Shown piece by piece: positions 1 to 64,000 of a DNA stretch of 64,000 nucleotides (position 1 is the first letter of the stretch; every line of letters begins with the position of its first letter). Location of the stretch: NCBI RefSeq assembly GCF_002198115.1, contig NZ_NGNR01000001.1:686369-750368 (forward strand), given 5' to 3'. Made by a program: the position numbers and the translations under genes. The notes beneath the pieces are model-generated. The model saw only the letters and a list, made by a program, of their open reading frames with translations, searched no databases and was not told the DNA's origin. The stretch is from Robiginitalea sediminis (GTDB taxonomy: Bacteria; Bacteroidota; Bacteroidia; Flavobacteriales; Flavobacteriaceae).

Positions 1-52
1 ATTCTATTTTTCATCATAAAAGGGTTTGTAGTTATGGTATTTAATAAACCAG

Positions 53-1780
53 TTATGTCAAATTCAAGAAGCTGGATGGATTATAAATGGATATTTGTTT
101 CCAAATATCGTTAGGCAATAGATTCTTCATATCAATCCAATACGCCTTCTCGGTCTTATGGTTCCGCACCACATAAAAGTCCGTCCCAAAGAGCACCCGG
201 TCCTGGATTTTGGGCCGGGATAATAATTCGGAGAGCAGACTGAGGTACTGATTGTTGTGGGCCGTATAACTGATGTCGGAATAAATATTTTCGAACTCGA
301 TAATCATAGACGTAATCAGGCTAAACCAGTCCGTATAATGCCAATGATTATAGCGTTTGGAATAATTCAAGAGATCTGCCCTTAATTGGAGTCCTTGCTG
401 TGGATCGGAAAGCACTTCGTTGGCTTCTCGCTGCCGGTCCTTTTCCAGGAAATCATCCCAGTTTTCGGATCCGCCATAATGTGCAAAGTTGATCTTCAAG
501 TGGGATAAATCCCGTTCCAGCTTCCCATCGGCATAACCAAAAAGGGCGTTCAATTTAGGGTCTGCATAGACGTTCAGGACCCGCATTAAAAATTCAGGCA
601 TCAACAGGCAGCAATAGTTCAAGGGGTGGGTGAAGTTGGCCTGGAAGTCTTTGTTTTTGACTTGCTGAAGGCGCAACTGCTCCATCTTGGCGTCACCATT
701 ATTACAATCCTTGCAAATAGCTTCTTCGAAGATGGGGTGTCGGTCCCATTCTTTCTTTTTGGGGCCTCTATAAAAGATGGGCCCAACCGAGCAATGCGTG
801 GTTATAGGGATGCTATTCTGGGCACAGTAAAGCCAAAGCGGCAGTAGTTCCCTGTCGAAGGGATAGTACCCTAAGGCCGGATAGATTTTGATGCCTACCG
901 CACCACCTTCCAAATAGGTTTTGAGCATGCACGCTTTTAGCTCGATCTTTTCCGGATTTGTGGCATCGAAGTCGAAGAAGGGCTGCTCCTGATCTTGTGT
1001 TGCAATCCGCCGGGGGTCCACAAACACGAAAGGGAATAAGGTCTCTTTATGGGATGCTCGTAGTTTTAGCAGGGCATTCATCTGCTCCAGGTAGGATTCT
1101 CTTACCGGGCCGGCCTCCATAAATTCCATATCCATAGGAAGTACCACAAACTTGGTATCCGGGGGGTACTGTCCTTTAAGCCTTCCAAAAATACTCCCCT
1201 GATTTTCGTAGTTGGCAAAGCGGATAATCTCCTGATAGCGCAAAATGAAGGCAATCCGCTCTTTCCCTACAAGACGTTTCAGCAGTACGAGGCCAATCTT
1301 TCCCAGCCCAACCCGTATAAAGTCAAAGATCAGGGAAAGCGCCAGAAGGATTAAAAACAGATTCCACCTGTTTTCGAATTGGTAGAGGTAGGGTTCCACA
1401 AAGCTGAAAACACCTCCAACGAGTTCATTTACCCCTGTGTTAGAGATCCAGGGCTTTACAAACGCATAGGAGTAATAGAAAAAAAGGGCCCAGGCCAGGA
1501 TACGGATGAGGTTCTTCCCGAAGCGCAAAATGGGATTTCGCACTACCCGGATTTTTGCCAGGTATACCCGCCACCTTCGGTTTCTTTGGGTGTAGGTAAA
1601 ATAATCGGCCGGATGTTGATATAACCCTTTTAGGTTTTCGGCAAACCAACTCGTTTTAATCCACTTGTAAAACGGCCAGGGCACAAATTGCCGCGCGATG
1701 TGTTCCGGAACATGGTCCTTAGTAAAGATGTGCGTGTGCACATTGAAAAAGGCCGAATCTTCCCCCGGTTTAGAAGACAT
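53..1780 (-). CDS. Membrane-anchored amidohydrolase (amidohydrolase-2-like TIM barrel)
   Basis: 575 aa. A metal-dependent hydrolase fold is recognisable: HxH at residues 15-17 on the first strand, then GIKIYP (Lys298), TTHC (His329), FAHYGG (His434) and GTDF (Asp534), the usual order of metal ligands in amidohydrolases. Unusually, two hydrophobic segments (about 91-109 and 139-158) lie between the first strand and the rest of the barrel, so the enzyme should be held on the inner membrane by an insertion and not by an N-terminal anchor. The substrate is unknown. It is divergent from the membrane Nudix-like gene, with about 180 bases between them. Fold assignment is fairly sure; function is not. 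The ATG at 1778-1780 is the natural start because the HxH strand follows directly. Confidence 0.75.
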   Translation of the reverse strand: MSSKPGEDSAFFNVHTHIFTKDHVPEHIARQFVPWPFYKWIKTSWFAENLKGLYQHPADYFTYTQRNRRWRVYLAKIRVVRNPILRFGKNLIRILAWALFFYYSYAFVKPWISNTGVNELVGGVFSFVEPYLYQFENRWNLFLILLALSLIFDFIRVGLGKIGLVLLKRLVGKERIAFILRYQEIIRFANYENQGSIFGRLKGQYPPDTKFVVLPMDMEFMEAGPVRESYLEQMNALLKLRASHKETLFPFVFVDPRRIATQDQEQPFFDFDATNPEKIELKACMLKTYLEGGAVGIKIYPALGYYPFDRELLPLWLYCAQNSIPITTHCSVGPIFYRGPKKKEWDRHPIFEEAICKDCNNGDAKMEQLRLQQVKNKDFQANFTHPLNYCCLLMPEFLMRVLNVYADPKLNALFGYADGKLERDLSHLKINFAHYGGSENWDDFLEKDRQREANEVLSDPQQGLQLRADLLNYSKRYNHWHYTDWFSLITSMIIEFENIYSDISYTAHNNQYLSLLSELLSRPKIQDRVLFGTDFYVVRNHKTEKAYWIDMKNLLPNDIWKQISIYNPSSFLNLT

Positions 1781-1962
1781 GGTGGTTGGTTGTTTTTGGT
1801 TGGGGGAACTAGACGAACCTCTACAAGATAGGAAAATTCGCTCTTGGATTCACGTTGCAGCTGCATATGCTATCTTCCCGAAGGGGAGATCTAGGAAAAT
1901 AGTATCGCGCGAATACGCTACTTTTAGCGAAAACAGACCAAGGTCATCTTTCCCGTGCAACC

Positions 1963-3288
1963 ATGCTCGAAGTCCTGAACAATATCAAATACACCTTCGA
2001 ACTCTTCCGCAAGAAAGTAAAGGGGAAGTTTGACCGAATGGTCTGGTTAAAGCATTTTTTCCTTATTGGATTTGTAAACCTGGCCATGATAGTCGGGGGG
2101 ATCATCGGATGGGTTCTTTGGGAAGAATTCTCCTTAACCACGCCTCAAAAGGCCCTTTCATTTGCACTGTTTTTAGCAGGTCTTATTCTCTCAACAATCC
2201 TTTTTTTCAAATTCGTTGAAAATTATCGAAATGACTACGATCCAAAAAAATTAAACTTGATTGAAAAGAAGGATGTGGATTTAGAAGGGACCGACCAAAT
2301 CCACGATTGGCATCTATCCAGCAGTCGGGATGGTGTACAATCCATCCTCTACAATCCTCAGGTTAACCTGCTTTTGGAAACGAGCGAAAACCGCATTGTA
2401 TGGGAAAACAAGCGCTATGAGGTGCACAATGCCATCAAGGAGAATTTGCCCTATTTCATTTTAAAGATGATAGGAGCTAATAAGGAAACCTTCGACAGCC
2501 CCAAGGTGCGGATGAAGACGGAACTGGATCTGGCATGCATCCAGGAGGGGAGGGACATCATCCTCCAAAAATCCAGCTATTTCCGGGACCGGCTCTCCAA
2601 TACCCTGGCCAATTATATGGTCTATAAAAATGGAAGCCTATTGCTGGATCTTCGAAGCGAGGAATTCCTGATGGACAGAAAGGTAAAACCCCTTTCGGAA
2701 TCGGGTTTGTCCAACCAGTTGGGCGCGAGTGCGTTGCTCTTTACTTCCGATAAAAAAATCGTGTACCTCAAGCAAGGCCAACGGAGCAACGAAAGTACCG
2801 GAAGGCTGGCCCCAGCAGGGTCCGGCTCCTTCGATATCGACGCCAATTGGGGGTCCGATATTCGCTTTAAGGATTACTGTAAAATACACGCCAAGCGGGA
2901 GCTTAAGGAAGAGAGTAACCTCAAGGAAGAAGAGGTGATAAGCCTGGAGATTTGCGGCTTTGGCCGGTACCTCTACCGCTGCGGGAAACCGGAGGTTTTT
3001 TGCGTGGCTACAACCACGAAAAAATCGGAACAAATCAACATCCGCGTTGTGGAATGGGACTATCAGGACAAACGCATTGTGATGACCCAACACATCGAGG
3101 CCTGGACGAAGGATGGGGTTTTAAAAGCCTTGAATGAACTGCTGTTACATCTGGAGCGAACCAACTCCAGGCCAGAGCTCAAGGATGATGTTTCCGGACC
3201 CCTGTATTGGAACGTACTCTTCGCCAGGGATTATTTAAGCGCCAAGTCGGAAGCGGAGATGGAGGTTTTCCTAAATGGTATTAAGTAG
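1963..3288 (+). CDS. Membrane-anchored Nudix-like protein
   Basis: 441 aa. Two transmembrane segments near the N-terminus (about 28-50 and 62-84) are followed by about 150 residues without a clear assignment, and then by a Nudix-like region. A KRELKEESNL stretch near residues 310-320 matches the REUxEE core of the Nudix box, but the glycine-to-glutamate spacing upstream is one residue off and the box glutamate appears to be Asp. It may be a divergent pyrophosphohydrolase or a binding-only Nudix domain. A near-consensus -7 element (TACTTTTA, 1919-1926) precedes the gene. It is the divergent partner of the membrane amidohydrolase; the shared topology suggests one process, which is inference. 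Confidence 0.7.
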   Translation: MLEVLNNIKYTFELFRKKVKGKFDRMVWLKHFFLIGFVNLAMIVGGIIGWVLWEEFSLTTPQKALSFALFLAGLILSTILFFKFVENYRNDYDPKKLNLIEKKDVDLEGTDQIHDWHLSSSRDGVQSILYNPQVNLLLETSENRIVWENKRYEVHNAIKENLPYFILKMIGANKETFDSPKVRMKTELDLACIQEGRDIILQKSSYFRDRLSNTLANYMVYKNGSLLLDLRSEEFLMDRKVKPLSESGLSNQLGASALLFTSDKKIVYLKQGQRSNESTGRLAPAGSGSFDIDANWGSDIRFKDYCKIHAKRELKEESNLKEEEVISLEICGFGRYLYRCGKPEVFCVATTTKKSEQINIRVVEWDYQDKRIVMTQHIEAWTKDGVLKALNELLLHLERTNSRPELKDDVSGPLYWNVLFARDYLSAKSEAEMEVFLNGIK

Positions 3289-3402
3289 GCTATTTGGGTA
3301 AAGAATTGCCCTCCCCCCACAATCCCCCACCCCATTTCAGCGTTATACCCATAACCCAATCGCTCAGACCCCAAATCTGAAAGAACCTACTGTAGTGTTG
3401 TT

Positions 3403-3972
3403 ATGGAAATCCCGAATGTGATCAAGGCCCGTTTGGCGGGTGTTTTCTTTGTGTTGCTGGGGGCCGGAGTGGCCCAGGCCCAGTGCGAAGTCTTTAAGAG
3501 CGAAATCACCGATGTAAAGGACTACGAGCTGCGCGTAAGCCAGCTGGCAGATTCCCTGAAAATCCACGCCGAGGCGGCCGCCTTTGCCGCCAAGTACTCC
3601 GAAGGCCGCAAGAGCGCCAAAAAAGCCGAATTCCTGGCCGGGGAAGCCCTTAGTGCTGCCCAGGAAGCCGTTACTCTGGCTGCCGAAGCCCAGCACCGGG
3701 CCCAGCTCTGTGGCACCGATGCCGTCATCAGCCACTCGGTAAACGCCGAAAGCGCCGCCATTGACGCCCGGGACCTGGCCGACGAGATCTACACCAACGC
3801 CAAAAAAGCCTCTTCCGCCCGCAACCTGGGCGACGTCCACTACTACATGCGCCGGGCCCTCTTTGCCGCCCGCCAGGCCCACAAACGCGCCGATGCTGCA
3901 GCCTATGCGGCGTATGATGCGTATCATAGTTGTGGCCACAAAGACGGCGTTGCCGCCAGGAGAGGAGAGTAA
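3403..3972 (+). CDS. Small secreted Ala-rich helical protein
   Basis: 189 aa, not recognised. Residues 1-26 form a clear signal peptide (basic start, hydrophobic core, AQA cleavage region). The mature part is very rich in Ala, with Lys, Glu and His, almost free of Pro and Gly over long runs, and should be entirely helical, in the manner of a coiled coil or helical bundle. Cys occurs near both ends and in the middle (about residues 28, 106 and 182), so a disulfide is possible. It is probably periplasmic. The stop codon abuts repeat copy 1 with no spacer. No enzyme motif is visible. Confidence 0.7.
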   Translation: MEIPNVIKARLAGVFFVLLGAGVAQAQCEVFKSEITDVKDYELRVSQLADSLKIHAEAAAFAAKYSEGRKSAKKAEFLAGEALSAAQEAVTLAAEAQHRAQLCGTDAVISHSVNAESAAIDARDLADEIYTNAKKASSARNLGDVHYYMRRALFAARQAHKRADAAAYAAYDAYHSCGHKDGVAARRGE

Positions 3973-4488
3973 ATCACGCTTTACCAAAGCGCACAAACGT
4001 TGTTCATTTTCTTTGCTTGCCCAAAGAAAACGAACCAAAAGAAAGGGCACCTTTTCGGGAGGCAATTGGAATGCTCTCGCATTCCAACCGGAAGGTCAGG
4101 GCTAATTCGCCTCCAGGGCTTCGCCGAATCCTAACGCCCTTCCCTTCCTTTGCTGCCGAAAAGGGGTGGTGCCAGCTTCGCCGGCATGGGTTAAGATGCC
4201 CCAAGCATGGTAGAGATTACGCTGGCGCCACTGCTATGGCTACCATGCTTCGAGGTATTTTCAAACCTCGGCATAAGTTCTGGAACGTAGTAAATCGAGG
4301 AAGGCGTGCGGCCGACGAAGGAGAGCCGTTTACGGAGCAACCGTAGGTTGCGGAGTTTAAGCGGCGGGCAGCACAACTGACGTAGATTTCAAGGGGCAGA
4401 ACTGAGCCGAAAGCGATTTTTGGCCACTTTTTATCGCCGGAAAAAGTGGCAATAATAAAGCGAACCGAGGTGCAACCTCGGTGAGCTA
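3973..4488. repeat. Structured 0.5-kb repeat, copy 1
   Basis: Fills the gap between two convergent stop codons exactly. It shares long stretches with copy 3 (for example about 4258-4450) and the general plan of copy 2. Perfect stems seen: 4066-4074 with 4079-4087 (9 bp); an 11-bp arm pair AAGCATGGTAG/CTACCATGCTT near 4203-4250; 4423-4432 with 4441-4450 (10 bp); 4464-4471 with 4475-4482 (8 bp). Stem sequences differ from the stems at the same place in the other copies while pairing is kept. Short reading frames exist on both strands but are not conserved across the three copies. It is best read as a noncoding structured element, perhaps a 3'-UTR RNA of the minus-strand gene that ends at 4489. 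Confidence 0.8.
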
Positions 4489-5745
4489 TTAGACTTTAAT
4501 GATTCGGTCTACAATCTGTTTCCCAAAGTCCTCCCCGGCCATTTCCGCTGCCAGGGCTTCAGCCTGTTTTTTGTAGGCGGGGTTCTCCCATAAATCCTGG
4601 ATAAGCGGCCGCAGGCGTGCTTCGGATACTTTGGTGATGCCGGGGCCTCTCGGACCTACGCCTTTTTCAGCCAGCAATCGGTTCCACATAAACTGGTCGA
4701 TGATGTGGGGGACAATCATACTGGCACAGCCATACTTAATGCCCAGGTGGGTGGTGCCGGAGCCCCCGTGGTGGACCATGGCATATACGCGGGGCAGTAC
4801 CCAGTCGTAGGGGATGCCTTCCACAAAATAAAACTGATCGGTATTATAGTGTTCGGGCTGCACCAGCCCTCCCCCAGCGGTGTTAATAATAGTGGGGATT
4901 CCCAGGACTTCCAGAGTTTTCAGGACGATGGTGGTTTTTCCCTCCGGGTCCGGGTTTACCATGCTGCCAAAGGTAAAGAGCAGAACCCTGGAGTGGCGGG
5001 CCAGAAAGGCCTCCAACTCCGGCTCCGGGGTCCAGTTCAGGGTCTTGTTGCGCTCCTGGTAGCCCAGTACCTGTACATGACTTCCCCAGTAGGGCGGGCG
5101 GGCAAACAGCCCGGGGGAAATCGTATAAATGGCAGGCTGGGTGCGGAGTACTTCCTTAATATTTTTGCTGGTCAATTTCAGCGGGAGCGCGATGCGTTTG
5201 GTGTCGGATTGGATTGACTTCACCAACCCGAAATTCGCCAGCCCAAAGGAGGCGCGGTTCAGGCGCCTGCCCCAGTTTTTGTTAAAGGCGATGTGGCTGT
5301 GGTGGTCTGTGGGGTGGAGCATGTAAGGCACCGGGCTTACCAGGGTGACCTTCCCGGGGTTGAGCATCCCCCAGACAAAGCTGTAAACGGTCTTGGCATG
5401 GTGGACCACCCTGTCCGGCTGTTGCCGCTCCATACAGGCGGCCTGCCGCTCGGCCAGCACCTTGCGCGTGGGAGCAAAGACCTTAGCCATTTTCGCATAC
5501 GAGCGGACCTTCTGCCAGGTGGTGCCGCTTCCCCCCATCACAATCTTGCCCAGGGGGCTTTCCAATAGGTCCATAAACTCCGGGCCCAGGGATTCAAAGG
5601 TGTGGCCCCCGTCCTCGGCCAGGGGCCGGAACTGTTCCGGGAACAGACAAACGGTTTCATGCCCTGCGGCTTTCAGCATATCGGCAATGGCCAGAAAAGG
5701 TTCCATGTCGCCGCGGGTGCCGATGGAGGTGAGGAGGATTTTCAC
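4489..5745 (-). CDS. Glycosyltransferase, GT1/UGT-like (MGT, YjiC type)
   Basis: 418 aa. It starts with the MKILLTSIGTRGDMEPF pattern of UDP-glucuronosyl/sterol glucosyltransferase-like enzymes. The C-terminal half carries the nucleotide-sugar binding region, including VHHGGSGTTHLGIKYG (about 325-340) and a following VPHIIDQFMWNRLL segment, as in GT1 enzymes that glycosylate lipids, sterols or small natural products. No signal peptide or membrane helix, so it should be cytosolic or peripheral. The start codon appears to be GTG (5743-5745). The acceptor cannot be told from the sequence. The gene's 3' end abuts repeat copy 1. Confidence 0.85.
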   Translation of the reverse strand: MKILLTSIGTRGDMEPFLAIADMLKAAGHETVCLFPEQFRPLAEDGGHTFESLGPEFMDLLESPLGKIVMGGSGTTWQKVRSYAKMAKVFAPTRKVLAERQAACMERQQPDRVVHHAKTVYSFVWGMLNPGKVTLVSPVPYMLHPTDHHSHIAFNKNWGRRLNRASFGLANFGLVKSIQSDTKRIALPLKLTSKNIKEVLRTQPAIYTISPGLFARPPYWGSHVQVLGYQERNKTLNWTPEPELEAFLARHSRVLLFTFGSMVNPDPEGKTTIVLKTLEVLGIPTIINTAGGGLVQPEHYNTDQFYFVEGIPYDWVLPRVYAMVHHGGSGTTHLGIKYGCASMIVPHIIDQFMWNRLLAEKGVGPRGPGITKVSEARLRPLIQDLWENPAYKKQAEALAAEMAGEDFGKQIVDRIIKV

Positions 5746-5849
5746 AGGTTTAAGGTAGTTAATTCTGAGAACTGTGGCGCACTATGGGTTCCTCCGGGAT
5801 ACGCAAAAGTTTTACTTCTCTTTCCATTCTTTCTCACCCATGGAACCCC

Positions 5850-5857
5850 TACCTTTG
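5850..5857 (+). promoter_or_regulatory. Bacteroidota -7 element (TACCTTTG) for the MATE gene
   Basis: An exact TAnnTTTG lies 32 bases before the ATG. A small hairpin (GCGGC/GCCGC with a 4-base loop, about 5871-5884) sits in the leader directly before the start and could mask ribosome access. A -33 TTG at good spacing is not obvious. Confidence 0.5.
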
Positions 5858-5889
5858 AGGGACGTAATAAGCGGCGTTAGCCGCCATCC

Positions 5890-7266
5890 ATGGCAAAAGT
5901 AACCTCAGACCAACTCGGAACGGAGCCCATCGGGCCACTGCTGGTGCGGCAGGCGGTGCCCGCGGCCATCGGCATTTTGGTGATGAGCCTGAATATCCTG
6001 GTAGACACCATTTTTGTGGGGAACTGGATCGGGTCCATCGCCATTGCAGCCATCAACGTGGTGCTGCCGGTTTCGTTTTTTATTGCGGCACTGGGGATGG
6101 CCATCGGGATTGGTGGAAGTAGCGTGATCTCCAGGGCCCTGGGGGCCAACCAAGATGAAAAGGCGCTTAAAACCTTCGGGAACCAGATAAGCCTGACCAT
6201 CCTCATTACCGTATCCATGGTGGTGCTGGGGCTGTGGTTTGTGGATGGGCTTATCCCGGCCTTCGGGGGCAAAGGGGGGATCTTTGCCCCGGCTAAGGTG
6301 TACTATACCATTGTGCTGTACGGGGTGCCCTTTCTGGCGCTCTGCATGATGGGCAACACGGTTATCCGGGCAGAAGGCAAGCCCAAGTTTGCCATGATCG
6401 CCATGATCATCCCTTCGGTAGGGAACCTGGTGCTGGACTACCTGTTTATCTACGTCTTCGACTGGGGGATGCACGGGGCCGCCTGGGCCACCACCGGGAG
6501 CTATCTGGTGTGTTTTCTCTACATCCTCTGGTTCTTCTTTTCCAAAAATTCCGAGCTGAAAATCGGGTGGCACCACCTGGCCCTGCACGGTGGTATTTTG
6601 AAAGAAATCGGGGGGCTGGGCTTTGTGACCCTGGCGCGGCAGGCCGTTACCTCCGTTACCTATCTCATCCTTAACAACATCTTATTCGAATTGGGCGGGG
6701 AGCCCATGGTGGCGGTTTATGCCATCATAGGTCGCATGCTCATGTTCGCCCTCTTCCCCGTCTTCGGGGTTACTCAGGGGTTCCTGCCTATAGCGGGCTT
6801 CAACTACGGCGCCCATAAGTATGCTCGTGTTAAGGAGTCCATATACACCGCGATCAAATACGCCGCCCTGGTGGCCACCCTGGTCTTTGTGGTGCTCATG
6901 GCCTTTCCGGCGGAGATTGCAGGCCTCTTCCTGAGCGACCGGCCAGACATGTCGCCGGAGGAAGCCGCCAACAATGCCTTTGTCCTGGCCCATACCCCAT
7001 CGGCCATGCGGTGGGTCTTTGCCGCCACCCCCATCATTGCCATCCAGCTCATAGGCGCCGCCTATTTCCAGGCCATCGGCAAGGCCATCCCGGCCCTGCT
7101 GCTCACCCTCACCCGCCAGGGTTTTTTCTTTATCCCCCTCATCCTGGCCCTGCCGTACTTCTTTGGCGAAATCGGGGTGTGGACCAGTTTTGCGATTGCA
7201 GATGTGCTCGCTACTGTGGTTACGGGGTATTTTTTGAAGAAGGAGATAGACAGAACTTTAACGTAG
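5890..7266 (+). CDS. MATE family multidrug/metabolite exporter
   Basis: 458 aa with about twelve hydrophobic segments in two similar halves, the MATE layout. The N-terminal region LGTEPIGPLLVRQAVPAAIGILVMSLNILVDTIFVG is typical of MATE proteins, with the early Asp of the first helices present. It should use a Na+ or H+ gradient to expel organic cations or other metabolites across the inner membrane. It is a single gene with its own -7 element and is convergent with the gamma-glutamyltransferase gene across repeat copy 2. The substrate is unknown. Confidence 0.9.
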   Translation: MAKVTSDQLGTEPIGPLLVRQAVPAAIGILVMSLNILVDTIFVGNWIGSIAIAAINVVLPVSFFIAALGMAIGIGGSSVISRALGANQDEKALKTFGNQISLTILITVSMVVLGLWFVDGLIPAFGGKGGIFAPAKVYYTIVLYGVPFLALCMMGNTVIRAEGKPKFAMIAMIIPSVGNLVLDYLFIYVFDWGMHGAAWATTGSYLVCFLYILWFFFSKNSELKIGWHHLALHGGILKEIGGLGFVTLARQAVTSVTYLILNNILFELGGEPMVAVYAIIGRMLMFALFPVFGVTQGFLPIAGFNYGAHKYARVKESIYTAIKYAALVATLVFVVLMAFPAEIAGLFLSDRPDMSPEEAANNAFVLAHTPSAMRWVFAATPIIAIQLIGAAYFQAIGKAIPALLLTLTRQGFFFIPLILALPYFFGEIGVWTSFAIADVLATVVTGYFLKKEIDRTLT

Positions 7267-7289
7267 TTTTTATCTTGAAAGAGAGAGTA

Positions 7290-7727
7290 GGGCTCGTCGG
7301 CATTGCATGCCGCCTCGCTTTTCTTCATTTCTTTTGCTCGCCCAAAAGAAACGAAGCAAAGAAAACGGCGCCCTCGCTTAGGCGTTTTTGCAGCCTTTGC
7401 TGCAAAACCAGGCTTTGGAAGCTAAAAGCAGTCCAAGGTTTCCTGCTTTCTTAACGCTTCCAAAGCCTTACGCTGCACCTCGGGGGGTTGCCGGCTGCGC
7501 CGGCATTGGGGAAGGTTCTAGAAGCATGGTAGCGATAGCGGTGGTGTAAGCGGAATCGCGATTTGCGAAGCAAATGGAAAGCGTGGAGCGACCAGCGCCA
7601 GCCGCGGTTTTGCGGCCGCAAAAATCGCATCGAATGCTTCGAAAAAAGGTCTTTTTCTTTCTCCCTTTCTTTTGGACCAGCAAAAGAAAGGGAATAAAAA
7701 GTGAGCCGTGACGTGTCACGGCGAACT
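7290..7727. repeat. Structured 0.5-kb repeat, copy 2 (divergent half)
   Basis: Lies between two convergent stop codons. Positions 7290-7550 match copy 3 closely; from about 7551 to the end the sequence is different from copies 1 and 3 but equally full of hairpins. Perfect stems: 7386-7394 with 7399-7407 (9 bp), 7411-7422 with 7456-7467 (12 bp), 7561-7566 with 7570-7575, a 16-base palindrome at 7608-7623, 7663-7674 with 7681-7692 (12 bp), and 7705-7712 with 7715-7722 (8 bp). The last two sit where the other copies have the same two hairpins with other sequences. No convincing coding frame. Confidence 0.78.
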
Positions 7728-7743
7728 AAACCTCCGGAGGAAC

Positions 7744-9435
7744 CTAATAGCCCGCCGCTTGCCCATCCTTCCGGCTCTCGGAAGCCCCACGGTAGACCTT
7801 GTTTTTGGCATCCCACATTATGGCCTGGTACCCGCCGTAGGATCCACGGGTGAATTGGACGGTGTGGCGGCGGTCCATCAAACCGCGGACGGTTTCATAG
7901 GGGATGCCGGATTCGACCCGGACGATGCCCCGGCCCCCGCGCTCGCCGGTGGGGCTGGAGCCGCCGGTGTGGTCCCAACGGGGGGCGTCCCCGGCTTCCT
8001 GCAGGTTCATGCCGAAGTCGATGAGGTTCATAACGATCTGGCTGTGGCCCTGGGGCTGAAAGTCCCCGCCCATGACCCCGAAGCTCACCCAGGGTGTCCC
8101 GTCCTTGGTGATAAAGGCCGGGATGATGGTGTGGAAGGGACGCTTGCCGGGTTCATACGTATTGGCCTGGCCTTCGGTAAGGCTGAAGAGTTCCCCCCGG
8201 TCCTGCAGCATAAAGCCGAGCCCGGGAGGCGCCATGCCGGAGCCCATCCCCCGGTAATTGCTCTGGATCAGGGAGACCATATTCCCATACTGGTCGGCAG
8301 TCGTCATGTAGATGGTTTCCCCGGCGGAGATTTCCCCGGCCTGGTACTCCCCGGCCCACTCCCGGATCTGCTGGCGGCGGTTGTCCGCATAAGTGTCCGA
8401 AAGGAGGGTTTCCATGGGGACCTTGGCGAAATCCATATCTGCATAGTATTTGGCCCGGTCCTCAAAGGCGAGTTTCTTGGCCTCGGTAAACAAATGGAGG
8501 TGCTCCGCACTGCCAAATTCGATGTTGGAAAAGTCGTACCCTTCCAGGATTTGCAGCATCTGCAGGGCGGCGATCCCCTGCCCGTTGGGGGGGAGTTCCC
8601 AGACGTCGTACCCCCGGTAATTCACGGAAACCGGCGTCACCCATTCGGCCGTATGGCTGGCCAGGTCCTCCTGGGAGAGGAAGCCCCCCTGGGCCTGGAT
8701 AAAGTCGGCGATGGTCTTGGCGATTTTCCCCTTATAGAAGGCATCCCGCCCCCCTTTGGCGATGGCCCGGTAGGTGTTCGCCAGGAAGGGGTTTTTATAG
8801 ATTTCCCCCTCGTTGGGCAGCTTCCCGCCGTTTTGGTCGATATAGGTCTCTTTGATATTCGGGAAGCCCTGTCGCATGAAGAAGGGCACCGTATTTTGCA
8901 TATACCAGGCAATGAGCTGGGTCAGGGGAAAGCCATTCTCGGCATAGTCGATGGCCGGGGCCAATAGTTCCGCCATGGGCATCGTCCCGAATTTACCGTG
9001 CAGCTCGAACCAGCCGCTCACCGCCCCGGGTACGCTCACAGGCAGGGGCCCGTGAGAGGGGATTTCCGTCATTCCCTCTTTCTTAAAGTAGTCCAGCGTC
9101 AGGCTTTTGGGCGAACGCCCACTGGCATTGAGCCCATAGAGCTGCTGGGTCTTGGCATCCCAGACGATGGCAAACAAGTCGCCCCCAATGCCGCACCCGG
9201 TAGGCTCCATAAGGCCCAGGGCCGCGTTGGCGGCAATGGCAGCATCGATAGCCGACCCGCCCTTTTTCAGGATATCCAGCCCAACCTGCGTAGCGAGGGG
9301 GTGGCTGGTGGCCACCATCCCGTGCTGGGCAATTACTTCGGACCGCGTGGCATTAAGGGCCCCGGTGATCCGGTCCTGGGCTTGGAGTTGAAAGCTTGCG
9401 AAAAGGGAAACGAGAAGAAGGCAAATGCGATTCAT
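7744..9435 (-). CDS. ggt: Gamma-glutamyltransferase family protein
   Basis: 563 aa, the usual GGT length, with an N-terminal signal peptide (about 1-19, ending in QAQ) for export to the periplasm. The family core is present: the early GMVATSHPLA region, GGSAIDAAIAANAALG, GCGIGGDLFAIV, and the ETIYMTTADQYGNMVS segment whose first Thr (about residue 374) is the expected autoprocessing site and nucleophile. The subunit boundary would fall there. It resembles the YwrD-like subgroup rather than E. coli Ggt, so activity on glutathione is likely but not certain. A near-consensus -7 (TATCTTTA on the minus strand, 9460-9467) lies 25 bases upstream. Confidence 0.88.
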   Translation of the reverse strand: MNRICLLLVSLFASFQLQAQDRITGALNATRSEVIAQHGMVATSHPLATQVGLDILKKGGSAIDAAIAANAALGLMEPTGCGIGGDLFAIVWDAKTQQLYGLNASGRSPKSLTLDYFKKEGMTEIPSHGPLPVSVPGAVSGWFELHGKFGTMPMAELLAPAIDYAENGFPLTQLIAWYMQNTVPFFMRQGFPNIKETYIDQNGGKLPNEGEIYKNPFLANTYRAIAKGGRDAFYKGKIAKTIADFIQAQGGFLSQEDLASHTAEWVTPVSVNYRGYDVWELPPNGQGIAALQMLQILEGYDFSNIEFGSAEHLHLFTEAKKLAFEDRAKYYADMDFAKVPMETLLSDTYADNRRQQIREWAGEYQAGEISAGETIYMTTADQYGNMVSLIQSNYRGMGSGMAPPGLGFMLQDRGELFSLTEGQANTYEPGKRPFHTIIPAFITKDGTPWVSFGVMGGDFQPQGHSQIVMNLIDFGMNLQEAGDAPRWDHTGGSSPTGERGGRGIVRVESGIPYETVRGLMDRRHTVQFTRGSYGGYQAIMWDAKNKVYRGASESRKDGQAAGY

Positions 9436-9505
9436 GAGGGAGGGTTTTGAAGAGGGGATTAAAGATAAAGAATTGGGAGGCGTTCAGCCAAAAAAGGAAA
9501 GTGAT

Positions 9506-9995
9506 AGCTCGCCGGCATTGCATGCCGCCTCGCTTTTCTTCATTTCTTTTGTTCGCCCAAAAGAAACGAAGCAAAGAAAACGGCGCCCTCGCTTAGGCGT
9601 TTTTGCAGCTCACACTGCAAAACCAGGCTTTGGAAGCTAAAAGCGGTCCAAGGCTTCCCACTTTCTTTACGCTTCCAAAACCTTACGCTGAATCTCGGGG
9701 GTATGCCGGCTTTGCCGGCATTGGGTATATTTTTCGAAGCATGGCAGCGATAGCGGTGGCGTAAGCAAAACCTCGGCATAAGTTCTGAACCGTAGTAAAT
9801 CGAGGAAGGCGTGCGGCCGACGAAGGAGAGCCGCTTACGGAGCAGCCGGAGGATGCGGAGTCTAAGCGGCGGGCGGCGCAACTGACGTAGATTTCAAGGG
9901 GCAGAACTGAGCCGAAAGCGATTTTTGGCCACTTTTTATCGCCAGAAAAAGTGGCAATAGAAAAGCGAGCCGGCGCGCCACGCCGGCGAGCAACT
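9506..9995. repeat. Structured 0.5-kb repeat, copy 3
   Basis: Lies between the hemH stop and the ggt start, so unlike copies 1 and 2 it is not flanked by convergent genes. Its first half matches copy 2 and its second half matches copy 1, making it the link that shows the three are one family. Stems: 9601-9608 with 9615-9622 (8 bp), 9626-9637 with 9671-9682 (12 bp with one C/A mismatch), GCCGCTTA paired with TAAGCGGC near 9830-9870, 9928-9937 with 9946-9955 (10 bp), and 9969-9975 with 9981-9987 (7 bp). The outermost bases form an imperfect terminal inverted repeat: GCTCGCCGGC at the left, its complement at the right. Confidence 0.8.
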
Positions 9996-10035
9996 CCTTG
10001 GAAAAGAAGTTTCAGGCTGGGATAATCAAGAGGAT

Positions 10036-11067
10036 TTATACAGGCAACTTTCCTTCTTCTGCCCAATCATTTACCCAACGGGCCATGAGCGATACCCAGT
10101 CGTCCCGGTCGTTCAGGCAGGGGATGTGGATGTAGTCGGTGCCCCCGGCTTCCAGGAATTCCTCCTTGCCCTCCATGGCGATTTCCTCGAGGGTTTCCAG
10201 GCAGTCGCTCACAAAGGCGGGGGTAATGACCACCAGGCGTTTTTTGCCTTCTTTGGCAAAGCGCTCCAGCTCGTAATCGGTATAGGGCTTCAGCCACGGG
10301 TCTCCGGCCAGGCGGCTTTGGAAGGAGGTGCTCACCTTGTCTTCCGGCAGGTTCAGGGCTTTTTTCACCAGCTCCGTGGTGTCGTAGCACTGGTGGCGGT
10401 AGCAGGTATGGTGGGCCACCGAGTTAACGGAGCAGCACTTCCCGTCTATTTTGCAGTGGAAGCGGGTGGGGTCCGATTTGCGGATGTGGCGCTCCGGCAC
10501 CCCGTGGTAGGAGAACAGGATATGGTCGTATTCGAAGTTTTCCAACCCTTCCGCAATGGAGCGGGACAGGGTTTCGATGTACTCCGGGTTGCGGTAGAAG
10601 GCGGGCATGGTGGTGACCTGCATCTGCGGGAACTGGGCCTCTTGGACCTCCAGGGCCTTGACCACCACCGTCTCGTAGGAACTCATGGCGTAATGGGGGT
10701 AGAGGGGCACCAGCAGGACCTCGGTAACGCCCTTGGCCTGCAGCTCCGCCATCCCCTCGGCAATACTGCCGGAACCATAGCGCATCCCCAGGGCCACCGG
10801 GAGCTCGGTCTGGGCCTGCACCTTTTCGCGGAACCGCTCGGAGAGGACAATCAGGGGCGAGCCCTCTTCCCACCAGATTTTGGAGTAGGCTTTGGCCGAT
10901 TTCTTGGGCCGGGTATTTAGGATGATCCCGCGGACCAGAAAGGTCCTGAGCCATTTCGGGGCGTCAATGACCCGCTCGTCCATCAGGAACTCGTCCAGGT
11001 AGGGTTTTACGTCTTTCGGGGTGGGGCTGTCCGGGGAGCCCAGGTTAACCAGTAATACGCCTTTCAT
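10036..11067 (-). CDS. hemH: Ferrochelatase
   Basis: 343 aa; last step of heme synthesis, insertion of Fe2+ into protoporphyrin IX. The protein opens with MKGVLLVNLGSPDSP, the family's usual start. The frame is open further upstream to 11196, but that extension is low-quality sequence, and a perfect -7 element lies inside it, so the ATG at 11065-11067 is chosen. The metal-site His is in FSYHGVPERHI (about residue 185), and a CCSVNSVAHHTCYRHQC cluster follows. It is separated from the main hem operon by two genes and has its own promoter. Repeat copy 3 begins just after its stop. Confidence 0.95.
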   Translation of the reverse strand: MKGVLLVNLGSPDSPTPKDVKPYLDEFLMDERVIDAPKWLRTFLVRGIILNTRPKKSAKAYSKIWWEEGSPLIVLSERFREKVQAQTELPVALGMRYGSGSIAEGMAELQAKGVTEVLLVPLYPHYAMSSYETVVVKALEVQEAQFPQMQVTTMPAFYRNPEYIETLSRSIAEGLENFEYDHILFSYHGVPERHIRKSDPTRFHCKIDGKCCSVNSVAHHTCYRHQCYDTTELVKKALNLPEDKVSTSFQSRLAGDPWLKPYTDYELERFAKEGKKRLVVITPAFVSDCLETLEEIAMEGKEEFLEAGGTDYIHIPCLNDRDDWVSLMARWVNDWAEEGKLPV

Positions 11068-11105
11068 CTGCGAGGGTTTAGCCGGTGAGGTTGTTTGCGG
11101 TTGTG

Positions 11106-11113
11106 CAAAAATA
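11106..11113 (-). promoter_or_regulatory. -7 element (TATTTTTG) of hemH
   Basis: A perfect TAnnTTTG on the minus strand, 38 bases upstream of the chosen hemH ATG. It argues against a longer hemH reading frame that would start at 11196. Confidence 0.55.
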
Positions 11114-11244
11114 CAGGTTGCCGGGGAATCTCCCCCCTGCGGGCCCGCATCAATTGCAAATGCCGCCATAAATAAAAACAATTCGGGCCACAGCATTGGC
11201 TTTGGCCCTTAAATTTCATAGTTTCCCATAGGAATTCGCACCCT

Positions 11245-11367
11245 ATGCTGCAAGAGATTTTACAGGACGACACCCAACGCTCCATCCGCTACCTGAGCCT
11301 GGCCCGCACCCGGGTACAGTTCCTGCAGAATCATAACCCAGAGGCAACACAAGATCCCCGGGGCTGA
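11245..11367 (+). CDS. Possible 40-aa small protein
   Basis: An ATG-started frame of 40 codons in the 325-base gap between hemH and the DUF1460 gene. The peptide is charged and could form one amphipathic helix (residues about 2-31, with alternating Leu/Ile and Arg/Gln). Codon choice is GC-rich like its neighbours. There is no recognised family, no clear ribosome site and no signal peptide. It may equally be a chance frame or the remnant of a gene. Confidence 0.3.
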   Translation: MLQEILQDDTQRSIRYLSLARTRVQFLQNHNPEATQDPRG

Positions 11368-11392
11368 TGTACCTTTAGATAAAAATTGCCGC

Positions 11393-12238
11393 ATGCGTCA
11401 TCTCTTCATTTTCTTCTTCCTCGTCGTCACGGGCCTGAGCGCCCAGCACCGGCTCCTGCATTACGATACCCAGGACCAGGCCTTATTTGAAAGTCTGGGG
11501 ACGGCTGTGGAAAATGCCCCGGATTCGGCCATGGGCCCGGCCATGGTGCAGGTAGGGAAAGCCCTGCTGGGAACCCCCTATGTGGGCAAGACCCTGGAGA
11601 TTGGGGAGAAGGAGATGCTGGTGGTAAACCTGCGGGGGCTGGATTGTACCACCTTCGTGGAAAACGCCCTGGTCATGGGCCGCCTCGCCGGAGAAGGGCA
11701 GTGGGACTGGGACCGCTACCTGCAACTGCTCGAACAGGTGCGCTACCGCAAGGGCAAGCTGGACGGGTATGCTTCCCGGTTGCATTACTTTACCGAGTGG
11801 ATCCGCGACAACCAGGACAAGGGGCTGGTGCGTAACATTACCGAAGAGCTTTACGGGGTTACCGTCTACAAGAAAATCGACTTTATGGGGACCCACCGGG
11901 AGCTCTATCCCTTTCTGGCCTCGGATGCCAACTTTAAAAAACTCCGGGACATTGAAAAGGAACTTTCCGGCGCCCCCCTCTGTATCCTGCCCCGGGAAGA
12001 AGTGGCCCAGCGGGAATCCCTTTTGCAGGATGGGGACATTATTGCCCTGGCCACCGACATCGAAGGCCTGGACGTGACTCATACAGGCCTGGCTGTCCGG
12101 ATGGACAGCGGGCGCATCCACCTGCTCCACGCCTCCACCGTAGGAGAAGTGGTCATCAGCGAGAAGCCCCTGGCAGACTACCTGCAGGGGGTAAAGCGCA
12201 ATGTGGGGATTATTGTGGCCCGCCCCCTGAACCCGTAA
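11393..12238 (+). CDS. DUF1460 protein, NlpC/P60-like cell-wall hydrolase family
   Basis: 281 aa with a signal peptide (about 1-17, ending in LSAQ). The LRGLDCTTFVENALVMGRL segment (Cys near residue 87) and the later DVTHTGLAVRMDSGRIHLLHAS segment give the Cys and His expected of the DUF1460 fold, which belongs to the NlpC/P60 papain-like group. It should act in the periplasm on peptidoglycan peptides, by family analogy. A near-consensus -7 (TACCTTTA, 11370-11377) sits just upstream. Its 3' end is 3 bases from the convergent AraC gene's stop. Confidence 0.82.
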   Translation: MRHLFIFFFLVVTGLSAQHRLLHYDTQDQALFESLGTAVENAPDSAMGPAMVQVGKALLGTPYVGKTLEIGEKEMLVVNLRGLDCTTFVENALVMGRLAGEGQWDWDRYLQLLEQVRYRKGKLDGYASRLHYFTEWIRDNQDKGLVRNITEELYGVTVYKKIDFMGTHRELYPFLASDANFKKLRDIEKELSGAPLCILPREEVAQRESLLQDGDIIALATDIEGLDVTHTGLAVRMDSGRIHLLHASTVGEVVISEKPLADYLQGVKRNVGIIVARPLNP

Positions 12239-12241
12239 GGG

Positions 12242-13144
12242 CTACCGCCCCTGCTGTGCGAGGGACATCAGGTATTTCTTGGGGGTGGTGTGGTATTTCT
12301 TGCGGAAGGCCGCGATAAAATGGCTGGCGGTGCTGTATCCCACTTTTAACCCCACTTCATTTACGTTGTACTTCCCGCTCTCCAGCATTTTCCGGGCGTA
12401 TTCCATCTTGTGGTCGAAAAGGAAGCTGTAGACCGAGTCCCCGTAGATCTGTTTGAACCCTTCCTTGAGTTTTTTCAGGGGTAGCCCGATTTCCAGGGCC
12501 AGTTCCTTGAGGCTGGGGGGCTCCGCCATGCGTTCGATGACGATTTCCTTGGCCTGGCGGATGCGGCGCAGGCTTTCCTCATCTTCCAGGAAGGGGCATT
12601 GCTCATCCTGGGGGTCTGCATTCCGGTTGAAATAGAGGGAGAGCCATTCATAGACCTTGGCCTTTTCGTAGAGCAGCTGCACCGAGGGGTGGAGGTTGGC
12701 ATTCCACAGTTGGCTCAGTACCAGGGCCAGGGAAGGGGAAACGGGGTGTTGCTGGTAGTATTTTTTGTCCGAATAATCCGGGTTCAGAAAGGGGATGACA
12801 TCGGCCTCTTCCGAGAAAAGGGCGTGGAAGGCGCGGATGGGGATCAGCAAAGACAGCATGCGCGTACCGGGGTCCAGGTCGGTTTCCAGGGGGAGTTCTG
12901 CGGTGGGGTTGTAGAGGACCTGGGCGTGTTCGGCCCCGAGTTCCATGATGTAATGCCCGCCGTTGTAGCGAAACTGCACCCGGCCCCGGAGGCAGCAGTG
13001 GATCTGGAGCAAGCCTTTGGGTACCGGATGCCGGGCACGCATGACCTGTTCCGATGGGTTTTCCACCCGCAACAGGCTGAAATCCGGTTCCACCAAATGG
13101 ATGTGATATGAACCGCTGGCGATATTTTTGTCTGGGGTTTTCAT
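12242..13144 (-). CDS. AraC family transcription regulator, divergent from hemA
   Basis: 300 aa. The C-terminal third (about 195-295) holds two helix-turn-helix units: SLKELALEIGLPLKKLKEGFKQIYG, and NVNEVGLKVGYSTASHFIAAFRKKYHTTPKKY, the classic AraC signature. The N-terminal half looks like a ligand-sensing beta domain. The gene is divergent from the heme operon, with under 190 bases between the two starts, and a palindrome lies in that gap. Control of heme synthesis is therefore a reasonable guess, not shown by sequence alone. Confidence 0.88.
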   Translation of the reverse strand: MKTPDKNIASGSYHIHLVEPDFSLLRVENPSEQVMRARHPVPKGLLQIHCCLRGRVQFRYNGGHYIMELGAEHAQVLYNPTAELPLETDLDPGTRMLSLLIPIRAFHALFSEEADVIPFLNPDYSDKKYYQQHPVSPSLALVLSQLWNANLHPSVQLLYEKAKVYEWLSLYFNRNADPQDEQCPFLEDEESLRRIRQAKEIVIERMAEPPSLKELALEIGLPLKKLKEGFKQIYGDSVYSFLFDHKMEYARKMLESGKYNVNEVGLKVGYSTASHFIAAFRKKYHTTPKKYLMSLAQQGR

Positions 13145-13163
13145 GTCAAGAAGTAGACAAATT

Positions 13164-13182
13164 ATTTAGAACAGGTCTAAAT
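13164..13182. promoter_or_regulatory. Palindrome between the AraC gene and hemA
   Basis: ATTTAGA-(5 bases)-TCTAAAT, a perfect 7-bp inverted repeat, about 20 bases upstream of the AraC start and 150 bases before hemA. The size and symmetry fit an operator for a dimeric protein. AraC proteins more often use direct repeats, so another regulator is also possible. Confidence 0.4.
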
Positions 13183-13314
13183 AGAGAATCCTAAAAGACC
13201 CGTATTTCCTGCAAAAGTACTGGAATTCTCCGGTTTGGCGCAAAACAAGTGCCCGGAATACCCGAAACGGTATTAATAGACCTTCTGGCGTTATTTTTGG
13301 CCGGGGAATCCCCT

Positions 13315-13322
13315 TACTTTTG
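13315..13322 (+). promoter_or_regulatory. -7 element (TACTTTTG) of the heme operon
   Basis: A perfect TAnnTTTG ending 9 bases before the hemA ATG at 13332, with a TTG at 13297-13299 as a possible, slightly close -33 element. It overlaps an in-frame TTG at 13320 and so rules that out as the start codon. Confidence 0.6.
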
Positions 13323-13331
13323 TGCGTCTCC

Positions 13332-14588
13332 ATGAAGAAGTACCATATTTCCAGGCATAGCCGCTTCATCACGGTCGGGTTGAATTATGAAAAGGCCGAT
13401 GTAGAAACCCGGGGGAAGTTCGCATTGCTTCCCGAGGCCGGGGAGACCTTGCTGGACCAGGCCCTGTCTGAAGGCATCGATGGGCTGCTGGTCACCAGCA
13501 CCTGCAACCGCACCGAGCTCCACGGTTTTGCCGAAACGCCCCAACACCTCGTCCGCTTGCTGTGTGCCCACAGTGCCGGGACCGAGGCGGAATTCCATAC
13601 GGTGGGGTATGTGTACGAGAACCAGGACGCCATTGCCCACCTGTTCCGGGTGGGGTCGGGGCTCGACAGCCAGATCCTGGGGGACTTCGAGATCATTAGC
13701 CAGCTGAAAAAAGCCTTCGTCCAGTCCCGGGAGAAGGGCCTGACCAACCCCTTTCTGGAACGGCTCACCAACGCCATCATCCAGGCCAGCAAACGCATCA
13801 AGAATGAAACCGGCCTCTCCAGCGGGGCTACCTCCGTGGCCTTTGCCTCGGTGCAATACCTCCTGGCACGGGTGCCAGAGATTTCCCAGAAGCGCATCCT
13901 GCTCTACGGCACCGGGAAAATAGGCCGCAACACCTGCCAGAACCTGGTCAAGCATACCGGGCACAGCGGCATCACCCTCATCAACCGGACCCTGGAACGG
14001 GCCGAGGCCCTGGGCAGCAAACTCCGCCTGGAGGTACGCCCGGTGGAAGACCTGCAGGCCGAGGTGGCAGCCGCCGATGTCATCGTGGTGGCCACCGGGG
14101 CGCCAACCCCTACTTTGAAAGCTGCGGATATCGCCCCGGACAAGCCCCGGTGGGTGTTGGATTTATCGATCCCCGCCAACGTGGAACCGGCCGTGGGCCA
14201 GCTCGAGGGGACTACCCTGGTGGACCTGGACCAGCTCTCCCGCATTACGGACCAGACCCTTCGCCAGCGGGAGGCATTTATCCCCCAGGCCGAGGCGATT
14301 ATCTCCGAAGTGCGGGAGGAATTCAGCCAGTGGCTGGAAAGCCGGCGTTTTGCCCCCATCCTCCGGGCGTTAAAACGCAAGCTCCAGACCATGAAGGAGG
14401 AAGAGCTGGATTTCCAATCCAAAAAAATAGAGGGCTTCGACATGGGCCAGGCCGATGCTGTTACCGACCGCGTCATCAACAAGATTACACGTCAGTTTGC
14501 GAACCACCTGAAGGATTCCGATATTGACACCGAGGAATACCTGGACCTCATTAGCCGGGTCTTCCAGCTAGAAACCCACCAATCATGA
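13332..14588 (+). CDS. hemA: Glutamyl-tRNA reductase
   Basis: 418 aa; NADPH-dependent reduction of glutamyl-tRNA(Glu) to glutamate-1-semialdehyde, the committed step of the C5 route. The catalytic Cys lies in LLVTSTCNRTELHG (about residue 54). The nucleotide-binding domain shows RILLYGTGKIGRNTCQNLVKH, and a helical dimerisation tail closes the protein. ATG 13332 is chosen because the upstream TTG lies inside the promoter. It is the first gene of the operon; its stop overlaps the hemC start by 4 bases. The next enzyme, HemL, is not encoded in this window. Confidence 0.95.
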   Translation: MKKYHISRHSRFITVGLNYEKADVETRGKFALLPEAGETLLDQALSEGIDGLLVTSTCNRTELHGFAETPQHLVRLLCAHSAGTEAEFHTVGYVYENQDAIAHLFRVGSGLDSQILGDFEIISQLKKAFVQSREKGLTNPFLERLTNAIIQASKRIKNETGLSSGATSVAFASVQYLLARVPEISQKRILLYGTGKIGRNTCQNLVKHTGHSGITLINRTLERAEALGSKLRLEVRPVEDLQAEVAAADVIVVATGAPTPTLKAADIAPDKPRWVLDLSIPANVEPAVGQLEGTTLVDLDQLSRITDQTLRQREAFIPQAEAIISEVREEFSQWLESRRFAPILRALKRKLQTMKEEELDFQSKKIEGFDMGQADAVTDRVINKITRQFANHLKDSDIDTEEYLDLISRVFQLETHQS

Positions 14589-15499
14589 GCAAACCGCTGC
14601 GCATTGGCACGCGCGACAGTGAACTGGCCCTGTGGCAGGCCCAGACCGTTATGGGCCTTTTGAAGGCCGAAGGCGTGCAGGCGGAACTCTCCCCTGTTAA
14701 GTCCACCGGGGACCTGATCCTGGACAAACCCCTTTACGAACTGGGCATTACCGGAATTTTCACCAAGACCCTGGATGTGGCCCTGCTGCGGGGCGACATC
14801 GACCTGGCCGTCCACTCCATGAAGGACGTCCCTACGGCGTTGCCCAAGGGGATCGTGCCCGTTGCAGTGCTCAAGCGGGCGAACCCCAAGGACATCCTGG
14901 TCCATAAGGGCCTGGATTTTCTGAATGAAGAGGGGATTATCGCGACCGGGAGCCTGAGGCGTAAAGCCCAATGGCTGCGCCGCTACCCCCTGCACGAAGT
15001 GGTAGACCTAAGAGGCAATGTCAATACCCGGCTGCGGAAGCTGGACGAGTCCGAATGGAACGCTGCCATTTTTGCGGCGGCCGGCCTGGAACGCATCGGG
15101 CTGCTGCCCGAGCAGCACACCGTCCTGGACTGGATGGTCCCGGCCCCGGCCCAGGGGGCTATGCTGGTGGTAGCCCGGGAGGGCGACCAAGAGGCAGCGG
15201 CGCAAACCGCATTTCTGCACCATGCCCAAACCGATAGCTGTGTGCGGGCCGAACGGGCCTTTTTACGGGAACTGGAAGGGGGCTGTACCGCGCCTATAGG
15301 TGCCCTGGCCCGGATGGAAAAAGGGAAAATGTCCTTTACAGGAGGCCTGTTTGCCCTGGATGGTTCCCAGGAAATACGGGTGGAGCGCACTTCGGATGGG
15401 AAAGACCCCGAAGGTTTCGGTCGCAACTGCGCCCGGGAAGTCCTGGAGCGGGGAGGCGACGCCCTGATGCAAACCATCCGTAAAACCCTCTCCCGATGA
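14585..15499 (+). CDS. hemC: Hydroxymethylbilane synthase (porphobilinogen deaminase)
   Basis: 304 aa. It polymerises four porphobilinogens into hydroxymethylbilane in the cytosol. Seen: the N-terminal RIGTRDSELALWQA, the HSMKDVPT segment, ATGSLRRKAQWLRRYP, and LEGGCTAPIGALA with the Cys that carries the dipyrromethane cofactor (about residue 237). Length is typical. ATGA overlaps link it to hemA before and hemD after, so translation is probably coupled. Confidence 0.96.
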   Translation: MSKPLRIGTRDSELALWQAQTVMGLLKAEGVQAELSPVKSTGDLILDKPLYELGITGIFTKTLDVALLRGDIDLAVHSMKDVPTALPKGIVPVAVLKRANPKDILVHKGLDFLNEEGIIATGSLRRKAQWLRRYPLHEVVDLRGNVNTRLRKLDESEWNAAIFAAAGLERIGLLPEQHTVLDWMVPAPAQGAMLVVAREGDQEAAAQTAFLHHAQTDSCVRAERAFLRELEGGCTAPIGALARMEKGKMSFTGGLFALDGSQEIRVERTSDGKDPEGFGRNCAREVLERGGDALMQTIRKTLSR

Positions 15500-16158
15500 T
15501 ACGGGTCCTCAGTACCAAAACCCTCACCGAAGCCCAGCGCCGGATGCTGCCTGTGGACACTTTCTCCCTGGAAGAGTACGATGCGCTTAGGGTGCAACTG
15601 CACCCGGTGGAGGTGGATTGGGCGCCCAATGATTTGCTGGTGTTCACCAGCGGGAATACCGTGCGCGCCTGTTTCCCGGAAGGGGTTGCGCGGGAGCGCT
15701 ACCAGGTGTGTTGCGTGGGGCGGAAAACGGCCCGGGCCCTTGAAGCGGCCGGGCAGGATGTAAAAGCCGTTTTCCTCGATGCCGAGGCGCTTGCGGCCTG
15801 CGTCATCGAAAAAAATACCCATCAGAATATTGTCTTTTTCAGCGGGAACCGCAGGCTCGATACCCTGCCGGAAGCGCTTGCGAAGTCCGGGCGGGCCTAC
15901 CGGGAGAAGGAAGTCTATGCCACGGATCTGAATCTGCAGAAGTTTGACACCCCCTTCGATGCCGTCCTGTTTTTCAGCCCCAGCGGGGTGCAGGCCTATG
16001 TGGGGCAGAATAGCCTTGGGGGAGCCCTTGCCGTGTGTATAGGCCCCACCACTGCGGGAGAAGCTAAAAAATATACCGATCGGATTGCCATGGCCCCCAC
16101 CCCGGAGGTGGAGGCTGTCTTGCAAACCCTTATCAACGAAACCATAGCCCAGGAATGA
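15496..16158 (+). CDS. hemD: Uroporphyrinogen-III synthase
   Basis: 220 aa. It closes and inverts ring D of hydroxymethylbilane to give uroporphyrinogen III. HemD proteins are poorly conserved; the call rests on size, on segments such as [27 protein letters not shown] and [12 protein letters not shown], which are typical of the two-domain fold, and on the exact place between hemC and hemE, with 4-base overlaps on both sides. Confidence 0.92.
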
Positions 16159-17186
16159 CACCACCCAAAAATGACCTCTTCTTACGCGCCCTCAGGGGCG
16201 AAAGCGTTTCCCGCCCTCCCGTCTGGATGATGCGGCAGGCGGGCCGCTACCTACCGGAATTTATCGAATTGCGCGAGCAGTATGATTTTTTCACACGCTG
16301 TGAGACCCCGGAACTGGCCTCTGAAATTACCGTTCAACCCATCCGCCGCTATGGGATGGATGCGGCCATCCTCTTCAGCGATATTCTGGTGGTCCCGCAG
16401 GCCATGGATATCGAGGTGCAAATGAAACCCGGGGTGGGACCCTGGCTCCCGCAGCCGGTCCGAACAGCCCAGGATGTGGCTCGCGTGGGCGTGCCGGACC
16501 CGGAGGAGCGGTTGGGCTATGTGATGGAGGCTATCCGGATGACCCTCGACAAATTGGACGGGCAGGTCCCCCTAATTGGGTTTGCCGGAGCCCCCTGGAC
16601 TATTTTCTGCTATTGCGTACAGGGACAGGGCAGCAAGAATTTTGACACGGCCAAGGCCCTTTGTTTTACGGAGCCGGAAACGGCCCATGCGCTGTTGCAA
16701 AAAATCACGGACACCACCATTGCCTACCTCAAAGCGAAGGTACGTGCAGGGGTACACGCGGTACAGCTCTTCGATTCCTGGGGCGGGATGCTTTCCCCCG
16801 AGGATTACCGGGAATTCTCCTGGACCTATATGCAGCAGATCGTGGATGCCCTTAAGGACCATGCTCCGGTTATTGTATTTGCCAAAGGGTGCTGGTTTGC
16901 CCTGGAGGAAATGGCTGCCAGCGGGGCTTCCGCCCTTGGGGTAGACTGGACGGTTTCCCCCCAGGTGGCCCGCAAACTGAGCGGGGGGAAGATTACCCTG
17001 CAGGGGAATTTTGACCCGTCCCGCCTGCTGTCGCCCCCGGAAACCATCCGGAAAATGGTGCATGAGATGATTCGCGGTTTTGGCAAGGACCGCTATATTG
17101 CCAACCTGGGGCACGGGATCCTGCCCAATATTCCCCTGGAAAATGCCGGGGCCTTTATCCGGGCCGTACAGGAATATGAAGGATAA
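16155..17186 (+). CDS. hemE: Uroporphyrinogen decarboxylase
   Basis: 343 aa. It removes four carboxyl groups from uroporphyrinogen III to give coproporphyrinogen III. The N-terminal signature [16 protein letters not shown] and the later [39 protein letters not shown] and [13 protein letters not shown] segments are canonical. It overlaps hemD by 4 bases and hemF by 11 bases. Confidence 0.96.
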
Positions 17187-18084
17187 GTTCTACGCCTATA
17201 TCTGCGAACTGCAGGACCGGATTACCGGAGCCCTGGAAACCGAGGACGGGAAAGCCGCCTTCCGCGAAGACCTCTGGGAACGCCCGGGAGGGGGTGGGGG
17301 CCGCACCCGCGTCATAGAAAACGGCGATGTCTTCGAAAAAGGGGGGGTAAATATCTCGGCGGTCCACGGGACCCTGCCCGAAAGCATGCAGAAGTATTTT
17401 GGCGTGGGGCCTTCGGAGTTTTACGCCTGCGGGTTGAGCCTGGTGCTGCACCCGCGCAGCCCCATGGTGCCTACCGTACACGCCAATTGGCGGTATTTTG
17501 AATTGTATGGCCCGGATGGACAGGTGGCCGACCAGTGGTTTGGCGGGGGGCAGGATTTAACCCCATATTACCTCTTTGAAGCGGATGCGAGCCACTTCCA
17601 CCAGGTATGCAAGCGGGCATGCGATGCCCACCACCCGGATTTTTATGCGCGCTACAAGGAAAAGTGCGACGGGTATTTCTGGAACCACCACCGGGGGGAA
17701 GCCCGGGGCGTTGGCGGCCTCTTTTTTGACTACCTGAGGCCGGAAGAAGGGCGCAGTGCAGCGGACTGGTACGCCTTTGTGACCGGGGTGGGAGATTCCT
17801 TCCTGGAGGCCTACCTGCCCATTGTTAAGGCGCGCAAGGCCCTTACGTATGGGGAGGCAGAGCGGGCGTGGCAGGAAATCCGCCGCGGGCGCTATGTGGA
17901 ATTCAACCTGGTCCACGATAAGGGGACTCTTTTTGGCCTGCGAACCCAGGGCAGGATTGAAAGCATCCTGATGAGCCTCCCGCCTGTGGTACAATGGCAG
18001 TATGACCACCATCCCGAGCCGGGTTCCCGGGAAGCCCAACTGGTAGAGGTCCTTCAAAACCCCAGGGAATGGGTCGCTGGGTAA
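17176..18084 (+). CDS. hemF: Oxygen-dependent coproporphyrinogen-III oxidase
   Basis: 302 aa. It converts coproporphyrinogen III to protoporphyrinogen IX using O2, implying aerobic heme synthesis. Seen: [37 protein letters not shown]-like ([18 protein letters not shown]), [15 protein letters not shown], and GGLFFDYL. The ATG at 17176 gives the usual N-terminus; a longer frame from 17080 is only overlap with hemE. The 3' end overlaps the next gene by 16 bases. Confidence 0.95.
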
Positions 18085-19016
18085 GATATATATGGTTCCT
18101 TTTTCCAGCCCTTGCCATAGGGCAATCCGATCTTGATACCACTCGGTACTTTAAAACCTATCCCGAAGCCCTTACCCTCAGGACCTCGGCTACCTTAACC
18201 GGTAACAGCTTTGTATTCAGGGATCTGGGAAATGATATACGCTATACCCTTAACCCGATCCGGAGTACCCACTTCCAGACTTCCCTGCAGTTCCGGGCAC
18301 TGGAATTGGGCTTTGGTTTTTCGCCCGGGTGGCTTAACCCGGACCGGGAGCTGGAAGGCAGCCGCCTTTTCAATATGGATTTCCGGATTTATGCCGGGAA
18401 ATGGATGCAGACCTTTACCTACCTGGACCAGGAGGGGTTCCGCGCAGACCTGGACGGGACAACCTTTTACTTTCCCTCTTTCGGGACCCGGAAGGTGGGT
18501 GGGAGTACCTCCTATGTGGTGAACCCCAAATTCTCCTTCCGTTCCCTTTTTGGGCAGAACGAGTGGCAACTGCAGAGCGCCGGGAGTTTTGTGCCCCGGC
18601 TGCTGGCCTACTATACCCGCTACCGGGCCAACCTCGGGGAGGGGGAGGATACCCTGCATACTTTCGATATTGGCATTGGCCCGGGGTATCACTACAACTG
18701 GGTCCTCCACGAGCGGTGGATGCTCTCCGCGGGGAACACCACGGGCCTGGGCATCAGTTTCCTGGATTCCGGCCCGGAAACCACCAGCTACTGGCTATGG
18801 GAAACCCAGTTCCGGGCAACCCTGGCCTATAACACCGATACGTTTTTTGCCGGGGTGGGCGGGCAATATACCTTTTACGAACACGCCGCCGGCCGCGACC
18901 TGAGGTTAGACGACCGGATCTATTACCTCCAGTTTTTTGTGGGCTACCGCTTTCGGGCACCCGATAGCTGGAACGCTGCGGCAGCGCGAATAAATCGTAC
19001 ATTTGGGTGGGATTGA
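18069..19016 (+). CDS. DUF4421-like outer-membrane beta-barrel protein
   Basis: 315 aa. A signal peptide (about 1-19, ending in AIGQ) is followed by alternating-polarity strands with many aromatic residues (for example FQTSLQFRALELGFGFSPGW and LYYLQFFVGYRFRAP-like C-terminal strands), as in outer-membrane barrels. Resemblance to DUF4421 is by pattern, not by search. It starts inside the end of hemF, so it is part of the heme operon. A role in passing heme precursors or iron across the outer membrane is a guess from position only. Confidence 0.72.
   Translation: MGRWVRYIWFLFPALAIGQSDLDTTRYFKTYPEALTLRTSATLTGNSFVFRDLGNDIRYTLNPIRSTHFQTSLQFRALELGFGFSPGWLNPDRELEGSRLFNMDFRIYAGKWMQTFTYLDQEGFRADLDGTTFYFPSFGTRKVGGSTSYVVNPKFSFRSLFGQNEWQLQSAGSFVPRLLAYYTRYRANLGEGEDTLHTFDIGIGPGYHYNWVLHERWMLSAGNTTGLGISFLDSGPETTSYWLWETQFRATLAYNTDTFFAGVGGQYTFYEHAAGRDLRLDDRIYYLQFFVGYRFRAPDSWNAAAARINRTFGWD
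18998..19005 (+). promoter_or_regulatory. Internal -7 element (TACATTTG) before phzF-hemB
   Basis: A perfect TAnnTTTG overlapping the end of the DUF4421 gene, 17 bases before the PhzF-family ATG. It would let phzF and hemB be transcribed apart from hemA-F. Confidence 0.5.
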
Positions 19017-19022
19017 CACCTT

Positions 19023-19820
19023 ATGAAGACACAAGAAATTTATCAGGTAGATGCATTTGCCTCCGAACTGTTCCGCGGCAACCCGGCAGCGGTGTGCATT
19101 CTGGAGCAATGGCTGCCGGTATCCCTGATGCAGGCCATCGCATCGGAAAACAACCTCTCTGAAACGGCGTTTGCCGTGCCCGAAGGGGAGTCCACCTACG
19201 CCATCCGCTGGTTTACTCCCGAAAATGAAGTGGCCCTCTGCGGCCACGCGACCCTGGCCACCGCCCATGTGCTCTTCGAAACCCGGGAGCCCCAGGCGCA
19301 GGAACTGCGTTTTCAGAGCCGGGAACGGGGAGCCCTCCGCGTTCGCCGCAAAGGGGAATGGCTGGAACTGGACTTTCCGGCCGAACGGCCCAGGGAAGCC
19401 AAAATGCCACAGGGCCTGGCTGCAGCTTTGGGCAAAATGCCCGACGCCTGTTACAAGGGGTTAACCGATTATATGCTGGTCTATCCCGACCAGGAAACCA
19501 TAGAAAGCCTGGACCCGGACCACTACAGCCTGGGAAAAATCGATTGCCGGGGTGTTATTGTAACGGCCCCCGGGGTGGAAGCCGACTTTGTCTCCCGATT
19601 TTTTGCTCCCCGCTGCGGGGTGCCCGAGGACCCGGTTACCGGATCGGCCCATACCCTGCTAATCCCGTATTGGTCCGAAGAACTGGGCAAGGAAACCCTG
19701 CTGGCCCGACAACTTTCCCGCAGGGGAGGGGAGCTGCAGTGCCAGGATCGCGGGCAGCGCGTGGGCATTGCAGGCCGTGCCATAACTTACATGAAAGGGG
19801 AGATCTACCTCCCGGAATGA
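19023..19820 (+). CDS. PhzF family isomerase/epimerase-like protein
   Basis: 265 aa. The two-domain PhzF fold is indicated by YQVDAFASELFRGNPAAVC at the start, NNLSETAFAV with the catalytic-type Glu (about residue 45), EVALCGHATLATAHVL, and RCGVPEDPVTGSAHTLLIPYW in the second half. Family members include PhzF itself and diaminopimelate epimerase relatives; most are of unknown substrate. It sits between the DUF4421 gene and hemB, 12 bases before hemB. A direct part in heme synthesis is not known for this family. Confidence 0.9.
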   Translation: MKTQEIYQVDAFASELFRGNPAAVCILEQWLPVSLMQAIASENNLSETAFAVPEGESTYAIRWFTPENEVALCGHATLATAHVLFETREPQAQELRFQSRERGALRVRRKGEWLELDFPAERPREAKMPQGLAAALGKMPDACYKGLTDYMLVYPDQETIESLDPDHYSLGKIDCRGVIVTAPGVEADFVSRFFAPRCGVPEDPVTGSAHTLLIPYWSEELGKETLLARQLSRRGGELQCQDRGQRVGIAGRAITYMKGEIYLPE

Positions 19821-19832
19821 CAACTACCCGAT

Positions 19833-20822
19833 ATGGATTTGCTTAGAAGGAACCGAAGACTCAGAACCCACCCCTCCATCCGGGCCATGGTGCGCGAAAC
19901 CACCCTGACCCCGGACGACTTCATCGTGCCGCTCTTTGTGGCCGAAGGCAAACGGTTGCGTGATGAAATCCCCTCCATGCCGGGGTACTACCGCCTGAGC
20001 CTGGACACCCTGGCCGCGGAGGTTAAATCACTCTGGGGCATGGGCCTGAAGTCTGTCCTGCTCTTTGTAAAAGTGGCCGACAGCCTTAAGGACAACGCCG
20101 GAGCGGAAGCCCTGAACCCGGACGGGCTCATGCAGCGGGCCGTCCGTACCGTAAAGGAGGCCTGCCCGGGGATGTGGGTCATGACCGATGTGGCCCTGGA
20201 CCCGTTCTCGGCTTATGGCCATGATGGGATAGTAGCCCATGGGAAAATCCTAAACGATGCCACGGCTGAGGTCCTGGCAGAGATGTCTGTTTCCCACGCC
20301 CAGGCGGGTGCCGATATGGTTGCGCCAAGCGACATGATGGACGGTCGCATTCAGGTCATCCGCCAGGGGCTCGATGCCGCCGGGTATACGGATACCGGGA
20401 TCATGAGCTACAGTGCCAAATACGCCAGCGCCTTTTACGGGCCGTTCAGGGATGCACTGGATTCGGCCCCGGTTGCCGCAGAGCAGGTGCCTGCAGACAA
20501 GAAGACCTACCAGATGGACCCGGCCAACCGCATCGAAGCCCTGCGGGAAACCGAAATGGACATTGCCGAGGGGGCCGATATCGTTATGGTTAAGCCCGGG
20601 CTCTGCTACCTTGATATTGTCCGGGAGGTCCGGGATGCCTTCGATGTGCCCGTAGCGGTATACCAGGTATCCGGGGAATATGCCATGCTTAAGGCCGCCG
20701 CCGAAAAAGGCTGGCTGGACCACGATGCGGTCATGATGGAACAACTGCTCTCCATTAAGCGGGCCGGGGCGGACTTAATCGCCAGTTACTTCGCCCGGGA
20801 CGCCGTTTCCCTATTGGGCTAA
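19833..20822 (+). CDS. hemB: Porphobilinogen synthase (delta-aminolevulinate dehydratase)
   Basis: 329 aa. It condenses two 5-aminolevulinates to porphobilinogen. Schiff-base lysines are seen in IMSYSAKYAS (about residue 198) and MVKPGLCYLDI (about 252). The metal region reads DVALDPFSAYGHDGIV, without the three Cys of zinc-dependent enzymes; this resembles the Mg2+-type (Pseudomonas-like) sequence, so a zinc-independent enzyme is inferred. Last hem gene of the cluster, although it acts before hemC. Confidence 0.96.
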   Translation: MDLLRRNRRLRTHPSIRAMVRETTLTPDDFIVPLFVAEGKRLRDEIPSMPGYYRLSLDTLAAEVKSLWGMGLKSVLLFVKVADSLKDNAGAEALNPDGLMQRAVRTVKEACPGMWVMTDVALDPFSAYGHDGIVAHGKILNDATAEVLAEMSVSHAQAGADMVAPSDMMDGRIQVIRQGLDAAGYTDTGIMSYSAKYASAFYGPFRDALDSAPVAAEQVPADKKTYQMDPANRIEALRETEMDIAEGADIVMVKPGLCYLDIVREVRDAFDVPVAVYQVSGEYAMLKAAAEKGWLDHDAVMMEQLLSIKRAGADLIASYFARDAVSLLG

Positions 20823-20833
20823 CCCATTGGCAG

Positions 20834-22210
20834 ATGCTTCCAAAGGTTTCTTGCAAATTGATTTATAGGTTCTTAACAGGGTCGACTTCTCGTTTAGCTT
20901 TATTTGTACTACTTGGTATAAATGTAGTTGCATCCCAACAGGATCCGGGAATCCGGGAGGCTACGGAACCTTCCGGAGCCCTGGAATGGACCTCTTTTCG
21001 GGAGATGCAGCTCGATTCTGCAGCCCTCTACCGGCAGGTGGATTCCCTCATGCAACTCGGCATACGGGAAGAGGCGTTTCCCGGGGCCCAGCTCCTGGTC
21101 GCCTACCAGGGCAGGAAGGTCTTCCACCGGGCCTACGGATTCCACACATACGATAGCCTGGAGGCCGTGGCCCCCACCGATATGTACGACCTGGCATCGG
21201 TCACCAAGATTGCAGCTGCCCTGCCGGCCGTTATGAAACTGGCAGAGGCGGGGTTGGTAGACCTGGATGCCCCCATGGCGGACTACTGGAAGCCCTGGAG
21301 GCGCAGACGGGATAAACGGGAGCTCACCCTCAGGGAAATCCTGGCCCACCAGGCCGGGCTGCAACCCTATATTGTTTACCTGACCGATGTCCTCCGTAAG
21401 GGCGATCTCAAAAAGCGGTTTGTCCGAGAAACGCCCCATAGGCGGTATTCTCTAAGAGCGTATGACAACCTGTACGTCCGGGACAGGTTTGTCCGTAAAA
21501 TCTACCGGAAAGCCAACAGGTCTGAGGTGTCCGAAGAAAAAACCTATCGGTATTCCGGATTGACTTTTCTGCTGTTTCCACAAGTAGTGGAGGACCTTAC
21601 AGGCACGGCTTTTGCGCCTTTCCTGCGCAAAGAGGTATACGACCCCATGGGGCTGGAAGACCTGGTTTTCCTGCCGCGACTGAACCGCCCGGGGGCGCGG
21701 ATCGTCCCCACGGAGGTAGATACCCTGTACCGCAAAACCCTTACCCAGGGTTGGGTGCACGATGAGAACGCCTCCCTGATGGGGGGTATTTCCGGAAATG
21801 CAGGGCTTTTCGGAACCGCGGACAACCTGGCGGTGCTCATGCAGTGTTATGCGGATTATGGCCGGTATAAGGGCAGGCAGGTCCTGGATTCGGCGGTAGT
21901 GGCAGAGTTTATAAGGGTTCAGTTTCCGGAAAACGAGAACCGCAGGGGCCTTGGCTTCGACAAACCGCTCCTGGACAACACCAGCCTAGGCCTGGAGGAA
22001 GCCTACCCGGCACCCGGGGCCAGCCCAAAGAGTTTCGGCCACAGCGGGTTTACGGGTACTTTTGTCTGGGCAGATCCCGAGTACCAATTGGTATTTATTT
22101 TTCTTTCCAACCGGGTCTATCCCAGCAGGGAACATCGTAAACTCTATGAAGAAAACCTGCGCAGCCGCCTGCATGAGCTTTTCTATCAGGCGCTTATTCC
22201 CAAACCCTGA
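20834..22210 (+). CDS. Exported serine hydrolase, beta-lactamase/PBP4-like family
   Basis: 458 aa with an N-terminal hydrophobic export signal (about 20-35). The class C beta-lactamase-like triad is visible: SVTK (YDLASVTKIAA, Ser near residue 120), a Tyr in the YRYSGLTFLLF segment (about 240), and FGHSGFTG near residue 400. It probably cleaves a beta-lactam-like, ester or peptidoglycan-related bond in the periplasm; substrate unknown. Only 11 bases follow hemB, so it may be cotranscribed. Confidence 0.85.
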   Translation: MLPKVSCKLIYRFLTGSTSRLALFVLLGINVVASQQDPGIREATEPSGALEWTSFREMQLDSAALYRQVDSLMQLGIREEAFPGAQLLVAYQGRKVFHRAYGFHTYDSLEAVAPTDMYDLASVTKIAAALPAVMKLAEAGLVDLDAPMADYWKPWRRRRDKRELTLREILAHQAGLQPYIVYLTDVLRKGDLKKRFVRETPHRRYSLRAYDNLYVRDRFVRKIYRKANRSEVSEEKTYRYSGLTFLLFPQVVEDLTGTAFAPFLRKEVYDPMGLEDLVFLPRLNRPGARIVPTEVDTLYRKTLTQGWVHDENASLMGGISGNAGLFGTADNLAVLMQCYADYGRYKGRQVLDSAVVAEFIRVQFPENENRRGLGFDKPLLDNTSLGLEEAYPAPGASPKSFGHSGFTGTFVWADPEYQLVFIFLSNRVYPSREHRKLYEENLRSRLHELFYQALIPKP

Positions 22211-22260
22211 TCGGTGTCGAATGGAATTTATTGTAACTTAGTCTTCAACAATCGACTTAC

Positions 22261-23361
22261 ATGGGCTTACTTCTCTTTTACGCCTTTATCTCCATTTTCT
22301 TCTCTTTCCTCTGCTCCATTCTGGAGGCTGTATTGCTTTCGGTAACCCCTTCGTTTATCAACGTCAATAAGAAAAATGGGAAACACTGGGCCGAAGCCCT
22401 GGAGAACCTCAAGAAGGATGTGGACAAACCCCTAATTGCCATCCTGACCCTCAATACCGTGGCACATACGGTAGGGGCCATCCTGGTGGGGGTACAGGCC
22501 AAAGCCGCCTATGCTGAGAGTTATGGCCAGGCCCAGCACGATATCTTCGGCCTTCCTTTTACCGAAGACCTGATGGTGGGGGTGGTATCCACGCTGATGA
22601 CCATCCTTATCCTGGTAGCATCGGAAATCATCCCGAAAACCCTGGGGGCCACCTACTGGAAGAAATTGGCCAACCCTTCTACGCGTATCCTAAACGGGAT
22701 GGTCTGGCTGTTGCGGGTTACCGGCCTTATGTGGATGTTGCAATTATTCACCCGCCTCATCGGAAAGGGGCACGCCCACAGCGTCCTCAGCCGGGAGGAG
22801 TTTACGGCCATGGCCGATGTGGCCCATGAAGAAGGGGTTTTCGAGGAATCTGAATCTAAGGTTATCAAGAACCTGCTGAAATTCTATGAGATCCGGGTTA
22901 AAGATATCATGACCCCCCGGGCCGTGATGAAAATCGCCCCGGAAGACCAGACCATCGCGGAGTTCTTCGAGGAAAACCCCAGACTTCGCTTTTCGCGTAT
23001 CCCCGTGTACCAGGACCAGGAAGACCAAATCACCGGCTTCGTCCTTAAGGATAATGTCCTGGAGGAAATGATCAATGACAACGGGGATTCCCCCCTGTCC
23101 GAAATCCGCCGGGACCTGCTGGTAACCCGCCGGGATACCCCCATCCCCCAACTTTTCGACACCCTCATCAGCAAACGAGAACACGTGGCCCTGGTGGTGG
23201 ACGAATACGGCTCGGTGAGCGGGCTGGTTACCATGGAGGATGTCATAGAAACCCTTCTGGGCCTGGAAATCATGGACGAGAGCGACAACGTTGCCGACCT
23301 GCAGGCGGTGGCCCGTAAGCGGTGGGAAGACCGCGCCAAGAGAACCGGGATAATCGAATAA
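22261..23361 (+). CDS. CNNM (DUF21) membrane protein with CBS pair
   Basis: 366 aa. Residues 1-185 hold three to four membrane segments of the CNNM/DUF21 domain (MGLLLFYAFISIFFSFLCSILEA at the start). Residues about 205-330 hold two CBS repeats (VKDIMTPRAVMKIAPEDQTIAEF and ALVVDEYGSVSGLVTMEDVIETLLG). The C-terminal CorC/HlyC domain of larger relatives is absent. Family members (CorB, MpfA) are linked with Mg2+ export or homeostasis. Confidence 0.9.
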   Translation: MGLLLFYAFISIFFSFLCSILEAVLLSVTPSFINVNKKNGKHWAEALENLKKDVDKPLIAILTLNTVAHTVGAILVGVQAKAAYAESYGQAQHDIFGLPFTEDLMVGVVSTLMTILILVASEIIPKTLGATYWKKLANPSTRILNGMVWLLRVTGLMWMLQLFTRLIGKGHAHSVLSREEFTAMADVAHEEGVFEESESKVIKNLLKFYEIRVKDIMTPRAVMKIAPEDQTIAEFFEENPRLRFSRIPVYQDQEDQITGFVLKDNVLEEMINDNGDSPLSEIRRDLLVTRRDTPIPQLFDTLISKREHVALVVDEYGSVSGLVTMEDVIETLLGLEIMDESDNVADLQAVARKRWEDRAKRTGIIE

Positions 23362-23362
23362 C

Positions 23363-23872
23363 ATGGAAGAGGCCCGCATCCGGACCCCCCTGGGAACCGC
23401 CACCCTCCGAGGGGATGAGAGCGGGGTATGTTCCATCTCGGTAAGCGATGGCCACCTGGAGCAGGAGGTGGTACCGGAGGTGCTTGCCCAGGCCTGCATC
23501 CAGTTGCAGGAGTATTTCAGGGGGGAACGCCAGCGCTTCGATTTCCCCATCCGGCCCGAAGGCACACCCTTCCAGCAGCGCGTCTGGCAGGAGCTGCGCA
23601 AGGTGCCCTATGGCCATACCCTCTCCTATCTGGAACTGACCAAAAAGCTGGGCGATGTAAAGGCGATTCGGGCGGTAGCGTCGGCCAATGGGCGGAACCC
23701 CCTTTGGATTGTTATCCCCTGCCACCGTATTATCGGGTCCGATGGGTCCATGACCGGATACGCCGGGGGCATACATCGGAAAAAATGGTTGTTGAACCAC
23801 GAGAGCCCCACGCCCCAGCAATCGTTGTTCGGTTCCGGAACCGACCAGGCGGTCGGGAAACATACCTTTTAG
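23363..23872 (+). CDS. ogt: Methylated-DNA-[protein]-cysteine S-methyltransferase
   Basis: 169 aa. It transfers alkyl groups from O6-alkylguanine to its own Cys. The active-site motif is seen as NPLWIVIPCHRIIGSDGSMTGYAGG (Cys about 119), with the helix-turn-helix FQQRVWQELRKVPYGHTLSY before it. There is no Ada regulatory domain. It begins 1 base after the CNNM stop, so the two are cotranscribed. Confidence 0.94.
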   Translation: MEEARIRTPLGTATLRGDESGVCSISVSDGHLEQEVVPEVLAQACIQLQEYFRGERQRFDFPIRPEGTPFQQRVWQELRKVPYGHTLSYLELTKKLGDVKAIRAVASANGRNPLWIVIPCHRIIGSDGSMTGYAGGIHRKKWLLNHESPTPQQSLFGSGTDQAVGKHTF

Positions 23873-23951
23873 CCCCTCTTTTTCTCAGAATTGCGCATTT
23901 TACCGGGAACAAGGGGCGCTTTTCCCATAGATAGCGCTCGTGGGTCTAGGG

Positions 23952-23999
23952 TCCGCCCCGGCGGAAACCGACCTGGTGGTCGGAATGGGGTTTTTAAGG
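23952..23999. terminator. Tandem hairpins after ogt, possible terminator
   Basis: TCCGCC/GGCGGA with a 2-base loop (23952-23965) is followed directly by CCGACC/GGTCGG with a 4-base loop (23968-23983) and then a G/T-rich run with five T. A similar CCGACC/GGTCGG hairpin occurs 127 bases earlier inside the ogt end (23841-23856). The rest of the 23873-24089 gap shows no gene. Confidence 0.35.
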
Positions 24000-24089
24000 A
24001 CCTTGCGGGTTTCAAACGCCGATTTGGCCTGAATTACTGCTGGGAAACTTCAGAATCTTTGTATTTTTTCGGGTCCAAACCCCCGGCAT

Positions 24090-24797
24090 ATGCTGCAGCG
24101 GATCCCACTTGAAAACATCTTGTTCCTGGACATCGAAACGGTGCCGGAGCAGGCGTCCTATTCGGAACTATCCGAGGAGGCCCGGGAGTTGTGGGAACAG
24201 AAAACCCGATTCCAGCGCAAGGAGGAATTCACCGGGGAGGAGTTCTACGAAAGGGCTGGCATCTGGGCCGAGTTCGGGAAGGTCATCTGCATATCGGCCG
24301 GCTACTTCCAGCCCGGGGAACGGCTGTTCCGCCTGCGCAGTTTTACAGGGACGGAGCCCGAACTGCTTTCGGAGTTCAGCAAACTATTGGGTGGGTACTT
24401 CGGACGCCGCAACCGGATGCTGTGCGCCCACAACGGCAAGGAATTCGACTTCCCCTACCTGGCCCGGCGGATGATCATCCATGGCATCCCCCTGCCGGAC
24501 AAGCTGAACCTCTTTGGCAAAAAGCCCTGGGAAGTACCCCACCTGGATACCATGGAGCTCTGGAAATTCGGGGACTTCAAACACTACACCTCCCTGCGGC
24601 TGCTGGCCCATATCCTGGGCATCCCCTCGCCCAAGGAGGACCTGGACGGCAGCAAAATCCGATCGGTATATTATGAGGAGGGGGATATGGAGCGCATTGT
24701 GAAGTACTGCGAACTCGACGTGGTTACCACGGCCCAGATATTCCTGAGGTTCCGTGGGGAGGAGCTCTTGGGCCAAGGACAGATCGTCCATGTCTAA
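24090..24797 (+). CDS. 3'-5' exonuclease, PolB-proofreading-like DEDD family
   Basis: 235 aa, a stand-alone RNase H-fold exonuclease. Exo motifs are seen: FLDIETVPE (Asp and Glu about 14-16), a middle CAHNGKEFDFPYLARRM (about 127), and VKYCELDVVTT (about 217). It lacks a polymerase domain and a signal peptide. Probably a DNA repair or maintenance nuclease; the true target is not known. It is separated from ogt by 217 bases of hairpin-rich sequence. Confidence 0.85.
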   Translation: MLQRIPLENILFLDIETVPEQASYSELSEEARELWEQKTRFQRKEEFTGEEFYERAGIWAEFGKVICISAGYFQPGERLFRLRSFTGTEPELLSEFSKLLGGYFGRRNRMLCAHNGKEFDFPYLARRMIIHGIPLPDKLNLFGKKPWEVPHLDTMELWKFGDFKHYTSLRLLAHILGIPSPKEDLDGSKIRSVYYEEGDMERIVKYCELDVVTTAQIFLRFRGEELLGQGQIVHV

Positions 24798-24878
24798 TAA
24801 TCTTTATCTTACATCTGAATACCGGGGCCAATCAAATATTCGTGTATAAACCCCTAGTAAAGGTTCTGCTTTTAGCCA

Positions 24879-25820
24879 ATGAAAATCGACATCTGCATAT
24901 CCGAGAATGTAAATCTCCAGTTCAAAGACAAGATGGGGGGTCAGGAACTGGAGAACGGGTTTGTAGTAGATCCTAATGTTGGCACGAATAACGCCAGGTG
25001 CATTTATGTCGAGTTCCCTGGCAATTTGGAACTCTATCATTTCGGGTCGACCCAATTCAGGGAACCCCTGGAGATGCACACCACCAACCCCCCGGATTCG
25101 AAGTGGTTGCTGATACACATTAACCTCTCCCGGTTTAGCCAGCAAAAGCGAATTGGCACAGACACCATTTATTTTCAACGAAATCTACCCATTGGTATAT
25201 TATTCTGTGGGCCGGGCCTGGAAATGAATACGGTAATTCCCCCGGGAATCGAAACCGAAGTACTATCCATTCGGTTTCAGAAGGACCTTATTAAAGCCTA
25301 TTTGCCCGGGCTGAGGGAATCCATAGATCTGAACCGGCATATCGCCTATGAGGATATAGACGAGGAGCTCAGTGCCCTATTGGTTCATATCGTGAACACC
25401 ATGGACAATAAGCTTTCCTGTCATGCACACCTGCTGAACTTCCTCAGCCACTTTTTCGAGAAGTTGTCGAAACATCAAAAACCGATTGGCATTGATAAAC
25501 TCCATCCGGAAGATCTCCAGCGTATTATGGAGATTTCTACAGTTTTAAGAGACCCCCTTGCCGGACCGATACCCTCTCTGGAAGAACTGTCTAAAGAGGC
25601 ACATATGGGAATTACAAAGTTCAAGGAATCCTTTAAAATGGTTTTTGGCCTGGCACCCCTTCAATACCGAAACCGGATTAGAATGGAGTATGCCCGGGAA
25701 GAACTCATGAATAAAAAGCAGACGGTGTCCGAATTGAGCTATACACTCGGCTATTCCCATCCTTCTAATTTCACCGCTGCATTTAAGCGGTTTTACGGGA
25801 AACTTCCGTCTTCCTTATGA
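24879..25820 (+). CDS. AraC family transcription regulator
   Basis: 313 aa. The C-terminal region (about 215-310) carries SLEELSKEAHMGITKFKESFKMVFGLAPLQY and a second helix-turn-helix ending in YTLGYSHPSNFTAAFKRFYG, the AraC signature. The N-terminal two thirds have no recognised domain. Base composition is somewhat less GC-rich than that of the heme operon. It probably controls the exported genes that follow, by position only. Confidence 0.88.
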   Translation: MKIDICISENVNLQFKDKMGGQELENGFVVDPNVGTNNARCIYVEFPGNLELYHFGSTQFREPLEMHTTNPPDSKWLLIHINLSRFSQQKRIGTDTIYFQRNLPIGILFCGPGLEMNTVIPPGIETEVLSIRFQKDLIKAYLPGLRESIDLNRHIAYEDIDEELSALLVHIVNTMDNKLSCHAHLLNFLSHFFEKLSKHQKPIGIDKLHPEDLQRIMEISTVLRDPLAGPIPSLEELSKEAHMGITKFKESFKMVFGLAPLQYRNRIRMEYAREELMNKKQTVSELSYTLGYSHPSNFTAAFKRFYGKLPSSL

Positions 25821-25910
25821 AATCCGGCTTTCTGCACTACGGATCCGGCTTTTTCCATTAAACCTCTGGCTATTCGCTTGTGCATCTTTGGATTATAAAA
25901 TTCAAAGATC

Positions 25911-26483
25911 ATGTATAAACCGCTCTTCATTTTATTGTGTTGTCTCTGTACCCATGCCCTGGCCGTTTCTCAGGATTCACTGGTCCCACAAACCGAGCGC
26001 AACAAGGAAATTGCCAGGAATTTTTATAAGGACCTATGGTTCAGGAACAATACCGGGAATTACCGCAAGTATGTTGCCGACACCTATACGGTCCACGATA
26101 TAGGCGACAGAAAGGGAGTCACTGAAAATGCCGTAGAACAAAAGAATATTGCCGATTTTTTCTGGGCCAATGGTACCCTCAAACCCGAGTTCGATTTTCA
26201 AATGGCGGAAGGGGATTTGGTGGCTACCCGATGGATTGCAGGCTATGAGCCCACGACCATCCTCGGCAGGCTTTTGATCGGAAAGAATCCGATCGCTATT
26301 ATCAATGTCTTGCGATTCGAGGATGGCAAAATTGTCGAGTTCTGGAACCACAGGCATGATATCGATTCAAACCAAACCCTGAAATTCGTTTTAAAGGGCC
26401 TGCTGATGGGTATCGCGATAGCCCTTGTCCCTGCCTTCTATGCTTTCAGGTTAAGAAGAAAACTCAAAAAAATGCAATCCTAG
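25911..26483 (+). CDS. Exported NTF2/SnoaL-like protein with C-terminal anchor
   Basis: 190 aa. Signal peptide at about 1-20, then a SnoaL/NTF2-like core (RNKEIARNFYKDLW ... YTVHDIGDRKGV ... GDLVATRWIAGYEP ... VLRFEDGKIVEFWNHRHDID), and one hydrophobic segment at about 161-180 followed by a basic tail. The fold binds small hydrophobic ligands in many enzymes and in non-enzymes. An inverted repeat ATCTTTG/CAAAGAT (25884-25909) overlaps a near-consensus -7 element just before the start and could be an operator. Confidence 0.7.
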   Translation: MYKPLFILLCCLCTHALAVSQDSLVPQTERNKEIARNFYKDLWFRNNTGNYRKYVADTYTVHDIGDRKGVTENAVEQKNIADFFWANGTLKPEFDFQMAEGDLVATRWIAGYEPTTILGRLLIGKNPIAIINVLRFEDGKIVEFWNHRHDIDSNQTLKFVLKGLLMGIAIALVPAFYAFRLRRKLKKMQS

Positions 26484-26509
26484 CAGGCGCTTTCTGTTTT
26501 TGTTCGGGA

Positions 26510-26545
26510 AACAGCGGTTCGTCTCTGAACCGCTGTTCTTTTTTT
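26510..26545 (+). terminator. Rho-independent terminator
   Basis: AACAGCGGTTC paired with GAACCGCTGTT (perfect 11 bp, 6-base loop) followed by a run of seven T. It ends the transcript of the NTF2-like gene. Confidence 0.85.
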
Positions 26546-26758
26546 ATGCGGGGGACTACTTTATCGGACAGAACGCGTTACACCAAACCCCCATTTAGGG
26601 CAGATAAAAAGGAAATTGGATCCGGCTATTCTGTAACAAACCCACCTGCTATCAGTCCTATGGTCGTACCCATCCGGGAAGATGTCTGGATTGGACATCG
26701 ATTGGACACCCCCCGGTATTACTTCCCGATAAAGACATCAACATCATCAGAAAATAGA

Positions 26759-27352
26759 ATGAAGAGACAACTCGTATTTGGTTTCGTGTTAGCCCTTATG
26801 GGCGCCTGTAACAGCCCTGGAAATTCGGATGTCGCCCTGCAACCCACTCTGGCCGATTATGAAGTAGGCGAAAAATGGGTTTGGAAATACAAGGGCGTCA
26901 CCACCTCCGGAGAAGTGCGCTCAGAAGGGGAAGATACCCGGAAAATAGTCAGCGCAGACGGCAAATTGGGGATGATCATAGGCACAGATACTATTCCTGT
27001 GGCCGATATCGTAAAGCCCGATGAGAGTGAAACCCCAAAGTATGACTGGCCACTTGAAGCGGGTAAAAAATGGAAGTATGAGGTGAATTGGACCAGTCAG
27101 GACGGCACAACAGGGACCCAAAGCCAGGATGCTGAAGTGGTATCCTTCAAAGAAGAGACGGTAGAGGCGGGAACCTTTATGGCGTACACCATTCAATACA
27201 AGGGGACCATCACAAATTCCAGAGGGTATAGTGCAGAGACGGATGAGGTTTGGTTATACGCCCCAGCCGTCAAGAGCTTCATAAAACTCACCCAGGTCCA
27301 GGATGATTTTCATTACGAGGAGGAATTGATCGAATATTCGAAACCGCAATAA
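26759..27352 (+). CDS. Lipoprotein of unknown function
   Basis: 197 aa. A lipoprotein signal with lipobox LMGAC (Cys about 17) fixes the start at ATG 26759; the longer frame from 26546 overlaps the terminator region. The mature part is beta-rich with many charged residues (VGEKWVWKYKGVTTSGEVRSEGE) and could be a small beta-sandwich or barrel. No family recognised. The 244-base gap after it shows no gene. Confidence 0.72.
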   Translation: MKRQLVFGFVLALMGACNSPGNSDVALQPTLADYEVGEKWVWKYKGVTTSGEVRSEGEDTRKIVSADGKLGMIIGTDTIPVADIVKPDESETPKYDWPLEAGKKWKYEVNWTSQDGTTGTQSQDAEVVSFKEETVEAGTFMAYTIQYKGTITNSRGYSAETDEVWLYAPAVKSFIKLTQVQDDFHYEEELIEYSKPQ

Positions 27353-27596
27353 ATCCGAGAAAATACCAGTGCCCGGGATTCCCCTCGCCTAAAAGGAGGC
27401 GCTACGGGATCAAGGGGTTCACGGACCGGATTTCCCCGGGATAATAGCGTATTGGGCGCGCTCAGATTACTGCAGTGTAACAGGGCTCGCGTCGTGACGG
27501 GACCGTTTTCATGGCGAACCCAAAACCAACGATTAAACGCGACAGGGAAGCCAGCCAACAGACAAATCACCTAAGAACCAAAAAGCTTTTAAGACT

Positions 27597-28283
27597 ATGG
27601 ATGAACAACACCTACAGCGACCCTTGGTCAGGACAGCCAGAATAGCGGGAGCCTGGTATTTATTACTCGCGGTTTCCGGGATTCTTGGGTTTATCGTACT
27701 CCACCCCCAGGTGTATGTTTCAGGGGATCCGGGACAAACACTCTCCAACCTTTCAGGTTCCGGAACGCTTCCCAGCCTGCGCCTGATGTGCGAAATCCTG
27801 ATTGTCTTGTCTCAAGCCCTGGCCGCGTTTTCGTTCTACAGGTTATTCAGGAGCCTTGGGGGTTGGCAGGCCTGGGCCGTTGGAATTTGGGGTACCGTCA
27901 ACGCCATTGTTATTCTTTTCAGCGCTATTTCCATGGCGTCTGCCATCGCCATAGCAAATTCCGAATCGTTGTCCTATGCCGACAAATTACTGCCTATCGA
28001 ACTTTTGATGAACTTCATTTCCCATTCATGGGCCATAGGAGGGATTTTCTTCGGGCTTTGGCTCATCCCTATGGGCCATGTTATTATTACCTCCAAGAGG
28101 ATGCCTTTGTGGTTGGGTCAAACCCTGATCCTGGGAGGAGTGGGTTATATCCTTAGTACTTTCATTTATTATGCCGGGATCAAACATCCCTTTTTGAATT
28201 TCCTGACCATTCCCGCCACCCTCGGGGAATTCTGGATGATTGCTTATTTGTTGATTTATGGCGTACGACCCCGGAGGGGATAA
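27597..28283 (+). CDS. DUF4386 family membrane protein
   Basis: 228 aa with six hydrophobic segments. The start RTARIAGAWYLLLAVSGILG and the ILIVLSQALAAFSFYRLFRSLGG segment match the DUF4386 pattern. Function of the family is unknown. It lies between a lipoprotein gene and the convergent endonuclease/phosphatase gene, in a stretch of small exported or membrane proteins. Confidence 0.8.
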   Translation: MDEQHLQRPLVRTARIAGAWYLLLAVSGILGFIVLHPQVYVSGDPGQTLSNLSGSGTLPSLRLMCEILIVLSQALAAFSFYRLFRSLGGWQAWAVGIWGTVNAIVILFSAISMASAIAIANSESLSYADKLLPIELLMNFISHSWAIGGIFFGLWLIPMGHVIITSKRMPLWLGQTLILGGVGYILSTFIYYAGIKHPFLNFLTIPATLGEFWMIAYLLIYGVRPRRG

Positions 28284-28320
28284 GGGTGTATCTTTTGGAT
28301 AGCGGGTTACAGGGCTGAAT

Positions 28321-29286
28321 TCACCCCTCCCGCTCCAAGTGCACATACACCGGGAAATGGTCCGAATACCCGCCCAGGTAGTTCCGGCCTACATAGGTCC
28401 GGAAGGGTTTTCCCTTGTAGGGCTCGTTCCATTCCTGCAGGAATTCCGGGTCGAAGATATCGGCATGGGAGAAGCGGTGCGTCCCGGGCTGGTAATTTAA
28501 AAAGGTATGGGAGAGGAGGATCTGGTCGAAGAGCATCCAGGTGTCCCGGTATTTGGCCGAGCCCCGGTCCGGGCGGAAGAGCTGCTGCATGGGGTTGTGC
28601 AGGGCTGCGGATTCCTCGAGGTGTTTCAGGCTTTCCGAATGGGGGTCGTCGTTGAAGTCCCCCATCACGATGGTATTGGCCTCCGGGTTTTCGCTGCGGA
28701 TTTCCCATATCCGGTCCCGGACGGTCTGTGCTGCGGTCATGCGCTTGTGGGCGGTTTCCGAGTCCCCGTCGCGACGGGAGGGCCAGTGGTTCACAAAGAT
28801 GTGAACATGCTCTCCATTGATCCAGCCATGCACATGGAGGATGTCCCGCGTAAAGTCCCGCTGCCCGTCCGGCTCGTACACCAGCAAGGGGATCACCTCC
28901 TGCCCTTCCGGTTCAAAATGCTCCCGGTGGTAACACAGGGCGGTGTCAATACCCCGCTCGTCCGGGGAGTCGAAGTGGACATATTCCAGGCCGCTGCCCT
29001 TCAGGGTGTCGGTAGACAGGAGGTCGTCCAGCACGGATTCGTTTTCCACTTCGGCCATGCCCAGAAGTACCGGGAGGTCCAGGGGCCTGCCCCTGCCCAT
29101 TTGCCCGATGGCCTTCCCGAGCTTTCGCAGTTTGTTCTCATAGCGCTCCGGGGTCCAGCGCTTGAAGCCCCCCGGGGTAAAATCGTCATCCAGCAGGGTG
29201 GGGTCATTTCGGGTGTCGAAGAGGTTTTCCAGGTTGTAGAATCCTACCGTGCACGCTTCCAGGGGCTGTTTGGGGTTCTTGGCCAT
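28321..29286 (-). CDS. Endonuclease/exonuclease/phosphatase family protein
   Basis: 321 aa. The EEP fold is shown by VGFYNLENLFDT (Asn and Glu of the metal site), MAEVENESVL, FVNHWPSRRDGDSE, VMGDFNDDPHSES, and the final YSDHFPVYVHLE with the catalytic His. There is no signal peptide, so it is probably cytosolic and acts on a phosphodiester, either in nucleic acid or in a small substrate. It is divergent from hflX. Confidence 0.88.
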   Translation of the reverse strand: MAKNPKQPLEACTVGFYNLENLFDTRNDPTLLDDDFTPGGFKRWTPERYENKLRKLGKAIGQMGRGRPLDLPVLLGMAEVENESVLDDLLSTDTLKGSGLEYVHFDSPDERGIDTALCYHREHFEPEGQEVIPLLVYEPDGQRDFTRDILHVHGWINGEHVHIFVNHWPSRRDGDSETAHKRMTAAQTVRDRIWEIRSENPEANTIVMGDFNDDPHSESLKHLEESAALHNPMQQLFRPDRGSAKYRDTWMLFDQILLSHTFLNYQPGTHRFSHADIFDPEFLQEWNEPYKGKPFRTYVGRNYLGGYSDHFPVYVHLEREG

Positions 29287-29340
29287 ATAAAGGGGTCGTA
29301 TTGCGGTTCAAAATACAAAAAAGACTTCGCGCCGATTGCG

Positions 29341-29348
29341 TAGCTTTG
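29341..29348 (+). promoter_or_regulatory. -7 element (TAGCTTTG) of hflX
   Basis: A perfect TAnnTTTG 17 bases before the ATG at 29366. A matching -33 is not clear. Confidence 0.5.
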
Positions 29349-29365
29349 CAGGGTGAGATTTGCCT

Positions 29366-30595
29366 ATGCTGGAGAAAACCGACATATCGTATGAAAAAAC
29401 CGTGCTCATCGGGGTCATCACCCGGGAGCAGCCGGAAGAAAAAGTACAGGAATACCTGGACGAACTTGAATTCCTGACCTACACGGCCGGGGGGGAGGTC
29501 ATCAAGCGCTATGTGCAGCGTATCGATGTGCCCAACCCCAAGACCTTTATCGGTAGCGGGAAACTCGAGGAGGTACAGGCATACGTAAAGGAGCACGAAG
29601 TGGGCTCTGTGATCTTCGATGACGAACTTTCCCCTGTGCAGCAGCGCAACATCGAAAAACAGCTGCGGTGCAAGATCCTGGATCGTACCGGCCTGATCCT
29701 AGATATTTTTGCTCAGCGTGCCTCTACCCACTATGCCAGGACCCAGGTGGAACTGGCCCAGTACGAATACCTCCTCCCGAGGCTCACGGGGCTCTGGACC
29801 CACCTGGAGCGCCAACGCGGGGGTATCGGGATGCGCGGCCCGGGGGAGACGGAAATCGAAACCGACCGCCGGATTGTCCGGGACCGGATTGCCCTGCTCA
29901 AAAAGCGCCTGGCCAAGATAGACCGCCAGATGGAAACCCAGCGTGGCAACCGGGGTGCCCTGGTGCGGGTGGCCCTTGTGGGATACACCAACGTGGGTAA
30001 GTCTACCCTGATGAACGTCATCAGCAAAAGCGAGGTCTTTGCCGAAAACAAGCTCTTTGCCACCCTGGATACCACCGTGCGGAAGGTGGTGCTGGGCAAC
30101 CTCCCATTCCTGCTGAGCGACACCGTAGGGTTTATCCGCAAGCTGCCCACCCAGTTGGTGGAGAGTTTTAAAAGCACCCTGGATGAGGTCCGGGAGGCAG
30201 ACCTGCTGCTCCATGTAGTGGATATTTCCCACCCCAGTTTTGAGGACCACATTGCATCGGTGAACCAGATCCTGTCCGAAATCGGATGCACGGACAAACA
30301 AACCCTGATGGTGTTCAACAAGATTGACCTGTACCGGCCGGAGGAACTCGAGGAGGACGACCTGGTTACCCCGCGGACTACCCGGCATTATTCCATTGAG
30401 GAGTGGGAACAAACCTGGATGCAACGGGTATCCGGGGAAGCCATCTTTATTTCGGCCCTGAAAAAGGAAAATCTCGAAGCGTTCCGACAACGCGTCTACC
30501 AGGCCGTTCGCGACATCCACGTGACCCGTTTTCCCTATAATAATTTCCTGTATCCGGAAAACCTGGATGCCTATAGCGGGGGAGGGGAAAGCTAG
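29366..30595 (+). CDS. hflX: GTPase HflX, ribosome-splitting factor
   Basis: 409 aa from ATG 29366; an in-frame TTG lies 6 bases earlier. The N-terminal HflX domain holds KTFIGSGKLEEVQAYV and the glycine-rich linker RGGIGMRGPGETEIETDRR, followed by a G domain with GYTNVGKST (G1), DTVGFIRKLP (G3) and NKIDL (G4). It binds ribosomes and splits stalled ones under stress. Length and order are those of bacterial HflX. Confidence 0.95.
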   Translation: MLEKTDISYEKTVLIGVITREQPEEKVQEYLDELEFLTYTAGGEVIKRYVQRIDVPNPKTFIGSGKLEEVQAYVKEHEVGSVIFDDELSPVQQRNIEKQLRCKILDRTGLILDIFAQRASTHYARTQVELAQYEYLLPRLTGLWTHLERQRGGIGMRGPGETEIETDRRIVRDRIALLKKRLAKIDRQMETQRGNRGALVRVALVGYTNVGKSTLMNVISKSEVFAENKLFATLDTTVRKVVLGNLPFLLSDTVGFIRKLPTQLVESFKSTLDEVREADLLLHVVDISHPSFEDHIASVNQILSEIGCTDKQTLMVFNKIDLYRPEELEEDDLVTPRTTRHYSIEEWEQTWMQRVSGEAIFISALKKENLEAFRQRVYQAVRDIHVTRFPYNNFLYPENLDAYSGGGES

Positions 30596-30668
30596 GCTGA
30601 GGCTTTCGTCGATGAAATCGGACACCTCGTCGTTCTTACCACATCCTGAGGCAAATTAGCCACATTTT

Positions 30669-30818
30669 TTGCGGTTAAATGCGGATATCCTACTATCTTT
30701 ATGCTGTGTTTAAGTGATAGTGTTTATTCCGGATCGTACCAGCAACGATTGCTACGTAACCAGATGGTATGAACCTACCCCAACAAAAAAGCCCCGGCGT
30801 AAACGCCAGGGCTTTTTT
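30669..30818 (+). ncRNA. Candidate small RNA between hflX and the DUF3078 gene
   Basis: In the 245-base gap a TTG (30669-30671) and TATCTTTA (30694-30701), 22 bases apart, resemble a promoter. A strong terminator follows at 30785-30818, and no gene lies between. The predicted transcript is about 110 nt. Within it AGCAA-CGA-TTGCT forms a hairpin enclosed by GTACC/GGTAT. Promoter quality is moderate (A in place of the last G), so this is a candidate only. Confidence 0.35.
30785..30818. terminator. Bidirectional terminator
   Basis: AAAAAAGCCC(C)GGCG-TAAA-CGCC(A)GGGCTTTTTT with an A-run on one side and a T-run on the other, so it works in both directions. It serves the minus-strand DUF3078 gene (stop at 30841) and any plus-strand transcript from the gap after hflX. 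Confidence 0.88.
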
Positions 30819-30840
30819 CTTTTAGCCTCGTTCCTGGGGC

Positions 30841-31767
30841 TTAGAATTTATAGCTTAACCCGAGGGTCCAGTAGGTCTGCAGGTCGTTGTCGATGTTGTC
30901 GAAGGTAGCCCCGGTGTCTCCCAGGGTATTGATGGCATAGTTCAGCGCCTCTTGTTTGTTGCTGCGCAGGCCAAAGTCGAAACCAACCCCGATTTTACTC
31001 CAAAGGGTATAGCTGAAAGAGTTGATCCAGGTCCAGTTGCTCAAATCGCCGCTCTTGTAGCTCATAAAGGCCGAGAGGTTCGATTTAAAGGCGATGGCTC
31101 CGATATCGCGGGTGTAGTCGGCCACAATTTTAGCACCCATGGAAGACTCGAAGATGTCTTCTTCATCCGAGAACACAAAGTTGTAGTTGAGCGGGTGGAT
31201 CACCACAATAAGATTTTCAATAGGCGTCCAGGTACCCCCCACACCAAGGTCGAGATACCCCGGATTATTGAAGTTGTTCAAAAGGGTGGAGCGGTATTCC
31301 CCCAGGGCGGAGATGGCAAATTTCTCGCTGAGTTTCCGACCGTAGAGGGAGCTGAGGTTAAAAACGTCCACAGCCTCGCGGAAGCTGTCATTATCCGTGG
31401 GGTCGTCCTTGTCGTCCAGTTTCACCCAGCTCAGGTTAACATTGGCCGCGTTTCTCCAGAAAAACTTTTCCTGCTTGAGGTTGGCAAAGGCGTTAACGGT
31501 AAAACCGATTGTCCCGGAGGAGTTGTTTGGCAGGCCCTGGGCATACCAGTTGCTGAAGTTCGACAGGCTCCCCCCGATGACCCCGAAGGCCCCGACTTTC
31601 CACCCTGGCAGGGCATCGATCTGCCCCTGAATGGCATCGGCACGCCCCTGGATGGCTTTAATGGAGTCCTTTGTTTCGGCCAGTGCCGCCTTCAGTTCGG
31701 CTTCCGTTTGGGCCTGGGCTACCCCGGCCAGCAGGAGGCAAAAGACCCCCAGTACAATCTTTCTCAT
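30841..31767 (-). CDS. DUF3078 outer-membrane protein
   Basis: 308 aa. Signal peptide (about 1-19, AQA). A short coiled-coil-like stretch (about 20-52) is followed by a barrel-like domain with the family's WKVGAFGVIGGSLSNFSNWYAQG opening and strands such as KFFWRNAANVNLSWVKLDD. The C-terminus ends in a typical LGLSYKF outer-membrane barrel signal. Function unknown. It has its own -7 element, so it is separate from the suf genes upstream. Confidence 0.88.
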   Translation of the reverse strand: MRKIVLGVFCLLLAGVAQAQTEAELKAALAETKDSIKAIQGRADAIQGQIDALPGWKVGAFGVIGGSLSNFSNWYAQGLPNNSSGTIGFTVNAFANLKQEKFFWRNAANVNLSWVKLDDKDDPTDNDSFREAVDVFNLSSLYGRKLSEKFAISALGEYRSTLLNNFNNPGYLDLGVGGTWTPIENLIVVIHPLNYNFVFSDEEDIFESSMGAKIVADYTRDIGAIAFKSNLSAFMSYKSGDLSNWTWINSFSYTLWSKIGVGFDFGLRSNKQEALNYAINTLGDTGATFDNIDNDLQTYWTLGLSYKF

Positions 31768-31795
31768 GGTTTGATAGTGTTTAAGTTATGAACAA

Positions 31796-31803
31796 CAAAT
31801 GTA
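31796..31803 (-). promoter_or_regulatory. -7 element (TACATTTG) of the DUF3078 gene
   Basis: A perfect TAnnTTTG on the minus strand, 28 bases before the ATG. Confidence 0.55.
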
Positions 31804-31836
31804 GTTATTGTTTATAAACAGGCATGGTTATTAACA

Positions 31837-32343
31837 CTATTTCCTCTTGTACAGGGGAACGGAGGAACAGGCTTCGCCGAATTGAATGGAGCGGGCCTCC
31901 CCCATGAGTCGGGAAAGGGCGCCCACATATGCTGACTCGGGTACGGGGACCTGGCTGCAGCCCTTGATGATAACGGGCTTGTCCCGGAAGGGCTCCAGGT
32001 CAAGGGCTTGTATGGCTTCTTCAAGGAGGACGGTGTCGAGCAATTGCCGCGACCCCACTACCACCTTCCGTGCATAGGGCCCTAAATGCATACTTATCAA
32101 CATATAAGCCCAGGAGGGGACAATGGCGTCGCTTGCGCAAAACAAGTGGACATACCCGTCCTGGTAGGCGGACCAGTCATACTGGGCCAGGGCGTCCCTA
32201 AAGGGTTTTTCCCGAAGGATGAGGCCCTGGTCCAGCCACTGGCTGATATCTATGCCATGACGGGGTCCCCTGGGGTAAAAGTCCTCCAGGTTAAGGGTAA
32301 CCAGGGGGCTTTTGGAAACGCGGTTGACAATTTCTCCTTCCAT
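31837..32343 (-). CDS. DUF2480 family protein
   Basis: 168 aa from ATG 32341-32343; a TTG two codons earlier is less likely. The VNRVSKSPLVTLNLEDFYPRG opening and the IPVPESAYVGALSRLMGEARSIQFGEACSSVPLYK-like end match DUF2480, a Bacteroidota family almost always found with SUF genes. A role in iron-sulfur assembly is inferred from that neighbourhood. It is the last gene of the sufS-sufE-sufT group, 11 bases after sufT. Confidence 0.85.
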   Translation of the reverse strand: MEGEIVNRVSKSPLVTLNLEDFYPRGPRHGIDISQWLDQGLILREKPFRDALAQYDWSAYQDGYVHLFCASDAIVPSWAYMLISMHLGPYARKVVVGSRQLLDTVLLEEAIQALDLEPFRDKPVIIKGCSQVPVPESAYVGALSRLMGEARSIQFGEACSSVPLYKRK

Positions 32344-32354
32344 GGCCAAGGGTT

Positions 32355-32684
32355 TCAGAGCAGTCCGAGTTCGAGTTTTGCCTCTTCACTCATGAGCTCC
32401 TGGGTCCAGGGCGGGTCGAAGGTAATCTCCACCTCTGCCCCATTGACCTGGTCCAGGGACTTGACCTTTTCCTCCACTTCCATGGGCAGGCTTTCCGCTA
32501 CCGGGCAGTTGGGGGAGGTAAGGGTCATGAGGATCTTGACGTCCCGGTCCTCATTGACGAAAACGTCGTAGATCAGGCCCAGTTCGTAAATATCTACCGG
32601 GATTTCCGGGTCGTATATGGTCTTGAGGACCCGGACGATGTGTTCGCCCAGTTCCCGCGTATCTATATTTGTTTTTTCCTCCAT
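32355..32684 (-). CDS. sufT: MIP18/DUF59 iron-sulfur assembly factor (SufT-like)
   Basis: 109 aa from ATG 32684. The DUF59 fold is shown by LKTIYDPEIPVDIYELGLIYDV and by MTLTSPNCPVAESLP with the conserved Cys (about residue 67). Family members help to deliver Fe-S clusters to target proteins. It starts 19 bases after the sufE stop. The frame reads further upstream, but only through the sufE end. Confidence 0.9.
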   Translation of the reverse strand: MEEKTNIDTRELGEHIVRVLKTIYDPEIPVDIYELGLIYDVFVNEDRDVKILMTLTSPNCPVAESLPMEVEEKVKSLDQVNGAEVEITFDPPWTQELMSEEAKLELGLL

Positions 32685-32703
32685 TGCTAAAACGTTGAGA
32701 CGG

Positions 32704-33138
32704 CTAGGATTCCAGCTGGGTTTCGTAGGCCACGGCATAGAGCTTCAGCTGCTTGATCATGCTCACCAGGCCATTGGCCCGCGTGGGCGACAAGTGCTCC
32801 TTCAGCCCTATTTCATCTATGAAATCGGTTTTGGCCGCAATGATGTCGGCCGGTTTCTGGTGGCTGAAGGCGCGGATCAGGATGCCGATAATCCCCTTGG
32901 TGATGATGGCATCGCTGTCTGCCGTAAAGACCAGTTTCCCGTCCTGGAGCTCGGCATGTACCCATACCTTGCTCTGGCACCCCTTAATGAGATGGTCGTC
33001 CGTTTTGTACTGGTCTTCTATTTTGGGGAGGGACTTCCCCAATTCGATCATATACTCGTAGCGCTGCATCCAATCGTCGAACATGGAGAATTCCCCCACG
33101 ATATCTTCCTGGATGCTCGCAATATCCTGCTGTTCCAT
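32704..33138 (-). CDS. sufE: SufE, sulfur acceptor for SufS
   Basis: 144 aa. It accepts persulfide from SufS and stimulates it. The acceptor Cys is in LIKGCQSKVWV (about residue 51). The start at ATG 33136-33138 is fixed by a perfect -7 element only 5 bases upstream; the longer frame from 33174 would run through the promoter. Confidence 0.94.
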   Translation of the reverse strand: MEQQDIASIQEDIVGEFSMFDDWMQRYEYMIELGKSLPKIEDQYKTDDHLIKGCQSKVWVHAELQDGKLVFTADSDAIITKGIIGILIRAFSHQKPADIIAAKTDFIDEIGLKEHLSPTRANGLVSMIKQLKLYAVAYETQLES

Positions 33139-33143
33139 ACACG

Positions 33144-33151
33144 CAAAAATA
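33144..33151 (-). promoter_or_regulatory. -7 element (TATTTTTG) of sufE
   Basis: A perfect TAnnTTTG on the minus strand, 5 bases before the ATG, with a TTG about 20 bases upstream as -33. The mRNA would be leaderless or nearly so. Confidence 0.6.
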
Positions 33152-33219
33152 CGATAATATAGGCTCGGATTCAATCCGGATCCGGGCCAATACGGCTAAA
33201 AATAGGCTATTGTCCCACC

Positions 33220-34446
33220 TTATGAAAGCATCATCCGGGCCTTTTCGACCCCGGCGGCCAGGCGGTCTGCCTCCTGGAAGGTGTTGTAGAAGGAAAAACT
33301 GGCCCTTACGGTCCCCGGGATGCCGTAAAAATCCATAATCGGCTGGGCACAGTGGTGCCCGGTGCGCACGGCAATCCCCATCTTGTCCAGCAGGGTACCC
33401 ACATCGTAAGGGTGAATCCCCTCCAGGTTAAAGGAGATCACCGAGGTCTTCTCCCGGGCCTGTCCGTAGATCTGCATCCCCGGGATGCGCTCCAGGGCTG
33501 CAGTGGCATATTCCAGCAGTTCCTTCTCGTAGGCGGCGATCTTCTCCATGCCAATCCCGTTGAGATAATCCAGGGCTGCCCCAAAGGCAATCCCGCCACA
33601 GATGTTCGGGGTGCCTGCCTCAAATTTGTGGGGCAGCCCGGCATAGGTGGTCTTCTCGAAGCTCACGGTTTCGATCATTTCGCCCCCGCCCTGGTAGGGC
33701 GGCAGTTTCTCCAGCCATTCCTCTTTCCCGTACAGGGCGCCTACTCCGGTGGGGCCACACAGTTTATGGGCGGATACGGTGTAAAAGTCCACATCCAGGG
33801 CCTGCAGGTCCGCCGCAATATGGGGGGCAGCCTGGGCGCCGTCTATGAGGACGGCCGCACCAACTCCATGGGCCACTTCGATGATGGCTTTAATGGGGTT
33901 TACCGTCCCCAGGGCATTGGAGACGTGGTTGCAGAAGACCAGCTTTGTCTTGGGCGAAAGCCCATCCAGGAAAGGCTGCAACTGCAGTTCCCCCTTCTGG
34001 TCCATGGGGATAACCCGGAGCCGGGCACCGGTGCGTTCGCACAGCATTTGCCAGGGGACGATATTGGAATGGTGTTCCATGGCCGAAACCCAGATGTCAT
34101 CCCCTTCGGCCAGAAAAGCGGTAAAGCCCTGGGCGACCAGGTTAATCCCGTGGGTGGTACCGGAAGTCATGATAATCTCGTAAGGCTTCGCGGCATTGAA
34201 GTGCTTCTGGATTTTTACGCGGGCTTTCTCGTAGGCATCGGTGGCTTCCTGGGAAAGGGTATGCACCCCCCGGTGGATGTTGGCGTTGTAGCGCGAATAA
34301 TAATCCACAATGGCGTCAATTACCTGTTGGGGGGTCTGGGAGGTGGCCGCATTGTCCAGGTAAAGCAGGGGTTGCCCGTTTACCTCCCGGGAGAGGATGG
34401 GAAAATCGTTTCGGATTTTGCTGACGTCAAAAGCGGTGGTCTCCAT
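33220..34446 (-). CDS. sufS: Cysteine desulfurase SufS
   Basis: 408 aa, PLP enzyme that takes sulfur from cysteine for Fe-S clusters. The PLP lysine is in TVSAHKLCGPTGVGALYG (about residue 224), and the persulfide Cys in RTGHHCAQPIMD (about 361), without the longer loop of IscS. The start is ATG 34446 (METTAFDV), because an in-frame TTG at 34455 lies inside the -7 element. Confidence 0.95.
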   Translation of the reverse strand: METTAFDVSKIRNDFPILSREVNGQPLLYLDNAATSQTPQQVIDAIVDYYSRYNANIHRGVHTLSQEATDAYEKARVKIQKHFNAAKPYEIIMTSGTTHGINLVAQGFTAFLAEGDDIWVSAMEHHSNIVPWQMLCERTGARLRVIPMDQKGELQLQPFLDGLSPKTKLVFCNHVSNALGTVNPIKAIIEVAHGVGAAVLIDGAQAAPHIAADLQALDVDFYTVSAHKLCGPTGVGALYGKEEWLEKLPPYQGGGEMIETVSFEKTTYAGLPHKFEAGTPNICGGIAFGAALDYLNGIGMEKIAAYEKELLEYATAALERIPGMQIYGQAREKTSVISFNLEGIHPYDVGTLLDKMGIAVRTGHHCAQPIMDFYGIPGTVRASFSFYNTFQEADRLAAGVEKARMMLS

Positions 34447-34452
34447 AGGGTG

Positions 34453-34460
34453 CAAAGATA
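34453..34460 (-). promoter_or_regulatory. -7 element (TATCTTTG) of sufS
   Basis: A perfect TAnnTTTG on the minus strand, 6 bases before the sufS ATG; decides the start codon. Confidence 0.6.
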
Positions 34461-34517
34461 CCGAAGGCGCGGGAAAAAAGCCTAAGGGACTGGGAGTTTC
34501 TGAGCGGTTTTACCGCA

Positions 34518-35084
34518 TCAGAACCGGAAGCCTACCCCAATCTTACCCAGGCCTACGGTCCGGCTGGGGGAGTCGCCGGAAAGGAAGATCCATTGGGTGT
34601 CGGCACCGAGGAACCACCGGGGCGCAAAATCGTACCTGAGACCAAGGCCAAGTGAAGGACCATTGTTGAGGTCTTTGCCCTGAACACGCCCATTTGTGTC
34701 GAAGAAAGCAGGGTCGCGGGTGGACCGGTTAAAGCTCCACCCCAGGTTGCCGGTAAGCCATAGCTTTTCACTAGAAGTAAGGGGCAATTCGGCAAAGAGC
34801 CGGGGCTGGAGGAAGAAATCCCGGTACTTTTCTTCCTGTATGGGGTCGCTGTCGTTGATGAAGGTGGTGGCGAACCATACCCCGTCCAGGGCAACCCCCA
34901 CCCGGGCTTTGCCCCACTCTGCAAATCGGTATTTAACCCCAAGGCCCAGCAGGCCTTCGTTGGAAGACCCGAAGGACTCCCCTATGGAAACCGGGTAGTA
35001 GGCTTCTACGCTCCAGTCCCTTTCCTGGGCCCGGACCATTAAACCAAAAACAAAGAGGAAGAACAGGAAGAAATAACGTTTCAT
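34518..35084 (-). CDS. Outer-membrane beta-barrel protein
   Basis: 188 aa. Signal peptide at about 1-19 (MKRYFFLFFLFVFGLMVRAQ), which fixes the start at 35084. Alternating strands (YPVSIGESFGSSNEGLLGLGVKYRF, LWLTGNLGWSF, LGLGLRYDFAPRWFLGADTQW) end in VGLGKIGVGFRF, an outer-membrane barrel end. About eight strands, OmpA/W size. It lies between sufD and sufS, but a terminator cuts it off from sufD. Function unknown. Confidence 0.75.
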   Translation of the reverse strand: MKRYFFLFFLFVFGLMVRAQERDWSVEAYYPVSIGESFGSSNEGLLGLGVKYRFAEWGKARVGVALDGVWFATTFINDSDPIQEEKYRDFFLQPRLFAELPLTSSEKLWLTGNLGWSFNRSTRDPAFFDTNGRVQGKDLNNGPSLGLGLRYDFAPRWFLGADTQWIFLSGDSPSRTVGLGKIGVGFRF

Positions 35085-35120
35085 AAGGAGCTGGTTTGAG
35101 TGTTTTAGCACCCTGAAACT

Positions 35121-35144
35121 AAAAGCCCTTCCGTTGGGAAGGGC
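35121..35144 (-). terminator. Terminator after sufD
   Basis: GCCCTTCC paired with GGAAGGGC (perfect 8 bp, loop GTTG), followed by TTTT on the minus strand. It closes the sufA-sufB-mbl-sufC-sufD transcript. Confidence 0.7.
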
Positions 35145-35185
35145 CTTATAAATTGTTAATTAGGAAAACTTTATGCTGTCCCTCC

Positions 35186-36502
35186 CTACAGATCGAAGCC
35201 GATATCCACCCCGAGTTTCTGGGCGATAAGTTTGTTGATACGGGCTTTCACTTCCGGGATGCGCACGCTTTCCAGCACGTTGTTTGCAAAGGCATACATG
35301 AGCAGGGCAGAGGCTTCCTTTTCAGGGATGCCGCGGCTGCGCAGGTAGAACAAGGCATCTTTGTCTAACTGGCCAATGGTACAGCCATGGGAACAGCGGA
35401 CGTCGTCTGCGAAAATCTCCAGCTGGGGTTTGGTGTTGACCTCGGCCTTGTCTGAGATCAGCAGGTTGTTGTTCTGCTGGAAGGCATTGGTTTTCTGGGC
35501 CAACTGGTCTACAATGATCTTCCCGTTGAAAACACCCGTGGAGCGGGAGCCGAAAATACCCTTGTAATCCTGGTGGCTTTCGCAATTGGGCTGCTGGTGG
35601 TGCACCAGGGTATGGTGGTCCACATGTTGCTTTTCGCCCAGGATGGTCACCCCTTTCAGGGTAGATTGGATGCGTTCGCCGTCCTGGTAGAAATTCAGGT
35701 TGTTTCGGGTGAGTTTCCCACCAAAAGAGAAGGTGTGTACACTTACCTGGCTATTTGCCTTCTGGTCTATGTAGGTGTTGTCGATAAGTGAGGCTGTACT
35801 GGCATCGTTTTGCACCTTGTAGTAGTCCACAATAGCATTTTTCCCGGCAAAAATTTCGGTTACCGCATTGGTAAGCACCTCGTTTGAGGTCAGGCTCTGG
35901 TGCCTTTCGATGACCTGCAACTCGGCGTTTTCCTCCACAATGATCAGGTTGCGGGGCTGCAGCATCTGGGCCGCCTCATTCCCGGTGGAAAAATGGATGA
36001 TTTCCACAGGCTTGCGGGGGGCCTTGTGTTTGGGGATGTAGATGTAGGCACCTTCCCGCGTAAAGGCGGTGTTGAGGCTGGTCAGGGAATCTTCCCGGGA
36101 GGCCACCTTATTGAAGTACACGTCAATAATGGGGCGGTACATCGGTTTGGAAAGGGCCGAACTCATCAGGCAGATATCTACCCCGTCGTGCGTGGTTTCG
36201 GAGAGGTAGGAGCTGTAAATCCCGTCAATAAACACGATTTTATAGGTATCTATCTCGTGCAGGAAATAGGCTTTCACATCCCGGTATTCCAGGTCGCTGT
36301 CGGCCTTGGGGAACAGGCTGAAGTCTACGTTCTGCAACCCGGCAAGGGAGGTGTATTTCCAGGCCTCCATCTTCCGGTGCGGGAACCCTTTGGCTTCGAA
36401 ATTCTTAAGGGCCTCCGAGCGCATTTCGTGCACGGGGTCATCCAGGTCCACCTGGTTTTCGAATGCCATAAAGGAGGCGATGAGTTTTTCCTTTAATTCC
36501 AT
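35186..36502 (-). CDS. sufD: SufD, scaffold subunit of the SufBCD complex
   Basis: 438 aa. The beta-helix core and the C-terminal DVRCSHGCTIGQLDKDALFYLRSRGIPEKEASALLMYAFA segment, shared by SufB and SufD, are clear, with the His of the SHG motif at about residue 370. It forms the scaffold with SufB and SufC. It begins 19 bases after the sufC stop. Confidence 0.95.
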   Translation of the reverse strand: MELKEKLIASFMAFENQVDLDDPVHEMRSEALKNFEAKGFPHRKMEAWKYTSLAGLQNVDFSLFPKADSDLEYRDVKAYFLHEIDTYKIVFIDGIYSSYLSETTHDGVDICLMSSALSKPMYRPIIDVYFNKVASREDSLTSLNTAFTREGAYIYIPKHKAPRKPVEIIHFSTGNEAAQMLQPRNLIIVEENAELQVIERHQSLTSNEVLTNAVTEIFAGKNAIVDYYKVQNDASTASLIDNTYIDQKANSQVSVHTFSFGGKLTRNNLNFYQDGERIQSTLKGVTILGEKQHVDHHTLVHHQQPNCESHQDYKGIFGSRSTGVFNGKIIVDQLAQKTNAFQQNNNLLISDKAEVNTKPQLEIFADDVRCSHGCTIGQLDKDALFYLRSRGIPEKEASALLMYAFANNVLESVRIPEVKARINKLIAQKLGVDIGFDL

Positions 36503-36521
36503 GGGGATAATGCCTTTTCCG

Positions 36522-37280
36522 TTAGACTACGGTTTCCTGTTTGATCCAGTCGTATCCTTTTTCTTCCAGCTCCAGGGCCAGTTCCTTGTCTCCGGACTTA
36601 ACGATTTTCCCATCGTGGATCACGTGGACAAAATCCGGGACGATGTAATCCAGAAGGCGCTGGTAGTGGGTAATCACCACAAAGGCGTTGTCTTCGGACT
36701 TAAGCCGGTTTACCCCGTTGGCCACTACGCGGAGGGCATCGATGTCCAGGCCGGAGTCGGTTTCGTCCAGGATGGCGAGTTTGGGCTCCAGCATGGCCAT
36801 CTGGAAAATCTCATTCCGTTTTTTCTCGCCCCCGGAGAAACCTTCGTTCAGGGAACGGGAGAGGAACTTGCGGTCTATTTCCAGCAGGGCCGCCTTTTCG
36901 CGGATCAGCTTCAGCATCTGGTTGGCAGGCATATCGCCCAGGCCTTGTGCCTTGCGCGTTTCATTAATGGATGTCTTCACAAAGTTGGTCACCGATACTC
37001 CCGGGATTTCCACAGGGTACTGGAAGGAGAGGAAAATCCCCAGGTGGGCCCGGTCTTCCGGAGCCATATCGTCCAGGTCCTCGCCCTGGAACAGGATTTT
37101 CCCTCGGGTTACTTCGAAGTCTTCCTTCCCGGCAATCACGGAAGCCAGGGTACTCTTGCCCGAACCGTTGGGGCCCATAATGGCGTGCACTTCACCCGGC
37201 TTTACCTCCAGGTTGATTCCTTTGAGGATTTTTTTGTTCTCCACACCGGCGTGCAGGTTCTGTATCTTAAGCATAGACAT
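36522..37280 (-). CDS. sufC: SufC, ATPase of the SufBCD complex
   Basis: 252 aa ABC-type ATPase. Walker A GPNGSGKST (about 37-45), signature FSGGEKKR (about 150), Walker B LAILDETDSGLD (about 171), and a late His in VITHYQRLLDY. Its start shares one base with the stop of the MBL gene (TAATG), so translation is coupled. A Met two codons in (MLKIQNL) is an alternative start. Confidence 0.96.
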   Translation of the reverse strand: MSMLKIQNLHAGVENKKILKGINLEVKPGEVHAIMGPNGSGKSTLASVIAGKEDFEVTRGKILFQGEDLDDMAPEDRAHLGIFLSFQYPVEIPGVSVTNFVKTSINETRKAQGLGDMPANQMLKLIREKAALLEIDRKFLSRSLNEGFSGGEKKRNEIFQMAMLEPKLAILDETDSGLDIDALRVVANGVNRLKSEDNAFVVITHYQRLLDYIVPDFVHVIHDGKIVKSGDKELALELEEKGYDWIKQETVV

Positions 37281-38158
37281 TATTTTAGGTAATTGGGTGC
37301 CTGAGGCATTGTATTAAAATCGTCCCGGCTGTGCTGCAGGTAGACGCGGGCGCCAGTGGAGTCGGCAAACGCTTCAAAGGCCCGCATGCTGGCCAGGGTT
37401 TGTTTTACATCGGAATTAAAAATCGGTACGCGCTTGTTGAGGCGGTTCAGTTCCAGGTGGTACAAATCGCCGCTCAGCAACAGGGGGCCATGCTGTGGCA
37501 GGTCCAGGAACAGGGCACAATGCCCAGGGGTATGGCCCGGCATATATTTGATCACCACCGTCCCGTCTCCAAAAACATCGTAGTCCCCGGAAATCTGCTT
37601 GACCTTTTCAATGTCGTTCACGGCATGGAACATATCCGGTTGGGCGGCTTCCATTTCCGGGCTGGAAATCCAGGCGTATTCGGATTCCTGCACCAGCCAG
37701 GTGGCTCCGGGCAGGGCTTCGGCATGGCCGCTGTGGTCAAAATGCGTATGGGAAAGTGACAGGAAATCGATGTCTGCCGGCGTCATCCCGATAGCTGCCA
37801 GTTGGGTCGCCAATGAATCGGGGCGGGAAACAGAAAAGTTGCCGTCCGGTGAGGTATAGGGTTCAGGCATGCCCACCAGGCCCTGAGAGAGGCCGGCGTC
37901 CCACATCAGGGTCCCCTTGGGGTGCACCACTACATAATAGGCGTCTGCAAACTCAGCGGTCTGCCCTCGGTAGACGGAATCCTGGGCAAACAGTTCCAAA
38001 TTGTTGACCATAACCGTGCCCCCATCCAGGGTATAAAGGCGGATATCAGGGGCCATGACCTGCTGGGCTTCCGCTACTTCGGCCTGCTGCTTCTCTTTAC
38101 ACCCGGCAAGGGAGATCAGGGTTGCCAGCACTAAGGCTATGTAAAAGGGTCTTTTCAT
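37280..38158 (-). CDS. Metallo-beta-lactamase-fold lipoprotein (AHL-lactonase-like)
   Basis: 292 aa. Lipoprotein signal with lipobox LAGC (about residues 17-20), so it should be lipid-anchored outside the cytoplasm. The zinc motif LSHTHFDHSGHAEALPGA (about 134-139) and the MPGHTPGHCALFL and LSGDLYHLELNR segments are those of MBL hydrolases near N-acyl-homoserine lactonases. It is set between sufB and sufC with a 5-base gap and a 1-base overlap, so it is surely cotranscribed. An exported enzyme has no known part in cytosolic Fe-S assembly. Confidence 0.85.
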   Translation of the reverse strand: MKRPFYIALVLATLISLAGCKEKQQAEVAEAQQVMAPDIRLYTLDGGTVMVNNLELFAQDSVYRGQTAEFADAYYVVVHPKGTLMWDAGLSQGLVGMPEPYTSPDGNFSVSRPDSLATQLAAIGMTPADIDFLSLSHTHFDHSGHAEALPGATWLVQESEYAWISSPEMEAAQPDMFHAVNDIEKVKQISGDYDVFGDGTVVIKYMPGHTPGHCALFLDLPQHGPLLLSGDLYHLELNRLNKRVPIFNSDVKQTLASMRAFEAFADSTGARVYLQHSRDDFNTMPQAPNYLK

Positions 38159-38163
38159 CTGCC

Positions 38164-39609
38164 TTATCCTACAGAGCCCTCCAGGCTTATTTCCAATAAT
38201 TTCTGGGCTTCCACCGCGAATTCCATTGGCAGCTTGTTCAGGACTTCCTTACTAAAGCCGTTCACGATCAGGGCAATGGCCTTTTCGGTATCGATCCCCC
38301 TTTGGTTGCAATAGAAGATCTGGTCTTCCCCGATCTTACTGGTGGTTGCCTCGTGTTCGATCTGAGCCGTCTTGTTGCGGGCCTCGATGTACGGGAAGGT
38401 ATGCGCACCGCACTGGTTGCCCATCAGCAGGGAATCGCACTGGGAGAAATTCCGTGCATTTTCCGCCCGGCTGCCTACCTGTACCAGGCCCCTGTAACTG
38501 TTCTGGGATTTTCCGGCCGAGATCCCCTTGGATATGATCGTGCTGCGCGTGTTTTTCCCCAGGTGGATCATTTTGGTGCCCGTATCGGCCTGTTGGTGGT
38601 TGTTGGTTACGGCGATGGAATAAAACTCCCCTATGGAGTTATCCCCTTTCAGGACACAGGACGGGTATTTCCAGGTAACGGCGGAACCGGTTTCCACCTG
38701 CGTCCAGGAAATCTTGGCATTGGTTTCGCAGAGGCCCCTTTTGGTCACAAAGTTGTACACCCCGCCATGGCCGTCCTTGTCTCCGGGGAACCAGTTTTGT
38801 ACGGTGGAATATTTGATTTCGGCATCGTCCAGAGCGATGAGTTCCACCACGGCAGCGTGTAGTTGATTCTCATCCCGCGAAGGGGCGGTACACCCTTCCA
38901 GGTAGCTCACATAGCTGCCCTTGTCTGCCACGACCAGCGTGCGCTCGAACTGCCCGGTCCCGGCCTGGTTGATCCGGAAATAGGTGGAGAGCTCCATGGG
39001 GCAGCGGACCCCTTTGGGGATGTAACAGAACGAGCCGTCTGAGAATACCGCGGAATTCAGGGCCGCGTAAAAGTTGTCTTTCTGGGGCACTACAGTTCCC
39101 AGGTATTTGCGTACCAGCTCCGGGTGTTCCCGGATGGCTTCGGAAATGGAGCAGAAAATAATCCCCTTTTCCGCCAGGGTTTTCTTGAAGGTAGTGGCAA
39201 CCGATACCGAGTCCATGACAAAATCCACGGCTACCCCGGCCAGCTTCTTCTGTTCTTCCATGGGGATGCCGAGCTTTTTGAAAGTCTCGAGCAGTTCCGG
39301 GTCTACCTCGTCCAGGCTGTTGTACTTGGGTTTCTTGTTGGGGGCGGAATAGTAGGAGATGGCCTGGAAATCTGGTTTCTTATACGAGACATTGGCCCAG
39401 TCCGGCTCCTCCATTTCCTTCCAGATACGGAAGGATTCCAGGCGCCAGTCCGTCATCCACTGCGGCTCTTCCTTTTTACGGGAAATGGCAACGACGATTT
39501 CCTCGTTCAGGCCGTTGGGCAGGGTATCGGATTCGATATCGGTATAGAAACCATATTCGTATTCCTTGGTTTCCAGTTCCTTCTTTAATTCCTCTTCGGT
39601 ATAAGCCAT
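38164..39609 (-). CDS. sufB: SufB, scaffold subunit of the SufBCD complex
   Basis: 481 aa, the main Fe-S scaffold. Canonical segments are seen: [42 protein letters not shown] (Cys about 253), [19 protein letters not shown], and [22 protein letters not shown]. It starts 22 bases after sufA. Full length. Confidence 0.96.
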
Positions 39610-39631
39610 GGCAAATGCGTTATAAAATCAA

Positions 39632-39961
39632 TCAGAGTGAAAAACTCTCCCCGCAGCCGCAGGTGCGCTGGGCATTTGGGTTGTTGAAGACGAACCCCTT
39701 CCCGTTGAGGCCCCCCGAATATTCCAGGGTGGTCCCTACCAGGTAGAGGAAACTCTTCTTATCCACAATGATGCGGACGGCATTGTCCTCGAACACCTTG
39801 TCGTTCTCCGCAACCTCGCGGTCGAAACGCATCTCGTAGGACAACCCACTGCACCCGCCGCTTTTAACGCCCACCCGGATGTAATCCGTGGCGGCGTCGA
39901 AGCCTTCCTCCTGCATCAGCGCCGTCACGCGCTGGCGGGCTGTATCGGACACCTTGATCAT
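39632..39961 (-). CDS. sufA: HesB/IscA-type Fe-S carrier (SufA)
   Basis: 109 aa A-type carrier. The three Cys are in GGCSGLSYEM (about residue 37) and CGCGESF (about 101-103). It receives clusters from SufBCD and passes them on. First gene of the suf operon, with its own promoter upstream. Confidence 0.95.
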   Translation of the reverse strand: MIKVSDTARQRVTALMQEEGFDAATDYIRVGVKSGGCSGLSYEMRFDREVAENDKVFEDNAVRIIVDKKSFLYLVGTTLEYSGGLNGKGFVFNNPNAQRTCGCGESFSL

Positions 39962-39990
39962 TTTAAAATGGATTTATTCTAAATAGTTCA

Positions 39991-40023
39991 CAAATATAGG
40001 GACAATGGGGCATTCCACCGCAA
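39991..40023 (-). promoter_or_regulatory. Promoter of the suf operon
   Basis: Minus strand: TTG (40021-40023), 22-base spacer, TATATTTG (39991-39998), then 29 bases to the sufA ATG. Both elements fit the Bacteroidota consensus. Confidence 0.65.
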
Positions 40024-40083
40024 TTCCTAACATTATTATAACGCATAGGGCCATTGGGGGTATCTATACGCCATTGCCCTGGC

Positions 40084-41454
40084 TTACCGGTACTTGAGCA
40101 GCACCAGGTCGGTCATTCCCGATGAAGCCGTTCCCGCCCCGCCCGGCTCGGCCAATTCCCCGGCGAGCAATACGGACCCATCGGCCATGGGAAAGGCATC
40201 GAACCCGAGGTCGATTCCCGGCCCTCCGTAGGTGACCATACCCAGGTTTTCGCCTCCCGGGCCGATATGTAGTAGTAACAAGTCGTTTTCGCCCGAATTG
40301 CCCAGGGTAGACGTTTGGCTTCGGGTAGTCCCGGAAATGAAGTAGGTGCCGTCCGGGGCGCGGCGTATGCTTTCGGCGGCGTCGAAGGCCGGCCCGCCAT
40401 AGCTTTGTTCCCATTTCAGCGTTCCGGATTCGCTCAATCTGACTACCCAGATATCAGCCTCGCCCAATGGGTTGCTCACCTCCCCGTCTGCACTGAAACT
40501 ATGCCCGGCTACCAGGTACCCGCCGTTGGGGTCGGCAACCAGGTCTGCGGCCGTATCGATCCCGCTGCCCCCCAGGTTGCGCTCCCATACCAGACGGCCC
40601 ATGCCATCTACCTTGACCACCCAGAAATCGTAGCTGCCCTTGGGGTCAGAAATGTCGAAATCCCCGCTTTCGGAGAACCCCGCCATCACAAATCCCCCAT
40701 CCGGGGAGGCTGCAACGGCATGGGCCCGGTCGTTGTTGGAGCCCCCGAAATAGAATCGCCAGAGCAGTTCCCCGGAGGCACTCACCTTAGTACACCAGAA
40801 CTCACCCACCCCGTGGTAGGTGCTCGTGGTCCCCTTGTCTGTAAACCCGTCTGCCCGGGCTGCAGTCAGGTCCAGGAACCCGATAAAGACCAGGCCCCCG
40901 TCCGGGGTTTCCACCAGGTCATAGGAGTGGTCGTGGCCCGAAAAGCCGAAACTCCGCTCCCAGAGAATATTACCCCCAGCGTCCAGCCGGAGCACCCAAT
41001 TGTCGTGGAACCCCTCGTTGTTGCTGCCGTCCCCGTCGTCGCTCATGGCGTAACCGGTAAGGGCATAGCCGCCATCGGAGGTCTGGATCACTGCCTGGCC
41101 GCGGTCGTCCTTGCTACCTCCGTAGGTCCGGCTCCATTCCAGGTTTGCCGCGGCATCGAATTTCATAAGCCAGTAGTCATTCACCGCCAGGGGTTTTCCG
41201 TTCAGGTCCCCATCGGTGCTTTCGGTAAACCCAAGCACGGCAAAGCCGCCATCCTGGGTGGCGATCACCGACCGGGCCGATTCGGACCCGCTCCCCCCAT
41301 ATGTGCGGACCCATTCCAGGGTCCCCCCGAAAGGCTCCGGCCCCGGGTCTGGTTCCGGGGGGTCCTTTTCACAGGCCAGGGCAGCGGCCAGGAGCCACCC
41401 GCCAAGCAGGATGCGGGGAAGGCGGCTGAAACTATGGATGTCTTGAAATTTCAT
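40084..41454 (-). CDS. Seven-bladed beta-propeller lipoprotein
   Basis: 456 aa with a lipoprotein signal (lipobox AALAC, about residue 28) and a Pro-rich linker. Seven repeats of about 50 residues follow, each with a W-x-YGGS-x-x-D/E core, a D-GG-Y/F turn and a GF/GY strand (for example WSRTYGGSKDDRGQAV). Seven blades would close a propeller. Such proteins bind partners or glycans at the cell surface; no catalytic residues are visible. It overlaps the upstream propeller gene by 4 bases, so the two form an operon. Confidence 0.75.
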   Translation of the reverse strand: MKFQDIHSFSRLPRILLGGWLLAAALACEKDPPEPDPGPEPFGGTLEWVRTYGGSGSESARSVIATQDGGFAVLGFTESTDGDLNGKPLAVNDYWLMKFDAAANLEWSRTYGGSKDDRGQAVIQTSDGGYALTGYAMSDDGDGSNNEGFHDNWVLRLDAGGNILWERSFGFSGHDHSYDLVETPDGGLVFIGFLDLTAARADGFTDKGTTSTYHGVGEFWCTKVSASGELLWRFYFGGSNNDRAHAVAASPDGGFVMAGFSESGDFDISDPKGSYDFWVVKVDGMGRLVWERNLGGSGIDTAADLVADPNGGYLVAGHSFSADGEVSNPLGEADIWVVRLSESGTLKWEQSYGGPAFDAAESIRRAPDGTYFISGTTRSQTSTLGNSGENDLLLLHIGPGGENLGMVTYGGPGIDLGFDAFPMADGSVLLAGELAEPGGAGTASSGMTDLVLLKYR

Positions 41455-42734
41455 GGGGAAGGCCTTACGACAAAAAATCCGTTGCTGATGTCGTTAATCA
41501 GGATAAGCCCGCTTTCCAGGAAGGGGTAAATGCTCCAGACCCCGTCGAATTCCGTAGCATTCGAGGCTGGGAAGGTGTCGAAATAGCCGCTTTCCGTAAG
41601 CGCCTGACCTCCGATCCCGGAGAGGTCCACTACACGAAGCCCGGCCGTGTAATTGGCCAGGTAAAACCGGTCGCCCTGTACGTAGCCGTTGTGGTCTATG
41701 GCCGCGGTAGGGCCGTTATAGGTAAAGCTCAACACAGGATTGTCCAGGTCGGCAAGGTCGAATACAAGGGTTCGGGAAGGCAGGCCGAACTGGATTTCGT
41801 CCAACTCATCTCCCAAAAGAAAATAGCGCTGGTCTTCTGTAAACCAGCCCTGGTGCGTATACCCCAGGTTCGGGTAGTTGAGCCCGCTTATCCGGGTGGG
41901 GTTTGCCTTGTCGGTAACATCTATGAGGGTTACTTCGTTCTCGTTGGCGCCGATGTAAATCTCACGGCCGGTGTAATCCGTATCGGGCCCGGAGTAGGTC
42001 ACCACCTGGGCGTCGTGGGAGTAGCCGGAGGCGGCATACCCACCTGCTGCCTGAGGGCTGGCCGGGGAGGAGAGGTCGATGAAATGCGGCCCGCCCTGGA
42101 AGGTCCCCGTCCCCACGGCATAAGCAAAGCCGGTATTTTCATTGATGACGATGTTGTGCGCGTTGCCGAAGCCGGTATAGACGGCAGTGGGGGAAAAGGT
42201 CACAGGGGGGTTGGCCACGGAGCGGAGCTGCTGCAGATCGAACACCTGCATGCCATGACCTCCGGCTTCTGAAACAATGTACGCATGGTTGGCATAGACC
42301 TTTACGTCCCGCCAGATGCTGGCTGTGGTTTCCGTGGGCAGGGTCCCCAGCAAGAGGGGTGCCTCCGGGTCCTCCAGGGAAATGAAGGCTGTGCCATTGT
42401 CCAGGCCCACCAGGGCGTATTCGGTTCCCGATTGCGGATCGGCCCACCCCCAGATATCGTTGGCCGCGGCTCCCCCAAGCTGCTCCAGGCTGAAGCGCCC
42501 CACCAGGTCGAACCCGGAGCAGGGGTACGGCCCGGCCAGGCCATTTTCGCAGGGTACCGCGTTACTGAAGGCAGGGGGCGTTTCCCCGTCACCCCCTCCC
42601 GTAGGCGGTGTATTCGGATTTTGGTTCTGGGGGTTGGAAGGGGGGGGAGCATCATCGGCCTTCGAACAGGAGGCCAACACAGCCATCCCCGCGAGAACCA
42701 ATGCCCAAAAGGCTTTTGGCCAGTTCCGTTTCAT
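41451..42734 (-). CDS. Choice-of-anchor B / LVIVD-repeat lipoprotein
   Basis: 427 aa. Lipoprotein signal (lipobox LASC, about residue 22), then a low-complexity Pro/Asn/Gly linker (about 28-55), then LVIVD-like propeller repeats (YALVGLDNGTAFISLEDPEAPLLLG, LRVVDLSGIGG). It matches the choice-of-anchor B pattern of surface proteins in Bacteroidota. A near-consensus -7 (TATATTTA, 42747-42754, minus) lies 12 bases upstream. Function unknown, likely surface binding. Confidence 0.78.
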   Translation of the reverse strand: MKRNWPKAFWALVLAGMAVLASCSKADDAPPPSNPQNQNPNTPPTGGGDGETPPAFSNAVPCENGLAGPYPCSGFDLVGRFSLEQLGGAAANDIWGWADPQSGTEYALVGLDNGTAFISLEDPEAPLLLGTLPTETTASIWRDVKVYANHAYIVSEAGGHGMQVFDLQQLRSVANPPVTFSPTAVYTGFGNAHNIVINENTGFAYAVGTGTFQGGPHFIDLSSPASPQAAGGYAASGYSHDAQVVTYSGPDTDYTGREIYIGANENEVTLIDVTDKANPTRISGLNYPNLGYTHQGWFTEDQRYFLLGDELDEIQFGLPSRTLVFDLADLDNPVLSFTYNGPTAAIDHNGYVQGDRFYLANYTAGLRVVDLSGIGGQALTESGYFDTFPASNATEFDGVWSIYPFLESGLILINDISNGFFVVRPSP

Positions 42735-42775
42735 GCACTTTTTCTTTAAATATACATCTTAATAACGTTACGCCT

Positions 42776-42783
42776 TACTTTTG
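42776..42783 (+). promoter_or_regulatory. -7 element (TACTTTTG) of thiL
   Basis: A perfect TAnnTTTG only 4 bases before the thiL ATG at 42788, which suggests a leaderless mRNA and rejects a longer frame from 42608. Confidence 0.55.
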
Positions 42784-42787
42784 CGGT

Positions 42788-43840
42788 ATGTTTGAGAATA
42801 AAGACCAGCAGCGCACCGACCTTGAATCTTTGGGTGAATTTGGCCTGATAGACCACCTGACCCGCCACCTGAAACCCATCCACCCGAGTTCGCGAACCGG
42901 CGTGGGCGACGATGCCGCCGTACTGCGTCACGGGCAGGCAGACCTGGCCTGGTCTACCGACCTGCTTGTGGAAGGCGTGCATTTCGATCTGGCCTACACC
43001 CCCCTGGCACACCTGGGGTATAAGGCCGTGGTGGTGAACCTGAGCGACATCTGCGCCATGAATATGAAGCCGGCACAAATCCTGGTTTCCATAGCTGTTT
43101 CCAACCGCTTTCCCCTGGAGGCCCTGGAGGAACTCTACAAGGGTATTGGTCGTGCCTGTGAAGTATACGGGGTAGACCTCGTGGGAGGTGACACCACTTC
43201 CTCCAACAAAGGGCTTATCATCAGCGTCACGGTAATAGGGGCCACACGGGTAGGTGCCCCGGTCCTGCGCAGCGGGGCTTCCCCCAACGACCTGTTGGTG
43301 GTGAGCGGTGACCTGGCAGGGGCATACATGGGGTTGCAGGTCCTTAGGCGCGAACAGGAAGTCTTCCGGGCCAACCCTAACCACCGCCCTGACCTGGAGC
43401 CGTATTCCTACATTGTGGAACGCCAGCTCAAACCCGAGGCCCGTACCGATGTGGTGGAGCTGCTCGAAAAGCTCGAAGTAACGCCTACGGCCATGATCGA
43501 CATCAGTGACGGGTTGTCTTCCGAGGTATTGCACCTGTCTAAATCCGGGAAGGTTGGGTGTGCCCTGTACGAAGAGAAAATCCCACTGGACCCCACGGTG
43601 ATTTCGGTTTGTGAGGAATTTGGGTTGGACAGTACTACGGTGGCGTTAAGCGGGGGGGAGGATTACGAGCTCTTGTTCACCATCCGTCAGGAGGACTTCC
43701 CCAAGATAAAAGGAAACCCCAACCTCAGTGTCATAGGCCATATGACAGAGGCGGAGTCCGGGTGCCACCTCATTACGCGTGGTGGCGCTGCCATCCCCCT
43801 GCAGGCGAGGGGCTGGAATGCTTTTTCCCAGGAGGGTTAG
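42788..43840 (+). CDS. thiL: Thiamine-phosphate kinase
   Basis: 350 aa. It phosphorylates thiamine phosphate to thiamine diphosphate. Seen: GVGDDAAVL (about 38-46), WSTDLLVEGVHFDL, GYKAVVVNLSDICAMNMKPAQIL, GGDTTSSNKGLIISVTVIG, and the late SGGEDYELLFT. It is divergent from the propeller operon. No other thi gene is nearby. Confidence 0.95.
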   Translation: MFENKDQQRTDLESLGEFGLIDHLTRHLKPIHPSSRTGVGDDAAVLRHGQADLAWSTDLLVEGVHFDLAYTPLAHLGYKAVVVNLSDICAMNMKPAQILVSIAVSNRFPLEALEELYKGIGRACEVYGVDLVGGDTTSSNKGLIISVTVIGATRVGAPVLRSGASPNDLLVVSGDLAGAYMGLQVLRREQEVFRANPNHRPDLEPYSYIVERQLKPEARTDVVELLEKLEVTPTAMIDISDGLSSEVLHLSKSGKVGCALYEEKIPLDPTVISVCEEFGLDSTTVALSGGEDYELLFTIRQEDFPKIKGNPNLSVIGHMTEAESGCHLITRGGAAIPLQARGWNAFSQEG

Positions 43841-43846
43841 GGGGAA

Positions 43847-44071
43847 TCAGGCTACCTGCTGCTGGGGTGCAGACAGATGTTTTTTGCGGTAGATATACTC
43901 CAGGGTTTTGTTGATTTCCCGCAGCTCGGGAGTCAGGGAGCTGAGGTTGCCACTCACATCTGTGGTGACTTGTTTTCCGCAATGGACGCAGGAGTATTCC
44001 TTAATATGGGAGGTAACTCTTTTGGAAACTGCGAAGTGATGGCCGAATAGGGTGCAGAACATTTTTTTCAT
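43847..44071 (-). CDS. Small zinc-binding-type protein
   Basis: 74 aa from ATG 44071 (MKKMFCTLFGHHF). Paired Cys and His (FC-x3-FGHH, and CVHCGKQVTT) could bind one zinc ion. The last third is a predicted charged helix. Similar small proteins are common in flavobacteria by memory of the pattern, but no function is known. It is convergent with thiL, 6 bases apart. Confidence 0.65.
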   Translation of the reverse strand: MKKMFCTLFGHHFAVSKRVTSHIKEYSCVHCGKQVTTDVSGNLSSLTPELREINKTLEYIYRKKHLSAPQQQVA

Positions 44072-44323
44072 GCTGGGTAGGTTTTTCTTGGGGCTCACTG
44101 CTGGCCGGCTCTGGGAAACTGCCGGAGGGGGTCGGCAAGAGTTGGGGTTTAATCAATAGGCAATCCGAAACGTTTATGACCTAACGCCATGGGTGTCAGA
44201 TTTATTGGGCAAAGCGGTTGATTTTTTATATTTTTTCGACCACTGGTGCAAAAGGGGTTGCCGCAAGGAGGACCCGGAGCCAGCGCGCCCTTGCAGACAA
44301 GGGATGGCATTAACCCGTTGCAG

Positions 44324-45628
44324 GTGTTTAAAAAACGATTGGTTTGGATTCTGGGGCTGGCGCTTTTTTCGCTCTTTTTCGGGGCGGGCAACCTCATCCT
44401 TCCCCCCCAAATCGGATTCCTGGCGGGCCCGGAGTGGTGGCTGGTGGGCCTGGGGTTTACCATTTCGGCCGTGCTTATACCGATGCTTGGGATTCTGGCC
44501 CATGCGCGCCTGCAGGGTACCATGTTCGACTTTGCCAAAAAGGCCTCCCCCGCCCTCAGCCTGGTGTACTGTTACCTGATCTATGGGATTGCCCTGGGCC
44601 TCCCGGCCCCCCGGACAGCCTCGGTGACTCATGAAATGGCCATAGCCCCCTTCTTTAACCTCCCGCCTGTTGCGACAAGCCTGGGGTATTTCGGCCTTGT
44701 ATTACTGTTTGTCATTAACCGCTCCAAGGTGAGTTCCCTTATCGGGAAATGGCTTACCCCGGTTATCCTGGCGGTACTCCTCCTGCTAATCGGGAGTATC
44801 ACCCTGTACCACGGCGGTGCCCTGGGGCCTTCTACTTTCGAGAATTCGGTAAGTGCCGGAATCCTGGAAGGATACCAAACCTTCGATGCCATTGGCGCCG
44901 TGGTCATAGGTGGGGTTATCCTTATTTCCCTTAATCTGGAGGCCCCTGGCCTGGACTTTAAGGAGCGATTCCGAACCATTGCGGGGGCCGGCTTCCTGGC
45001 TGCCCTGGCCCTGATGCTCCTCTATGCTGGTTTGATCTATTCAGGAGCGCTCATGTTTGGGGAGGCCGAGGCAGGGATAACCCGGACCGGGTTGCTTCGG
45101 GCACTTTCCGTCCGGGCCCTAGGCCCTGGGGGGCAGGTTTTCCTGAGCATCCTGATCGGGCTTGCCTGTTTTACCACGGCAGTAGGGATAGTGACCGGGG
45201 CTTCGGACTTTATCAAGGATCGTTTCGGCGGTTCCCAAAAGGCCTATCTCGTGACGGCCATCCTGGGTTGCCTGGCCGGGGTGGTGATGGGCCAACTGCC
45301 GGTTGGCCTGATTATAGCGGTAGCCTTGCCCGTACTCATGCTGGTGTATCCCCTGACCATCGTGCTGATCTTTATGAATGTGATTCCACCGACGTGGGCC
45401 CCGGCTTTTGCCATGCGGGTGGTCTGCGGGGTTACCTTGCTTTTCAGCCTGCCGGACTTCCTGGGAAGCCTGGGCCTTTGGGAGGGAGGAAACCTCCCCC
45501 CGGCCCTATCGGCAATCCCCCTGGCGGGGTACCAGATGGGGTGGCTCCTGCCCGCGCTTGTGGCTTTTGGCCTGACGCATCTCTGGTTCGCGGTACGACC
45601 TAAAGCCAGCATGGAGCAAGGAACCTGA
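44324..45628 (+). CDS. brnQ: Branched-chain amino acid transporter BrnQ/LIV-II
   Basis: 434 aa from GTG 44324 with about twelve membrane segments. FALFSLFFGAGNLILPP-type opening (LALFSLFFGAGNLILPPQIG) is the LIVCS family signature. It imports Leu, Ile or Val with Na+ or H+. An ATG at 44246 in the same frame would add 26 unlikely residues; the GTG gives the family's usual N-terminus. Confidence 0.9.
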   Translation: MFKKRLVWILGLALFSLFFGAGNLILPPQIGFLAGPEWWLVGLGFTISAVLIPMLGILAHARLQGTMFDFAKKASPALSLVYCYLIYGIALGLPAPRTASVTHEMAIAPFFNLPPVATSLGYFGLVLLFVINRSKVSSLIGKWLTPVILAVLLLLIGSITLYHGGALGPSTFENSVSAGILEGYQTFDAIGAVVIGGVILISLNLEAPGLDFKERFRTIAGAGFLAALALMLLYAGLIYSGALMFGEAEAGITRTGLLRALSVRALGPGGQVFLSILIGLACFTTAVGIVTGASDFIKDRFGGSQKAYLVTAILGCLAGVVMGQLPVGLIIAVALPVLMLVYPLTIVLIFMNVIPPTWAPAFAMRVVCGVTLLFSLPDFLGSLGLWEGGNLPPALSAIPLAGYQMGWLLPALVAFGLTHLWFAVRPKASMEQGT

Positions 45629-45641
45629 CAAAAGGCATTTT

Positions 45642-45668
45642 TTGACAGGCGCAGAAAACGTATGTTTG
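45642..45668 (+). promoter_or_regulatory. Promoter of hemJ
   Basis: TTG (45642-45644, in a T-run) with a 16-base spacer and TATGTTTG (45661-45668), then 18 bases to the ATG. Both elements fit the consensus. Confidence 0.65.
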
Positions 45669-45686
45669 GAGTGAAATTCAAATCCC

Positions 45687-46241
45687 ATGGCTGAATACTA
45701 CAACTACATCAAATCCCTGCACCTGATTTTTGTGATCACCTGGTTTGCAGGGCTCTTTTATATGCCCCGCCTTTTTATCTACCACATCGAGTCCAAGGAC
45801 AAGCCCAAAGCGGCGGCCGATGCCCTGGCCTCCCAGTTCCGCATCATGGAACGGCGGCTGTGGAATATCATCACCTGGCCCTCTGCCGTGCTCTGTACCC
45901 TGACTGCCCTTATGCTGCTGCATATCATGCCGGATTGGCTGTACCAGCCATGGATGTGGGTCAAACTCGGGTTTGTGGTGCTCCTTATAGTCTACCACCT
46001 GGTCATGCACCTGATGTATCTGGAATTCCAGCGGGAGGCTTACAAATACACGTCCCAGTATATGCGCATCTGGAATGAAGGGGCAACTATGATTCTGTTT
46101 GCGGTAGTCTTCCTGGCCATCCTCAAGAATGCTATCGATTGGATCTACGGCCTGGTGGGGATGGTGGTCCTCGCGGCACTGATCATGCTAGGCATTAAGG
46201 TCTACAAGATGGTCCGCGAACGGGAAGAAGCCGATTCCTGA
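45687..46241 (+). CDS. hemJ: Protoporphyrinogen oxidase HemJ (CopD-like membrane protein)
   Basis: 184 aa with four to five membrane segments. The YIKSLHLIFVITWFAGLFYMPRLFIYH start, with its conserved His near residues 12 and 28, and the later WVKLGFVVLLIVYHLVMH, are typical of HemJ. It oxidises protoporphyrinogen IX to protoporphyrin IX in the inner membrane. It supplies the step between HemF and HemH although it lies 25 kb from the heme operon, as a single gene with a good promoter. Confidence 0.87.
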   Translation: MAEYYNYIKSLHLIFVITWFAGLFYMPRLFIYHIESKDKPKAAADALASQFRIMERRLWNIITWPSAVLCTLTALMLLHIMPDWLYQPWMWVKLGFVVLLIVYHLVMHLMYLEFQREAYKYTSQYMRIWNEGATMILFAVVFLAILKNAIDWIYGLVGMVVLAALIMLGIKVYKMVREREEADS

Positions 46242-46353
46242 CCCGCTTTTCATTCTAATTAAATTTTGCCCTTTTGGTAATCGGCACGCACCAAGGGTTT
46301 GGTGCGATTATTGCTATCTTTAGAAGGTAAACGCAGTCCCCTTGTTCAAGAAG

Positions 46354-47802
46354 ATGTCATTGCGGTCGAGGATCTTTATCTCCATGATCCTCCTGGTGCT
46401 GATCGCTTCGGTGCTGATTGCCGGGGTTACTGTGTACCAATACCGGGAGCAGTCCCGGGACTATCACGACAACCGCCTGGAACGGAAGGAGGAGCAGATC
46501 CGCCAGGCCATTACCTTTACCCTTCAGCGCACCACGTATCCGGTAACCACCGAAAACCTGGCGCTCATTTTCAAGGACGAGATCTACCGGATTGCCATCA
46601 TTGAAAATGCCAATTTCAACCTGTACGACCTGGATGGGCAGCTGCTCAAGAGCTCCCGGCCCAAGTTCGACAACGATTCGGTGTCACTCTGCCTGGAGCC
46701 CCATGTCCTCAATGCCCTGCGCGGCAGTATAGATAAGCGCTACGTAGAGGCCAGCGCCGCGGCGGGGGACCATTACCAGGCCTCGTATACCTACATCCTG
46801 GATGGGAAATTCAAGCCTATAGGCATCCTCCACCTGCCGTATTTCGAGGAGAATTCCTTTTACGATATGGAATTGCAGGAGTTCCTTTTCCGCCTGGGGG
46901 GCGTTTATCTGCTCATGCTCCTCAGCGCCATTGCCCTGGCCTACTTTATCTCCAAGTATATCACCCGGTCTTTAAAAACCATTTCGGAAAAACTCACCCA
47001 GACGCGTCTGGCCCGGACCAATGAAAAAATCTTTTTGGAGGACCCCAGCCAGGAAATCGCCGGGCTGATTGCGGCTTATAACGGGATGATAGATGAATTG
47101 GAGCTGAGCGCGGCCAAACTGGCCCGGGGCGAGCGGGAACAAGCCTGGCGCGAAATGGCCAAGCAGGTGGCCCATGAGATCAAAAACCCGTTAACCCCCA
47201 TGCGGCTGAGCGTACAGAGTTTCGAGCGGAAATTCGACCCGGAGGACCCGGAGGTCCGTGCCAAGGTTACCGAGTTTGCCAAAACCCTCATCCAGCAGGT
47301 AGACACCCTGAGCAGTATTGCTTCGGCCTTCTCCAACTTTGCCAAGATGCCCGCCCAGCAGAATGAAACGCTCAATGTGCCCGAAATCGTAAAGCTGGCT
47401 CTGGACATTTTTAACGAGCCCTACATCCATTTCATGACCGATACCGAGGAACTCGTCGCCAAAATGGACCGTACCCAGCTCATCCGGGTGGTGACCAACC
47501 TGGTGAAGAATGCCATCCAGGCGGTTCCCGATGTGGAACACCCCCGCATCCTGGTTTCCGTAGCAGGGGAGCCCCAATGGGTAAAGATCATGGTGGCAGA
47601 CAATGGGGTAGGCATTGCGGATGCCAACCGAGACAAGATTTTTGAGCCGAAATTCACGACCAAATCCAGCGGGATGGGCCTGGGCCTGGGCATGGTGAAA
47701 ACCATAGTGGAGACCTACGGGGGTTCCATTACCTTTACCTCCCAGCAGGGCAAGGGGACGGTCTTTACTGTTCGCCTGCCGCGAATCCAAACCAAAGCAT
47801 AA
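46354..47802 (+). CDS. Membrane sensor histidine kinase, NtrY-like
   Basis: 482 aa. Membrane segments at about 7-27 and 190-212 bracket a periplasmic sensor region; a HAMP-like linker follows, then the H-box [28 protein letters not shown] (His about 273), and the ATPase boxes [19 protein letters not shown] and [14 protein letters not shown]. The ATG at 46354 is preferred; a TTG 12 bases earlier is possible. No response regulator is next to it, so it is an orphan kinase. Confidence 0.9.
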
Positions 47803-47805
47803 CCG

Positions 47806-48588
47806 ATGAAACTCAAAAACGTAAAAGTCAAGCTGAAAGGGGCCGTGGCCCAGGTGTTAATTGACCGCCCCAAGAAATTAAATGCCCTTAACCGGGAGAC
47901 CATTTCGGAATTGCACCAGGTTTTTGCGGACCTGGACGCGGATTCGGAAGTGCGCGCCATTGTCCTCCGCGGCAGCGGCCCGAAGGCCTTTGTGGCAGGG
48001 GCCGACATCGCTGAATTTGCCTCGTTTTCCACCAAGGAAGGCAAGAAGCTCGCAGCCGTTGGCCAGGAGGAACTCTTCGACTTTGTGGAACAGCTCAGTA
48101 CGCCAGTCATTGCCGCCATCAATGGGTACGCCTTGGGCGGCGGCCTGGAACTCGCCATGGCCTGCCACATCCGGGTGGCCAGCCATAATGCCCGCCTGGG
48201 CCTGCCTGAGGTATCCCTGGGCCTTATCCCTGGCTACGGGGGGACCCAGCGCCTGCCCCAGCTCATCGGGAAGGGGCGCGCCATGGAACTGATTTTTACA
48301 GCGGGGATGATCGAGGCGGAGCGCGCCCAGGAGTACGGTCTGGTCAACCATGTAACAGCCCTTGAGGACCTCGATGCCTATTGCCTGAAGATGGCGGAGC
48401 GCATTGCGAAAAACGCCCCAACCGCCATCGCGCATGCAATAAAAGCCATAAATGCGGGTTTAAGGAGTAGCGACGCCGGGTATAAGGCCGAAATTGAACA
48501 TTTTGGCAAGTGCTTCGGGACAGACGACTTCAAGGAGGGCACCCAGGCTTTCCTGGAGAAGCGGAAGCCCGATTTTCCGGGTCGCTGA
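47806..48588 (+). CDS. Enoyl-CoA hydratase/isomerase family protein
   Basis: 260 aa crotonase fold. Oxyanion-hole and catalytic segments: FVAGADIAEFASF (about 66), NGYALGGGLELAMACHIRVAS (about 107), and LPEVSLGLIPGYGGTQRLPQLIG with two Glu (about 130 and 150 region). It acts in fatty-acid or branched-chain acyl-CoA breakdown. It starts 3 bases after the kinase stop. Confidence 0.92.
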   Translation: MKLKNVKVKLKGAVAQVLIDRPKKLNALNRETISELHQVFADLDADSEVRAIVLRGSGPKAFVAGADIAEFASFSTKEGKKLAAVGQEELFDFVEQLSTPVIAAINGYALGGGLELAMACHIRVASHNARLGLPEVSLGLIPGYGGTQRLPQLIGKGRAMELIFTAGMIEAERAQEYGLVNHVTALEDLDAYCLKMAERIAKNAPTAIAHAIKAINAGLRSSDAGYKAEIEHFGKCFGTDDFKEGTQAFLEKRKPDFPGR

Positions 48589-48604
48589 CTTCAAAGGATC
48601 CATT

Positions 48605-50158
48605 ATGAAACACGTGCTCCGGTTTTGCGGTGCTTTCTTCCTGGCGCTCGCCGTTCATGGGCAGGAGATGCCCGTGGACTATCAGTTCGGCGAAAAATAT
48701 AACGATCGGTATAGGTATTCCAACCTCATGACCTTCTCAGAAGCGGGTTCCGGAAATATCCTTTTGGTGCGGGCGTATTACACCGGGCTTATCCTTAAGC
48801 CAAAAGGCTATTTTATAGAACGCTACAACAGCGATCTTGAACTGATAGATGAATACAATTACAAGTTCCGGGATGGGGAGTTTGTGGATGGGTTCACGGC
48901 AAACGGCCAACTATATCTTTTGTTCCTGGAGTATGATCCCGAACGGCTGAGCTACACCTATTCGGTCCATGGTAGCCCCATTGGAGGATTTGAGTTCAGC
49001 AGGCGGGAATTGGTGACCATCCCATCGGTCTATGTTGAGAACCCCCTGGATAAGAATTACTACAACCGGAATTTTAACTCGGGCTTTTCCACCACGGTCC
49101 TCTTCGACCGCGACAAACGGGCGTTCGCCATCAGCCTCCATTACAAGAAGGGCAAAGACAACCGCCACCGTATCCTGGTCTACAATTATAACCTCAGCCC
49201 CATTCTCGACACGGACTTCTCCGCGGAGATAGAGGAGAAGAACTACGCCTTTGAGGGGTTGCAGATGTCACCGGATTTTTCGGCAGCCTACCTCATCGGG
49301 AAGGCCTATTTCAAAAAGCGGCGGTTCAAGGCCGAGGAGCGCCGGTTTCAGTACGAACTTGTGAAGCTCTCTTCTGCGGGAGCCCTATCGGCCAGCTACG
49401 ATGAGCCGGGCAAATTTGCCGAGGCTCTCAAGCCCATCTGGAAGGGAGATAAACTGGTATGCGCCGGGTTTTATGCAGACCGTAAGGACAACCGCTACAA
49501 CGGGCTGCAGTATTTTGAGGTGGACCCTGAGACCCTCGAGGCAGGTCCCATCCGATACAACCCGTTTTCAGAGCAGTTTATGTTCGACAAATTCGGGACC
49601 GAGGAAGAGAAAGTGGTCAAGAACCTCATCTTTAAGGATGTGCGCTTTGACGCTTCGGGTGCCCTGCTTTTCAATGCGGAAGAGTATTTCGTGACCCGCA
49701 GTATTGAAATGAACGCCAGTGGGGGCCGTGTGCAGATCGAGCGCTTCCACCACAATGATATCGTGAGTGTAAAACTCGACCCTCAGGGGGGGCTGGTCTG
49801 GGCCCGGAATATCAACAAAACCGAGGTGACCCAGAACGATGGGGCGTACGCTTCCTACAGCGCGTATACCAAAAATGGCAATACATACTTCTTCATCAGT
49901 ACGGCATCGGACAACCCCCAACTGCTCAACAATGAGCGCCTGATTTTCCGCCAGGGTCTGGGCCGGAACCGCAATGTCTTCCTGATTCGCCTGGACCCCG
50001 CGGGCAAGCTCAGTTACGAGAAAATTATAGACCAGGAAGAGGCCCGGCTGCCCCTGATGGTCTCCAAGCCCCTGGTTCTGGAGTCGGACGACACCCTCTA
50101 CTTCTACGCCAAAAGGGGAACTAAGAAGCAGCTGGTCTCGGTGCATATCCAGGGATAG
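48605..50158 (+). CDS. Exported protein of unknown function
   Basis: 517 aa. Signal peptide at about 1-20 (ending in VHGQ) fixes the start at ATG 48605. The rest is rich in aromatic residues and beta strands (NLMTFSEAGSGNILLVRAYYTG, LVYNYNLSPILDTDF) with repeated strand-turn units, possibly a propeller. No catalytic motif seen. It is probably periplasmic or at the outer membrane. It starts 16 bases after the crotonase stop. Confidence 0.75.
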   Translation: MKHVLRFCGAFFLALAVHGQEMPVDYQFGEKYNDRYRYSNLMTFSEAGSGNILLVRAYYTGLILKPKGYFIERYNSDLELIDEYNYKFRDGEFVDGFTANGQLYLLFLEYDPERLSYTYSVHGSPIGGFEFSRRELVTIPSVYVENPLDKNYYNRNFNSGFSTTVLFDRDKRAFAISLHYKKGKDNRHRILVYNYNLSPILDTDFSAEIEEKNYAFEGLQMSPDFSAAYLIGKAYFKKRRFKAEERRFQYELVKLSSAGALSASYDEPGKFAEALKPIWKGDKLVCAGFYADRKDNRYNGLQYFEVDPETLEAGPIRYNPFSEQFMFDKFGTEEEKVVKNLIFKDVRFDASGALLFNAEEYFVTRSIEMNASGGRVQIERFHHNDIVSVKLDPQGGLVWARNINKTEVTQNDGAYASYSAYTKNGNTYFFISTASDNPQLLNNERLIFRQGLGRNRNVFLIRLDPAGKLSYEKIIDQEEARLPLMVSKPLVLESDDTLYFYAKRGTKKQLVSVHIQG

Positions 50159-50184
50159 TCACTTCAAAAATAGGATAATATCCA

Positions 50185-50192
50185 TATATTTG
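50185..50192 (+). promoter_or_regulatory. -7 element (TATATTTG) of the radical SAM gene
   Basis: A perfect TAnnTTTG that overlaps an in-frame TTG (50190), so the ATG at 50211, 18 bases later, is the true start. Confidence 0.55.
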
Positions 50193-50210
50193 GATAAATT
50201 CCTATTTTCA

Positions 50211-51287
50211 ATGTCCAAATCCAACCCAAGGCACCTGAAAGGAAGGGGGGCGCAAAGCCAGGTCCCGAACCGCTTTGAGGCCCATACCCACGAATGGCTT
50301 CCCGAATTCCTGGAACACTGCAGCAGGGAAGAAGAGGACCTGCAACCGACTACCCAGGTGACCCGCGTCTTTCCCAAAACCATTGTAAACAAGGTGGAGA
50401 GCCCGGATGTGCGCATGCCCTACAGCATGAACCCATACCAGGGCTGCGAACATGGCTGCGTTTACTGCTATGCCCGGAATACCCACGAATACTGGGGCTA
50501 CGGGGCGGGGCTCGATTTCGAATCGAAAATCCTCGTAAAGGAACGGGCCCCGGAGCTCCTGGAGGCCTTTCTGAGGAAACCCAAATGGAAGGCCGTGCCC
50601 ATTGTGCTATCCGGCAATACAGACTGCTACCAGCCTCTGGAGCGCAAATTCCGGCTTACCCGGGCCTGCCTTGAAGTGTTTCTGCGCTACCGGCACCCCG
50701 TTGGGATCATTACCAAAAATGCCCTGGTACTCCGCGACCTGGACCTGCTCCGGGAACTCCACCGCCATAACCTGGTTGCGGTGCACATTTCCCTGACCAC
50801 CCTGCAGGAACCGCTGCGGGGCATGTTGGAACCGCGAACGGCCAGCGCGGCCAAAAGGTTAAAGACCATCGAGGCCCTTTCTGCAGAAGGCATCCCGGTA
50901 AGCGCCATGCTGGCCCCCATCATCCCGGGGTTAAACAGCCATGAACTCCTGGACCTCGCCAGGGCTGCTTCGGAGCGGGGGGCACGCTCCTTTGCCTACA
51001 CCGTAGTACGGCTCAACGGGGCCATTGGTCCCTTGTTTGCCCAGTGGCTGGAACGCACCATGCCGGACCGGGCTGCCAGAATCCTGTCGCAGGTTAGGGC
51101 CTGCCACGGCGGTAACCTTCACTACAGTCGCTTTGGGGTGCGGATAAAGGGTGAGGGTCCGGTATCCGAACAAATCCGGCAGATGGCTGCGCTGGCCAGA
51201 CAAAGGTTCTTTAAGGACAGAGCAATGCCCGAGTTAAACACTACCCAGCACGCCGCCTGGAAGACGGGCCAGTACGCCTTGTTTTAG
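50211..51287 (+). CDS. PA0069-family radical SAM protein
   Basis: 358 aa. The 4Fe-4S motif is NPYQGCEHGCVYCYARNTHEY (Cys-x3-Cys-x2-Cys, about 77-84), inside the family's characteristic PYSMNPYQGCEHGC context. The rest is a SAM TIM-barrel: IVLSGNTDCYQPLE, PVGIITKNALVLRDLDLL, SAMLAPIIPGLNSHE. Similar to SplB-related proteins of unknown target. Convergent with the oxidoreductase gene, 6 bases apart. Confidence 0.88.
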   Translation: MSKSNPRHLKGRGAQSQVPNRFEAHTHEWLPEFLEHCSREEEDLQPTTQVTRVFPKTIVNKVESPDVRMPYSMNPYQGCEHGCVYCYARNTHEYWGYGAGLDFESKILVKERAPELLEAFLRKPKWKAVPIVLSGNTDCYQPLERKFRLTRACLEVFLRYRHPVGIITKNALVLRDLDLLRELHRHNLVAVHISLTTLQEPLRGMLEPRTASAAKRLKTIEALSAEGIPVSAMLAPIIPGLNSHELLDLARAASERGARSFAYTVVRLNGAIGPLFAQWLERTMPDRAARILSQVRACHGGNLHYSRFGVRIKGEGPVSEQIRQMAALARQRFFKDRAMPELNTTQHAAWKTGQYALF

Positions 51288-51293
51288 AACAGT

Positions 51294-52715
51294 TTAGCCG
51301 AGTTCCCAGCCTTTACGGTAGGACCCTTGTACCCATTCGTTCCCAAGGTCGAAGTTGGTGACGCGCATATTTGCGCCGTCCCACATGATCTTTTTCCGGC
51401 CCGGGTATTCGAAGTACGGCCGTCCGTTGCGCTCGTTTATTCGCTGCACCTTGTGCTGGTATGCCCGAATGGCCAGGTTCCCCATAAGCACGGACTCGGT
51501 GAGTTTCCCGGCACGGGAGAAGGGTGAAGAGGGGGTGCCATTGCCCATACAGGCGTCTACCCAATTCTTCTGGTGGCCACCCGTACCGCCTTCAATCCGG
51601 GGCAGGGTAGGCTCAGGCGGGTTCATCAGCCCCATGAGTTCGGAGGGCAGCAACCGCGCATTGCGGGAGTAGGTATCGGCAACCAGGATGCCCCGGGTGC
51701 CATAAAAGATGCTTCCCCCGCCATTGTCCCCAATGGTTTCGCCGTCCTTGAGTTCATCCGGGAGGTCTGGTTTAAGCCCCCCGTCGTACCAGTTCAGCTC
51801 AATCTCGCCATGGGCAGGCGTGTCGAACTTCAACCTTACGATAGAGGAGGAGGGGCAGGAGGCGCTGTAGTCTGCTTCTACAAAATCTCCCACCCAGTTG
51901 GTGGTACAGCTGGCCTCGGCTTCGGTGGGGTACCCCAGGTCCAGGACGCTAAAGGGGGTTTCCATGATGTGGCAGCCCATATCGCCCAGGGCGCCGGTGC
52001 CAAAATCCCACCATCCGCGCCATTTAAAGGGGAGGTAGGCATCGTTGTAATCGCGCATGGCGGCCGGGCCCAGCCATAGGTCCCAGTCCACCTCCGGCGG
52101 CACCGGGTGCTTTTCGGTTGGCAGGGGGATGCCCTGTGGCCAGACCGGGCGGTTGGTCCAGCAATCTACCTTGTACACTTCACCCAGCAGGCCGGCATCG
52201 ACCCATTCGCGGGCCTGACGGCTCCCGTCGCTGGAAGCCCCCTGGTTGCCCATCTGGGTCACAATGCCCATTTCTTCTGCTACGCGGGTCATAAGGCGCG
52301 CTTCCCTGATGTTGTGGGTAAGCGGCTTTTCCACGTAGGCGTGTTTTTTCTCCCGCATAAACGGGAGGGAGATGGCTGCGTGGGTGTGGTCCGGGGTGGC
52401 CACCATAATGGCATCGATATCCTTCAGATGGTTTTGAAAGACCTTGCGGAAATCCTTGTATCGCTTTACATCCGGGTAGGCCTTGTAGGTGTCCGCAGCC
52501 CGTCGGTCGTCTACATCGCAGAACGCTACGTACTTCACCTTCCCGGTGTCGTCCAGGCCGCGCATAACACCGGCGCCCCTTCCGCCCACACCAAAGGCGG
52601 CAATATAGAGGGTGTCGCTGGGGGCCACGTGTTTTTTGCCCAGTACGTAGGAAGGTACAATGGAGAAGGCTGCCGATGCGGCTGCCGTGCGTTGCATAAA
52701 GGTTCTTCTTTGCAT
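51294..52715 (-). CDS. Exported Gfo/Idh/MocA family oxidoreductase
   Basis: 473 aa. Twin-arginine signal (RRTFMQRTAAASAAFSIVP) means export in folded form with its bound NAD(P). Rossmann domain: YIAAFGVGGRGAGVMRG, FCDVDDRRA, DAIMVATPDHTHAAISLPFM and the family's EKPLTHNIREARLM. The C-terminal domain contains GALGDMGCHIMETPFSVLDLG. It probably acts on a sugar or inositol derivative in the periplasm; substrate unknown. Confidence 0.9.
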   Translation of the reverse strand: MQRRTFMQRTAAASAAFSIVPSYVLGKKHVAPSDTLYIAAFGVGGRGAGVMRGLDDTGKVKYVAFCDVDDRRAADTYKAYPDVKRYKDFRKVFQNHLKDIDAIMVATPDHTHAAISLPFMREKKHAYVEKPLTHNIREARLMTRVAEEMGIVTQMGNQGASSDGSRQAREWVDAGLLGEVYKVDCWTNRPVWPQGIPLPTEKHPVPPEVDWDLWLGPAAMRDYNDAYLPFKWRGWWDFGTGALGDMGCHIMETPFSVLDLGYPTEAEASCTTNWVGDFVEADYSASCPSSSIVRLKFDTPAHGEIELNWYDGGLKPDLPDELKDGETIGDNGGGSIFYGTRGILVADTYSRNARLLPSELMGLMNPPEPTLPRIEGGTGGHQKNWVDACMGNGTPSSPFSRAGKLTESVLMGNLAIRAYQHKVQRINERNGRPYFEYPGRKKIMWDGANMRVTNFDLGNEWVQGSYRKGWELG

Positions 52716-52802
52716 GGATTTCCGGGTTTGGTTCGCCCAGGAAGATACGAATTCCCGGGAAGTAACGACAGGCCCGAAATGAGGGAAAACAACCGGATCG
52801 GG

Positions 52803-53459
52803 TCAGGCCCGTCCGTTCCATTCCGCATAGAAATGCTCCAGGTACTGCAGCATAAAAGCATGGCGTTCCCGGGCCAGTTCTTTCCCGGTTTGGGTATGCA
52901 TCCGGTCCTTGAGGAGCAAGAGTTTCTCGTAGAAATGGTTCAGGGTGGGCCCCTCCGATTTTTTGTAGGCTTCTTTGGTCAGGTCCGTCTGGGGCGGGAT
53001 ATCCGGGTCGTGTAATGGACGGTTGCGAAAGCCGCCATAGTTAAAAGCCCGGGCAATCCCGATAGCCCCGATGGCATCCAGGCGGTCTGCATCCCGGACC
53101 ACAAAGAGTTCGTCGGACTCGAAGGAGGGAGGTCCTTCCAGGCTGTTCTTAAAGGAAATGTGCCGGATAATGTCCACCACGTGTTGCCGTACCCGCCCGG
53201 GTACCGGCAGGGTTTTCAGAAAGGCCTCGGCCCTGGCCGGGCCAACGCTTTCGTCCCCGTTATGGAATTTGGCATCCGCAATATCGTGGAGCAGCGCTGC
53301 CAGGCTTACCACCAGCAGATCGACCTTTTCGTCCCGTGCAATCCGCAGGGTATTGTTAAACACCCGCTGGGTGTGGAACCAGTCGTGCCCCCCTTCGGCT
53401 CCTACGAATTGTTCTTTTACAAAAGCAATGGTCTTCTCTACAATCTCGCTATCGGTCAT
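52803..53459 (-). CDS. HD-domain phosphohydrolase
   Basis: 218 aa. HD metal motifs: GHDWFHTQRVFN (about 24-33), LAALLHDIADAKFHNGD (His-Asp about 59-60), and VRDADRLDAIGAIGIARAF (Asp about 132). It resembles the YedJ/YpgQ subgroup, some members of which hydrolyse nucleotides. Its ATG overlaps the plsC stop by 4 bases, so the pair is cotranslated. Confidence 0.88.
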   Translation of the reverse strand: MTDSEIVEKTIAFVKEQFVGAEGGHDWFHTQRVFNNTLRIARDEKVDLLVVSLAALLHDIADAKFHNGDESVGPARAEAFLKTLPVPGRVRQHVVDIIRHISFKNSLEGPPSFESDELFVVRDADRLDAIGAIGIARAFNYGGFRNRPLHDPDIPPQTDLTKEAYKKSEGPTLNHFYEKLLLLKDRMHTQTGKELARERHAFMLQYLEHFYAEWNGRA

Positions 53460-54193
53460 TCGGGGTAGTTTACGGCTTGTGTGATGGTTTTCTCCATGTC
53501 TGCCAGGGCAGCTTCGTCCATGTCGCGTACCCGGATGGGAGCGTGCACCAGGTATTTTACATGTACCCCAAGCCCGTTAGGAAAGGACCCGTACCGGAAG
53601 AGTTTCCAGGAATTGTTAATGGTCACAGGTACCACCCATGCCGAGGGGGCATGCTCCATGAGGACCTGCAGCCCATAGGTTTTAAAGGGCTTTGGCTGGC
53701 CGGTTTTGGACCGGGTGCCTTCCGGGAAAATGACGGCGCTGCGGCCATGGCGTTCAATATATGCCCCCAGGGCGCTTAGGGCTGCGTAGGCCTGTTTCCG
53801 GTCGCGCCTGTCGATAAGGGCAGAGCCCCCGTGCCGCAGGTTGTACGATACACTGGGGATCCCTTTCCCCAATTCCTTTTTACTGACGAATTTCGGGTGG
53901 TATTTCCGGAAATACCAGATAATAGGCGGAATATCGTACATACTCTGGTGGTTGGTCACCAGGATCAGCGGCCCGTGTTCCGGCAGGGGGGTGGTGTAGC
54001 GGATGGAGTATCGCGTCCCCAGCAGGTGGGTACATCTCATAATGCAGAGGTTTAGCAGACTCACACTCCTTTTATGGGCTTCATACCCCAGCAGGTTCAG
54101 GCATATCCATTGCACGGCATGGAATACCACCAGGACCAGCCCGAAACACAGGAGGTAGAGTGCCGTAAGCGGATATGCGAGCAGGCGTGCCAT
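53456..54193 (-). CDS. plsC: 1-acyl-sn-glycerol-3-phosphate acyltransferase
   Basis: 245 aa from ATG 54193. Two N-terminal membrane segments, then the acyltransferase boxes: NHQSMYDIP (HX4D, about 79), a middle GGSALIDRRD region, and FPEGTRSKTGQP (about 148). It makes phosphatidic acid. The longer frame from 54298 would read through a terminator, so it is rejected. A -7 element lies 4 bases upstream. Confidence 0.92.
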   Translation of the reverse strand: MARLLAYPLTALYLLCFGLVLVVFHAVQWICLNLLGYEAHKRSVSLLNLCIMRCTHLLGTRYSIRYTTPLPEHGPLILVTNHQSMYDIPPIIWYFRKYHPKFVSKKELGKGIPSVSYNLRHGGSALIDRRDRKQAYAALSALGAYIERHGRSAVIFPEGTRSKTGQPKPFKTYGLQVLMEHAPSAWVVPVTINNSWKLFRYGSFPNGLGVHVKYLVHAPIRVRDMDEAALADMEKTITQAVNYPE

Positions 54194-54197
54194 AGTG

Positions 54198-54205
54198 CAA
54201 AAATA
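54198..54205 (-). promoter_or_regulatory. -7 element (TATTTTTG) of plsC, abutting a terminator
   Basis: A perfect TAnnTTTG on the minus strand starting in the last base of the preceding terminator and ending 4 bases before the plsC ATG. mRNA probably leaderless. Confidence 0.55.
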
Positions 54206-54232
54206 AAAAACCGCTGCATCCAGCGGTTTTTT
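54205..54232 (-). terminator. Terminator after the bacilliredoxin gene
   Basis: AAAAAACCGCTG-CATC-CAGCGGTTTTTT, a perfect 12-bp stem with a T-run on both strands. It ends the minus-strand bacilliredoxin transcript 25 bases after its stop. Confidence 0.88.
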
Positions 54233-54257
54233 TAAAGGAAATGAAAACAGGAAACGG

Positions 54258-54668
54258 TTAACAGAACTCGTCGTAGGCCTGGATGAGGTTTTCGGCAATC
54301 ATCTCGGCCGGCCGGCCTTCAATATGGTGGCGTTCAATCATGTGGACCAGTTCCCCGTCCTTAAACAGCCCCATGCTGGGGGAAGAAGGAGGGAAGGGGA
54401 CCATGAGGTTGCGCGCCGCATCTACGGCTTCCCGGTCTACGCCGGCAAATACCGTGATAAGGCGATCCGGGGTTTTCCCGTTCCGCAGGCTCAGTTTGGC
54501 TGCCGGCCTCGCATTGGCTGCCGCACACCCGCAAACCGAGTTGACCACCACCAGGATGGTGCCGGGTTGATTTATGGCTGCTTCTACAGCTTCTGCCGTG
54601 AAGAGTTCCTCGAATCCGGCCATCGCCAGATCTTCACGCATAGGTTTTACCAATTCCGCAGGATACAT
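54258..54668 (-). CDS. Bacilliredoxin BrxA/BrxB family protein
   Basis: 136 aa from ATG 54668. The active site reads VNSVCGCAAANARPA (CGC, about residues 53-55), the form found in BrxA/B. It removes bacillithiol or similar thiols from proteins; in flavobacteria the thiol partner is thought to be bacillithiol where its genes exist. Single gene with its own promoter and terminator. Confidence 0.92.
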   Translation of the reverse strand: MYPAELVKPMREDLAMAGFEELFTAEAVEAAINQPGTILVVVNSVCGCAAANARPAAKLSLRNGKTPDRLITVFAGVDREAVDAARNLMVPFPPSSPSMGLFKDGELVHMIERHHIEGRPAEMIAENLIQAYDEFC

Positions 54669-54691
54669 AGCACTTCTTTTAATGGTTTGCG

Positions 54692-54699
54692 CAAAGGTA
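54692..54699 (-). promoter_or_regulatory. -7 element (TACCTTTG) of the bacilliredoxin gene
   Basis: A perfect TAnnTTTG on the minus strand, 23 bases before ATG 54668; it lies inside a longer reading frame and so supports the shorter start. Confidence 0.55.
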
Positions 54700-54768
54700 T
54701 AAAAAGCGAAGGATACCACCATAGCCTGAGGCAGGACCCACCCCGCCCACAGATCGGGCCCAAAGCAG

Positions 54769-54776
54769 TATCTTTG
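54769..54776 (+). promoter_or_regulatory. -7 element (TATCTTTG) of the DjlA-like gene
   Basis: A perfect TAnnTTTG ending 14 bases before the ATG at 54791. Divergent from the bacilliredoxin promoter, about 70 bases away. Confidence 0.6.
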
Positions 54777-54790
54777 GCAAAAATTTCAGG

Positions 54791-55516
54791 ATGCTGAAGT
54801 GGTTCGGGGCCTTTCTTGGGTATATGTTTCTGCGCTTGCCGGGGGCTATTCTAGGGTTTTTGCTGGGGAGCCTGGCCGATGGGATGAACACCGGCAGCAA
54901 GACTGTGTTCCGGGATTTTTCGCGTCCCCATGTGTCCCCTGCCGATTTCGAGCTCAACCTGCTTTCGCTTTGTTCCATCGTTATTAAGGCAGACGGCAAC
55001 GTAAGCCAGCAGGAGCTGGACTACGTCCGCCGGTATTTTTTAAGCACCTATGGAAAGGAGAAGGCCAATGCCATCTTCCGGACCTTTAACGAGGTAATCA
55101 AAAAACGCGAGATTTCCGCCCGGCGGATTTGCGCCTATCTCAATGAACGAACGCGCTATGAGGTACGGCTGCAGCTGGTGCATTTCCTGTTCGGGATTGC
55201 CGGGGCCGATGGTTCCGTGGGCAAGGCAGAGGTGGAAAAAATCCGCGAGATAGCCGGATACCTCCGCCTGGGGGCTTCCGATTTTGAGAGTATCAAGGCG
55301 ATGTTTGTCCGTTCTGCGGATACGGCCTATACCATTTTGGAAATCCCGCGCAGCGCATCGGACGAAGAGGTGAAGAAGGCGTATCGCACCATGGCTAAAA
55401 AGTACCACCCGGACCGTGTGAATACGGAAGATGAGGCTATCAGGAAGGGTGCCGAGGAAAAATTCAAAGAGGTGCAAAAGGCCTACGAAACCATTCAAAG
55501 GGAACGGGGGCTTTAG
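54791..55516 (+). CDS. DjlA-like cochaperone: membrane anchor, TerB and J domain
   Basis: 241 aa. One N-terminal membrane segment (about 8-28), a TerB-like helical domain ([27 protein letters not shown] onward, about 50-160), and a C-terminal J domain (about 176-240) with the HPD motif in AKKYHPDRV. This is the layout of DjlA, which stimulates DnaK at the membrane. Confidence 0.9.
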
Positions 55517-55538
55517 TTTTTTACAAACGGATCGATCT

Positions 55539-56126
55539 ATGGAGAATTTCGGGTTTTATGGCGAATTGGGACTGCTGCATGTCCTGGACCCCCAGGGCTA
55601 CGACCACGTCCTCTTCCTTATTGCCCTGGCATTGCCTTTCGGGTGGGGGCAGTGGAAACGGGTATTCTGGCTGGCAACCCTCTTTACGGCAGCGCATTGC
55701 CTCTCCCTTGGGCTGGCCGCTTTTGAGGTAGTCCAGGTAGATTCAGGTATTGTGGAGTTCCTGATCCCGGTGACCATTTTCCTTACCGCCTTGTTCAACC
55801 TCTTTCTTACCGCCCCTTCGGCACAGCAGGATGCAGCGTTCCGGACACACCTGGTTTCCACGGGCCTTTTCGGGCTGATCCACGGCCTGGGGTTTTCCAA
55901 TTACTTCAGGATGCTTATGTCCGGGGAAACGGAGAAAGCCGGCCCCCTTTTCGGATTTGCCATGGGGATTGAAGCAGCCCAGTTACTTGTGCTGGTGGTT
56001 GTTTTAACCTTATCCTACCTGGTACTGGACCGGTTGGGGGTTTCCCGAAAAGGGTTTATCCGGATAGGCAGCGCTGGGATTATGGCTGTTTCCCTTATGC
56101 TGATTTTCAGGGCCTGGCCCTTCTGA
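55539..56126 (+). CDS. HupE/UreJ family membrane protein
   Basis: 195 aa from ATG 55539, six membrane segments. Conserved residues are seen in DPQGYDHVLFLIALALPFG, TAAHCLSLGLAA and GLIHGLGFSNYF. Family members move nickel or are accessory to hydrogenase and urease, but no such enzyme is in this window, so the function here is open. It begins 22 bases after the DjlA-like gene. Confidence 0.85.
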   Translation: MENFGFYGELGLLHVLDPQGYDHVLFLIALALPFGWGQWKRVFWLATLFTAAHCLSLGLAAFEVVQVDSGIVEFLIPVTIFLTALFNLFLTAPSAQQDAAFRTHLVSTGLFGLIHGLGFSNYFRMLMSGETEKAGPLFGFAMGIEAAQLLVLVVVLTLSYLVLDRLGVSRKGFIRIGSAGIMAVSLMLIFRAWPF

Positions 56127-56154
56127 TTTTCACTAAAAATTAACCGTCTACAGG

Positions 56155-56185
56155 TTGTAGGGCGTCCCGAAAGCCGGTATATTCG
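56155..56185 (+). promoter_or_regulatory. Possible promoter of the dCMP deaminase gene
   Basis: TTG (56155-56157), 20-base spacer, TATATTCG (56178-56185; one base off consensus). It overlaps an in-frame GTG at 56185 and so favours the GTG at 56230 as start. Confidence 0.4.
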
Positions 56186-56229
56186 TGCTTGGACGGTTCG
56201 GAAAGGGAACCGGGATCAACGAATACCAA

Positions 56230-56682
56230 GTGAAGCAACGGAAACAGGAAAAATACGATAAGGCCTATCTGAGGATGGCCCACGAATGGGGCAAACTATC
56301 CTATTGCAAGCGCAAACAGGTCGGGGCCATTATCGTTAAGGACCGGATGATCATCTCAGACGGGTATAACGGAACCCCAACGGGCTTTGAGAATTATTGC
56401 GAGGACGATGCAGGGTACACCAAGTGGTATGTCCTCCACGCAGAGGCCAATGCCATTTCCAAGGTGGCTTCCAGCACCCAGTCCTGCCAGGGAGCCACGC
56501 TCTATATCACGCTTTCCCCCTGCCGGGAATGCAGTAAACTCATCCACCAGTCCGGCATCCGGCGGGTGGTGTACCAAAAGGCGTACAAGGACGGGTCCGG
56601 GCTGGAGTTCCTGGCGCGTGCCGGGGTGGAGCTCACCCATATGCCGGTAATCGATTCTTCCGTAGCCATAAGCGAAGACTAA
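56230..56682 (+). CDS. dCMP deaminase family protein
   Basis: 150 aa from GTG 56230 (MKQRKQEKYDKAYLRMA). Zinc site: HAEANAI (His and catalytic Glu, about 71-73) and LSPCRECSKL (two Cys, about 100-103). SYCKRKQVGAIIVKDRMIISDGYNGTPTGFENYCED is the typical deoxycytidylate deaminase opening. It makes dUMP for thymidylate synthesis. The frame reads 15 codons further up to a GTG at 56185, judged too early. Confidence 0.9.
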   Translation: MKQRKQEKYDKAYLRMAHEWGKLSYCKRKQVGAIIVKDRMIISDGYNGTPTGFENYCEDDAGYTKWYVLHAEANAISKVASSTQSCQGATLYITLSPCRECSKLIHQSGIRRVVYQKAYKDGSGLEFLARAGVELTHMPVIDSSVAISED

Positions 56683-56683
56683 C

Positions 56684-58288
56684 TTGAAGAGAAGCTATTA
56701 TATAGGTCCGGCCATCGTGGCCCTTGCCCTTGCCCTCGGAATTTTCATTGGGGGCAAGCTGCACTTTAACGATACCCCGGAGCGGCTCTTCACCACCAAT
56801 TCCAAAAAGGACAAGCTCAACCGCCTTATCGACTACATCGACTACGAATATGTAGACGAAGTGGATACAGACAGCATTGTGGATATTACCGTCAATAATA
56901 TCCTGGACAAACTGGACCCCCATTCGGTCTATATCCCGAAGTCTGAAATGAAGCGGGTCTCCGAGAACATGAAAGGGGATTTTGTGGGCATCGGAATCAA
57001 TTTCTATAAATATCGCGACACGATTACCGTTACCCGGACCATCCGCGGCGGGCCAAGCGCCAGGGCAGGGCTTATGCCCGGGGACAAAATCCTGATGGCA
57101 GACAACGATACCCTCCACAGCAAGCAACTGGCCGATTCCGATATCGTATCCCGCCTGAAAGGGCAGGAAGGATCTTCCGTAACCCTCACCGTTTACAGAC
57201 GTACCGAAGACCGCACCTTCAAAGTGGATCTGCGGCGCGACCATGTTCCCATCCGAAGCATAGACGCCTATTACATGCTTACCCCGGACATGGGCTATGT
57301 ACGGATGAACCGTTTTGCGGAGTCTACGCACGATGAATTCCGGGAAGCCCTCAGGGATTTACTGGCCCGCGGGGCCGAAAAACTCACCCTGGACCTCAGG
57401 GACAACCCCGGGGGGTACCTGAATGTTGCGGAACATATAGCCGATGCATTCCTGCCCAAAGGAAAACTCATCCTCTTTACCCGGAATAAAAAGGGCCAGG
57501 TAGACTCTACCTATGCCACGGCCCGGGGCCGCTTTGAGAACCGCCCGGTCTATGTCCTCATTAACGAGCGTTCCGCATCGGCCTCCGAGATCATCGCCGG
57601 GGCCCTGCAGGACAACGATATCGGGACCATAGTGGGCCGCCGTTCCTTCGGAAAAGGCCTGGTGCAACGGGAAATGGACCTCGGAGATGGGTCGGCCGTC
57701 CGGCTCACCGTTTCCCGATATTACACTCCCACGGGCAGGTCCATCCAGCGCAATTACAGCAATGGGAGCGAGGACTATTACGAACAGTATACGAGGCGGT
57801 TCCACTCCGGGGAACTCAGCTCGGTAGACAGTATCCGGGTAGCCGATTCCCTGAAATTCAAAACCCCGGGGGGTAAAACCGTTTATGGGGGAGGGGGTAT
57901 TATCCCGGATGTTTTTGTGCCCATAGGCAGCAACGAAGAGGAGGCCATTTCGGCCCTGGACAACAGGGGGTATTTCTCGAGTTTTGTTTTCAATTATCTG
58001 GAGGAGGACCGCACCCTCTTTGAAGGGTACGATGCGGCCCGCTTTTACCGGGAGTACCAGGTGGATGATATTCTGTTCGACCGCCTGGTGGGGTTCCTTA
58101 CGCGGTTTAACCTGAATATGAACTACTACGATTACGAGGAGCGCCTGAAAGCGTACATCAAGGCGGGAATCGCCGAACAACTCTTCTCACCTGACCTGAA
58201 GGCGCAGATTCTGGCGCCTTACGACAACATGCTCATTAAAGTACTGGAGTTGGATGAGCCCCAGGTAACTGAAGACCCCGGACTTTAG
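56684..58288 (+). CDS. S41 family C-terminal processing protease
   Basis: 534 aa. N-terminal membrane anchor (about 5-25), PDZ domain (about 85-170, MKGDFVGIGINFYKY ... ARAGLMPGDKILMAD), and the peptidase domain with LDLRDNPGGYLN, the Ser in NERSASASEIIAGALQDND (about 303) and the Lys in GRRSFGKGLVQ (about 328). It degrades or trims exported proteins in the periplasm. The start is TTG (56684), one base after the deaminase stop. The 3' end overlaps the next convergent gene by 4 bases. Confidence 0.92.
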   Translation: MKRSYYIGPAIVALALALGIFIGGKLHFNDTPERLFTTNSKKDKLNRLIDYIDYEYVDEVDTDSIVDITVNNILDKLDPHSVYIPKSEMKRVSENMKGDFVGIGINFYKYRDTITVTRTIRGGPSARAGLMPGDKILMADNDTLHSKQLADSDIVSRLKGQEGSSVTLTVYRRTEDRTFKVDLRRDHVPIRSIDAYYMLTPDMGYVRMNRFAESTHDEFREALRDLLARGAEKLTLDLRDNPGGYLNVAEHIADAFLPKGKLILFTRNKKGQVDSTYATARGRFENRPVYVLINERSASASEIIAGALQDNDIGTIVGRRSFGKGLVQREMDLGDGSAVRLTVSRYYTPTGRSIQRNYSNGSEDYYEQYTRRFHSGELSSVDSIRVADSLKFKTPGGKTVYGGGGIIPDVFVPIGSNEEEAISALDNRGYFSSFVFNYLEEDRTLFEGYDAARFYREYQVDDILFDRLVGFLTRFNLNMNYYDYEERLKAYIKAGIAEQLFSPDLKAQILAPYDNMLIKVLELDEPQVTEDPGL

Positions 58289-58488
58289 TCGTCCTCTATT
58301 TTCTTCTGAATTTTTCGTGAAGTCTGAAAAATGATCAGTAGCACCAGGGCACAAAGGGCGGCCATGATGCCGATCAGCGCAATCATACTATCTCCCTGGA
58401 ATGGGTTTTGCAGGTCCAGCATGGTGGCGTTATAGGCCATAAGCCCAAGGCATGCGAGGACGAGGATGGTAAGGAGGATTTTGTTCAT
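58285..58488 (-). CDS. Small membrane protein of unknown function
   Basis: 67 aa from ATG 58488: two hydrophobic segments (about 3-20 and 34-55) and a basic, charged tail (SRKIQKKIEDD). Not recognised. It begins 16 bases after the marC stop on the same strand, so it is probably cotranscribed. Its stop overlaps that of the S41 protease gene. Confidence 0.65.
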   Translation of the reverse strand: MNKILLTILVLACLGLMAYNATMLDLQNPFQGDSMIALIGIMAALCALVLLIIFQTSRKIQKKIEDD

Positions 58489-58504
58489 GGCAAATGCGTT
58501 TGGT

Positions 58505-59083
58505 CTACCCGGCAAACAACCCCTGAATATTCGATGCGAACAGCTTAACGGCGATGGCCATAAGGACTATCCCGAATACTTTGCGGATGATGCTAAGCCC
58601 GCTGGGGCCCAGGAACCGCTCAATGCGGGTGGAGGTTTTAAGTACGATGTAGACAATGATAATATTGATGACAATGGCAATGGCAATATTGACCACCTGG
58701 TATTCGGCACGCAGCGAAAGCAGGGCGGTGAGGGTGCCTGCCCCGGCAATAAGGGGGAAGGCCAGGGGTACGATGGATGCCGAATGGGGCTCGTCGTCCT
58801 TGTAGAGGGTAATCCCCAGGATCATTTCAATGGCCAGGAAGAAGAGCACAAAGGAACCGGCCACGGCAAAGGAATTTACATCAATCCCAATTAGTTTAAG
58901 GATTTTATCCCCTAGGAAAAGGAAGGCAAGCATGATCCCGGCGGCCACGATGGAGGCCTTTTCCGATTGGATGTGGCCCACCTTGCTCCGAAGCGAAATC
59001 ACAACAGGGATACCCCCCACGATGTCGATAACGGCAAAGAGGATCATGGTTGCGGAGGCAATCTCGCGGAAATTCAGTTCCAT
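58505..59083 (-). CDS. MarC family membrane protein
   Basis: 192 aa with six membrane segments. FAVIDIVGGIPVVISL at the start and SIVPLAFPLIAGAGTLTALLSL in the second half match the MarC (UPF0056) family. Function is not firmly known; a link with antibiotic resistance, from the name, is not supported. Confidence 0.9.
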   Translation of the reverse strand: MELNFREIASATMILFAVIDIVGGIPVVISLRSKVGHIQSEKASIVAAGIMLAFLFLGDKILKLIGIDVNSFAVAGSFVLFFLAIEMILGITLYKDDEPHSASIVPLAFPLIAGAGTLTALLSLRAEYQVVNIAIAIVINIIIVYIVLKTSTRIERFLGPSGLSIIRKVFGIVLMAIAVKLFASNIQGLFAG

Positions 59084-59102
59084 AATTCAGGAATTTCTGC
59101 CG

Positions 59103-59110
59103 CAAAGGTA
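59103..59110 (-). promoter_or_regulatory. -7 element (TACCTTTG) of marC
   Basis: A perfect TAnnTTTG on the minus strand, 19 bases before the ATG. Confidence 0.58.
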
Positions 59111-59165
59111 TGGCATCTACAGGATACGCAGGAGGCGGCCGGGCATAAAATCCGCTGCAATGCGA

Positions 59166-59173
59166 TATCTTTG
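59166..59173 (+). promoter_or_regulatory. -7 element (TATCTTTG) of the DUF3109 gene
   Basis: A perfect TAnnTTTG 18 bases before ATG 59192; divergent from the marC promoter about 55 bases away. It supports the shorter start over an open frame from 58967. Confidence 0.58.
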
Positions 59174-59191
59174 GACCCAAGAACCGCACCT

Positions 59192-59761
59192 ATGTTCGAA
59201 CTCGGGAAGACAGTTGTTTCGGAGGAAATCCTCGAGGAGGCTTTTGTATGTGATTTGAATGCCTGTAAGGGGGCATGCTGCGTAGACGGGAATGCCGGGG
59301 CACCCCTTGAGGCTTCCGAGACCGAAATCCTCGATACCCATTTCCAGGATATTAAACCCTTTTTGCGCCCGGAAGGGGTACAGGCTATTCAGGAGCAGGG
59401 CACCTTTATAAAAGGCTCGGACGGCGATTGGGAAACCCCCCTGGTAAACGGGAAGGAGTGCGCCTACACGATCTTCGAGGATGGCAAAGCCCTCTGCGGT
59501 ATCGAGGCGGCTTACAATGCCGGAGCCATCGGTTGGAAAAAGCCGGTTTCCTGCCATCTCTACCCGGTTCGCGTCAGGCATTACACCTCCCTGACCGCCG
59601 TAAACTATCACCGCTGGCATATCTGCAGCCCTGCCTGCAGCCTGGGGGAAACCCTCAAAGTACCTGTGTACCGGTTTGTGCGCGAGGCCCTGATCCGGAA
59701 ATTCGGGGAGGAGTGGTACCAGGAACTGGAAGAGGCGGCCAAGGCCTATCTCAAACCGTAG
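59192..59761 (+). CDS. DUF3109 Cys-rich protein (YkgJ-like, possible Fe-S)
   Basis: 189 aa. The Cys pattern CDLNACKGACCVDG (about 20-29), then CAYTIFEDGKALCGIEAAYNAG, SCHLYPVRV and HICSPACSLGE, matches DUF3109 and resembles the YkgJ zinc- or iron-cluster family. Function unknown. Its 3' end overlaps the convergent kinase gene by 11 bases. Confidence 0.86.
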   Translation: MFELGKTVVSEEILEEAFVCDLNACKGACCVDGNAGAPLEASETEILDTHFQDIKPFLRPEGVQAIQEQGTFIKGSDGDWETPLVNGKECAYTIFEDGKALCGIEAAYNAGAIGWKKPVSCHLYPVRVRHYTSLTAVNYHRWHICSPACSLGETLKVPVYRFVREALIRKFGEEWYQELEEAAKAYLKP

Positions 59762-61685
59762 GAATCTGCAAACGCACCTGCGTGCCGGCCGGGTTGCCCT
59801 CTTCATCGAAAAGGTCTTCCATGGTCATCTGGTAGGTGTTCTGGTAGTCCTTTGAGAAGTTGGCCATCCGCTCTTTGGTGATTTCAAGGCCCAGGGATTT
59901 GCGCTTGAGCACGCGTCGTTCCTTTAGGGTGTGGGCCGCGTCCCTGCCAATCCCATTATCCGTGATGGTAATCTCGATATAGCCCGGGGCAGCTTGTCCT
60001 ACATTCAGTCGGAGGATTTTGGCCCCCTCTTTTGAGGACAATCCATGCCAGAGTGCATTTTCAAGAAAAGGCTGGAGGATAAGCGAAGGGATGCGCACCA
60101 GTTCTGTGTTTATTTCAGGATCTACGTTTATCGAAAAGTCAATTTCATTATTGAAACGGATATTCTCGATATTCAGGTACAGTTCCACGGTTTCGAGTTC
60201 TTCGCTCAGGGGGATCTCCCGCATGGCAGAGGCTTCCAGGATTTTGCGCACCAGTTTGGAAAATTTATTCAGGTAGTGGACCGCATTCTTCTGTTCGTTG
60301 TTGATGATGTACAACTTAATGGAGTTTAGCGAATTGAACAGGAAATGCGGGTTCATCTGACTGCGGAGCATGCTTTGCTCGAGGGTAAGGACCTTTTTCT
60401 CGCTGTTGAGCTGGTACTGCCGGTAAAGGATATACAGGATCAGGATGAAGAGGGTCAGAAGCAGCGCGCCTACGAGCAGGGTAGTGCGGTTGCGGCGCAA
60501 TTCCATTTTGATGATTTCATTCTCCGCCGAGATCAGTTCCACCTGGCTCTGCCTGCGTTCCTCTTGGGAGCGGGAAATGGATTCGAAGACGTACCGGCGG
60601 TTGAGGTCGTTGGAGATCATCCTCCGGGCACTTTGCGCCTTCTTGTAATATTCCAGGGCCTGCTGGTAGTTGCCTTCTGCCTCGTAGATATCGTGCAGAA
60701 AGGTATTCCCCTGGTGGATGTTGCTCTGTAGCCCTCTTTCCTCCGAAATCCTAAGCCCTTCAATAAGATTTGCCCTTGCGCCTGAAAAATCTTTGAGCCT
60801 GCTTTGGGCCCACCCCATCTGGATATAGACAGATGATAAAACTTCGGGGTCGTTTAATTTAAGGGCTTTGGGGAGGGCCTCCGTAAGGAGAACCATTGCC
60901 TCCCACTCCCGCTCCTCATGGGCAAGGACATGGGCCATGCCGTATTTGTTAACCACCTCGATCCGGTCCGACCCAACAACCTCATTGACTTCCAGAGATT
61001 TCTCATAGTGGTTCGTGGCATCTACCAGCAGCCCCAGTGCCTCGTAGCATTCGGCAAGGTTCTGGTGGTTGATGGCCTGACCTTCGAGGTTGCCGAGCTC
61101 GGTATCAAGATGAAGGGATTGTTCGAAATGGGTAATGGCCAGCTCGTATTGCTCCAGAAGGCGGTAGATGTTCCCAATCCCGTTGATGGCGATATTGATC
61201 TGGGTTTGCAGGACCCTGTCGGGTTCGGGAAAAGATTCGGCAAGGTTCTGGGCCGTTTGAAAGTTGTCCAGGGCAGCTTTTATTTCCTCGGAGCTCAAGA
61301 ATAAGACTCCGAGTTGATTGTGGATCAGTACCTGTAATAACCGGTTTTCTGATGCCTTAGCCTGCTGAAGGGCTTTGTTGTAATATCCCTCCGCCTGCTC
61401 GGCCTCGGAGGTTTCCCGTAAGCGCGCGCCATACTTCAGGTATGCATAGGCCAGCCCTTCCCGGTAGGCCTTCAGTTCGCATTGGCGGATAAAATAGGAC
61501 AGCAGGAGGGTATCCCCGGAATAGGGTTCCAGGGCTTCCTCAATTTTCCGGATATCTGTGGGTGCCTGGGCTACCAGGTCCCGCGCCACATCCTTGAAGG
61601 AATCCGCAATGGTGACCTGGGCCTCTAATACCAACGGACTGCACCATAGTGCCAGTACGAAAAAGGAGAAGAATACGCGGGCCAT
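59751..61685 (-). CDS. TPR sensor histidine kinase, LytS/YehU type
   Basis: 644 aa. Signal peptide (about 1-23), periplasmic tetratricopeptide repeats (about 60-370), one membrane segment (about 405-425, LLVGALLLTLFILILYILY), then a His_kinase domain with SQMNPHFLFNSLNSIKLYI (His about 448) and ATPase boxes PSLILQPFLENALWHGL and ITDNGIGRD. TPR suggests sensing through protein partners. It is 14 bases after the LytTR regulator on the same strand: a two-component pair. Confidence 0.92.
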   Translation of the reverse strand: MARVFFSFFVLALWCSPLVLEAQVTIADSFKDVARDLVAQAPTDIRKIEEALEPYSGDTLLLSYFIRQCELKAYREGLAYAYLKYGARLRETSEAEQAEGYYNKALQQAKASENRLLQVLIHNQLGVLFLSSEEIKAALDNFQTAQNLAESFPEPDRVLQTQINIAINGIGNIYRLLEQYELAITHFEQSLHLDTELGNLEGQAINHQNLAECYEALGLLVDATNHYEKSLEVNEVVGSDRIEVVNKYGMAHVLAHEEREWEAMVLLTEALPKALKLNDPEVLSSVYIQMGWAQSRLKDFSGARANLIEGLRISEERGLQSNIHQGNTFLHDIYEAEGNYQQALEYYKKAQSARRMISNDLNRRYVFESISRSQEERRQSQVELISAENEIIKMELRRNRTTLLVGALLLTLFILILYILYRQYQLNSEKKVLTLEQSMLRSQMNPHFLFNSLNSIKLYIINNEQKNAVHYLNKFSKLVRKILEASAMREIPLSEELETVELYLNIENIRFNNEIDFSINVDPEINTELVRIPSLILQPFLENALWHGLSSKEGAKILRLNVGQAAPGYIEITITDNGIGRDAAHTLKERRVLKRKSLGLEITKERMANFSKDYQNTYQMTMEDLFDEEGNPAGTQVRLQIPTV

Positions 61686-61699
61686 TAAGGAAAAGGGGC

Positions 61700-62434
61700 T
61701 TACATCAGGTCCAGAAAATCCGATTTCTTCTGACGGGAAACCGGAATCTTGTGATTCGATTTCAGGATGACATACCCGTCCGTTTTCAGGAATTCCCTGA
61801 TTTTATTCAGGTTGATAATATACGAATTATGAATCCTGAAGAAGGTGTCCGAGGGCAGGATTTCACCCACTTCCTTTAATTTTTTGGTAAGGACAATCTT
61901 TTGGCCGTCGGCCAGGTACACCGTGCTGTAATTCCCGTCCGATTCGGCATAGAGGATATCATCATTATCCAGGAACATCAGTTTTCCGTCTGTATTGAGG
62001 GTAATCCTGCGGTTGGCGGATTTGGCATTCCTGCTTAGCAGGAGCCGCTCCAGCTTATCGGCGGTTATCTGCCGGGCCGCGTGTTTGCGGATTTTGGCGA
62101 TGGTCTCGTTCAGGTCGTCCGAGTCTATGGGCTTTAGCAGGTAATCGATAGCCTCGTTCTTCAGGGCCTTGATGGCGTACTGGTTGTACGCCGTGGTAAT
62201 AACCACAGCGATTTCCTTGTTTTGCATTTTCTGGATAAACTGGAACCCGTCCATGGCGGGCATTTCGATATCCAGGAAAACGCAGTCCGGTTGGTTTTTA
62301 TCCAGATAGCCAAGCGCTTCAAAGGGGTCGGTGAACATGGCAACCACCGAGATCTCATTGGAGAAGTGGGTCAGTTCCCATTTCAGGCTTTGCAGCGCTT
62401 TCTCTTCATCGTCGACAATTACAGCCTCTAACAT
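61700..62434 (-). CDS. LytTR family response regulator
   Basis: 244 aa from ATG 62434. Receiver domain with VDDE near the start and DCVFLDIEMPAMDGFQF (phospho-acceptor Asp about 55), Lys in LLKPIDSDD (about 103), then a LytTR DNA-binding domain (about 145-240, ITLNTDGKLMFLDNDDILYAESDGNYSTVYL ... FFRIHNSYIINLNKI). First gene of the pair with the TPR kinase. A TTG further upstream is less likely as start. Confidence 0.93.
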   Translation of the reverse strand: MLEAVIVDDEEKALQSLKWELTHFSNEISVVAMFTDPFEALGYLDKNQPDCVFLDIEMPAMDGFQFIQKMQNKEIAVVITTAYNQYAIKALKNEAIDYLLKPIDSDDLNETIAKIRKHAARQITADKLERLLLSRNAKSANRRITLNTDGKLMFLDNDDILYAESDGNYSTVYLADGQKIVLTKKLKEVGEILPSDTFFRIHNSYIINLNKIREFLKTDGYVILKSNHKIPVSRQKKSDFLDLM

Positions 62435-62657
62435 CGGGATATACAATGTAATACATCAAAGAAAATAAAAATATACGGGACCATACCGTTTACATGCCGA
62501 AGTTGTGCGCGTAGCCCGATTTCCGTTATGGATGGTATGGATTGGCCTAAAGCTGGCTTGGGATATACAGGGAGCAGAGGGGGCTTGCGCAACGCCTGAA
62601 AACCGTAAAGTGCTGAAATTAAACCAAGTGTATTCGTTTTCCTGGAAAAAAAGCGTT
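62435..62657. other. Intergenic region between the LytTR gene and its probable target
   Basis: Together with the operator and promoter this gap is about 320 bases. It holds a near-consensus minus-strand -7 (TATATTTT) about 30-35 bases before the LytTR start and the partial repeat at 62494-62500. No gene seen. Confidence 0.4.
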
Positions 62658-62692
62658 ATGCCGATTATACAGGATTTCATGCCGATTATACA
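62658..62692. promoter_or_regulatory. Tandem direct repeat, probable LytTR operator
   Basis: ATGCCGATTATACA occurs exactly twice, at 62658-62671 and 62679-62692, with a 21-base period (two helical turns), as known for LytTR sites. A TTG/TA-rich promoter follows at once. A partial copy (ATGCCGA, 62494-62500) sits nearer the regulator gene. Confidence 0.55.
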
Positions 62693-62700
62693 ATTTGGCC

Positions 62701-62730
62701 TTGACCCCTACTACAGCGGGCATACTTTGG
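62701..62730 (+). promoter_or_regulatory. Probable promoter of the 62.8-kb exported pair
   Basis: TTG (62701-62703), 19-base spacer, then TACTTTGG (62723-62730), which has one base fewer between TA and TTTG than the consensus. A weak -7 next to an operator is typical of activator-dependent promoters. Confidence 0.4.
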
Positions 62731-62755
62731 CTATGGATTTTATCCGTACCCAGTT

Positions 62756-62944
62756 ATGAAACGATGTGTGTTTTATTTTCTCGCCTTACTCGTTGCCTTA
62801 TGGGTAGCTATGGCTACCGGGGCTTTTGTGCCGGCGGGGACAGAAGGGTACAGGGCTACTCCGGAGGCGGCTCTCAACACCAATGGCGACCAGGAGTTGA
62901 TTGCCCTTGAGGCCGTCGTCCAAAAGGAAAAGAATCGTCACTAA
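62756..62944 (+). CDS. Small exported peptide
   Basis: 62 aa: a signal-like hydrophobic stretch (about 4-24) and a mature part of about 38 residues, charged at its end. Not recognised. It lies directly after the tandem repeat and shares a base with the next start (TAATG), so the two are translated together. Confidence 0.6.
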   Translation: MKRCVFYFLALLVALWVAMATGAFVPAGTEGYRATPEAALNTNGDQELIALEAVVQKEKNRH

Positions 62945-63534
62945 TGCAGCGCAGGCGTAAACAATATCTCAGAGCGGGGCTTTTGCTTTCGGCAGTATTC
63001 GTACTGGTGGTGGCGGTTTCCTATACGCTGCCCGGAAGTCCTGCCTATTCCGGTGGTGCAGAAAAGGGCACGTACCGGGTTACCTCGGAGGTCGCAGGAG
63101 AAACCACCAGTATAGAAGGCTATGTCTTTTTTGAGATCAGCGAACCCGAGATAGGAGGCTACTCCTCTCCGGTTTTCAAGCTGCATTTTATCAGCCCGGA
63201 GGACAGCGACGGTCGGGGCATCGGTTTTATGATACCTTTAGGAGCAGACCGGACACCCATTGGGGTGGAAGAATACCGCGTAGCCAGTGCAGACAAGAGT
63301 TTTCTGAAGCCTTCCGAATCGGTTTATGGCTATGCAGACCTGGCGGGGTCCGAAGGGTCCCTTTTCCTTACGGAATCCGGTGGGATCTCCATCCGGCACG
63401 TTTCTGAACTGGAAGTAGCCGGGGATATGGATTTAATGTTAAAAGATCACAGTGGTCAGCAGATGCGTCTGGAAGGAAGCTTCCATGCCCGTTTGCTGCA
63501 ATCGAGTTCAGGCCGCTTTCAGGCGACCTTTTGA
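62944..63534 (+). CDS. Exported or membrane-anchored protein of unknown function
   Basis: 196 aa. A basic start (MQRRRKQYLR) and a hydrophobic segment (about 11-27) anchor or export a beta-rich domain (GTYRVTSEVAGETTSIEGYVFFEISEPEIGG ... HARLLQSSSGRFQATF). No family recognised. Translationally coupled to the peptide before it; probably a target of the LytTR system. Confidence 0.65.
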   Translation: MQRRRKQYLRAGLLLSAVFVLVVAVSYTLPGSPAYSGGAEKGTYRVTSEVAGETTSIEGYVFFEISEPEIGGYSSPVFKLHFISPEDSDGRGIGFMIPLGADRTPIGVEEYRVASADKSFLKPSESVYGYADLAGSEGSLFLTESGGISIRHVSELEVAGDMDLMLKDHSGQQMRLEGSFHARLLQSSSGRFQATF

Positions 63535-64000
63535 AATAGTGTCAAACGTAAAGTACGGCCTCAAGCGTTTGTTATGAGAGTAACAGCTACGTTGGGCGTA
63601 TTGTTATCCTGGCATTGCCCGGGCCAGTTTCTGGCCAGGGGTAAAGGTTCGATTTTAGGTTTCGGGGGAACTACCTAGATTGACATCCGGGAGACACATC
63701 CAATAGACTACGCCTAGGGGCCGTACGGTTTGACATTTTACAACCAGCAAACAGACCGAACAGTAGGTATTTCCATACTGTTCGGTTTTTTGTTTAATGT
63801 CTTCCAGGGAGCCAAAAATTCCGTTGTTTTTTTCAGCATCCGCATCGTCCGTACTGCGGCCCGTTAGCTTAGATTTCAACAGTTTGTGTTAAAAACTTTG
63901 AAGCGTGCGTGCCTGAACAGCCTTTATAAATTGAAGTTGTTTTTCAATCTTTGTTAGTCCCTGATCGCAGGAAATTTTTCACGTTACTTTAATACTTAAA
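63535..64000. other. Gene-free end of window
   Basis: No convincing gene. It holds a short hairpin GGCCAG-TTT-CTGGCC (near 63622-63636), the terminator-like hairpin at 63755-63792, and an AT-richer stretch after 63880 that may lead into the next gene outside the window. A 74-codon minus-strand frame (63655-63879) runs through the hairpin and looks accidental. Confidence 0.5.
63755..63792 (+). terminator. Terminator-like hairpin
   Basis: ACCGAACAGTA paired with TACTGTTCGGT (perfect 11 bp, 10-base loop), then a T-run. It lies 220 bases after the last gene and may end its transcript. Confidence 0.7.

Follow-up and report, generated by a model that had tools for sequence, protein, structure and literature searches.

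Dispersed repeats of bacteria are usually confined to a genus or a family and form plain hairpins. ISL3 elements have ends that begin with GGCTCT and make 8-bp duplications; HUH enzymes are not known to make 8-bp target duplications. On the RNA side, H pseudoknots of the telomerase and SAM-II type contain a U.A-U triple helix, and triple-helix stability elements (ENE) are known from eukaryotic and viral RNAs. The intergenic dyad sequences of Haemophilus influenzae were reportedly the subject of Read and Farley 1997 and Read et al. 2000. They are described as conserved extragenic dyads, said to be tied to gene-locus mobility (PMC4144887). REP sequences are palindromes of 20-40 bp that carry a tag, GTAG or CGTC (tags as given in PMC3733652).

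The repeats described here resemble REP, BIME and REPIN sequences with their RAYT in being intergenic palindromes with inverted pairing, GC-rich terminal hairpins and mosaic copies. They differ in that the unit is 150-260 nt long and contains a pseudoknot, in that five copies are present instead of hundreds, and in that the genome of the window and two others (G004 and G007) have no Y1 transposase. Neither a GTAG nor a CGTC tag was read in the terminal hairpins of copies 1 and 3. The conserved pseudoknot is the unusual part of what is a MITE-borne or REP-like repeat.

Repeat copies in the window

Pairwise alignment of the window, a 64-kb stretch of the Robiginitalea sediminis genome, confirmed three repeat copies of about 0.5 kb within about 6 kb, as a sequence-only reading had claimed. 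The copies occupy the intergenic gaps, with ORF borders at 3972/4489, 7266/7744 and 9435/10036, and, as that reading also had it, copy 3 joins the first half of copy 2 to the second half of copy 1. Identity is 88% across the 269 nt of the left parts of copies 2 and 3 (positions 7292-7560 and 9507-9775) and 91% across the 224 nt of the right parts of copies 1 and 3 (4263-4486 and 9768-9991); a central 63-nt piece is common to all three copies (70-75%). The description as a dispersed, non-IS, mostly intergenic repeat family with mosaic copies is supported. Inspection of the sequence revealed no target duplication at any of the three copies, which are laid out as follows.

3973-4488: copy 1, inverted dimer of left half A1 and right half B1, without a left terminal hairpin
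4460-4486: copy 1, right terminal GC-rich hairpin (predicted fold)
7290-7727: copy 2, inverted dimer of left half A2 and right half B2
7292-7318: copy 2, left terminal GC-rich hairpin (predicted fold and alignment)
7701-7726: copy 2, right terminal GC-rich hairpin (predicted fold)
9506-9995: copy 3, inverted dimer of left half A2 (compare copy 2) and right half B1 (compare copy 1)
9507-9533: copy 3, left terminal GC-rich hairpin (complementary to the right end of copy 3)
9965-9991: copy 3, right terminal GC-rich hairpin (inverted-repeat alignment)

The terminal arms of copy 3 (9507-9539 and 9959-9991) are 33 nt long and 85% complementary.

The expectation of many copies in the genome did not hold: a search of all 3.30 Mb (15 contigs) with each of the three copies yielded five full copies. 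The two additional ones lie at C1:665238-665765 and at about 781.6-782.0 kb of C1, so that all five fall inside 117 kb of this contig; a half copy was found at a contig end (C10:128-304), along with weak short matches on contigs C11 and C9. Left and right halves are combined as A1B1 (copy 1), A2B2 (copy 2), A2B1 (copy 3) and A1B2 (copies 4 and 5), copy 4 having an inverted B1 piece in its middle besides. Since all four half-combinations occur, the copies have recombined.

With copy 3 as the query, 13 of 149 genomes matched, the window's own included; within the genus Robiginitalea it was 4 of 10 (G000, which is the window's genome, G004, G007 and G008). In the window's genome the MATE gene is turned relative to GGT and copy 2 sits between their 3' ends, and in G004 and G007 a copy is likewise located between the two genes. 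In G001, G005, G006, G008 and G009, the remaining genomes of this comparison (which covers the genus except G002 and G003, with short stretches for G001 and G008), MATE and GGT have the same orientation and there is no repeat match. This suggests that copies may be placed at rearrangement joints. The genomes of the genus also differ in the order of GT, MATE, GGT and hemH (window 4489-9435; loci L057 and L062), and copies were noted at the changed junctions.

The Rfam search that the sequence-only reading had called for gave no family match, with nothing at the gathering score of Rfam 15 in the window or in seven loci. With an E-value threshold instead, all matches were sub-threshold: BTnc231 at the left end of copy 2 (20.6 of 80.4 bits), and Phe_leader, mir-3613 and Atu_L1. 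A search of the open-licence PMC literature found no paper describing the unit.

Architecture of the unit

In each copy of the window, two units of about 160-190 nt are joined as an inverted dimer. The unit begins with a hairpin (S1) and continues with a purine-rich linker, with a strand that pairs with the S1 loop and so makes a pseudoknot, and with a branched domain that an outer stem closes; across the family, unit length is about 150-260 nt. A descriptor (stem of at least 9, loop of 6-8, 4/4 loop pairing, A-rich linker) found six sites in the window, two per copy and pointing outward, at 4007-4030 (+), 4423-4450 (-), 7328-7351 (+), 7662-7693 (-), 9543-9566 (+) and 9928-9955 (-), the last of which fits the descriptor on the + strand too. 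Because the six sites point outward and the right halves are reversed units, the copies are inverted dimers with pseudoknots at their outer ends. The units are listed below; "+" for unit A1 of copy 1 denotes the direction that we call unit +, whose opposite is the strand proposed to fold.

4003-4164, + strand: unit A1 of copy 1; S1 core 4007-4030; loop TGCC pairs with GGCA at 4046-4049; outer stem CCTTTTCGG/CCGAAAAGG; alignment row L010:572-733
4269-4455 (approximate, ends by eye), - strand: unit B1 of copy 1; S1 4423-4450; loop GCGA pairs with TCGC
7324-7490 (approximate, ends by eye), + strand: unit A2 of copy 2; S1 core 7328-7351; loop CGCC pairs with GGCG at 7367-7370
7516-7693 (approximate, ends by eye), - strand: unit B2 of copy 2; S1 7662-7693; loop GGTC pairs with GACC
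9539-9703 (approximate, ends by eye), + strand: unit A2 of copy 3; S1 core 9543-9566; loop CGCC pairs with GGCG at 9582-9585
9771-9955 (approximate, ends by eye), - strand: unit B1 of copy 3; S1 9928-9955; loop GCGA pairs with TCGC

The outer stem of A2 in copy 2 is paired only in part, and A2 units generally pair this stem poorly. Outside Robiginitalea dimers are rare, with one inverted pair (L127) among 164 units examined with a similar descriptor.

Several further arrangements were noted around units. L080, L088 and L114 resemble diverged dimers by eye, and one Flavobacteriaceae genome has seven S1-type hairpins in 2.7 kb, some of them about 250 bp apart (G072:C38:299998-302690). On its outer side, S1 is interrupted or replaced by a second short repeat (..TTCATGAACCTCC..GTCGG) in Galbibacter, Arenibacter and Robiginitalea relatives (L252, L269, L272, L273, L280-L282, and L031 and L043 of G004). 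A small GC palindrome occupies one fixed place of the linker in the Galbibacter copies L267, L271, L272, L273 and L274, and a different palindrome is inserted in the linker of L072. A common repeat of the type GTCATTGCGAGG..CGAAGCAATC adjoins units in L087, from a Flavobacteriaceae genome, and is also present in the flanks of other loci.

Covariation of the pseudoknot and stems

Covariation is seen in the hairpin and the pseudoknot, in the outer stem and in two inner stems. In the pattern used to collect the 119 loci listed, only one loop pyrimidine and its partner purine were left free, the remaining loop pairs being fixed; at this pair there were 79 T-A and 40 C-G combinations and no mismatch. 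All four loop pairs were Watson-Crick in 144 of 170 units, three in 19 and two in 7, compared with on average 52, and at most 69, units with 4/4 pairing in 2000 shuffles of the loops, in a set gathered largely by patterns that fix part of the loop. Seven of these 170 units were lost near locus ends before the fold analysis.

An alignment of 36 Flavobacteriaceae units, two of them from the window's genome, was filtered by stem score, length and 93% identity. Scored against a structure read from one aligned member, 93.3% of cells were paired, versus 81.5% after shuffling and 38-63% in slid controls. Both sides had changed in 28 of 46 pairs, and there were 183 double-change cells versus 48 after shuffling. 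With regard to the missing reading frame that the sequence-only reading had noted, the aligned units differ by indels and covary as stems.

Distribution across bacteria

The unit is widespread but patchy. An AT-rich hairpin pattern matched 29 of 397 Flavobacteriaceae genomes, and the reversed pattern none of the 397. The linker follows the hairpin in 26 of the 30 loci listed (interrupted in L072); the four without it are L069, L083, L094 and L098. A stricter pattern matched at least 119 loci. Among those listed, Bacteroidota are represented by Galbibacter, Arenibacter, Robiginitalea, Cerina, Saprospiraceae and Bacteroidales, and the others comprise many Gamma- and Betaproteobacteria, Pasteurellaceae, Desulfobacterales and further Deltaproteobacteria, and one Selenomonadaceae MAG. 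Six of 369 gammaproteobacterial genomes matched, with the centre genome counted, against none for the control. Single units are the form seen in Bacteroidota, in Gamma-, Beta- and Deltaproteobacteria, in the Selenomonadaceae MAG and in Ilyobacter, and Ilyobacter polytropus (Fusobacteriota) has one unit, with a paired outer stem, on a megaplasmid. Many carriers are MAGs, and single odd placements are therefore weak.

Within the Pasteurellaceae, Rodentibacter and Aggregatibacter carry units, and the gene before the units is one that we take from its C-terminus to be purH. These units may be the intergenic dyad sequences of H. influenzae. A genome titled Pseudomonas stutzeri NCTC11607 (L117) has a unit together with AAGTGCGGT uptake-like sequences, which are typical of Pasteurellaceae, and its label looks doubtful.

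Copy 3 gave no match to plasmid records. A betaproteobacterial unit matched 1 of 72,556 plasmid records, namely the I. polytropus megaplasmid, and none of 50,697 phage records, and the strict pattern had no match on viral contigs; these queries are narrow, which makes the negatives weak.

Carriage by a MITE and candidate transposases

Within Galbibacter, a MITE with terminal inverted repeats and 8-bp target duplications serves as the carrier of the unit. Of the 27 matches in Galbibacter mesophilus, 26 are near full length and 80-97% identical to the query copy, and the core ends are sharp; in partial matches either end can be missing. Both terminal repeats (at least 14 of 25 positions) were recognized in 16 of 35 copies examined, 14 from Galbibacter and two from relatives. 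The 8-bp flanks of these 16 agreed exactly in three and at seven of eight positions in one, versus none and one in 240 mismatched pairings, with a mean agreement of 5.0 of 8 positions versus 2.8. Terminal inverted repeats together with target duplications indicate that the copies spread by transposition, with a transposase presumably supplied in trans.

With its length of 261-294 bp between the terminal repeats, these repeats, the 8-bp duplications and no room for a transposase, the Galbibacter element is like a MITE. Unlike in a MITE, the conserved pseudoknotted core, but not the set of terminal repeats, is common across phyla; target duplication is missing at the window copies, and copy 1 has no left terminal repeat. 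The sequence-only reading had named a match to a MITE family as a finding that would speak against its proposal; this applies in part, since the unit does reside inside a MITE in Galbibacter, though no named MITE was found.

In a search for an autonomous partner with these ends, the left repeat was present at 14 sites in three genomes, with S1 inside nine and two others adjoining partial units; L324, L330 and L334 have neither, the second terminal repeat having been looked for within 700 bp. At least L324 is a short element of like kind that lacks the unit. Given this element, and other copies of the unit with other flanks, the unit is best seen as cargo that changed carriers.

Two transposase families were considered as mobilizers. 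ISL3 was rejected for G463, which has no ISL3 transposase, and for G464, whose single one is not bounded by the terminal repeat; three loci in G466 are not bounded by it either. A general role for RAYT (Y1) was set aside on account of six carriers, as the Y1 transposase family is present in 12 of 18 carrier genomes and was not found in G000 (the window's genome), G004, G007, G467, G473 and G479. An association with a neighbouring gene family was likewise rejected, the largest cluster among 593 ORFs within 4 kb covering 4 of 54 genome groups, and neither a transposase nor a reverse transcriptase was among the ten neighbour clusters listed.

Folding strand and the linker mirror

The folding strand is likely the one with the U-rich linker. 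At internal non-Watson-Crick pairs of S1, the unit + strand has A.C in 98 and G.T in one of 158 units, and A.C on this strand is G.U on the opposite one; the count comes mainly from two stem positions and therefore reflects few independent events. The other helices gave near-equal G.T:A.C cell counts of 19:30 and 26:28 (p = 0.24 together), which is neutral or adverse for this strand; the second count covers loci of at least the required length. A crude control of 14 tRNAs gave 13:4. Raw folding energy favoured the proposed strand, an argument that was withdrawn because the advantage disappeared against shuffled controls. In the 79 units used, the shuffle z was lower on the proposed strand for 22 of 35 Flavobacteriaceae units and for 14 of 44 others, the latter result being significant in the wrong direction. 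The orientation to neighbouring genes was ++ in 23, -- in 30, +- in 24 and -+ in 12 of the 119 loci listed, with 30 unscorable; a fixed orientation in 3' UTRs was unsupported, as these crude ORF calls show no clear preference.

The pattern left two purine positions free in S1 and two in the linker. Among the 119 loci listed, the S1/linker purines were GA/AG in 79, AG/GA in 36, AA/AA in three and AA/AG in one, and the combinations GA-GA and AG-AG never occurred; the linker mirrors the purine strand of S1, including the G, in 115 loci, with three loci lacking G in either and one exception. Read on the opposite strand, the linker becomes U-rich and runs parallel to the purine strand of S1, with C facing G. 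A U.A-U/C+.G-C triple helix on that strand would require precisely this mirror, from which we infer that the linker can form such a helix in the major groove of S1 on the U-rich strand. The mirror could alternatively reflect the inheritance of two old variants; both occur in Bacteroidota and in Proteobacteria. An earlier reading, in which the linker forms a purine-motif triplex on the unit + strand, may still apply but gave way to the opposite-strand reading in view of the pseudoknot geometry and the A.C positions.

The U-rich first loop of telomerase-type and SAM-II-type H pseudoknots likewise runs parallel to the stem's purine strand, and in the unit the G and C positions are coupled. The likeness is one of fold, apart from any shown relation of sequence or family.

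Explanations for the repeats

The explanation that we favour, tentatively and at somewhat less than an even chance, is that the repeats are a dispersed mobile structured element whose pseudoknot unit caps the 3' ends of transcripts, with mosaics made by recombination. We read it as a transposon-borne structured element that probably acts as RNA where transcripts end, function and strand both being inferred. The pseudoknot would form the 3' end of the unit on the proposed strand, and transcripts running into it would have their 3' ends capped and protected; protection or definition of these ends is in our view the most likely job. The inverted dimer would offer such a cap to transcripts from both sides, which suits gaps between gene ends, where copies 1 and 2 sit, and the mosaic copies would arise by recombination between copies. 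The six outward sites of the window, the covariation, the linker mirror, the A.C pairs of S1 and the Galbibacter MITE speak for this explanation. The neutral or adverse strand results, the lack of a clear orientation to genes, the missing target duplications at the window copies, the rarity of dimers elsewhere and the poorly paired outer stem of A2 units speak against it.

A rather unlikely alternative is that the element works at the DNA level, folding as single-stranded or extruded DNA and being recognized by the enzyme that moves it or by one active on both strands. In that case the linker mirror would represent a triplex of the H-DNA type, and the folded ends would be comparable to those used by HUH transposases. 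Near-equal G.T and A.C cells outside S1, folding z-scores that are alike on both strands, REP-like hairpins at the dimer ends and the Y1 family in 12 of 18 carrier genomes all fit a DNA element, but S1 has A.C over G.T by 98 units to 1, six carriers, including the window's genome, lack Y1 transposase, and the Galbibacter carrier is a MITE with 8-bp duplications, which HUH enzymes are not known to make. The latter carrier also bears on a reading that we consider very unlikely, in which the unit is copied via RNA and the 3' pseudoknot is the recognition site of a reverse transcriptase. The one-sided position of the pseudoknot on the proposed strand would agree with this, as would L083 and L094, which retain only the S1 end; terminal inverted repeats and target duplications in Galbibacter do not, nor do partial matches that lose either end, and reverse transcriptase is not among the recurrent neighbours listed.

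The unit may instead be passive cargo, old palindromic debris in MITEs and other repeats whose stems were kept perfect by template switching at inverted repeats and which has no function, an explanation we regard as unlikely. Low and patchy copy number, both orientations of insertion and the lack of a common neighbour gene (at most 4 of 54 genome groups) are what such debris would show. Hairpin repair, however, cannot account for the pairing of the loop with a downstream strand or for the linker mirror, and it leaves unexplained why S1 is near-identical between phyla. Mere chance, or a local duplication of genes within a single genome, has a practically negligible probability: although all five full copies lie within 117 kb, the same unit in relatives and in distant phyla excludes it.

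Returning to the favoured 3'-end cap, its most specific form, a single RNA unit with a telomerase-like triple-helix pseudoknot that has spread across phyla as transposon cargo and serves as a portable two-way cap, is in our estimate doubtful. If true, the unit would be a bacterial counterpart of the triple-helix stability elements of eukaryotic and viral RNAs. A pseudoknot, apparently with a triple helix, that is kept across Bacteroidota, Proteobacteria and Fusobacteriota would imply a widespread recognizer, and opens as targets the mover of the unit, the reader of its fold and the protection of transcript ends. Odd "hypothetical protein" ORFs called across units would also be explained, and in genomes like that of the window the units mark likely recombination joints.
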